From assembly GCA_020723285.1 (NCBI GenBank), contig DYJE01000045.1:1-32153 (forward strand): DNA of 32,153 nucleotides, given 5' to 3'. Position 1 is the first letter of the stretch. The number at the start of each line of letters is the position of its first letter. Source of the stretch: Desulforapulum autotrophicum. GTDB lineage: Bacteria > Desulfobacterota > Desulfobacteria > Desulfobacterales > Desulfolunaceae. This document shows, in pieces, positions 1 through 32,153 of this stretch. Made by a program: the position numbers and the translations under genes. The notes under the pieces were generated by a model. It did not search any database, was not told the DNA's origin, and saw nothing but the letters and a program-made list of their open reading frames with translations.

Positions 1-27
1 AATTAATACATGTTGTTATGAAATTCT

Positions 28-47
28 ACTTTTTACGAGTCCATCAA
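28..47. repeat. 20-bp sequence repeated inverted at the right end of the window
   Basis: The 20 bases ACTTTTTACGAGTCCATCAA occur here, and their exact reverse complement occurs at 32099-32118. On the inner side of each copy lie short near-repeats built on AACATC/CAACG words (about 48-75 on the left, 32074-32098 on the right). This looks like a dispersed intergenic repeat of the genome. With the copies 32 kb apart, I do not read them as the ends of one mobile element. Confidence 0.6.
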
Positions 48-98
48 CATCCAACGCCCAACATCCAACATCAAATTGCGGATCGGGCCATTTTTTAT

Positions 99-764
99 GG
101 GTATACGCGGCACGGCAACGTGTCAAATTGGCCGACATTCATCATTCCTTATACCGTGAATGCCATGTCAATCCATCGTAGGTCGGCTGAGGCACGAAAG
201 CCGACAAATGGCCCCCATCCTTGTTATTCGGCTGCCTCGTATTCATCGAACAGCAACGTCGGATTCAATGAATTCGGGCATCGCCTTCCATTAACCATCC
301 GATTATTATAAGGATCTTGTCATTGTCGGGTTTGAAGAACCCGACCTACGACAGGCTTCCTCTGTCACCTCACATACTGAATTCCGACCGCCTTATCACC
401 TCCAGCTGAAGATCGGGGTGGAGCCGGGTGAAATGGTATGCGCGGCACGGCAACGTGTCAAATTGGCCGACATTCATCATTCCTTATACCGTGAATGCCA
501 TGTCAATCCATCGTAGGTCGGCTGAGGCACGAAAGCCGACAAATGGCCCCCATCCTTGTTATTCGGCTGCCTCGTATTCATCGAACAGCAACGTCGGATT
601 CAATGAATTCGGGCATCGCCTTCCATTAACCATCCGATTATTATAAGGATCTTGTCATTGTCGGGTTTGAAGAACCCGACCTACGACAGGCTTCCTCTGT
701 CACCTCACATACTGAATTCCGACCGCCTTATCACCTCCAGCTGAAGATCGGGGTGGAGCCGGGT
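99..764. repeat. Tandem duplication (offset 335 bp) that includes the 3' end of the glycyl radical enzyme gene
   Basis: Bases 106-429 recur almost perfectly at 441-764, and a few matching bases extend each copy to about 99 and 435. Each copy contains two REP-like palindromes (178-210 and 324-352; 513-545 and 659-687). The right part of each copy matches the last codons of the glycyl radical enzyme: the real gene ends at 705, and its final 20 or so codons are copied at about 370-429. The left copy is therefore an untranslated remnant of the gene end. ORFs inside both copies encode the same peptide only because of the duplication, and I do not call them genes. Confidence 0.95.
178..352. repeat. 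Pair of REP-like palindromes (GTAGGTCGG / CCGACCTAC family)
   Basis: The first palindrome starts GTAGGTCGGCT and closes with AGCCGACAAATG; the second is TCGGGTTTGAAGAACCCGA followed by CCTAC. The same family recurs at 513-687 (duplicated copy), 21941-22024, about 23930-24085, four times in the 27.9-28.8 kb repeats, and at about 29500. One arm normally ends in CTACG and the other in CAAATG. This is typical of REP/BIME-type intergenic repeats. No RAYT transposase gene is in the window. Confidence 0.8.
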
Positions 765-3665
765 AAAATAACCGCAATAGCCGGAAATCCGGACCATGAG
801 ATCCTGGTAGTGTTCCGGGTGAAGCATGGCGTCTTTCAGGATGTCGGTGTTGACCACGTTGAACTGGATCTGCATGCCGCCCTGGTTCATGTACGCCCCG
901 GCGTAATGGGCCATTCGGGTCACGGCCTGGTCATGGGTATCACTGGCAGACGGCACCACGCGCACGTTGAAGGCCATGTTGTTGTCCAGGGTTTTGGGGT
1001 CAAGGCCCGCCACATCCCGAAGGTTGTCCAGCAGGCTTTTCGAGGCCGACGGATGGGGGGTGAGCCCCGGGGTGAAAGGCTCACCGGCCCTGCGGCCCGA
1101 GGGCAGCGCTCCGGTCAGCCGACCGTAAGCCGAATGGTAGGACATGGACCAGAAACCCGACGTGTAATGACCGCCCCGGTAGTTTTTCTGGCTGCGGAGG
1201 TAGGCGGAGACAAAACCCGTCACATGCCGGGCCATGGCCAGCGCTTCGGCGTCGCCGGACCCGAATCGGGGAACCCGTGTGCGCGTCAGGGCGTGAAGCC
1301 CCGGATCATCATTGAAATCCGTATCGATGGCCCGTTTCAGGTCCTTGAATGTCACAAGGGCGAGATCGAACACCAGTTTTTTCACCGCCATCAGCGAATC
1401 CACCACATCGGCAAGACCCGTCAGGGCCACTCCGCTGGAATTATACAAAGCTCCGCCCCGAAGCGCACCCCTCCCGCTTTTCACGCATCCGTCCATCATG
1501 GCGGAAAGCAGGGGGGCCGGATGATGGTCCTGATAAATTTCGCCGAGCTGGTTGTTGCCGATGACGCTCTGTTCCAGGATGAACCGGGTCTGGGCTTCGA
1601 AAGCGGCGAGAAATCCGTCAAAATCCGTGAAATCCCCGTTTTCGATGGACCCGGTATCTGGTCCCAGTTTCCAGTGGTTCAGGGGATGAACGCCGTTGTT
1701 CAGCGCCATCTCTAAAGGTGCCACAAGGTTCACCTCCAGACTGGACGTGGCGCTGGAATGCTTGCCCATGATGCCCGGCTCCACACAGCCGATGGGGGTC
1801 CAGTCCCTGACGTGGGTCATGTCCCAGCCGTTCTGGCCCAGGGCCTCCATCACGGCGTCGTCGCTGTGGATGCAGGGCGTGGAGCCGGTGATGTAGTTCA
1901 CGTCGCAGGTCCGCTTCAGGTAGGTTTCGCTGTTCACCCCTTGCTTGAACCGGGCGTGGACGTTGGGGTCGTTTAACCCCAGCATTTCCGTCACCTTCAG
2001 GATGATGTAGGTCATGTCGTTCACCGCATCCTCACCCGACGGCGTCACACCGCCCACCACCAGCGTGGTGTTTGGAGGCGTTCCCGAATTCAGCCAGATG
2101 CCGATTTCCGGTGACGGAATTTCGTGGCTGGCGATTTTGAGAAAAAAACAGCCCAGAAGTTCCAGCACATGGGCGATGAAGGCCTGCCGTTCCTCTTCGG
2201 TCTTCAGTTTGGCCATGTCGCTTTCGTAGTACGGCTGGAGGATCTGGTCCAGACGGCCCAGAGACGGCCCGTCGTCGGTGATCTCAAGACCGGTGGCGAT
2301 GTGGATCAAGGCAAGGGACTGGATTGCCTCGTCAAACGTTCGGGCCGGTTCGGCCGGAACACGACCGAGAATCGCCGCCATGGCTTCAAGCTCGGATTTC
2401 CGCACAGGATCTTCGGTTTCCGAAGCTTCCTGTTTGGCCTGCGCCGCCAGATGTTCGCCGTAAACCGCCACCGCGTCAAGGGTGATGATCATGGCGTTCA
2501 GGGTGTTTTTCTTTTCCTCGTCCGCGTGTTTATCCCGTTCAAGATCCGCCCGGATCTCGTCCGCAAGGCCTTTTGTCCCCTGTGTCAAAATCAGGCTGTA
2601 TGCCGGAGCCATCTGGCAGATGGACACCGTTTTCCAGAAAAAAATGGAGAAAAACCGGTCGTGAATCCGGGCGCAGAGGGGATGGTCGAATTTGATTTTC
2701 CAAAGTTCCTGGATGTTTCGTCTGGCCCAGAAAGGAAACACATGGTGATGGAGGGTCTTGATGGTTTCCTCGCTGATGGTGTAAGGCTGGAGTTTACGCT
2801 TATGGAAGGTCCGAAGTTCGCCCCAGGACAGGGGGCCGTAGGAATACGGCTGGCCCACGGCACCGAACACCGGATTTTCCGTGTAGCTTCCGGCGATAAG
2901 ATCGTTTTCGCGGATCATGGGTTTTTTGTGGTTCATCAGGTGCATGAAGCTTTCGGCTTTCCTCAGGTTCGGGTCCCAGAGTGAGCCGTCGGTTTTCCGC
3001 TCGTACCCGTTTTCCAGAAAAAAATCCGTCAGCAGTTTTCCATGCTCCGCCGACACCTCGGGCCGCATGGCGAAATACGTGTCCCTGAACGCGGAAACCC
3101 TGGGAAAATCGGAAAGATCCACATCGGCGAAATAGGGATCGGTCAGGTATTTGACGCCGGGATCGATCCGCTCGGCCCGGATGCGGCTGGCCCGCCGTTT
3201 CGTCTTTTCGCTCCGGCAGGCTGCGGCATCCACGGCCATCTCGGATTTCGCAGCATCGTCAGCCTGCGCCTCCGGGGCTTCCTCGCCGCCATCCAGAAGG
3301 CTGAGAAGGTATTCGAACAACCCCATCAACGTGATGTTTCCACTGACCCGCACTTTCCCGGTCAGCACCATGTTGATAAGGATATCGCCTTTGGCCCCCA
3401 GGTACGTGGCCACGGTGTCTTCGTCCACAAAGGTCACCAGGGTGTCCACATCATCCGGCACCGGGCTTTCCACAGACACCGTCCCGTCTTTCACGATCAC
3501 CGCCTGTGCAACCTTGCCGTCTTCGGACACAAGCCCCACAGAAAGGTCGATCCAGCCCGAGGTCCCTTTCAGTTCCCCTTGCAGGCCGGGGTCCGAGTTG
3601 AAACACAGCGCAAAAAGCGTCAGGCTTTCCTTCAGTTGTTCATTGACCGGTACGAAACTGTCCAT
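705..3665 (-). CDS. Glycyl radical enzyme (dehydratase/lyase type) with an N-terminal SCP2-like domain
   Basis: The 986-residue product is longer than usual for the family (about 750-850) because it carries an extra N-terminal domain. Residues 1-125 resemble an SCP2 sterol-carrier fold. A charged linker follows, then a pyruvate-formate-lyase-like barrel from about residue 175. The thiyl cysteine is Cys627 in GCVEP, with Glu629 as the probable base. That motif marks eliminating enzymes (glycerol or diol dehydratase, CutC, IslA) rather than pyruvate formate-lyase. The C-terminal radical loop is RISGYCGYF with the radical glycine at 962. I chose the ATG at 3665 because AGGAGG lies 5 bases upstream; an in-frame ATG 33 bases further out has no ribosome site. 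No radical-SAM activase is in the window, although one is needed and usually sits nearby. The substrate cannot be read from sequence. Confidence 0.93.
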   Translation of the reverse strand: MDSFVPVNEQLKESLTLFALCFNSDPGLQGELKGTSGWIDLSVGLVSEDGKVAQAVIVKDGTVSVESPVPDDVDTLVTFVDEDTVATYLGAKGDILINMVLTGKVRVSGNITLMGLFEYLLSLLDGGEEAPEAQADDAAKSEMAVDAAACRSEKTKRRASRIRAERIDPGVKYLTDPYFADVDLSDFPRVSAFRDTYFAMRPEVSAEHGKLLTDFFLENGYERKTDGSLWDPNLRKAESFMHLMNHKKPMIRENDLIAGSYTENPVFGAVGQPYSYGPLSWGELRTFHKRKLQPYTISEETIKTLHHHVFPFWARRNIQELWKIKFDHPLCARIHDRFFSIFFWKTVSICQMAPAYSLILTQGTKGLADEIRADLERDKHADEEKKNTLNAMIITLDAVAVYGEHLAAQAKQEASETEDPVRKSELEAMAAILGRVPAEPARTFDEAIQSLALIHIATGLEITDDGPSLGRLDQILQPYYESDMAKLKTEEERQAFIAHVLELLGCFFLKIASHEIPSPEIGIWLNSGTPPNTTLVVGGVTPSGEDAVNDMTYIILKVTEMLGLNDPNVHARFKQGVNSETYLKRTCDVNYITGSTPCIHSDDAVMEALGQNGWDMTHVRDWTPIGCVEPGIMGKHSSATSSLEVNLVAPLEMALNNGVHPLNHWKLGPDTGSIENGDFTDFDGFLAAFEAQTRFILEQSVIGNNQLGEIYQDHHPAPLLSAMMDGCVKSGRGALRGGALYNSSGVALTGLADVVDSLMAVKKLVFDLALVTFKDLKRAIDTDFNDDPGLHALTRTRVPRFGSGDAEALAMARHVTGFVSAYLRSQKNYRGGHYTSGFWSMSYHSAYGRLTGALPSGRRAGEPFTPGLTPHPSASKSLLDNLRDVAGLDPKTLDNNMAFNVRVVPSASDTHDQAVTRMAHYAGAYMNQGGMQIQFNVVNTDILKDAMLHPEHYQDLMVRISGYCGYFTRLHPDLQLEVIRRSEFSM

Positions 3666-3670
3666 GGAAT

Positions 3671-3676
3671 CCTCCT
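3671..3676 (-). promoter_or_regulatory. Ribosome binding site deciding the start of the glycyl radical enzyme
   Basis: AGGAGG on the minus strand, 5 bases before the ATG at 3665. It lies inside the longer reading frame, which argues against the upstream in-frame ATG at 3698. Confidence 0.85.
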
Positions 3677-3698
3677 GTTCGATTATTTCTTTTATCAT

Positions 3699-4160
3699 AA
3701 ATCATACATTCGATATAACTCCAAAAAACGACCTCATTCATCACATCTCCCGCCGCACATACGGCCACATACACCAAGCTCACCCGCATCTGTCATTCCG
3801 AGCGGTCTCCGCGATGTGACGGTTTATTTCATAAGACATTCGTTGAAAAATCCCGACGGTCAATCCCCAGCGCCGACCCGGAATCCACCTCCGCCAGTCC
3901 ACGCCCTGGTCATTCCGGCCCCTTCATCCCCGCCACCGTGGATTCCGGGTCGGCTTTGAATTTCAATCATACAGGCTTAACAATCAGCATCCAATTTTCC
4001 AGGCCGCGCAACAGGATCATCACCGCCCGGAATGACAGGATGGGCGAACCACATGCAAATCAACGGTTTATCATGGTTGTGACTATAGGACGGATCATGC
4101 ACGAATGACAGGAGCGTAAACGCCAAAATGGGAGAAATCACGCCAGGGGAGAGAACCCAC
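3699..4160. repeat. Gene-free stretch with dispersed 'CCGGAAT' repeats
   Basis: No convincing gene is present. It holds GACCCGGAATCCAC near 3876, GTGGATTCCGGGTCGGCTTTG near 3939-3959, and CCGCCCGGAATGACAGGATG near 4025-4045. The same words recur at about 20994, 21077, 21247, 21338, 21631, 21719, 23679 and 24232. They look like two arms (TCATTCCGGGCGG and GGATTCCGGGTCGG) of a dispersed intergenic repeat separated by variable filler. Confidence 0.6.
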
Positions 4161-4165
4161 AAATA

Positions 4166-4201
4166 AAAAAGGCGGCGAACCAGCCGGTCCGCCGCCTTTT
4201 T
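4166..4201 (-). terminator. Rho-independent terminator of the surface-protein operon
   Basis: A GC-rich stem of GGCGGCG (4171-4177) and CGCCGCC (4190-4196) is flanked by A- and T-runs on both sides, so the whole arm pairs for about 12 bp. It ends with a T-run in both directions. It lies 17 bases past the stop codon of the MopE/DUF1566 gene and closes the minus-strand operon. Confidence 0.9.
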
Positions 4202-4217
4202 CTGGGGAATGCCGCTT

Positions 4218-7200
4218 TTATTCGGGGTTACCACCCCGGACAGCACGGAAGACGTTGGTATTGAATTTGTCACGAATTCCTATAGATACAGAGTCAGATT
4301 TAAGACCAATCTGCCATGCATATCCTGCCATACCTGAGCATGATGAAGACGTCCAATAAGTGGCCTCTGAGTCGGCGAAAGATTCAGAATAACCGCTACT
4401 TCCTTCCATGAACGCATCGAGAAGGCTCATCATTTCGTTTCTGTTTGGTATCCGCCAATCGTTATAACTGGCATACGTCAGAGTATTACAATAGTTCAAC
4501 GCCCCTCTGAAGGTCATCTTCGTCCCAGCATTGGCAGTTTCCTGCATCCACATAAGGCCGGTTCTTGAGTCATAAACCGTTCCATCCGAATTTGCGATAA
4601 AACGATTTTGTCTCTCGCCACGAACCCCAAGTCCTTTAAGAGTCAGGGTTTTTAGGGATTCTTTCATCTCTCCAGTAATGAATGAAAGGACAACCGCCTT
4701 GGCAGGATCCGTCAGAGCAAGGGTTGATGTCCAAAAACTGCCTGTAAATGTTATATTTTCAAATACATCAGTCAGTGCAAACGTATCATCGGAATTCAAA
4801 ATTTCAAGAAGTGTGGCCATATCACTCTCTGTGGGGAGGCGCCAATCACTGTAACCGGCACTGCTTGTTGAAGCCCATTGGATCATTGAATTATTCCAGG
4901 TATCATCCACAGTGAGAATATCGTTCCAAATCAATCCCGTTTCAGTATCGATGACTGTGTCATTACCATTTCTTATTAATCGAGCGGCAATACTTTGCCC
5001 ACCTCGCACAGCAATAACCCTAAGATTTGATGACTTATTTTCGGTGTAACTTTCACTGTATCTAAAAGATATCGCTATAGAAGATTGATCGCTACCTTGA
5101 TCGGTTGACGTCCAGTATTTATCCGCCACCATATTGGCAAAATACGTGGAATCGATGGCCGGATTGTTCAAATCAAGGTTAGCGATGGTGGCCAGTTCAG
5201 TCAGAGTCGGCAGACGCCAGTCATCAAAACCGCCCAAAACAATGGATTCAGCGTAATCTGCCGCATCATCATAAGTATATGCGGCATTCTTGGTCGTCAG
5301 TGTTTTGACTTCCCAATACAACCCAGTCACATTGTCTCGGACTGCCACCCATGTCTCCGCATCCACACCAAGGAGCGCACCACTTTCAGATATTTTTGTA
5401 TACGACTGCGAATTTATCCGGAAATCACCATCCTCGTCATCTTCCGGAGTATCGGCATATGTCGTTAATTGACCTGTATCCGGGATAATGATCAGCATAT
5501 TTTCATCATCGTTATAACCATTACAGTTGCTGTCAGACATATCTCCAAATATTTCCACAAGCCCTGGGCGGATATCTGCACTTCCATCGTTGCAATCCAA
5601 ATCATTGGGCGCATATGAGCCTGACACAGGAGGATATTCCGAAGCTTCCACTCGCCCTCCGGAACCATATCCGTCACCGTCACTGTCCCAATACCATGAA
5701 ACACTCTCAAGTCCGTTGCAATCGTTATCCAACCCGTCATCAACAAGTTCGGCCATTCCAGGGTTTACTGAAATATTGGCATCATCACAATCGGCCGAAT
5801 TACGAACGTACCCTTCCGGTTCTGACTCAGCTTTAACCGTATTATTTTCATCCCCATATTTGTCGGTATCTGCGTCTTTATACCAGACAACCAAATCGCT
5901 GCCTGTACAATTCTGGTCAATGCCGTCATCCTCAATTTCCTCTGCTGCCGGGCTTATACTTGAATCGGAGTCATTGCAGTCTGTGCTGTTATCTACATAT
6001 CCAGTCGGCTGAGGGCTTCTGGCATCAATTTCCCGTGTTACGGCGCTGTCGCCGTAACCATCGCTATCACTGTCCCTGTACCATGTTTTTGTGGATTTAT
6101 TAGATCCACCACGCACAGCCCTGACCCACGCCAGTTCAGTTTTTTTATTAAGAGAAAGACTGGAAAGATAAAAATCTATAGCCCAGGCATATGTTTTATC
6201 TGATGAAGACGTAATATAAGTCGTTGACGTCCAATACCAGGAATCAACTGTTTCCTCAGAAAACAAATCATCAATGGCCGGTTCCTGGCGGTCATAACGA
6301 AGCAATGAAGCAAGTTCATTCTTGTTTGGAAGCCTCCAGTCCTTAAATCCACCCAGAGTCAGGTTCTCACTGTACTCTAAAGCCTGCTCAAAGGTCATAC
6401 CTTCTTCATCATCACCTTTGACAGTGGCTATTTGCCACATCAATCCCGTCGTCTTATCGACAATGATATTGGAATCATACTTTTCAAATTCCGATTCAAG
6501 TTCCTTGCCGCGAACTGCCCAGACCAAGTTCTTATTTGTCTTATCCTGAAGAGCGCACTGTCCGATAAAAGAAAAAAAGCACCACGCTTTGGTTTCAGGG
6601 TCGACACAAGGTGTCTTCGACCAGATTTTACCGACTGTTACCTGCGGGAAATATGTTTTTGTAATAACAGGATTATATAATGAGCTATTTGATAGGTACA
6701 TAAGTTCATGGCTCGTCGGGAGCCTCCAGGAATAACCGTCACTAAAATTTCCGAAATTCGAATCATTCATCGCTTTGATAAATACGGATGATGCATCCTC
6801 CCATGTGTAAGTATTATCCGCATCATGGATGTTTAAAAAATTTTCCACATTGTCCGAAGTATTTTTAAGTTCCCATATGAGGCCTGTCACATTGTCTTTC
6901 ACCATGCTCCAGGATACCGCCTTGTCAGGAAGGGCCTGGCCGTTGGCATCCAGTTTCGTGTATGATGGGGGATCTATGGTGTAGTCTGAGTCTTCACCGG
7001 AAGTGTCAGTATACGACACAATCTGGCCGGTGTCAGGAATTACTCCTTTGGCGGGTTCTTCATCAGGCTGACCGTCGCAGTTATTATCTATTCCGTCAAA
7101 AATCTCGGACGCTGCCGGGTTTATGTCATAGTTTTCATCATCACAGTCATTCGAATTATCGACATACCCCTCGGGCTGGCTTGCACCGCCCTGAACTTTA

Positions 7201-7364
7201 TCAGGATTACCAAACCCGTCATTATCGCTATCCTGATACCATTTGGCCGTATCTGTGACGCCCCCACCCCCACTTTTGCTTTTCCCGCAACCGGCTGCCG
7301 CAATGCTGACCAGAATCAAAGCCAAGCACATATAAAAAGCTGTCGTTTTTCTGTTACATTTCAT
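4218..7364 (-). CDS. Large lipoprotein with four MopE-type and five DUF1566 (Lcl C-terminal) modules
   Basis: A 1048-residue exported protein. A lipoprotein signal ends in AAAGC (Cys26), followed by a Gly/Ser-rich spacer. Four MopE-like repeats (DSDxDGxG ... DCDD ... GxDNxCDG) lie at about residues 42-102 and in a block of three near 425-620. They carry clustered Asp/Asn as in thrombospondin-type-3/MopE metal-binding motifs. Five DUF1566-like modules follow the pattern TGLxW ... DWRLPxxxE ... YWTS ... AVRGG. The first two sit between the first MopE repeat and the block, the last three after it. AGGAG lies 7 bases before the ATG. The gene starts 27 bases after the LVIVD gene and is the last gene before the terminator. 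I infer a surface-exposed, probably Ca2+-binding adhesin or scaffold; the function is not proven for any close relative I can name. Confidence 0.88.
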   Translation of the reverse strand: MKCNRKTTAFYMCLALILVSIAAAGCGKSKSGGGGVTDTAKWYQDSDNDGFGNPDKVQGGASQPEGYVDNSNDCDDENYDINPAASEIFDGIDNNCDGQPDEEPAKGVIPDTGQIVSYTDTSGEDSDYTIDPPSYTKLDANGQALPDKAVSWSMVKDNVTGLIWELKNTSDNVENFLNIHDADNTYTWEDASSVFIKAMNDSNFGNFSDGYSWRLPTSHELMYLSNSSLYNPVITKTYFPQVTVGKIWSKTPCVDPETKAWCFFSFIGQCALQDKTNKNLVWAVRGKELESEFEKYDSNIIVDKTTGLMWQIATVKGDDEEGMTFEQALEYSENLTLGGFKDWRLPNKNELASLLRYDRQEPAIDDLFSEETVDSWYWTSTTYITSSSDKTYAWAIDFYLSSLSLNKKTELAWVRAVRGGSNKSTKTWYRDSDSDGYGDSAVTREIDARSPQPTGYVDNSTDCNDSDSSISPAAEEIEDDGIDQNCTGSDLVVWYKDADTDKYGDENNTVKAESEPEGYVRNSADCDDANISVNPGMAELVDDGLDNDCNGLESVSWYWDSDGDGYGSGGRVEASEYPPVSGSYAPNDLDCNDGSADIRPGLVEIFGDMSDSNCNGYNDDENMLIIIPDTGQLTTYADTPEDDEDGDFRINSQSYTKISESGALLGVDAETWVAVRDNVTGLYWEVKTLTTKNAAYTYDDAADYAESIVLGGFDDWRLPTLTELATIANLDLNNPAIDSTYFANMVADKYWTSTDQGSDQSSIAISFRYSESYTENKSSNLRVIAVRGGQSIAARLIRNGNDTVIDTETGLIWNDILTVDDTWNNSMIQWASTSSAGYSDWRLPTESDMATLLEILNSDDTFALTDVFENITFTGSFWTSTLALTDPAKAVVLSFITGEMKESLKTLTLKGLGVRGERQNRFIANSDGTVYDSRTGLMWMQETANAGTKMTFRGALNYCNTLTYASYNDWRIPNRNEMMSLLDAFMEGSSGYSESFADSEATYWTSSSCSGMAGYAWQIGLKSDSVSIGIRDKFNTNVFRAVRGGNPE

Positions 7365-7391
7365 GTTTCGTCTCCTGTCTTTGATTCACTT

Positions 7392-9662
7392 TCATATACT
7401 CATAATACGATTCAGGAATTGAATGATGTCATTATTCCCATCGGTTACGGTCGATTCAGTTACAGCCGTGCCAATGAAACATCCGGTATCGATCGTTGGC
7501 ACCAATTCCGCAGCATCCCCGTCGCTGGTTGAATCATAAAGATATAACGTTCTGAATCCGGCATATTTCTCAGCCACGGTTAAATAGATTGTATTATTGA
7601 TTTTGTTTGCGACGATGTCACTGCTGTAACTCGCGCTGGTCGCATGATCAATTTCCTTGGGTGATCCGGGAGACTCTAGATCAAGAGCCAAGACCCCATC
7701 GTCCCCAATTCCAACATAGGCATTATTCCCTAAGACGGTTACAGTCAACGCGGTAAAAACCCCAGGTGAGTCGGTATCCGTATCCATGGAACGGACTTCG
7801 ACCGGAGCCGGAAAAGGGGCTTCCACATTGCTGACATTTATAATTTTCAGCCCAGACGATCCATCCGCGATCAAAGCAAATATTGTACTGTCTTGCTGGA
7901 CAACGCTGACATCACAGGCGTTATCAGCCGTTGTAATCGTAGAGAGAAGAACGGGATTACTCGTATTCGAAACATCAAAAATATCAACTCCCTTATTTCC
8001 CTCAGCCATATAGGCTCTGTTTTCATGAACATAAACAGAAACAGGGATACCGGCTGTTGCAGTTGTACTTAAAAGGACCGGGGCAAGAGGTTTTGCGATA
8101 TCCACAATTCTGAGACCTGAAGCATCAGCAATATAAAGAGTCTGATCTTTTATGAACAGCTTTCGTGGATCAGGGGAATCGATCTTGACCCCAATAATAA
8201 ATGGCTCTGAAGGATCCGACACATCCAGAATTGAAATATACCCGTGACTGTCCGCTATGTAGGCATAGTTGCCCGATACAGCGAGGTCGCTTGCCGGTCC
8301 ATTGTAAGCGATATAACTTTTCATACTCAGATAACTCGGCTGCGTACTGTCAAAAATCCTCAATCCTGAGTTACTGTCAAGCATGTAGGTATAGTTACCT
8401 GACACACACACATGATCGCCCGAAAGGACGGAATCCAACCTGTTCACAAGAACTGGAATGGCAGGATTTGAAACATTCAGCTTGTTTAATCCGCTTTCTC
8501 CGGAGGCCAGGTATAAAATGGGATCTTCGATCAAAACACAATATGATAAATCCACATTGCTGACATAAGACCCAACACTTGTATATTCAATAACGTTTTG
8601 TGAATCTTCATCAGGAATTTTTGAAATATCCACGACAGTCAGCCCGGAAACGCCATCGGCAACATAGGCGTAATTTCCTGAAGCGCATACACTTCGAGCT
8701 TCTCCCGGCGTAAAGCATCTCCCAAAATTCTGGATAGGATATTCCTCATCAAAACTCGTATCCAGCCTTGCCATAAGGTAACTGGTTCCTGTTGAGTTAC
8801 TGCCTGTTACAAATGCCGTCAAACGACCCCCGGTTTCATTCACAAAAATATCGGACAACAGAGAAACAGCACCAAACCAGATACTTGTCCGTGTATCTTT
8901 CATAACAGGATCTTCAATAACCTTGGGGTCTGTAACATCGAAAACCTTCACACCATTGTAAAAATCCAGAACGAATGCATAGATTTTATCACCATACGGA
9001 TAAAGACTGAGGTTCACATAGCCACCCGTTGCCGTGAAATCTCCATTGATATCCGGTTGCTTGTAACCAGATATCCTGTCTTCTGAGGGCAGAGTTAGAC
9101 CCACCTCGACCGGTTGGCTTGGATTGGTAGAAACGTCAATAACCCGCAGCCCAAAATTATCATCCGCCAGAAAAAGAATACCATTAAACAAACCAAGGCC
9201 ACGGGCATCAATATCAGGAACTTCAACATTTTCAGTATCAGATTCCCGGCTTGAGCCCGGATTGTCCTCTGACTTATCGTAGACAGCTTTCAGGACAGGC
9301 ACGCCTGGTTCTGAAATATCAAAAATCTGAAGTCCTCCACTTCTATCTTTGACGTCATACCCTGCGGCAACGTAAAGTGTTTCTGTTTCATCATCAAAAA
9401 GCATATCCTGAATTGCAGTACTTGTCGAAACCCTGAATACAGCCCTTGGTGTGAATGTACTTTTGTCAATTATTTCTATGGTATCACCTACAGCCCAGAA
9501 TATCAGAGTATTTCCACTGGCGATTGCGTTAACCCCCCCTTTTAGAAACAAGGTTGGAGGCGAAAACGGCCACTCCGAAGCTTTTCGAAGAGATGTGTCA
9601 GCCCATACCTGCAAACCGGTTGCTATTACAAAAAAAACAATAATTATCGTTAATTTTTTCAT
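7392..9662 (-). CDS. Secreted LVIVD-repeat beta-propeller protein with a CFI-box-like C-terminus
   Basis: 756 residues if started at the ATG at 9662, which gives a clean signal peptide (MKKLTIIIVFFVIATGLQVWA). The longer frame begins upstream without a signal sequence. About eleven LVIVD-type strands follow, e.g. LQIFDISEPGVPVL, LRVIDVSTNPSQPV, ISILDVSDPSEPF and VDIFDVSNTSNPVLL. They are spaced 40-60 residues apart, as in propellers of family PF08309. The last 35 residues contain GCFIGTAV followed by a short amphipathic stretch. This resembles the CFI-box C-terminal signal (CFIATAAYG) of deltaproteobacterial surface proteins but is degenerate. It lies 55 bases after the beta-barrel gene and 27 before the lipoprotein gene, so the three form one operon. 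Probably a surface scaffold; the partner is unknown. Confidence 0.85.
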   Translation of the reverse strand: MKKLTIIIVFFVIATGLQVWADTSLRKASEWPFSPPTLFLKGGVNAIASGNTLIFWAVGDTIEIIDKSTFTPRAVFRVSTSTAIQDMLFDDETETLYVAAGYDVKDRSGGLQIFDISEPGVPVLKAVYDKSEDNPGSSRESDTENVEVPDIDARGLGLFNGILFLADDNFGLRVIDVSTNPSQPVEVGLTLPSEDRISGYKQPDINGDFTATGGYVNLSLYPYGDKIYAFVLDFYNGVKVFDVTDPKVIEDPVMKDTRTSIWFGAVSLLSDIFVNETGGRLTAFVTGSNSTGTSYLMARLDTSFDEEYPIQNFGRCFTPGEARSVCASGNYAYVADGVSGLTVVDISKIPDEDSQNVIEYTSVGSYVSNVDLSYCVLIEDPILYLASGESGLNKLNVSNPAIPVLVNRLDSVLSGDHVCVSGNYTYMLDSNSGLRIFDSTQPSYLSMKSYIAYNGPASDLAVSGNYAYIADSHGYISILDVSDPSEPFIIGVKIDSPDPRKLFIKDQTLYIADASGLRIVDIAKPLAPVLLSTTATAGIPVSVYVHENRAYMAEGNKGVDIFDVSNTSNPVLLSTITTADNACDVSVVQQDSTIFALIADGSSGLKIINVSNVEAPFPAPVEVRSMDTDTDSPGVFTALTVTVLGNNAYVGIGDDGVLALDLESPGSPKEIDHATSASYSSDIVANKINNTIYLTVAEKYAGFRTLYLYDSTSDGDAAELVPTIDTGCFIGTAVTESTVTDGNNDIIQFLNRIMSI

Positions 9663-9717
9663 ATTTTCTTTTCCATTTCCCCAACACTCTTTCGCGGGAA
9701 AATTTCCGTTGACTCGA

Positions 9718-10593
9718 TTAGAAAGAAGTCGTCGCATTCAATCCGATTGAATTTTCGTCATAACCCCGAATTTCAAGCCCCACGGTGACAAGTCCTTTGA
9801 TTGCAGTGGTTACTCCAAGGAAATACCCCAAGTTTTTTGACCATACGATATCTTGATTATAATGAATGTAACCTTCAATATAATAATTGGTCGAGTAGTT
9901 CATGTTTATGTAGCTTTCATCACCTGTGATACTCGCCACCTTGACTCCGCAATATGGTGAAAAATTTTCGAATTCTGAAGATACGCTAAAGGCAAGCTGT
10001 ATTTCATTAAGATTTGCGGAGTAAGATACACCATCTGAGTTCAAACGATCTTCTTCAACATGGTATCTTCGGTAAGATACGTCCATTCCAACGGTAAACG
10101 GTATCCGGTCATATTCTCCACGATGCATGATAAAGTCGGCCCCACATCCATAGAAAACTTCAGGCCCTGATTCAAATGTATCAAGGCTGTAAAAATTCCT
10201 GCTGACGGTCCAGTCTTTGTAATTGAAATCTATAGTTGCCGTCGAATATCCCATGACAGAATAAACCACTGCCTTGTCAAAAATAGGCAATCCTATCTTT
10301 ACACCCAGTGTATCTATTGAATTTCTCGACCAGCGGGTCTGTGGGTAGTGTCGTTCTTCAGGAGGCGTCGAAGATGGGTTGGTCCAAGGAAAACGGGTAA
10401 TTTGTTCAGGAAGGTGATTAATCTGTCGTTCACAGGTAAGAGTTGCAAACAGTGGAAGCCCAGCTTCCTTTTTAAAAGGGCTGGGATTCCATAATATGGG
10501 GTCACCGATATTGCCCACCGGTGCTGCATACACAGACACGCCATGCATTACAAACACAAAAAGGACCACTAGCATATAGGGTATACGGTTCAT
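9718..10593 (-). CDS. Small outer-membrane beta-barrel protein (unrecognised family)
   Basis: 291 residues with a signal peptide (MNRIPYMLVVLFVFVMHGVSVYA). Alternating aromatic/polar strands follow, such as ATIDFNYKDWTVSRNFYSL and YINMNYSTNYYIEGYIHYN, and the C-terminal residue is phenylalanine (ATTSF), as expected for BamA-assembled barrels. GGAG lies about 8 bases before the ATG. I do not recognise a named family. First gene of a three-gene operon (barrel, LVIVD propeller, MopE/DUF1566 lipoprotein), it could anchor or export the two large proteins; that is inference from position only. Confidence 0.8.
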   Translation of the reverse strand: MNRIPYMLVVLFVFVMHGVSVYAAPVGNIGDPILWNPSPFKKEAGLPLFATLTCERQINHLPEQITRFPWTNPSSTPPEERHYPQTRWSRNSIDTLGVKIGLPIFDKAVVYSVMGYSTATIDFNYKDWTVSRNFYSLDTFESGPEVFYGCGADFIMHRGEYDRIPFTVGMDVSYRRYHVEEDRLNSDGVSYSANLNEIQLAFSVSSEFENFSPYCGVKVASITGDESYINMNYSTNYYIEGYIHYNQDIVWSKNLGYFLGVTTAIKGLVTVGLEIRGYDENSIGLNATTSF

Positions 10594-10661
10594 TCCTTTT
10601 CTCCAAAAGGATCTTTGAGTAAGCCGGGGATTTTACTTAAAATGGTATGAGGGAATAAAAA

Positions 10662-10678
10662 TGTGCGAACATTGCACA
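10662..10678. promoter_or_regulatory. Inverted repeat TGTGC-N7-GCACA upstream of the barrel operon
   Basis: The 17 bases TGTGCGAACATTGCACA form a perfect 5-bp-arm inverted repeat. It sits in the only gap (10594-10720) where the barrel operon could have its own promoter. The arrangement recalls a dimeric regulator site but matches no operator I can name. Confidence 0.35.
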
Positions 10679-10720
10679 ATAGAAATCACAATCATATTGA
10701 ACTTTAAAAAAGGAGGAGAT

Positions 10721-10745
10721 AAAAGGGCAACTGGAATAATTGCCC
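10721..10745 (-). terminator. Likely terminator after the AQAG-type gene
   Basis: On the minus strand GGGCAA and TTGCCC pair around a 9-base loop, followed directly by TTTTA. The stem begins at the base after the stop codon at 10746. The stem is short and the T-run brief, so partial read-through into the barrel operon is plausible. Confidence 0.6.
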
Positions 10746-11246
10746 TCAATGGGTAGTTATTCGCACGTTCCCGCTGATCGTTGCATGATAGTCTTTGATG
10801 CTTAAACTTCCAAAACTGTTTCCCTGACCAGGAGCTGACCCCACGGTTATGGATCCGATATCAAAGTGGTCCATATCAATGGTCATGCCCGACATGGTCA
10901 CATCGATTCCTGTCACCATGGTGTTCTGGAAAGGATCCATTTTGGTTGTAACGGCAATGGATACAGGGTCTTTAAGGCCGAGAACCGCATTGAACGATAC
11001 ATCGTTCATTGAGATGTAACCCGCCTTACCGTTCGTACCGTCGTCGTCACCGTATGTGATGCTTCCGATTTCCATATCCATAACTATTTTATCAGCAGCA
11101 GTGATCGCTATCCCTGCCTGTGCTGTCGCTTCTCGCATTCCCGTTTCTGTCATTGCTGTCATGATGGCGTAGCCTTTGGACGGAGCGGAAATCATCATCA
11201 CGGTAACACCCAATACTATCATCGTAAGGAAACTAAGCTTTTTCAT
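10746..11246 (-). CDS. Exported AQAG-motif protein (DUF6160-like, FilA-like), riboswitch controlled
   Basis: 166 residues. Signal peptide at about 1-27 (MKKLSFLTMIVLGVTVMMIS...GYA), then MTAMTETGMREATAQAG with AQAG at residues 42-45. The same motif follows the signal peptide in three other proteins here (genes ending at 17304, 18077 and 19229). The rest is short beta-prone segments ending ISGNVRITTH; this tail resembles VSGVVEIAAH at the end of the 19229 gene. AAAGGAG lies 6 bases before the ATG. Upstream is an array of five tandem GEMM-I aptamers with only 29 bases between the last one and the start codon. I infer a secreted subunit or adaptor of the C39/beta-barrel system. The match to DUF6160/FilA is from memory of the motif, not from a search. 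Confidence 0.82.
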   Translation of the reverse strand: MKKLSFLTMIVLGVTVMMISAPSKGYAIMTAMTETGMREATAQAGIAITAADKIVMDMEIGSITYGDDDGTNGKAGYISMNDVSFNAVLGLKDPVSIAVTTKMDPFQNTMVTGIDVTMSGMTIDMDHFDIGSITVGSAPGQGNSFGSLSIKDYHATISGNVRITTH

Positions 11247-11275
11247 GTTGAACTCCTTTCTGTCAACGTCCTACA

Positions 11276-11341
11276 GGCAACCCGGCTGTCCATAAACCAT
11301 GGACCCGTGGCTTTCCGTCCCAGGGTTACCCCTGGTTTGGC
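11276..11341 (-). promoter_or_regulatory. GEMM-I (c-di-GMP-I) riboswitch aptamer, array unit 5 (gene-proximal)
   Basis: On the minus strand: GCCAAACC, then a P2 stem CCAGGG/CCCTGG closed by a GTAA (GNRA) tetraloop, the core GGGACGGAAAGCC, a P3 stem GTCCAT/ATGGAC, and AGCCGGGTTGCC closing P1. Position 20 (Vc2 numbering) is G, and the usual G21-C46 pair is swapped to C21-G46. Its P1 strand ends 29 bases before the ATG at 11246, which suits control of translation. Confidence 0.93.
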
Positions 11342-11347
11342 ATAGGA

Positions 11348-11415
11348 GGCGGCTCGGCTGTCCAGCACCATACTGGACCCGTGGCTTTCCGTCCCAGGGT
11401 TACCCCTGGTTTGGC
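11348..11415 (-). promoter_or_regulatory. GEMM-I riboswitch aptamer, array unit 4
   Basis: Same P2/GTAA loop and GGGACGGAAAGCC core as unit 5, with P3 arms TCCAG/CTGGA and a P1 strand ending in GCCGCC. G at position 20. It is joined to unit 5 by only 6 bases. Confidence 0.92.
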
Positions 11416-11442
11416 CTTGTACGTCTTCTGTTAACTGTTACA

Positions 11443-11508
11443 GGTAACCCGGCTATCCATGCATCATGGACCCGTGGCTTTCCGTCCCAGGGTTACCCCT
11501 GGTTTGGC
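11443..11508 (-). promoter_or_regulatory. GEMM-I riboswitch aptamer, array unit 3
   Basis: Nearly identical to unit 5, including the AGCCGGGTTACC closing strand; G at position 20. A 27-base linker separates it from unit 4. Confidence 0.92.
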
Positions 11509-11515
11509 ATGTGGA

Positions 11516-11583
11516 GGCGGCTCGGCTGTCCAGCACCATGCTGGACCCGTGGCTTTCTGTCCCAGGGTTACCCCTGGTTTAGC
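11516..11583 (-). promoter_or_regulatory. GEMM-I riboswitch aptamer, array unit 2, with a compensated base pair
   Basis: Matches unit 4 except for two changes that compensate each other: GCTAAACC instead of GCCAAACC, and GGGACAGAAAGCC instead of GGGACGGAAAGCC. In Vc2 numbering this turns C22-G45 into U22-A45. G at position 20 is kept. Confidence 0.92.
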
Positions 11584-11595
11584 AAGTGTTTTTAT

Positions 11596-11662
11596 GGCAA
11601 CCCGGCTATCCATGAAACCATGGACCCGTGGCTTTCCGTCCCAGGGTTACCCCTGGTTTGGC
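11596..11662 (-). promoter_or_regulatory. GEMM-I riboswitch aptamer, array unit 1 (promoter-proximal)
   Basis: Same type as units 3 and 5; G at position 20, GTAA tetraloop, GGGACGGAAAGCC core. It is the first aptamer transcribed. The promoter should lie in 11663-11881, where I could not pick clear -35/-10 boxes. Confidence 0.93.
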
Positions 11663-11881
11663 GTGCTTGTCACCCTTTTATCTCCATATCCGCCCTTTTT
11701 TAAGAAAAGAGCGTATATGGTTCCCGGCTTGTCAAAGATCGAACGATTTCCCTTGAACACGCAGAAGTCCTGTTTAGACTATCGGCATTCTCCAAAAGAA
11801 ACTTGATATCAAAGTACAGATAACTCGTGAGCTTATAATAATTTTTGCTCTTCGTAATCTCATAAAAAAAAACGTCTGGCA

Positions 11882-13375
11882 TTAAAAAGTCATCTCAAAA
11901 CGGACACAATCGGGTTCGGAAATATCAACAACACCGATTCCATGAAGTTTATTTGTTTCGTCAAAAATAAGCGGTGCAATATCAAAAACCCTTATAATGC
12001 CCAAATCCACTTCACGTCCGTTTACAATCCATATCCATTTATCTTTTTTTTGCGCAATATAAGCTACGTTTCGGCTGTCAGGACTAAAAACGGCCTTACC
12101 GACAACATCAAAACTTTTTTCTTCTCCGCCACCCCTGACCATAAACATCTTATCACCCTTTGCCGCCTGATAAGCCATGTCTGAGGAGTCAGGACAGAAA
12201 ACAGGATCAAACACTTCATCATATCCCCGCCCCTTCTTACCGTCATAAACAATGGATGATTTATTGTCCTGCCTGGCTTTATATGAAAAATGTTTTGAAT
12301 CAGGGCTAAAAGCCATGCTGCCTATAAATTCATAATCTTCACCGGCTTTACCGTCCAAAATAACCGAATACCTTTTCTTCTTTACTGCAACATAGGCAAA
12401 CCTTTTGGAATCCGGACTGAACGTATGAACCCCCAGATAATCGAATATCGGCCCTTCATTTCCGTCAATGACCATCGCCCATTTTCTTCCTTTCATAACC
12501 GGATAAGCCAGGCGTTTTGAATCAGGACTAAACACGGGTTCACTTACCGTGGGATACTCCGGCATCTCCTTGTCATTGTCGACAATCATGAGCATTTTAT
12601 TTTGCTGGGCAGCATAAGCAAGGCGTGATGAGTTCGGGCTGAACCGGAGAGAAGTGATATTTTCGTAGCCCTTACCCAGAACACCGTCTTTCCATAAATG
12701 CCATGCAGATCCCTTTAATACGGCGCAGGCAAGAAATTTCGAATCGGGGCTGTATACAATGTCTTTAACACCCTCAAAAGGACCAATTTTTTTGTTATTT
12801 TTAACAATGAACCATTGGTTTTCTGTGAATGCTATATAAACCACATTCATCGAATCCGGACTGAATAGGGGAATGCTCTTGACTTGAAAAAACTTCTCTC
12901 CAATCGCATGATCAATAACAACAGCTTGCTCGTTACCCACCTGAACTCTGTAGGTGTGCCTTTTGCCATCAGAACTGAAAACGATATCTGACACACCATC
13001 ATATTCAGCACCTTTTTTTCCATCGATCACTGCAAATTGTTTTTTATTATGAACAGCTATATACGCCATCCTGCTTTTTCCAAATAATGGAGTCCCTTTG
13101 GCGATTCCGTCATAAACTTCACCTCTTTTTCCGTTTAATGTCACAGCCATCTTCCCTTGGATCATTGTCGCATAAGCCAGCTTATCACAAACGGGAAAAT
13201 TCGTTGCAACTCCAAACAACTTAGAATCCTTAGGTATTTTCCCAAGAGATACTTTCTTTACACCGGGAAGGCCACTGCTTTTTTCTGAAAAAACTGGCGC
13301 TACAGAAACAAAAAATACAATAACCGACCATAAAATGACCCGCTCAATTAACCACCGCTGTTTCTCACACTTCAT
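11882..13375 (-). CDS. Exported PD40/TolB-type beta-propeller protein
   Basis: 497 residues with a signal peptide near 12-30 (VILWSVIVFFVSVAPVFS). Then nine or so repeats of about 42 residues with the pattern FSPDSKRxAYxAxKxxxxxVxDGKxGxxYD (for example FSPDSKRLAYPVMKGRKW and FSPDSKRFAYVAVKKKRY), typical of PD40/TolB-like blades. Each blade also carries a DGK/DGN turn, so this may be a dedicated subfamily. It is the last gene of the operon with the C39 peptidase, 68 bases after the FadL-like gene. No clear terminator follows before the five-aptamer leader. Probably a periplasmic or surface scaffold of the export system; the role is inferred from position. Confidence 0.83.
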   Translation of the reverse strand: MKCEKQRWLIERVILWSVIVFFVSVAPVFSEKSSGLPGVKKVSLGKIPKDSKLFGVATNFPVCDKLAYATMIQGKMAVTLNGKRGEVYDGIAKGTPLFGKSRMAYIAVHNKKQFAVIDGKKGAEYDGVSDIVFSSDGKRHTYRVQVGNEQAVVIDHAIGEKFFQVKSIPLFSPDSMNVVYIAFTENQWFIVKNNKKIGPFEGVKDIVYSPDSKFLACAVLKGSAWHLWKDGVLGKGYENITSLRFSPNSSRLAYAAQQNKMLMIVDNDKEMPEYPTVSEPVFSPDSKRLAYPVMKGRKWAMVIDGNEGPIFDYLGVHTFSPDSKRFAYVAVKKKRYSVILDGKAGEDYEFIGSMAFSPDSKHFSYKARQDNKSSIVYDGKKGRGYDEVFDPVFCPDSSDMAYQAAKGDKMFMVRGGGEEKSFDVVGKAVFSPDSRNVAYIAQKKDKWIWIVNGREVDLGIIRVFDIAPLIFDETNKLHGIGVVDISEPDCVRFEMTF

Positions 13376-13443
13376 GAAGCTGCCTTTCCACTGTTGATTA
13401 TAAAAAACTCATCGATACAACACACGCGATATTGCACCATAAC

Positions 13444-15348
13444 TTATCGATTGTATTCCGCTGAAAGCTTGTCAAGATAGGCGTTAAAATCCTCATCCTC
13501 TTTTTCCGAGGTATCATGGGAATCCGGAACAGCTTCATCATTCTCCGTGCTATCCTCAACTTTTTTCCCAAAGGGAAGAATCTTTTTAATCAGATCCTTG
13601 ATCTTATGGATAGCGTGTTTGACCATCTCCTGCTGGTGGTGCATCATCTCGATCTGAAGTTCAAGGGGCATGGTCACACCAAACGTTGCGATATAAATGC
13701 TCAGGTCCTGCCTGTAATCCAAACCGGCATAGGGATTTCCCATTTTAGTAAAATCAAGGGAGTTGAAATTGGTACTCTGGTTGTTATAGATGGTAAAATG
13801 ATTGCTGAACAGATAGCCAAAGCCAAGATCAACGTTCATCCCATTGGGCAGCTTCAATCCCAATCCCGTTCCAATAAAATCGGCATCGGGTATAAAGAAC
13901 AAAGCGTCAAAATGACTGTGCTGCAGTGACGTGGGACGTTTTTCGTAACCGCACCGCAAGGTGAGTTTTTCATTCACCTCATACTCGGTTCCGATGCTCC
14001 AGTGCCAGGTGTCTTTCATATTTCTTTCAACAACATATGTATAAGCCCCGTGAGAATAACCCAGCATTTTTGCAATACGCAGAATCTGAATCCTCTGGTC
14101 AAAAACCAAACGGTCTTCTTTTCCTGCTTTTGCCCAGTTGGCCCAGTGCAAGTCCAGAAGAATTTTTAATTTTTCAATGGGCCGAACCATAATGCCGGTC
14201 TGGATCCTTTTTGGAAAAATCTGGGACGCCGTCACCGTTCCACTTTGGTATGGCACTTTGTTAATAGGCAGATCCAGCATACCGGCTGATTCCATGGTCA
14301 TGGGTGTCAATGAATTCCAGTGAACCTGACGCTGAAACTGTTCGCTGTATTCCCAGATGTATTTACCGGAAAGCTCTGCAGAAGACTCACTCTGATACAC
14401 CAAACCATATGAAAGCCAATTGTAGGGGCGCCACAACAGCCCAAGATTATATGAAGGGACGAAGTCATCCCGCATGTCAAGTGAGAGACTCAAAGCATGT
14501 TCGTATGGCCCCAACCCACCACCAAGCCACGGCGGCGGGAGCGTCTGCTCTGAAACAACCGGGATTTCCAGTTTTTCTGTTGCATCACCGATAACACGTG
14601 TCAAAGCAACGAGTTCGTTGGGGGACCTGACATCCACCTCGATTCCCATGGCCCGCTGTGCCATTCCGACAGACACACCCAGAGAAAGGGTGTCAGAAAG
14701 GGCGTAACTGGCCGTTGGCGCGGCATAGATCAGATGCTGTGCATAAACTGATTTTGCTCCGAACCTGAAAGGGTCTCCGCTGTCTCTGTGTGCCATACCA
14801 CCTCCATAGGGTGCGTAGTTGGCATAAGCAAACGTCCAGCGGCTGTCTTTTTCCCGTGAAGCCAGCCCTAAATTTGATGCGACAAGAAAATCCAGGGGGC
14901 CGTAAAAGGGCAGATACATACGAGCCGATGAATTTGTCCCGGATGATCCGTTTAAAGGATCGGGCCCACCATGATCGCTGTTGGGATCCGCTCCAGGATT
15001 TTCTTTATACCGGTCAGGCCATTTATCAGGGTCTGGCCCCCAGTATCCATTCATGAACCCTTCAAAATTATCAGCTGTTTTGAAACGGCCCGTGCGTTTG
15101 ATGATCGGAAGACCAAAACCGTTGCTGAATGTTTTACCCTCATCCAACATCGAAAGCCCCGCCGGGTTATAGTGAACCGACATCAAACCTGGAGGATCCG
15201 CCGTACAGGTGTTGGCCAGTGAAACAGCCCGTGCATCCACGGCCAACTGCTCATTGAACACAGCCAGAGATATGTCAGGCGTCAGTACCATCAGCACCCC
15301 GATGAGCAGTGTAATGCATGACCTTTTTATTGATGTAAAAATGATCAA
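13444..15348 (-). CDS. FadL/OmpP1-like outer membrane barrel with a charged C-terminal tail (FilD-like)
   Basis: 634 residues. A TTG start at 15348 is preferred because GGGAG lies 6 bases upstream and it gives a good signal peptide ending near DISLA. The mature N-terminus (DARAVSLANTCTADPPGL...HYNPAGLSML) has the NPAG signature of the OmpP1/FadL/TodX family. Repeated amphipathic strands follow up to about residue 550. Unusually, the barrel is followed by some 75 residues rich in Lys, Glu and Asp (HKIKDLIKKILPFGKK ... EKEDEDFNAYLDKL). This tail is probably helical and points to a periplasmic contact. The gene starts 27 bases after the coiled-coil barrel gene. Acinetobacter fil clusters are remembered to include a FadL-like member, which supports the system assignment. 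Confidence 0.85.
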   Translation of the reverse strand: MIIFTSIKRSCITLLIGVLMVLTPDISLAVFNEQLAVDARAVSLANTCTADPPGLMSVHYNPAGLSMLDEGKTFSNGFGLPIIKRTGRFKTADNFEGFMNGYWGPDPDKWPDRYKENPGADPNSDHGGPDPLNGSSGTNSSARMYLPFYGPLDFLVASNLGLASREKDSRWTFAYANYAPYGGGMAHRDSGDPFRFGAKSVYAQHLIYAAPTASYALSDTLSLGVSVGMAQRAMGIEVDVRSPNELVALTRVIGDATEKLEIPVVSEQTLPPPWLGGGLGPYEHALSLSLDMRDDFVPSYNLGLLWRPYNWLSYGLVYQSESSAELSGKYIWEYSEQFQRQVHWNSLTPMTMESAGMLDLPINKVPYQSGTVTASQIFPKRIQTGIMVRPIEKLKILLDLHWANWAKAGKEDRLVFDQRIQILRIAKMLGYSHGAYTYVVERNMKDTWHWSIGTEYEVNEKLTLRCGYEKRPTSLQHSHFDALFFIPDADFIGTGLGLKLPNGMNVDLGFGYLFSNHFTIYNNQSTNFNSLDFTKMGNPYAGLDYRQDLSIYIATFGVTMPLELQIEMMHHQQEMVKHAIHKIKDLIKKILPFGKKVEDSTENDEAVPDSHDTSEKEDEDFNAYLDKLSAEYNR

Positions 15349-15375
15349 AAAAAACTCCCGAAACTGGACCAACCG

Positions 15376-16485
15376 TTACAATTCATATGTCAGGGGCACC
15401 CGCACCTGAATAGAAAAATCAGGATCATTGTTTGTCAGGCCGATTCCCAGCCTGACATTCACAGATTTTTTTGGAGAGATATTCCATCCGGTGCCTACAC
15501 TGAATACGGAAGACAGCGACCCTTTTGTTTTAACATCAGATGTATTCGGCCCTTTCCAGTCAAGTGTCGTCGAAGATTGATAGGAATATTGGTATCCCAG
15601 TGTCAGTGTCGCTTTATAGGACAGGGAATATCCAATCCCCATGGAGAAAGAATAAACCTCACCGGGTTTCACGCTGGCAAGGGAAATACCTGATTCTCCT
15701 TGCGACCCTGATTTGTAATTCAAGTGGGTCGTTTCAATTCCATGGTCAATATTGACTCCCCCGAACACGACCAAGGGGTCAACGGATTTGCTCATGTTAC
15801 AACCCAGGCCAATGGAGTACACCCCGTTACCCGTTGACAACTCTGTCGTGGTGTCAATTTTATACGGGCTTCGCCCTGTCGGACATGTCAGGGTGCCTGA
15901 GAGAATAATGGATGGAAGATCACCACCGCTTTTGATGGGCTGAAAGAGGCAGCCAAAGGACACATCCCCCAAATCTGAAACGTCTTTTGCAGTGCTGCTT
16001 GTCTGGCTGTTGTACTTATAGACAAAGGGGAAATTTGCGTTCACGGTCATGTTTTCTTTGACCGGATATTCGACAAAAAAAGAATTGGTCACTGTATGGT
16101 ATGAATTGTGTGCGACATCAGTTACCGAACTTCCGGCGGCCTGAACTTCATCGAAAGAATCTCCCGCGTACCTGATGCTGTATTCAAATCCAAGGTTCCC
16201 CGGTTTCATCAGCGTGTAATCACGGCCAGCCGCTGTCAGGATAGCCTCATCGCCGGATGTTTTTTCCTCTTCCGTTGTTTCGAGCCGCCTTCGTATGTCG
16301 TTTTCTTCCTCCATCTTTGTCAGCTTGTCTTCAAGCTTTTTTATCTGATCTTTAAGCTGATCGATGTCACTTAAAGGCTTTGCCGGTTCAGACACAACAA
16401 CAGGAGCTTCCTCAGAAAAACCAGGAATGGAAACACTCATAATTGTTATTAATATCATCATGCATTTGAAAAGAATCTTTATCAC
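15376..16485 (-). CDS. Coiled-coil plus beta-barrel outer membrane pore (FapF-like / FilC-like)
   Basis: 369 residues from a GTG at 16485, chosen because GGAGG lies 7 bases upstream and the signal peptide then begins cleanly (IKILFKCMMILITIMSVSIPGFS). An ATG 33 bases further out has no ribosome site. After the signal comes a heptad coiled coil at about 39-75 (DIDQLKDQIKKLEDKLTKME). Then beta strands typical of an outer membrane barrel run to the terminal PLTYEL. A periplasmic coiled coil before a 12-strand barrel is the architecture of FapF, the pore that secretes Fap amyloid subunits in Pseudomonas. It lies 46 bases after the C39 peptidase gene, as expected for an export pair. The family assignment rests on architecture and neighbours; I ran no search. 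Confidence 0.82.
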   Translation of the reverse strand: MIKILFKCMMILITIMSVSIPGFSEEAPVVVSEPAKPLSDIDQLKDQIKKLEDKLTKMEEENDIRRRLETTEEEKTSGDEAILTAAGRDYTLMKPGNLGFEYSIRYAGDSFDEVQAAGSSVTDVAHNSYHTVTNSFFVEYPVKENMTVNANFPFVYKYNSQTSSTAKDVSDLGDVSFGCLFQPIKSGGDLPSIILSGTLTCPTGRSPYKIDTTTELSTGNGVYSIGLGCNMSKSVDPLVVFGGVNIDHGIETTHLNYKSGSQGESGISLASVKPGEVYSFSMGIGYSLSYKATLTLGYQYSYQSSTTLDWKGPNTSDVKTKGSLSSVFSVGTGWNISPKKSVNVRLGIGLTNNDPDFSIQVRVPLTYEL

Positions 16486-16531
16486 CTGGCGTCCTCCAGA
16501 TACCGTACCTTTTTCCATGATTAATCACGGA

Positions 16532-17284
16532 TTATCGTTTATACCTGCTCTTTGTCAGGTCGCTGTTATGAAAATCAACATCCCATTCCCTGGGGAGGTC
16601 GAAAGGTGCGCTGACATCGAACATCAAGGTTTTTTCCATGTCTTTGTCAATGAATCTGAGATCTTTTTCAGTGAGGGTAAGACACGTCAATGCCTTTCCA
16701 TATTTAGGTGAAACCCGGAAAAGGATTTGGTTGTACCACATCTTCTCGAACTGGTCGACAGAATAACTTCCGTTTCCGCGCCAGGGATCTGTTACAAAAA
16801 CATGGCCCTTGTGAATACCTTTTAAAACTACGAAATGACGGTATCCGAAAAGTTCCAGTGGAACAATGCAGGGCCACAGTTCAGGATTCTTCAGATCTGA
16901 TATTTCAGCATTATAGCCACCAGCCTTATAACCGAGGGCATCGACAAACTTTTGCATATCCCATAAAGAAAAAGCCCTCAGTTTTTTTATCTGCTCTTTA
17001 TCACCGTATTCAAGAAGGCCCTGGATGATCTGCTTTTCCGAAAAATTTTCACCCAGATAAAAATTGAGGATCGTTCCTAACGCGGCAGAACCACAACTGT
17101 AATCGTAATTCTGTTTCACCATGCAGCTGTTAATGGTTTCGGACAGCGGGGTCACTTCATATCGTATTCTTAATCGTTCATCGACACCTGCGGCTATATT
17201 CATCTCTCCCTTCGGAGATGTATGAAAAGGATGAAATCCTGCGATCAATCCCGCAAATATCATAAACGCTAAAGCAACATGCAT
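16532..17284 (-). CDS. Exported C39-family cysteine peptidase (FapD/FilB-like)
   Basis: 250 residues with a short hydrophobic N-terminus (MHVALAFMIFAGLIAGF), so the domain should face the periplasm. All C39 active-site elements are visible: Gln58 (oxyanion), Cys64 in QNYDYSCGSAALGT, His150 in GYRHFVVLKG and Asp166 in VTDPWRG. Stand-alone C39 proteins of this size with a signal sequence occur in the Fap amyloid operon (FapD) and in Acinetobacter fil clusters (FilB). ABC-transporter C39 domains are fused to membrane and ATPase parts, which are absent here. C39 enzymes cleave after double-glycine-type leaders, and the four AQAG proteins nearby are the obvious candidate substrates. It starts 19 bases after the stop of the preceding AQAG gene. 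Confidence 0.9.
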   Translation of the reverse strand: MHVALAFMIFAGLIAGFHPFHTSPKGEMNIAAGVDERLRIRYEVTPLSETINSCMVKQNYDYSCGSAALGTILNFYLGENFSEKQIIQGLLEYGDKEQIKKLRAFSLWDMQKFVDALGYKAGGYNAEISDLKNPELWPCIVPLELFGYRHFVVLKGIHKGHVFVTDPWRGNGSYSVDQFEKMWYNQILFRVSPKYGKALTCLTLTEKDLRFIDKDMEKTLMFDVSAPFDLPREWDVDFHNSDLTKSRYKR

Positions 17285-17303
17285 ATAAGCTCATACCTCA
17301 TAT

Positions 17304-18035
17304 TTACGGCGAATCCCACCACGGGGTACCGGATCCCGACAAGGGGAGAGATTTTTCGTCATACCCAGCCACAACCTGAATTCCAAAATTGCCAGGGTTC
17401 ATATTCAAGACGAAAAACAGTCCTTTGTCGCTGGTCGCGCTTGCATTGGAATCAAAAACAAAATTAACGGGACTTCCGGAAAGAACCGTTGACCTGTCGA
17501 GAATGGCGTCCGGACTTCCACTGCCGGTCAGTGAAGAACTGTAAATCCCGGTAAAGCTTGAAAAATTACCGCTGATGGTACCTTGCAGTCTGTTCGATCC
17601 GATAATCACACGTTCAAGAACAGGATCTGTTTTTGACAAATCGTCAAAATCGGTGATAAACACAAGTCCGTCAATGACAAGAGGATCGCTGGCGGATGTT
17701 CCGATCTTTAATGTATCCCATTTCTGGTCCCACCCCGCTGATCCGGCTTTCGTGTACCAGCCTGCCGCAAAGCTGTTAATGGTTGCATAGGTTTCGATAT
17801 GAATATCCAGAAACAGTCTGGCCGTGTTGTTATTGAGCGTAAAATTTGTAAATCCGGCCTGAGCTGTCGTTGTCTTGAGCTCGTCACCGGTCATAGCCTT
17901 AAGTTCAGAGTGGACAGGACCAGCGAAAAACAGAACATGGATGAAGGTCATGATCACCACAGCCAGCAAAATTACCCTGGGGCTAAATGCGCACCCTTTC
18001 TGCTTGCTGTTTTGTTTGATCATTGCCTGCATCAT
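17304..18035 (-). CDS. Exported AQAG-motif protein in the C39 operon (DUF6160-like)
   Basis: 243 residues from the ATG at 18035, where AGGA lies about 5 bases upstream; an in-frame ATG at 18071 lacks a ribosome site. A long n-region precedes the hydrophobic core (VILLAVVIMTFIHVLFF), with likely cleavage near VHS-E. Next comes LKAMTGDELKTTTAQAG with AQAG at 58-61. The mature part is Ser/Gly/Asn/Thr-rich with beta character and has no cysteine. The C-terminus GTPWWDSP differs from that of the other paralogues. The two AQAG genes are 41 bases apart and immediately precede the peptidase gene. A candidate exported subunit. Confidence 0.82.
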   Translation of the reverse strand: MMQAMIKQNSKQKGCAFSPRVILLAVVIMTFIHVLFFAGPVHSELKAMTGDELKTTTAQAGFTNFTLNNNTARLFLDIHIETYATINSFAAGWYTKAGSAGWDQKWDTLKIGTSASDPLVIDGLVFITDFDDLSKTDPVLERVIIGSNRLQGTISGNFSSFTGIYSSSLTGSGSPDAILDRSTVLSGSPVNFVFDSNASATSDKGLFFVLNMNPGNFGIQVVAGYDEKSLPLSGSGTPWWDSP

Positions 18036-18076
18036 ATCTTTCCTGTTCGCGACGATAAGTGAATTGATCATAAATT

Positions 18077-18997
18077 CTAAGGATTGCCAAGGCCTCTGCC
18101 CGGTATTTCGATATACAGCTTTTCAACCTTGATCCCGTCTATAGCGATACTGCCGAGATTATTGCCACCCATGTTCAAATTTTCCACGCGAATGGACCCC
18201 TCCATGGGAAGATTCAAAGCGATATAGCCTGTATTGTATCGCGGATTGGCGACCGAATATGAATTACCGCCGCTGTCCGTAAAATTCCAGCTGACGGTCT
18301 TGTCTCCTGAAAAATCAACACTTGCGGGAGAACCGGACAGGATATTTCCAATGGTAAATTCACCGGGCTCCACGACCCAGGTCGAAGGATCTTCCAATGT
18401 TCCGCTTGAAGAAGAAAACGACCGGGTAAAGGTTATTCCTGAAAGAGTTAATGACGATGACGAATTGTAATTATACTGGAATTTATCGACTTTCAGCCGC
18501 ATTCCAAGCTCAAAATCGATACCGCTGACCGCATGTGCTCCTGCGTAGAAATGAAAAGAAGAAATTCCAAAATTGTCTATGAAAAGACTGCCGATGGACG
18601 TATTGCAAAATACGATGTCATCCACAGTTATATCCGAAGAGAGATTCAAATCCGGGCTGTCCGCAAAAAACATGACTTTGTTATCATAAAGGCCGACATC
18701 CAGACTGAGGTGGTTGATGGATCCGTCATCGTTCATATCTTTTGAACCCGTGTCGAGCTTAGAGATGATCCCTATATTGTTAAAACTTATGGACTGCGCG
18801 GAGTCATTGGGATTCGAGATGCGAAAGTTGTCAAACTGATCCTCCCTGACCATATTGCCGATAGCAATATCAACACCGGCCTGGGCGACCACTTTTTTCA
18901 TTTCATTTGGCGTCAGGGATTCAAGAGCCACCGCCATGGTATTGTTCATAACAAACATAATAAGAAAGAGGCTCGTGAACCGGATCTTTTTTTTCAT
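18077..18997 (-). CDS. Exported AQAG-motif protein, first gene of the C39/beta-barrel operon (DUF6160-like)
   Basis: 306 residues from the ATG at 18997, with GGAGG 8 bases upstream. A longer frame would start inside that ribosome site. Signal peptide MKKKIRFTSLFLIMFVMNNTMAVA, then LESLTPNEMKKVVAQAG with AQAG at 38-41. The mature region has many short beta segments rich in Ser, Asn, Gly and Asp (SLDVGLYDNKVMFF; SFHFYAGAHAVSGIDF) and a C-terminal IEIPGRGLGNP. It is preceded by its own GEMM-I aptamer (19038-19104), whose closing strand can pair with the ribosome site. Confidence 0.85.
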   Translation of the reverse strand: MKKKIRFTSLFLIMFVMNNTMAVALESLTPNEMKKVVAQAGVDIAIGNMVREDQFDNFRISNPNDSAQSISFNNIGIISKLDTGSKDMNDDGSINHLSLDVGLYDNKVMFFADSPDLNLSSDITVDDIVFCNTSIGSLFIDNFGISSFHFYAGAHAVSGIDFELGMRLKVDKFQYNYNSSSSLTLSGITFTRSFSSSSGTLEDPSTWVVEPGEFTIGNILSGSPASVDFSGDKTVSWNFTDSGGNSYSVANPRYNTGYIALNLPMEGSIRVENLNMGGNNLGSIAIDGIKVEKLYIEIPGRGLGNP

Positions 18998-19000
18998 GAC

Positions 19001-19045
19001 GGGCGCCTCCACCATTTTCTATTATGTTAGTGCTATAGGCGGCCC
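19001..19045 (-). promoter_or_regulatory. Candidate riboswitch expression platform: P1 strand complementary to the ribosome site
   Basis: On the minus strand the 3' strand of P1 ends GGGCCGCCT (19045-19037), while the ribosome site reads AGGCGCCC (19008-19001, overlapping GGAGG). These pair over GGG/CCC and CGCCT/AGGCG with one bulged C. Pairing would hide the ribosome site. When ligand stabilises P1, the strand is used up and the site is free, so an 'on' switch is predicted. Confidence 0.5.
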
Positions 19046-19104
19046 GACCATCCGTTTTCAAACGGATTCGAAGCTTTCCGTCCCCGAATTACTTCGGGTT
19101 TGGC
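19038..19104 (-). promoter_or_regulatory. GEMM-I riboswitch aptamer before the C39 operon
   Basis: Minus strand: AAAAGCCAAACC, P2 CCCGAA/TTCGGG closed by GTAA, core GGGGACGGAAAGC, P3 with arms ATCCGTTT/AACGGAT, then GGTCGGGCCGCC closing P1. G at position 20, so c-di-GMP is the expected ligand. It lies 41 bases upstream of the ATG at 18997. Confidence 0.92.
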
Positions 19105-19146
19105 TTTTCTGATTCAGTAGTAAAAACTATTTTTATTTTACTAAAA

Positions 19147-19183
19147 AAGCCCCTTCCGGAACAGCAGGTTGAGGAAGGGGCTT
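19147..19183 (-). terminator. Strong terminator of the upstream AQAG gene
   Basis: Perfect 11-bp stem AAGCCCCTTCC / GGAAGGGGCTT with a 15-base loop, followed on the minus strand by TTTTTTA. It closes the 19229-19942 gene, so the C39 operon needs its own promoter within 19105-19146 or read-through from upstream. Confidence 0.92.
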
Positions 19184-19228
19184 CAAGTCGGACACTTACT
19201 TTTTTATTTTATCCAGCGATACAGAAGA

Positions 19229-19942
19229 TTAGTGAGCTGCGATTTCAACAACGCCGCTTACGATGGCCATTCTGCTTGCGCCTTTGGAGATGTTGATGAA
19301 GTTGGCACCGTCGTTAACTGCACCAGCCATTGCAACGCCTACATCATAAGTATCAGCTGTGGTGGTGATTTCAAGAGTAGGAAGACCAATAACAACGCCC
19401 ACTACATCAAGATCTGCCCAAGCAGCTGTTGAGAATTCATAAAGACCGTTGGCAAGAGCGATATTGTCGCAAACACCATTGGCAACCATTGCAGCTGCAG
19501 CAGCGGCTTTGGTGGGAGCGGCAGCAACGATACCATCAATAATTGCGCGTGAAGCTGCGGGGATGGCGTCTTTGTTGCCATTGTTACCTTCCATCAGGAT
19601 GTTGCAAGCACCAACGTCAATGGAAAGTGCAGCAGCTTTTACCCAGGGAGCGGTGTAACCGGAAGTGGTGAAATCCGTAGCTGAAGTCAGAGCGTTGTAA
19701 CCTTTGATGACATGTTTGTTGCTGATCACGATCGCACCGCCGTTTCCATCATAACCATCGGCGTCAGTGTAGGTGGTGGCGCCTACATACTGTTCGATAA
19801 CCACGTTGTCGAGGGTGATGCTAACACCAGCCTGACCGGTGGCGGCTTTCATGCTGTCGGCTGACATTGAGGTAAGAGCGAAAGCGGAAGAGCTGATCAT
19901 GAGAGATGCACCAAGGATTGCGCTGAGAGCTAATTTTTTCAT
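19229..19942 (-). CDS. Exported TGQAG-motif protein, putative main subunit (DUF6160/FilA-like)
   Basis: 237 residues from the ATG at 19942 with GGAGAAG 5 bases upstream. Signal peptide MKKLALSAILGASLMISSSAFA, then LTSMSADSMKAATGQAG with QAG at 37-39. The mature protein is rich in Ala, Gly, Val and Thr, has an alanine run (AAAAAAMVANG) and two cysteines (GACNIL and GVCDNI), and ends VSGVVEIAAH. It is a single-gene unit: its own GEMM-I riboswitch upstream and a strong terminator right after. This suggests expression at a different level from the export operon, as expected for a major secreted subunit. That role is inference; the shared motif with the three other exported proteins is direct observation. 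Confidence 0.85.
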   Translation of the reverse strand: MKKLALSAILGASLMISSSAFALTSMSADSMKAATGQAGVSITLDNVVIEQYVGATTYTDADGYDGNGGAIVISNKHVIKGYNALTSATDFTTSGYTAPWVKAAALSIDVGACNILMEGNNGNKDAIPAASRAIIDGIVAAAPTKAAAAAAMVANGVCDNIALANGLYEFSTAAWADLDVVGVVIGLPTLEITTTADTYDVGVAMAGAVNDGANFINISKGASRMAIVSGVVEIAAH

Positions 19943-19956
19943 TTTTCTTCTCCATA

Positions 19957-19986
19957 GTAAATTTAAAAAATTAATTGTAAATTTAC
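19957..19986 (-). promoter_or_regulatory. Inverted repeat in the leader between riboswitch and start codon
   Basis: GTAAATTTA and TAAATTTAC form a 9-bp stem around a 12-base A/T loop, directly before the ribosome site. Just upstream, TTACC-TCT-GGTAA could pair as an alternative to P1 closure of the riboswitch. Together they could be the expression platform. Confidence 0.45.
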
Positions 19987-19990
19987 CAGA

Positions 19991-20074
19991 GGTAACCCGA
20001 CCATCCGCCACGTTCGGCACTGCAACTTGACGGACTCGTTGGCTTTCCGTCCCCGGATTACTCCGGGTTTGGTC
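19991..20074 (-). promoter_or_regulatory. GEMM-I riboswitch aptamer with A at position 20 (GEMM-Ib, cGAMP type?)
   Basis: Minus strand: AAAAGACCAAACC, P2 CCCGGA/TCCGGG with GTAA loop, core GGGGACGGAAAGCC, an enlarged P3 of about 40 bases, then GGTCGGGTTACC. Aligned to the six other aptamers here, the base before CCAAACC is A instead of G. In Vc2 numbering this is position 20, which contacts the alpha guanine of the ligand. A20 is the known signature of Geobacter GEMM-Ib RNAs that prefer 3',3'-cGAMP. The ligand is inferred, not shown. Confidence 0.88.
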
Positions 20075-20088
20075 TTTTCTTTGGCGTT

Positions 20089-20118
20089 TTTTGCTTACGC
20101 ACCCCGCGTAAGGCAAAA
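20089..20118. other. Hairpin upstream of the A20 riboswitch
   Basis: TTTTGCTTACGC and GCGTAAGGCAAAA pair over 12 bp with one bulge around ACCCC. It may be a leader structure or the end of an unseen transcript. On the minus strand just upstream (20133-20112), AAAAGTTT-N11-GCC weakly recalls a sigma-28 promoter; I give that little weight. Confidence 0.4.
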
Positions 20119-20720
20119 TGTTTTAAAACTTTTTAAACACGTCTGTTCATTCAACGTTCGCGTTTGTATTCTTTTTAAGGTCCCCTCCTTTCCTGATAAG
20201 AAATGTCCCCACATTCCGTTTGTTAATCATCGTATCGTGACGCTTTCACATCACGGCTTGATCGGCGGTGAATCACCGGCCGAAAATGATTTTTAGTGTG
20301 AAAGAACCGCCTGTGTGACCGTTTTTTGAAATGAAACGTTTTAGCCTACCCTGGATACGTCGGTTGGTTCGTCGTTTCATGTCTTATAGAGAATCTTTCG
20401 TTTCGCTACATTCAGGTTTGTTCGCGGTGGGTTTCTTTATGAACCTCCCAGGTGACAAACTTTAAAACAATGTTCTCTAACGTTTACTGTGATAATTTTT
20501 ATTTACGATCATAGTCAGGTCGAATGATGTTTGTATAGCCGTTGATGTTTTGCTTTGTCAAACGAAAATTTTTGTTTTTTTTCATTTTTTTATTTTACGG
20601 TCATTAAAAAATCGTTTGTAAAACATTGATAATAGAGAATGTAAACGGTGTTTAGGTGTGCTCACAAAATGCATGGACAAACCGTTTCGGCCATACGGAC
20701 GTTAAATTATATGATTTCAA
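20119..20720. other. Gene-free A/T-rich upstream region of the putative main subunit gene
   Basis: No credible gene. The words CGTTT/AAACG and GTTTGTAAA recur densely (for example near 20335, 20370, 20398, 20478, 20560, 20612, 20645 and 20780). There is a 13-base palindrome CGGTGAATCACCG at 20266-20278. The long leader may hold regulator sites or a small RNA; nothing can be assigned. Confidence 0.35.
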
Positions 20721-21118
20721 GAGGTTGAATTCACGTAGTTTGTGAGGAAAATCGCGGAAATGCGCGAAATGACGATGGTTTGTAAACATGGTTCGCATGT
20801 TGGATCCGGGTTGTTGGGTCTGATTTGGGATAGATGTGTGGAACGCGGGTTGATTTTCCTGTTTCGTTAGGTCCCTTTTTTGGGGAGACTTGGGAAGGAG
20901 CTGGGCGAAAATGAGGGTGAGTGATGGGTGGATCGGCCCAGAGTAAGCGGGCCAGGGTCAGACATGGATTGAATATCACTGTAGCTGCGGTGCGTGGATT
21001 CCGGGTCGGCTTTGACATTGGAGGGCGCAGGTTATGCGGCGATGGTTGGGATTTTGGAGTGTGTGGTGATGCGGGGGCCGCCCGGAATGACACAGGATGG
21101 AGGGATGGGTTGCAGCTG

Positions 21119-21910
21119 TCATTCCGGGCGGCGGGTGTTTGGGTGAAAACGTGTGAGTTGAAAGCGGGCATAGTTTGGATGATGCAGGTTGAAACACGAG
21201 CTGACCCGGAATCCAGGGTGATGTGACGATGGCGTTGGTGGGTAAATGGGCGTGGATTCCGGGTCGGCTTTGGTGTTGGGGGGTGAGGGTTATGAGGGGT
21301 TGCCTGCCAAATTGGAGTGCAGGGTGAACCCACGGCCGCCCGGAATGACAGGATGGGAGGGGGCGGGTTGATTCGGATCAGGATGGGGGTGGGTTGATTG
21401 GGATGGCTTGAAATGCGGGTGAACTGGGGGGTTGGAGTTGGGTGATACTCCGTGGTGGGTCTGTTCAACAGGTTTGTTCGGTATGGGAGAGTTTCATTTT
21501 GTCATTCCGGGCGGCGGGTGTTTGGGTGAGAGCGTGTGAGTTGAAAGCGGACTTCGTGGGATGATGCAGGTTGAAACACATGCCGACCCGGAATCCAGGG
21601 TGGTGTGAAGACGGCGGTGGCGGGTAAATGGGCGTGGATTCCGGGTCGGCATTGGTATTGGGGGGTTAAGGTTATTCGGGGTGGTCTGTCATTTCGGAGG
21701 GTGGGGGTGAGCCCACGGCCGCCCGGAATGACAGGATGGGAGGGGGCGGGGTGATTCGGGCCTGGTTGAATTGAAAGGGACGAGTGCTTCGGATCAGGTT
21801 GGGAGGGGCGGGGTGATTCGGATGGGCGGGCCGGTTTGATAGGGATGGCTTGAAATGCGGGTGGACTGGTAGGTTGGAGATGGGCGACAATCCATGAAAC
21901 TGTTCTGCAG
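21119..21910. repeat. Two diverged direct copies of a G-rich intergenic repeat
   Basis: A block from 21119 (CATTCCGGGCGGCGGGTG) to about 21470 is repeated from 21501 to about 21910 with substitutions and an insertion. Each copy contains CCGACCCGGAATCCAGG-like, GCGTGGATTCCGGGTCGG and CCGCCCGGAATGACAGG segments, then a G-rich tail including GGGATGGCTTGAAATGCGGG. A less similar fragment lies at 20990-21090. From about 20760 to 22060 the plus strand is strikingly G-rich and C-poor. The long minus-strand frames here encode only low-complexity Pro/His/Thr-rich sequence and are not genes. Confidence 0.75.
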
Positions 21911-21940
21911 GTTGAGAGATCTGGAATTTGAGGATTGGGG

Positions 21941-22024
21941 CATTGTCGGGTTTTTAAGAACCCGACCTACGAGGGGTGATTGGGTCATTTGTCGGGTTTC
22001 GGTCCTCAACCCGACATACGAGGG
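21941..22024. repeat. Two adjacent REP-like palindromes
   Basis: CATTGTCGGGTTTTTAAGAA followed by CCCGACCTACGAGGGG, then TTTGTCGGGTTTCGGTCCT with CAACCCGACATACGAGGGG. Both point the same way, about 47 bases apart, and belong to the family seen at 178-352. Confidence 0.75.
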
Positions 22025-22571
22025 GTGGAATTTGGATGGATCGGTGAGATAGGGCCGGTTGATCGGGTCTCGACAAGGCGTGAAAGGGCTGTTTCTCCCG
22101 GATGATCGGGAAAATGATTGGCCATTCAGTTTGGACCTGGTGAATTAACCCAGACCCTGTTGGGAATATTTCACAGACTATGACATGAATTACACAGCGA
22201 ATTGGAACATAAATTCCACAATAGCCTGAAAGTACAGAGAATTGTATGTGAACAAACCTGTAAAATAACATTGTTTGCGCAGCCAAATACGGTTTGTCAT
22301 ATGGCACATCAATTGCAGATATTATTCAGCAAGTCCGAGGGAGGGCGGATGAGGTTAGAACAGATGTTAATGAATGTTGAATCATCACTGAATACAATGT
22401 GGCTTAACACTTGAAAAATCGCTGACACTGTGGTTTTCGCCGTTGCGATGCGATATACGATTCGCGTTTCATTTCGGCGATATATCCGGCGTATTGGCCT
22501 GAAATACGACATGGCCCGACGGACAGGACTATTTTTCGCCCGTCGGAGCCCTATATATATAAGGTAGGATT
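22025..22571. other. Gene-free stretch downstream of the Lgt-like gene
   Basis: No gene seen. The only clear structure is a hairpin at about 22516-22546 (CCGACGG ... CCGTCGG) beside a TATATATA run. It could end the Lgt-like transcript but lacks a clear T-run. Confidence 0.35.
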
Positions 22572-23624
22572 TCAGATCCGCGATTCGTCCACATGAAACC
22601 GGAGGTGCGAGTAAGTGACCGTGCTTTTACCCATGTATACGAAGGTCACGGCCCACAGAACCTGAAGAAAAACAAGCACCCAGGGGTTCCAGACGGCATG
22701 CATCCCTTTTCCGATGTCCATGGCGAGTGTTCCGCCTTCGGGGAAAAGTATCACCATGATCACCGCGAACACCGACGCTGCAAGCCCCATGACCTGATAG
22801 GCGGACAAGAACCCGCCGCCCCGGTAATCCGCTCTTAAAAATTCTGACATCACGCGCCAGATCTGGGTGGTTAAAAGGGTCACAAGCAGCGCCGCCCCCG
22901 GATACCCGGCCATGAAAAGGATCATGCCAATCCACGCGGCAACAGCGTAAATGGTAGCTGTCACGCCCTGGATGGGAACGGTTTTCACACCGTCGAGTCG
23001 GGAAGCATAGCAGGCTTTACGGGTGTGCCCGGTGAAAACAAAATGATGGTTCCTGAACAGGTTCTGAATCAGGGGATGGACGTCGGAAAGGGGTTTTCCG
23101 TAACAGCAGCCGAAACTGATGCAGGCCAGACGGCCCAGACTTTCTCCAAAGGCATAGGCGATGGACAGCGCCGACAGCGTCTCAATCATGGGGTATGAAA
23201 CGTCCGACACCCAGCCCAGCATAAGGTTCAGGGCTCCGATTAAAAAGGGCGCGATGACCACCCCGGCAAACACGCTGCCTCCGACGGTGAACGTATGGTT
23301 CTTTTTTTCAACGATCCTGGCGATGATCCGGGCAGCCGGAAGCAGGACCGAGATAAGAAAAACCATGAGAATCAGGCTGTGAAATGCCGAAACGCCCCGC
23401 GATCCCGCAAGAACGACGTATAGGCCAGCGCCGAAAAGGAGAGCGTTGGCGCTCAGCAGCCCATACCAGGTGAAATTCACGCCGTTCCAGAATCCTTCGG
23501 GATGTTTTTCTCCGGGCATGGCGGCGAGGATCTGCATGTTTTCCCGTGTCAGCCGGGTGAAGCCCCAGCGAAGGTACAGCGCGATAAAAATTCCTGTAAA
23601 AAAGACAAATAAAACGTTGATCAT
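22572..23624 (-). CDS. Lgt-like integral membrane protein (prolipoprotein diacylglyceryl transferase family)
   Basis: 350 residues with about eight hydrophobic segments. The motif FGESLGRLACISFGCCYGKPL occupies the place of the GRxGNFxNxExxG signature in Lgt; the GCCYG form occurs in Lgt-like side branches rather than housekeeping Lgt. It may therefore act on another lipid-linked substrate. AAGGA lies 7 bases before the ATG. The gene stands alone, with long repeats on both sides. I am fairly sure of the superfamily and unsure of the reaction. Confidence 0.7.
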   Translation of the reverse strand: MINVLFVFFTGIFIALYLRWGFTRLTRENMQILAAMPGEKHPEGFWNGVNFTWYGLLSANALLFGAGLYVVLAGSRGVSAFHSLILMVFLISVLLPAARIIARIVEKKNHTFTVGGSVFAGVVIAPFLIGALNLMLGWVSDVSYPMIETLSALSIAYAFGESLGRLACISFGCCYGKPLSDVHPLIQNLFRNHHFVFTGHTRKACYASRLDGVKTVPIQGVTATIYAVAAWIGMILFMAGYPGAALLVTLLTTQIWRVMSEFLRADYRGGGFLSAYQVMGLAASVFAVIMVILFPEGGTLAMDIGKGMHAVWNPWVLVFLQVLWAVTFVYMGKSTVTYSHLRFHVDESRI

Positions 23625-23800
23625 AATGAATCCTTATTCAGTGTTCAGTTTCTATTTCACCTGTTGTCGTTACACCACCGTGGATTCCGGGTCGGCTTAC
23701 ATGACGACCTGTAAGACACGACGGTGCTCATTCACGACACAAACTCCGTCTCATTCCATGTTGCAATCAAAATGACACCCATGGGTTTTGGCAGTGTGGT

Positions 23801-24176
23801 GCAGTAGGTCGGGCTCACGCCCTGCTTATACCCTATAAGTCTGCATGACAAAAAATTTTGTCGGCCTAAAAAGTAGACCCCCTTTGAATATCAATGCTTT
23901 CGAAAGATGATTCAAAGTTTGACCACCAAGTAGGTCGGATAGAGGAACGAAATCCGACGGGTGGTGGCCACTGTGACAACGGTTTTGTTCAATTCAAAGT
24001 TGGCCACTGATACAGAATAAACGACCGATTATTTAAAGGATCGGGCCATTTGTCGGGTTTCGTTCCGAGAACCCGACCTACGAGAGTCTGACGTATTCTT
24101 ACCGTACACATATTTATCGGGTATAAGCAGGGCTCACGCCCGACACAAGCTGTCGGGCGTGAGACCGACCTACTGC
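23801..24176. repeat. MITE-like element with 22-bp terminal inverted repeats
   Basis: GCAGTAGGTCGGGCTCACGC at 23801 continues CC to 23822. Its reverse complement with one mismatch is at 24155-24176. A second inverted pair lies inside (CCCTGCTTATACCC at 23820 against GGGTATAAGCAGGG at 24119). The interior has no gene, a near-palindrome GACAAAAAATTTTGTC (23847-23862), and two REP-like palindromes (about 23930-23965 and 24050-24085). Confidence 0.55.
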
Positions 24177-24264
24177 GTTAAAAACCCTGCAAAGAGCCAT
24201 CTTGAAAGAGAACTGGAATCACCAGCATAAGCCGCCCGGAATGACAAAACCACCCTTTAGCCGG

Positions 24265-25290
24265 TTAAAACGTAAGGGTTATACGCCGGTTCAGCGCACG
24301 CCCGATTTCAGTGCGGACGGCAATTTCCGTTTCCACCAGCGGTTCTCCGAATCCCTTGGAAAACCGGCTGACCACGTCGCACCGGTTCGCGTTGTCAAGA
24401 AGATCCTTTGAAAACATGAAACGGTCTTTCTGAAACAAAAGAACGACGGTGGAACTTCCGGGCCGGAACAGGCTTTTGGGCCGGCCCTTGAGCAGCGCGT
24501 CGCCGATGACGGGCTTGACGGGATTTTCATAGGCGTAATGGCTGTAAGCCTGCCGGATATCGCCGATCATCAGGGCCACGATCTCGATCATGGCCACAAG
24601 GCCCGCACCTGTGCCGCCGGGGATGTCGCTGTCGAACACGGTGACCACCCGCCGGTTCTTGGAATACGGTGTGGCCAGTTCGATGACGGCTCCGGGGTTG
24701 CAGGAATGGTAACGGCCGTTCAGCTCGTAGAAATCCACCACCCGGCCGGTGACCGGGGTATGGTTGTAATGGTATTTGTCGGGGGTCAGGCGGAAAACAG
24801 CATAAGAGCCGCCAGTGAACGCCTCGCGCCAGTTTTCTTTTTCCGGCCCCAGAAGCTCCTCAAAATCGAAAAACTTTTCCTTGATGAAAAACCGGTCGCA
24901 GCCGCCGAGAACGCCCGGAATCATCCGCGCGTCGCAGGGGGACACCACACGGTCCGACTTTTCGGGCATGGGGCGGGTGTTCCAGTAGGCGATGCGGCGC
25001 TCGAACAAATCCCTGCCTGTTCGGATACTTTCAAAATCCAGGATTTCCGATGTGTCGATGCCAAGCTCCCCAACCATGCGCCGGATATGTTTTCCGTTCC
25101 GGGTGATGGGATTGTCGTACTCGGACCAGGCCACCAGATCGGTGACCATCCTTGACGTGAGGGTCTTGAACATGAACCCGGCGTTTTCCCGGACTGCGGA
25201 GTACAGCACCGAAATGAACCGGTCCGCCTTCAGCTTTTCCGTTTTCACCTGCCCGCTGTTTCGTTCGATATACTGATGCAGTGTTTCCAT
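24265..25290 (-). CDS. psd: Phosphatidylserine decarboxylase proenzyme
   Basis: 341 residues. This enzyme makes phosphatidylethanolamine by decarboxylating phosphatidylserine and uses a pyruvoyl group formed by self-cleavage. The cleavage motif appears as FRPGSSTVV, so Ser280 would become the pyruvoyl and leave a 62-residue alpha chain. Conserved Psd blocks include PDKYHYNHTPVTGRV (metal/active-site histidines) and the downstream GDALLKGRPKSLF. The N-terminal 120 residues resemble the longer, eukaryote-like Psd type. GGAG of the ribosome site overlaps the stop codon of the preceding 822-residue gene, so the two are translationally coupled. No pssA is nearby. Confidence 0.9.
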   Translation of the reverse strand: METLHQYIERNSGQVKTEKLKADRFISVLYSAVRENAGFMFKTLTSRMVTDLVAWSEYDNPITRNGKHIRRMVGELGIDTSEILDFESIRTGRDLFERRIAYWNTRPMPEKSDRVVSPCDARMIPGVLGGCDRFFIKEKFFDFEELLGPEKENWREAFTGGSYAVFRLTPDKYHYNHTPVTGRVVDFYELNGRYHSCNPGAVIELATPYSKNRRVVTVFDSDIPGGTGAGLVAMIEIVALMIGDIRQAYSHYAYENPVKPVIGDALLKGRPKSLFRPGSSTVVLLFQKDRFMFSKDLLDNANRCDVVSRFSKGFGEPLVETEIAVRTEIGRALNRRITLTF

Positions 25291-25296
25291 ATTTTT

Positions 25297-27765
25297 TTAC
25301 TCCGTAAGGGCCAGGGCCAGTTGGGCCTTGCGCGTTTTGGACGACTCGCTTTTCCGGATATCCAGATGGATGGACAGAATGAGCAGCTTGGCGAGTTTCA
25401 TGATGTCGGCGTGGGCAGGGCCATCCGTCCCGAAGCCAGGTGTGATGCGTTCGATAAAATCGACCGGAGTTTCATTGTCGAGAATGGTGTCCAGCGCGTC
25501 CCGGTACGTGGTGTCCCGGTAATGAACCCAGAGATCCAGGGTGTGAAAATCGTCTTTCAGATGAGCGAGGGATTCGGCTATCTGTCTGAGCCGGAGGTCG
25601 TCCCTGTAATAGGATTCGGCGGCGCTGTTGAAATGGTCCGCCTGCACGTTCATGGGCTCCGTGACCCGGCACCGGCCGTTTGAAGGCAGCCGGGAAAGCG
25701 CTCCTTTTGTCAGCTTTGCCGCCACGGAATGCCGGTTTTTGTCTTCGATCCGCTTTTCCAGATCGGCCACGGTTTTTTCAAGGCCCAGACATACGATCAG
25801 CTCCCTGCCGTCCTCTTTCAGAACGCGGACAAGCCCCCGCATGTATTCCGTATTATAAACCCTGATATAGCCGGGATACCGTCGGCTTTTCCGGGTGCGG
25901 TCCACATGTTCCAGAATCCGCCTTAAAAAATGATTCCGGCTGTCCTTGTGGATGTAAAACGTGGGGATGCCGATGGCGGTTCCGAAAAAAATCTGGCGGC
26001 GCTCGCTTTCCGTGAACGGGTCGTCGGCGATGTCGGCGTGGGTCACTTCACCAGAAAGAATATACTGGTAAGACAGGGCCGTGATCAGCATCTGGAGGTT
26101 GACGCTCTGGGCCAGGTCTTCTCCAAAGCTCTCGAACATGCTGTAATATCGGCCTTCGAAGCCTGAAAATCCCATGTCCGCGTGTTTCCGCATGCGGTAC
26201 AACAGATAAAGGGGCATGCGGGTGTCGAAAACCCCCATGTCCGCCAGATCTTTTTTCAGGCGGGTGTCATTGCCCGGAACACCGTTTAAAAGCGGGCTTT
26301 CTTCGGTGCCCATCAGGCAGGCGAAATAGTCGATCAGTCTGAAATCGGGCACCAGATCGCCTTTGAGTCCGAAGATCCGACGTAAGATTTTGTCGATAAA
26401 CAACGGCCCCAACGGCGTGACGGTTTTGCCAAAAATCTTGAGTGCCGCTTTTTTCTTCCAGCGACGCCAGATCATCCGGAGATGGGTGTAATCCAGCTCG
26501 TGGGGCAGGAAGGCGAGAATTTTTTCAGGATGGAAATCCGTGTAATCCATCCGGTAGGGCGCGGCGCTGTAAGTGTTGACGAAGAGCGGCAGAAAATGCT
26601 CGGTGATCTTGATCACCAGATCGCCTACGTGTTTTTCGTGGCGGTCAGTGAATCCGGACCTTTTATCGGCGAGCAGCGCGGAAAGCTTCCGGCTTCCCAG
26701 ACTGACATGGGTTCCGTTGTTGGCCAGGCTGATGTTGCTGGTGTTGGGCAGGACCACCAGGTTCCGGGTGATGATGCCCGCGTCCTTCAGCTTGGACACG
26801 GCGTTCAGCTGGCTCCGGGACAGCACCCGGTGGCACAGCCCCATGTATGTTTTTTTGTCTTCCCCCTTGTCCCAGCCGCTTAAACAGGGGCTCATGAACA
26901 GTTCCCGGTAAAACCCGTCGGAAATCACCTCGTTCAGCTGTTTCTGCCGCACCGGCGGATGGGCGGAAAAATAGGTGATCACCGTCTGGCCGTTGTCTGA
27001 AAGTCCGAAGGCATGATTGGCGTGCAGGGTGAGCAGCTGGGTCAGAAGAAAGCGCTTCATGGCTTCCGATGCCACGGCCTCGCCCAGGCTTCTGTCTTTT
27101 TCATGGCCCACGGTGTGAAAGGAAAACATTTCAGGGGATGTGTTGTCGTTGAGGTAGTGGTGCATCAGGGACTCGCCGGTGACCTTGATCACGCTGGGGG
27201 TGTCATCGTCCCTGCTGATGAGGTCCGAAAGGGAGAGCTTCAGGAGGTAGCTGACGGGAATGCGGATCTGTTGAACGTCATTCCCGTCGCTGCCGGTATG
27301 TTTGATGAAAAAATGTTCGGCGTCGCTACGTCGTCCGGCTTCGGGCCTTTTTTTGTCCGCCAGCAGGTCCTGGTTGAAAATGTGGTTGGCGTAGGGCGTG
27401 ATCCGGTCCTTGTCAAACCGGACCCAGCTGTTTTCCCAGATATTGCCGGAATTTTTTTCGATATAGTTTTTAAGGCTCTCGGGGAGGGTTCTGTCGTTGT
27501 CCCCTGCCCTTGCCCGTTTGAGGGTGTTTTTGTAATAGTTGGATTCCCGGATGAAGCAGGGCAGGTCCACGCTGCGGCTGTCGCCTTCCACCACGGTCTG
27601 GAGTTCGTTTTCTATGCCCGCCGTGCTGTCCTGGCCCGAAAACGGTAAAGACGAGACAAAGGCTTCGGGAGAACTGAAATCGATGCCGATAAGGCGGCAG
27701 AGGGTTTGTGGATCAAAAGAAACGGTTGGGTCATGGGAGCTGGTGTGCGATGTCGTGGCTTTCAT
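25297..27765 (-). CDS. Large protein of unknown function coupled to psd
   Basis: 822 residues from the ATG at 27765, preceded closely by AAGGCGGGG; a TTG 18 bases upstream is less likely. I do not recognise the family. There is no signal peptide and no evident membrane segment. The protein is rich in Arg, Asp, His and Leu, with segments such as VPDFRLIDYFACLMGTEESPL and GRYYSMFESFGEDLAQS. The central region (about 400-470) is basic (RRWKKKAALKIFGK). It ends 6 bases before the psd start, so it may act in phospholipid metabolism or use the psd product, but nothing in the sequence proves this. Confidence 0.75.
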   Translation of the reverse strand: MKATTSHTSSHDPTVSFDPQTLCRLIGIDFSSPEAFVSSLPFSGQDSTAGIENELQTVVEGDSRSVDLPCFIRESNYYKNTLKRARAGDNDRTLPESLKNYIEKNSGNIWENSWVRFDKDRITPYANHIFNQDLLADKKRPEAGRRSDAEHFFIKHTGSDGNDVQQIRIPVSYLLKLSLSDLISRDDDTPSVIKVTGESLMHHYLNDNTSPEMFSFHTVGHEKDRSLGEAVASEAMKRFLLTQLLTLHANHAFGLSDNGQTVITYFSAHPPVRQKQLNEVISDGFYRELFMSPCLSGWDKGEDKKTYMGLCHRVLSRSQLNAVSKLKDAGIITRNLVVLPNTSNISLANNGTHVSLGSRKLSALLADKRSGFTDRHEKHVGDLVIKITEHFLPLFVNTYSAAPYRMDYTDFHPEKILAFLPHELDYTHLRMIWRRWKKKAALKIFGKTVTPLGPLFIDKILRRIFGLKGDLVPDFRLIDYFACLMGTEESPLLNGVPGNDTRLKKDLADMGVFDTRMPLYLLYRMRKHADMGFSGFEGRYYSMFESFGEDLAQSVNLQMLITALSYQYILSGEVTHADIADDPFTESERRQIFFGTAIGIPTFYIHKDSRNHFLRRILEHVDRTRKSRRYPGYIRVYNTEYMRGLVRVLKEDGRELIVCLGLEKTVADLEKRIEDKNRHSVAAKLTKGALSRLPSNGRCRVTEPMNVQADHFNSAAESYYRDDLRLRQIAESLAHLKDDFHTLDLWVHYRDTTYRDALDTILDNETPVDFIERITPGFGTDGPAHADIMKLAKLLILSIHLDIRKSESSKTRKAQLALALTE

Positions 27766-27904
27766 CCCCGCCTTTGCAATCAAGGGTTTTTGTTTGCCGG
27801 ACGGTGACCGGTAATCCCGGTTCGCCCGCTGTCATTTCAATGGCATTATGGGGCGGGACTGTTTGGAACGGATGAGAAACGGGTTCAGGTTATGTGAGTT
27901 AAAC

Positions 27905-28808
27905 AACTCCCCGTGTTCATGGAGCATCTTGAATTTCATGCCAGTGACTCGTAGGTCGGGTTCCAAAACCCGACAAATGCCCCGATCCTTACAATATCGA
28001 ACCTTCGCGATACGGCAAAACACGATGGATGGCACCCTCGTTTCTTCAAGGTTTATCCACGGGCGTCATATAATATGGATGGGGTCATTTGTCGGCTTTC
28101 GTGCCTCAAGCCGACCTACGAGAGAGTGATGTTTGCATAGCGTGGGGAATGATTCTGTCCGTCAAAACAGCGCCCCGTGTTCATGGAGCATCTTGAATTT
28201 CATGCCAGTGACTCGTAGGTCGGGTTCCAAAACCCGACAAATGCCCCGATCCTTACAATATCGAACCTTCGCGATACGGCAAAACACGATGGATGGCACC
28301 CTCGTTTCTTCAAGGTTTATCCACGGGCGTCATATAATATGGATGGGGTCATTTGTCGGCTTTCGTGCCTCAAGCCGACCTACGAGAGAGTGATGTTTGC
28401 ATAGCGTGGGGAATGATTCTGTCCGTCAAAACAGCGCCCCGTGTTCGTGAAGCATCTTGAATTTTATGCCAATGACTCGTAGGTCGGGTTCCAAAACCCG
28501 ACAAATGGCCCGATCATTATAATAATCGAACCTTCGTGATACGGCAAAACGCGATGGATGGTACCCTCGTTTCTTCAAGGTTTATCCACGGGCGTCATAT
28601 AATATGGATGGGGTCATTTGTCGGCTTTCGTGCCTCAAGCCGACCTACGAGAGAGTGATGTTTGCATAGCGTGGGGAATGATTCTGTCCGTCAAAACAGC
28701 GCCCCGTGTTCGTGAAGCATCTTGAATTTTATGCCAATGACTCGTAGGTCGGGTTCCAAAACCCGACAAATGGCCCGATCATTATCATCATCGGCCTTCG
28801 TGATACGC
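27905..28808. repeat. 264-bp tandem repeats (three full copies plus a fragment) carrying REP-like palindrome pairs
   Basis: CCGTGTTC starts units at 27911, 28175, 28439 and 28704, giving periods of 264, 264 and 265 bases. Each unit has a short segment resembling the last codons of mntP (CATGAACACGGGG on the minus strand), a palindrome TAGGTCGGGTTCC...CCCGACAAATG, a unique spacer, and an oppositely oriented palindrome TTTGTCGGCTTTC...AAGCCGACCTACG. Units 1-2 and units 3-4 share substitutions. The fourth unit breaks off near 28808 where the toxin-antitoxin module begins, and its matching end reappears at 29487. ORFs inside are artefacts of the repetition. Confidence 0.93.
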
Positions 28809-28823
28809 AGCGCCAGATAATAA

Positions 28824-29105
28824 CTACGCGGCTGAGGATATGCGCATTTCAACATGTAAGCCAGCTGCGGCAACCATATTAACAAGCGCATCGATACCGA
28901 ATAAATTGATTTTACCACGCATGAGATCAGAAACCCTCGGCTGGGTGATTCCGAATAATTTTGCGGTTTGGGCCTGGCTTAAACCCTTGCTGGTGATATG
29001 TTCTTTCAAAGCAGACATAAGCGCCGAGCGAAGCTTCATGTTTTCGGCTTCTTCAGGAGTATCCTCAATGGCGTCCCACACACTGTTAAATTGCTCGTTT
29101 TTCAT
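28824..29105 (-). CDS. HigA-like antitoxin (XRE helix-turn-helix)
   Basis: 93 residues from the ATG at 29105 (MKNEQFNSVWDAIED...), preceded by GGGGC and AAGGA. The helix-turn-helix is LSQAQTAKLFGITQPRVSDL, followed by MRGKINLFGIDALVNM, as in the HigA-type antitoxins that follow Gp49-like toxins. Its start codon overlaps the toxin stop codon (ATGA), so translation is coupled. It should bind the toxin and repress the shared promoter. Confidence 0.88.
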   Translation of the reverse strand: MKNEQFNSVWDAIEDTPEEAENMKLRSALMSALKEHITSKGLSQAQTAKLFGITQPRVSDLMRGKINLFGIDALVNMVAAAGLHVEMRISSAA

Positions 29106-29440
29106 TGCCCCAGATCCTTTGTTAAATCCCGGTAGCGTTTTTCGGCTAAATTTATGTCCAGCCGGCTGGTTTTTTGTGTCTTTTTTTGAAAGCAATGCAG
29201 CACATATACCGCACTGGCAATTTTTGCGACATAAATAATTCGAAACGCCCCCGCCTCATCTCTTATCCGAATTTCCCGGACACCTTGTCCGATAATCGGC
29301 ATCGGTTTCCAGTCATCAGGATCAAGATTTCGCTGGACTTGATCGAGTTGATAACCGGCTTCGCGCCTTACTGATATTGGAAAATCTCGAAGGTCGTCAA
29401 GGGCGCTGCCGATGAACACGATGGGCTTATGTTTATTCAT
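29102..29440 (-). CDS. HigB/RelE-superfamily toxin (Gp49-like)
   Basis: 112 residues from the ATG at 29440 (MNKHKPIVFIGSALDDLRDF). Longer frames run through the operator and are rejected. Family features visible: VREIRIRDEAGAFRIIYVAK and VLHCFQKKTQKTS, the conserved core of Gp49/HigB mRNA interferases, which cut mRNA on the ribosome. The toxin-first order and 4-base overlap with the antitoxin gene are typical of higBA. The ribosome site is weak. Confidence 0.88.
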   Translation of the reverse strand: MNKHKPIVFIGSALDDLRDFPISVRREAGYQLDQVQRNLDPDDWKPMPIIGQGVREIRIRDEAGAFRIIYVAKIASAVYVLHCFQKKTQKTSRLDINLAEKRYRDLTKDLGQ

Positions 29441-29448
29441 GTCTGAAT

Positions 29449-29466
29449 TATATAAAATATTATATA
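29449..29466. promoter_or_regulatory. Candidate operator/promoter of the toxin-antitoxin pair
   Basis: TATATAAAATATTATATA is a palindrome with 7-bp arms around a 4-base centre. It lies 9 bases upstream of the toxin start and contains a TATAAT -10-like sequence on the minus strand. Such palindromes are usual binding sites for HigA. Confidence 0.55.
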
Positions 29467-29486
29467 TTTCATCAACCCATAAAATA

Positions 29487-29590
29487 AGGATGGGGTCATT
29501 TGTCGGCTTTCGTGCCTCAAGCCGACTTACGGGGGAGTGTCGCATAACCGGTGAAGACGGATTCAGCCCAATGAAAACAACACCCCGTGT
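29487..29590. repeat. Right part of an interrupted 264-bp repeat unit, running into the 3' end of mntP
   Basis: GGATGGGGTCATTTGTCGGC and the following palindrome match the end of each 264-bp unit, then about 50 diverged bases lead to CCCCGTGTTCATGAAGGATC, which is the real mntP gene end. So the order palindrome-spacer-mntP end is the same here as at the junctions between tandem units. Confidence 0.75.
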
Positions 29591-30144
29591 TCATGAAGGA
29601 TCCTGAGGCCGATGGCGATGAGGACAAGGCCGCCCAGCACTTCCGCGTAACGGCTGATCCTGGTCATGGAACCCAGCCGGGCCCCCATGTGCATACCCAC
29701 CCCGGTAAACACCAGGGCCACAATGCCGATGATGACAGAGGGATAGGCGATGGGAACCTGAAGCAGGGAAAGGGTGAAGCCGATGGCCAGGGCGTCGATG
29801 CTGGTGGCCACGGAAAGAACCACAAGGCTTACGGACTTTGTGGGATCTTTGGCGTCGTCCCCGTCTTCGTCCTCGTGAAACGCCTCCACCAGCATTTTGC
29901 CGCCCACGAAAACCAGAAGGCCGAAAGCCACCCAGTGGTCAAAATCCTTGATGTACGTCAGGAGATGAACCCCTGAAAACCAGCCGATCACCGGCATCAG
30001 GGCCTGGAACAGTCCGAAATGCCAGGCCAGACGGAAGGTCTGGCGGGCGCTGACCTGCTTGAGGGTGATGCCGGTGGCGATGGCCACGGCAAAGGCGTCC
30101 ATGGCAAGGGCCACGGCCATGGCCATGATGTTGAGCGTCGTCAT
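29563..30144 (-). CDS. mntP: Manganese efflux pump MntP
   Basis: 193 residues, the usual length, with six hydrophobic segments. The two inverted half-repeats each carry the conserved acidic motif: MDAFAVAIATG (residue 15 onward) and SIDALAIGFTL. A cytoplasmic acidic loop (HEDEDGDDAKD) lies between the halves. The protein exports Mn2+ across the inner membrane. AAAGGA lies upstream of the ATG. Many mntP genes are controlled by the Mn riboswitch (yybP-ykoY); the 17-base gap to the channel gene leaves no room for one here, so it is probably co-transcribed with that gene. Confidence 0.94.
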   Translation of the reverse strand: MTTLNIMAMAVALAMDAFAVAIATGITLKQVSARQTFRLAWHFGLFQALMPVIGWFSGVHLLTYIKDFDHWVAFGLLVFVGGKMLVEAFHEDEDGDDAKDPTKSVSLVVLSVATSIDALAIGFTLSLLQVPIAYPSVIIGIVALVFTGVGMHMGARLGSMTRISRYAEVLGGLVLIAIGLRILHEHGVLFSLG

Positions 30145-30161
30145 GTTCCGGGTCCTTTCGA

Positions 30162-31166
30162 TCAGGCGGGATTCAGCACTTTTTCAAGTCGCATCAGGTC
30201 GTTGTCCTTACCCACGGCGATCACCGTGTCACCGGCCTTGAAGACCGTTTCAAAGGAAGGGTTGAATTCCATGTCGCCGTCGGCTTTTTTGATGGCAATG
30301 ATGATCAGGTTGTATTTCTGGCGGATTCCCGTGTCTTTCAGCATGATGTTCACCAGGGCGGATTTTTCCGTGACCGGCAGTTCTTCCATCTGGATGTCCT
30401 TGTCTTTCCGGGTCACGGCCAGATCGAGGAAGTTGGTCACCGTGGGCCGCAGAATTTTCTGGGCCATGCTTGCCGCACCCATGTCGTAAGGGGATTCCAC
30501 AAGATTCGCTCCGGCGGCCCGGAGTTTGGATTCCGTTTCCTTGTAACTTGACCGGGCCATGATGAGAATATCGGGGTTCAGCTGACGTGCGGTCAAAACC
30601 AGAAACACGTTGTCCGTGTCCGTGGCGAGAGCTGCAACCAGGCACTTGGCCCTGTCGATGCCCGCCCGGACAAGGCAGTGTTCCGACGACGCGTCACCGA
30701 TGATGTACAGCCGTTTTTCATCTTCCAGCACAGGAATCATGGATTCGTTTTTTTCAATGACCACGAAGTCCACCTTCTTGTGGAGTGTCAGCTGGTGGCA
30801 GAGAACCTTGCCGATCCTGCCGTATCCGCAGATGATGTAATGATCTTTCAGGCGATTCATTTGTCTATCCAACTTTCTTCTCCCCAGAATGATTCGTAAG
30901 CGTCCTTCCACCATGAACTGAACAATGGCGCCCACCACGTAAATAAAAAAACCGCCGCCCACGAAAATCAGTCCGATGGTGAAAATCTGACCCGTTTTCC
31001 CCATGGGGTGAACCACGCCGAACCCCACAGTGGTCAGCGTGATGACGGTCATGAACAGGGCGTCCATGAGATCCCAGCCTTCGATAAGGATGTAACCCAG
31101 CGATCCCAGGGTGATGATCAGGGTGAGGGCGGTGAGGGAAATGATAAACTGTCGTGTTCCGGTCAA
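30162..31166 (-). CDS. Potassium channel with RCK (TrkA-N/TrkA-C) domains, MthK-like
   Basis: 334 residues. Two membrane helices (about 8-30 and 62-86) flank a pore loop with the selectivity filter TTVGFG at 45-50. A Rossmann RCK-N domain follows with GYGRIG at 114-119, then an RCK-C/TrkA-C domain to the end. Ligand binding to the RCK ring gates K+ flow. The start is TTG at 31166, supported by AAGGA 8 bases upstream; no in-frame ATG fits the first helix. It lies 17 bases before mntP and divergently from pcm. Confidence 0.92.
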   Translation of the reverse strand: MTGTRQFIISLTALTLIITLGSLGYILIEGWDLMDALFMTVITLTTVGFGVVHPMGKTGQIFTIGLIFVGGGFFIYVVGAIVQFMVEGRLRIILGRRKLDRQMNRLKDHYIICGYGRIGKVLCHQLTLHKKVDFVVIEKNESMIPVLEDEKRLYIIGDASSEHCLVRAGIDRAKCLVAALATDTDNVFLVLTARQLNPDILIMARSSYKETESKLRAAGANLVESPYDMGAASMAQKILRPTVTNFLDLAVTRKDKDIQMEELPVTEKSALVNIMLKDTGIRQKYNLIIIAIKKADGDMEFNPSFETVFKAGDTVIAVGKDNDLMRLEKVLNPA

Positions 31167-31321
31167 GAGAGCGGTCCTTGATGATCATGTAACGGGTGAC
31201 TGTTTGTAAAAAATAAAGGCATTCTACTAAAAAAACAGGATTTTTCAAATGCAAAGTGTTATATAGGCGCAAGTGTTCCACGCGACAAATCCAAGCGGAA
31301 GCCCATACAGGAAGCGGATTC

Positions 31322-31984
31322 ATGAATATTGCCGAGAAAAAATACAAGCGGTTGCGGGAGGATATGGTTGAAAACCAGATCCGAAGCCGCGGTATCACAG
31401 ACCCGGCCGTACTGAACGCCATGCTCATTGTTCCACGGCATCTTTTCGTTATCGAAGCCATGATGGATCAGGCCTACATGGATTATCCCCTTCCCATCGG
31501 CGAACAGCAGACCATTTCCCAGCCCTTCATCGTGGCGGAAATGACCCAGGCTCTTCAGCTCAGAAAGGAAGACCGCGTCCTTGAAATCGGGACGGGTTCC
31601 GGCTACCAGGCCGCAGTCCTTTCCGAAATTGTGAGCCGTGTCTACACCATCGAACGCAAGCATTCCCTTTTCGTCCGCACCCGGAAACTCTTCGACGACC
31701 TCAAATACTTCAACATCGTGACCCGGTTCAAAGACGGCACCACCGGATGGAAGGAAGAAGCCCCCTTCGATGCCGTCATCGTCACCGCCGGCGCTCCGGA
31801 CATTCCCCTTACCCTGGCCGATCAACTGGCCCTGGGCGGCCGCATGGTCATTCCCGTGGGGGACCAGCACACCCAGGATCTGATCCGCATCACCCGGACA
31901 TCCGGCGGTTTTCAGAAAGAAAATCTCGGGCGCTGCCGGTTTGTGAAGCTGATCGGGGAACAGGGTTGGAATGATGAGGTGTGA
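31322..31984 (+). CDS. pcm: Protein-L-isoaspartate O-methyltransferase
   Basis: 220 residues from the ATG at 31322, preceded by AGGAAG. It uses S-adenosylmethionine to methylate L-isoaspartyl residues and so repairs aged proteins. Family motifs: PIGEQQTISQPFIVAEM (59-75), the SAM-binding EIGTGSGYQ (88-96), and DAVIVTAGAPDIP in motif II. It is the only plus-strand gene in the window and is divergent from the channel gene across a 155-base gap. Confidence 0.95.
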   Translation: MNIAEKKYKRLREDMVENQIRSRGITDPAVLNAMLIVPRHLFVIEAMMDQAYMDYPLPIGEQQTISQPFIVAEMTQALQLRKEDRVLEIGTGSGYQAAVLSEIVSRVYTIERKHSLFVRTRKLFDDLKYFNIVTRFKDGTTGWKEEAPFDAVIVTAGAPDIPLTLADQLALGGRMVIPVGDQHTQDLIRITRTSGGFQKENLGRCRFVKLIGEQGWNDEV

Positions 31985-32073
31985 ATGAAATTACAAAAAA
32001 AATAATGAACGGTGAATGATCGAGCGGAGTGTTCCGAAACTTGCACGGACACCGCAGCGGCGAAGGCTTTTTG

Positions 32074-32118
32074 AACGTCCAACATCGAACGCCGAACATT
32101 GATGGACTCGTAAAAAGT
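32074..32118. repeat. AACATCGAACG-type repeat and inverted copy of the left-end 20-mer
   Basis: CGTCCAACATCGAACGCCG is followed by AACATTGATGGACTCGTAAA, which contains the reverse complement of the 20-mer at 28-47. No gene is present from 31985 to 32153. Confidence 0.55.
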
Positions 32119-32153
32119 CGCCCGATGGCTATGGAAAAAGGCCCAGAGGCAAG

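What the first reader, a model, noticed from the sequence alone, without database searches (positions are those of the whole stretch)
11276..11662. Five tandem GEMM-I riboswitches in one leader
Five complete aptamers, each with GNRA tetraloop, GGGACGGAAAGCC-type core and closing P1, occupy 387 bases immediately before an AQAG-protein gene. Tandem pairs of riboswitches are known; five in a row is exceptional. Serial aptamers could sharpen the response, act as a ligand sponge, or give graded control.
Basis: seen in the sequence. Interest (0 to 1): 0.92.

Follow-up and report, generated by a model that had tools for sequence, protein, structure and literature searches.

The report
Five-sensor c-di-GMP riboswitch array
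A bacterial messenger RNA carries five copies of the same signal-sensing RNA in a row before a gene beside a surface-fibre-like cluster, and related bacteria keep rows of up to six, longer than the rows described in the survey passages we could read.

Summary
The array is real. All five units score 54.7-71.8 bits against RF01051 (cut-off 35), on the minus strand at 11273-11672, just before a DUF6160 gene. All have GNRA loops and canonical c-di-GMP contact bases. A separate closing P1 for every unit is not supported: neighbours are too close. A four-unit array precedes a similar gene elsewhere in the genome. Another genus has an orthologous five-unit array (80-90% identity unit by unit), so this is no assembly artefact. 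Other Desulfobacterota have 3-6 units before similar genes; Clostridia have rows of 3-5 too.

Beyond the finding: 13 of 14 such Desulfobacterota leaders carry a boxA-like antitermination motif 86-125 nt before the first core; 9 of 14 also have a strong hairpin after it. A CCUCC anti-Shine-Dalgarno precedes the last aptamer in 9-11 of 14, and a CUG..CAG stretch follows it in 11. I read this as one c-di-GMP-controlled, translation-level switch with many aptamers and one working platform, shielded from premature termination. Direction (ON favoured) and the role of the upstream units are inferred. The survey passages I read report doublets and triplets of this class. Novelty: new variant of a known kind.

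The parts
11729..11739 (-). boxA-like motif ATCTTTGACAA (10 of 11 to TTCTTTGAMAA), 99 nt before the first aptamer core
   Evidence: p=0.002 against 1000 shuffles of its own leader; the motif was chosen after seeing the leaders, and the window's copy is not the window's best hit to a published boxA
11684..11720 (-). 5' hairpin CCAUAU...AUAUGG; arms differ in sequence among relatives
   Evidence: 66-nt fold z -3.12
11665..11683 (-). conserved 5' box AGAUAAAAGGGUGACAAGC before aptamer 1
11593..11672 (-). aptamer A1 (GEMM-I)
   Evidence: RF01051 71.8 bits
11513..11593 (-). aptamer A2 (GEMM-I), with a U-A in place of C-G at the base of P2 (CUAAACC..GACAG)
   Evidence: RF01051 54.7 bits; same U-A in the orthologue
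11513..11517 (-). CCUCC at the A2-A3 junction
11440..11518 (-). aptamer A3 (GEMM-I)
   Evidence: RF01051 65.4 bits
11428..11443 (-). internal linker CUGUAACAGUUAACAG, like the terminal platform but without a Shine-Dalgarno after it
   Evidence: sequence; identical in L048
11345..11425 (-). aptamer A4 (GEMM-I)
   Evidence: RF01051 57.4 bits
11344..11349 (-). CCUCCU (anti-Shine-Dalgarno) at the A4-A5 junction
11273..11351 (-). aptamer A5 (GEMM-I)
   Evidence: RF01051 64.3 bits
11260..11276 (-). CUGU...ACAG stretch between A5 and the Shine-Dalgarno
   Evidence: weak in the window: -1.6 kcal/mol, a third of shuffles as good
11253..11257 (-). Shine-Dalgarno AGGAG
   Evidence: sequence
10746..11246 (-). 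target gene: 166-aa DUF6160 protein with AQAG; signal-peptide-like start by eye
   Evidence: PF19657, 36.9 bits, cut-off 27; no NCBIfam match

Best explanation
It is one c-di-GMP riboswitch built from five class-I aptamers in a leader of some 490 nt (from the boxA-like site to the start codon). Shown: five intact aptamers with canonical ligand bases, kept as a five-unit array in another genus, before a DUF6160 gene, with no terminator-like site on the coding strand of the leader. Inferred: a boxA-like site at the 5' end recruits the NusB/S10 antitermination complex so that polymerase crosses the long untranslated leader without Rho termination. The aptamers lie in tight blocks (A1-A2-A3 and A4-A5) whose junctions are too short for separate P1 helices, so neighbours are coupled. 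Only the last aptamer touches the ribosome-binding site. Unbound, the CCUCC junction before it can pair with the AGGAG Shine-Dalgarno; with c-di-GMP bound, the junction is drawn into the last aptamer's P1 (UCCUAU/GUAGGA in this window) and translation starts (ON). The upstream units arose by duplication of pair-plus-platform and steepen the response. The result is expression of a protein next to a Fil/Fap-like surface-fibre cluster at high c-di-GMP.
For: Five units over the RF01051 cut-off. G20 in 5 of 5 window units; over 14 arrays G20 53/56, A47 56/56, C92 55/56, and only 2 of 448 P2 cells unpaired (1 of 57 units dropped). Unit-by-unit orthology with L048, identical A3-A4 linker, shared A2 U-A pair. 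boxA-like motif 10-11 of 11 in 13 of 14 leaders within 160 nt, 0 of 16 controls. With a published boxA, 9 or more of 11 in 14 of 14 leaders against 6 of 29 single-unit (one doublet) leaders and 1 of 8 other arrays. No minus-strand terminator-like site in 11200-11950. CCUCC or CUCCU before the last aptamer in 9 of 14 arrays, in 3 of 29 internal junctions and in 0 of 14 first units. With A5's contact bases held unpaired, the window's best fold has P1 UCCUAU/GUAGGA. FilB-like 1.8e-53 and FilC-like 3.5e-56 neighbours.
Against: No experiment. The fold model hardly places the junction on the window's Shine-Dalgarno in the unbound state (0.01 expected pairs free, 0.12 with aptamers folded) and gives slightly more when the contact bases are held (0.53), the opposite of the ON model. 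In L015, L059, L077, L079 and L095 the junction-SD helix coexists with folded aptamers, which would also fit OFF. P1 was seen by eye only in the window, L048 and L015. The window's CUGU/ACAG stretch is weak. The boxA motif was noticed before it was tested; at the stricter cut of 10 of 11 the published boxA gives 4 of 14 arrays against 2 of 29 singles, and in the window its best hit lies elsewhere. No 16S gene was found in 7 of 7 genomes, so the rRNA boxA could not be compared. The 14 leaders are related, not 14 independent events. L051, a four-unit array before another gene, lacks boxA.
Confidence: 0.5

Rival explanations
1. The same single-platform switch but OFF: the ligand-bound last aptamer closes a CCUCC/AGGAG helix and hides the Shine-Dalgarno.
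For: In 5 of 10 arrays modelled the junction-SD helix keeps 2.7-4.9 expected pairs when the aptamers are forced to fold; in L049 it forms (3.55) only when the contact bases of both aptamers are held.
Against: In the window, L048 and L050 it is weak in every mode (0.00-0.80); high c-di-GMP usually favours surface fibres (general knowledge); the window's P1 uses the same CCU.
Confidence: 0.3
2. Only the last aptamer works; the others are passive products of tandem duplication.
For: Copy number varies from 3 to 6. Alternate units share identical P3 arms within a genome (L015 u1/u3 and u2/u4; L048 u1/u3 nearly so).
Against: All units keep contact bases and P2 pairing with few exceptions; units keep positional identity between genera and share the A2 U-A pair.
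Confidence: 0.2
3. Five independent riboswitches in series, each with its own expression platform, as in the Bacillus triple tandem.
For: Known architecture for tandem class-I riboswitches (PMC4759541, passages).
Against: No terminator-like site on the minus strand; cores are 74-93 nt apart, leaving little room for a platform except in the A3-A4 linker, which lacks a Shine-Dalgarno.
Confidence: 0.07
4. The array is a ligand sponge that buffers c-di-GMP.
For: Five binding sites per transcript.
Against: In 14 of 14 arrays a start codon follows 70-148 nt after the last core; one mRNA can hold only five molecules.
Confidence: 0.03
5. The boxA-like element is something else, for example a promoter -35 (TTGACA is part of the motif) or a protein operator.
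For: TTTGACA is present in many copies; the rRNA boxA could not be checked; clear promoters upstream were found only in L059 (p=0.003) and perhaps L095 (p=0.023), the other 12 being no better than chance (p 0.12 or more).
Against: Several copies read TTTGAAAA; in L059 an 11 of 12 promoter ends 17 nt before the motif; by eye no good -10 follows the motif in the window.
Confidence: 0.3

Closest known systems
c-di-GMP-I riboswitch, RF01051 (GEMM-I)
   Same: Every unit is a member by covariance score, core, GNRA loop and contact bases.
   Different: Five units in one leader; no P1 and platform of its own for each.
Triple-tandem c-di-GMP-I riboswitch Bc3-5 of Bacillus thuringiensis (PMC4759541, passages)
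   Same: Same class in tandem before one operon.
   Different: There each unit has its own aptamer and terminator-type platform; here units abut and only the last reaches a Shine-Dalgarno.
Glycine riboswitch with two aptamers and one platform, and its quadruplets (PMC9481103, passages)
   Same: Several aptamers of one class sharing one platform; repeated blocks.
   Different: Different aptamer; no aptamer-aptamer contact shown here; 3-6 units.
boxA-led CRISPR arrays (PMC7862264, passages)
   Same: boxA-like motif ahead of a long untranslated repeat array; an inserted boxA raised transcript along an artificial array there.
   Different: Here the array is the leader of an mRNA, and no antitermination has been shown.
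rrn leaders and lambda nut sites (PMC4807359 and PMC10931766, passages)
   Same: boxA-like motif near a stem-loop in a long untranslated RNA.
   Different: Partner proteins and function are unknown here.

Membership tests
c-di-GMP-I riboswitch (RF01051) | Covariance score over 35 bits | tested here: met
   5 of 5 units, 54.7-71.8 bits
c-di-GMP-I riboswitch (RF01051) | Contact bases G20, A47, C92 (Vc2 numbering recalled) | tested here: met
   G20 in 5 of 5 window units; over 14 arrays G20 53/56, A47 56/56, C92 55/56
c-di-GMP-I riboswitch (RF01051) | Closing P1 helix in each unit | tested here: not met
   about six nt between A4 and A5; a candidate P1 for A5 only. The RF01051 consensus shown has no paired P1, so this does not remove membership
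c-di-GMP-I riboswitch (RF01051) | Binds c-di-GMP | not testable with these tools
   needs in-line probing
c-di-GMP-I-UAU and -GGC sub-families (RF03168, RF03167) | Diagnostic bases of the sub-family consensus (reading of the names recalled) | tested here: not met
   three array units pass these cut-offs, but the alignments show G and C where UAU has U, and A where GGC has G
Tandem of complete riboswitches | Own expression platform per aptamer | tested here: not met
   no minus-strand terminator-like site; little space between units
Multi-aptamer riboswitch with one platform (glycine-like) | Several aptamers feeding one platform, cooperatively | tested here: inconclusive
   the layout fits; cooperativity cannot be tested by sequence
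boxA antitermination site | Sequence match to boxA in the leader | tested here: inconclusive
   13 of 14 leaders at 10-11 of 11 to a motif chosen from the leaders; published boxA enriched at 9 of 11, less so at 10
boxA antitermination site | NusB/S10-dependent read-through | not testable with these tools
   needs experiment

The most novel reading that the evidence does not exclude
A new kind of leader: a boxA-hairpin-box antitermination module in front of an evolving array of 3-6 c-di-GMP aptamers that act as one multivalent sensor. Ligand-free, C-rich aptamers would expose Rho-loading RNA and ligand-bound ones hide it, so that antitermination and c-di-GMP occupancy together set read-through as well as translation.
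Probability: 0.2. Interest if true: 0.85.

Novelty: new variant of a known kind. Interest (0 to 1): 0.64.

Why it matters
In the passages I read, tandem class-I c-di-GMP riboswitches are doublets and triplets (PMC9481103, PMC12452182, PMC4759541). Conserved rows of four to six aptamers with a single Shine-Dalgarno-linked platform give a natural test of how RNA alone builds steep responses. Their association with a boxA-like element suggests that long untranslated sensor arrays may need antitermination, as has been proposed for CRISPR arrays. My searches for boxA with riboswitch terms (13 and 6 papers, listings and starts of abstracts; passages of two) showed no such association in print. The neighbours link c-di-GMP to a Fil/Fap-like surface-fibre cluster in uncultured Desulfobacterota.

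Tried and rejected
Misassembly: rejected by the orthologous array in another genus. Rfam sub-family ligands (UAU/GGC): rejected, because the diagnostic bases differ. A leader peptide starting at the conserved AUGGGUAAAAG: rejected by eye, because the frame is not kept in the window and L048. Intrinsic terminators as platform: none on the minus strand. Genome-wide boxA hits as support: 29 hits against 6 for the reversed control, but 25 of 29 lie inside ORFs of 100 codons or more, so not used. rRNA leader comparison: no 16S found in 7 of 7 genomes. Strict boxA-plus-GEMM pattern over the phylum: 2 of 395 genomes, one of them the own four-unit array, the other (G093) not examined; too strict for a census. 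Alignment A1 had misoriented rows and was replaced by A2.

Parser limits: the L079 junction was cut wrongly and L102's CCUCC lies further upstream; by eye both hold CCUCC, giving 11 of 14. In one search L059 was split wrongly; by eye it has CUGUG..CACAG. L052 has four units by eye and regex, but 2 by the structure finder and 3 in the RF01051 list. Its 5' hairpin was cut off and was folded in a better-placed stretch afterwards.

Selection: the 14 arrays are the Desulfobacterota-type arrays with 3 or more units whose next gene looked DUF6160-like. L051 (lipase-like target by eye), six Clostridia arrays and L084 were kept apart as 'other arrays'. Next genes of the arrays in L057, L060, L061, L064, L070, L076, L089, L090, L091, L092, L098, L100 and L112 were not examined. 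One of 57 units (L052 u3) was dropped from the pair counts because its stem length differs. One search modelled 10 of the 14 arrays; L052, L054, L055 and L102 were left out.

Full report
OBSERVATION. The window lies in a 5.44-Mb genome in 92 contigs (G000, contig C75). A search of that genome with RF01051 lists 14 class-I c-di-GMP aptamers, all over the cut-off. Five are the array at 11273-11672 (minus strand), four form a second array on contig C79 (7082-7405), two are single units in the window (19035-19114 and 19988-20083), and three are single units elsewhere. The five array units score 71.8, 54.7, 65.4, 57.4 and 64.3 bits from 5' to 3'. Plain cmscan shows three or four of them, and my own model three. 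The probable reason is that adjacent full-length hits overlap by 1-7 nt. The window holds two matches to a triple-core pattern; 100 shuffles hold none.

THE UNITS. All five have a GTAA loop and G at the position that discriminates c-di-GMP (G) from cAMP-GMP (A) (the discriminating base is described in PMC9481103, passages). Unit A2 has UA where the others have CG in the short helix at the base of P2, a two-sided change. Over 34 aptamers of this order, the Rfam-type structure has 96.9% standard pairs and 14 of 18 pairs with two-sided changes; none of 500 shuffles and none of the slid versions reaches this. Over 57 units of 14 arrays (one dropped for its stem length), 2 of 448 P2 cells are unpaired, and the contact bases are G20 53/56, A47 56/56 and C92 55/56. 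The sub-family labels UAU and GGC given by cmscan should not be read as altered ligands, because the bases in which those consensus lines differ are the canonical ones here (alignments; the reading of the names is from recall).

NOT ONE SWITCH PER UNIT. Core-to-core spacings are 79, 75, 93 and 74 nt. Between A4 and A5 only about six nucleotides are free. A closing P1 in every unit is therefore not supported. The only longer linker (A3-A4) holds CUGU..ACAG, like the stretch between A5 and the Shine-Dalgarno, but no Shine-Dalgarno follows it. This looks like a duplicated block in which only the terminal platform is kept. No terminator-like site was found on the minus strand between 11200 and 11950.

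RELATIVES. Of 58 genomes (the own one included), 38 have an RF01051 match. Array loci were read out. G001, another genus of the family, has a five-unit array whose units match the window's in order (80, 83, 84, 85 and 90% on the diagonal; for the third the fifth unit ties at 84), an identical A3-A4 linker and the same A2 UA pair. G001 also has a four-unit counterpart of the C79 array (82-91% on the diagonal). G016 has six units, G045 four, and G026 four by eye. A scan of 84,980 species genomes with a triple-core pattern gave 59 stretches. A structure-based finder confirms 3 or more units in 27 of 59, 4 or more in 13 and 5 in 2; with the covariance model, 28 of 59 have aptamers and 31 none. The record titles include Desulfobacterota, Clostridia and a few others. 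The pattern allows only certain spacings, so these are lower bounds; two of these loci (L063, L094) are the G045 and G001 arrays again. In the order, 8 of 389 genomes have the pattern, and the reversed control is 0.

TARGET. The window gene encodes a 166-aa protein of DUF6160 (PF19657, 36.9 bits, cut-off 27); it has no NCBIfam match. Twelve of the 14 array targets were scanned: 9 are over the cut-off and 3 (L015, L049, L052) just below it, with E-values of 4.4e-5 or less; L054 and L095 were not scanned but look alike. Upstream in the window lie a weak FilA-like (1e-7), a FilB/FapD-like (1.8e-53) and a FilC/FapF-like (3.5e-56) gene. All are below NCBIfam's own cut-offs, so this is a Fil/Fap-like cluster, not a certified one. 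The genes before the array (FilC/FapF-like, FadL-like, propeller) recur in the same order before the C79 array, at 36, 46 and 33% identity, so cluster and array were duplicated together or moved together. The single unit at 19988-20083, before the FilA-like ORF, has A at the discriminating position, as has a single unit in G001 (L048 core 13348), so a cAMP-GMP-type sensor may sit in the same cluster.

LEADER MODULE. Upstream of the arrays I noticed a TTCTTTGAMAA motif that resembles boxA. It matches 10-11 of 11 in 13 of 14 array leaders, 86-125 nt before the first core (each p at or below 0.007 against shuffles), and in 0 of 16 control leaders. In the 14th, the six-unit array, a similar motif lies about 200 nt before the core. 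Because I chose the motif after seeing the leaders, I repeated the test with an 11-nt boxA published for a CRISPR array (PMC7862264, passages). A score of 9 or more is reached in 14 of 14 array leaders, 6 of 29 single-unit leaders (one a doublet) and 1 of 8 other arrays; a score of 10 or more in 4, 2 and 0. In the window the best hit of that test lies elsewhere, so the window itself is a weak case. Between motif and first aptamer, a hairpin with variable arms is present in 8 of 14 leaders (z -2.7 to -5.3) and in L052 when its stretch is placed better (z -7.1); in the other five z is -1.6 to +1.8. Next comes UAAAAG-containing sequence, in 10 of 11 leaders aligned; L052, L055 and L102 were not aligned and lack it by eye. 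In the genome this box occurs at both arrays; the 8 further loose hits are at the level of the control pattern (11). Known function of boxA: NusB/S10 binding and protection of long untranslated RNA from Rho (PMC4807359 and PMC10931766, passages). The window's boxA-like site starts 493 nt before the start codon.

PLATFORM. CCUCC or CUCCU occurs in the 14 nt before the last aptamer in 9 of 14 arrays (11 by eye), in 3 of 29 internal junctions and in 0 of 14 first units. CUG..CAG opens the tail in 11 of 14, and the tail folds among the best 10% of shuffles in 9 of 14; the window's does not. Partition-function models of 10 arrays place the junction on the Shine-Dalgarno in L015, L059, L077, L079 and L095; in L049 only when the contact bases of both aptamers are held; and weakly in the window, L048 and L050. 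In L115 the anti-Shine-Dalgarno sits one junction earlier and is paired with the Shine-Dalgarno in the unconstrained fold. With A5's contact bases held, the window's best fold has P1 UCCUAU/GUAGGA, which uses part of the CCUCCU. I therefore favour ON by release of the anti-Shine-Dalgarno, with OFF as a serious rival.

LITERATURE. For class I, the 2022 survey reports 347 doublets and 12 triplets (PMC9481103, passages); its quadruplets are of the glycine class. PMC12452182 (passages) reports c-di-GMP tandem enrichment in Thermodesulfobacteriota and lists triples. A search for quadruple with c-di-GMP riboswitch and tandem found 13 papers, of which the 10 listed show no such array by title and start of abstract. 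Supplementary tables could not be read, so longer rows may be recorded there, and many subscription papers are not held.

VERDICT. A real, conserved, multi-aptamer c-di-GMP leader; new as a variant in number, in the single platform and in the boxA-like association; mechanism inferred.

Noticed in passing
window 19988-20083 (-): Single GEMM-I unit with A at the discriminating position (cAMP-GMP type), as in a single unit of G001 (L048 core 13348), before a FilA-like ORF; two ligands may act on one cluster.
   Followed up: partly
window 11882-19966 (-): Fil/Fap-like cluster (FilA-like, DUF6160, C39 peptidase FilB/FapD-like, FilC/FapF-like, FadL-like, TmcD-like propeller); the last three recur in order before the four-unit array on C79 (33-46% identity).
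   Followed up: partly
L071, L062, L072, L101, L096, L105: Clostridia have tight rows of 4-5 GEMM-I units, by eye before surface-protein-like genes, with a shared 3' stretch before the Shine-Dalgarno (CGGATAC(T/C)TTTGC..TCCG in most); no boxA found.
   Followed up: partly
L015 units 1/3 and 2/4; L048 units 1/3: Alternate units share P3 arms within a genome but differ between genomes, which suggests block duplication or gene conversion.
   Followed up: no
L052 unit 2, L054 unit 3, L077 unit 2: Three array units carry A at the discriminating position, so some arrays may mix ligand specificities.
   Followed up: no
L051 cores 5263-4991 (-): Four-unit array of another sequence type (two units with A at the discriminating position) before a lipase-like gene (by eye), without boxA.
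   Followed up: no
window 705-3698 (-): Pyruvate-formate-lyase-like glycyl radical enzyme downstream of the array gene.
   Followed up: no
window 11228-11700 (-): In the unconstrained fold of the whole leader the near-identical P3 arms of A2 and A4 pair with each other; sister units may exchange strands.
   Followed up: no
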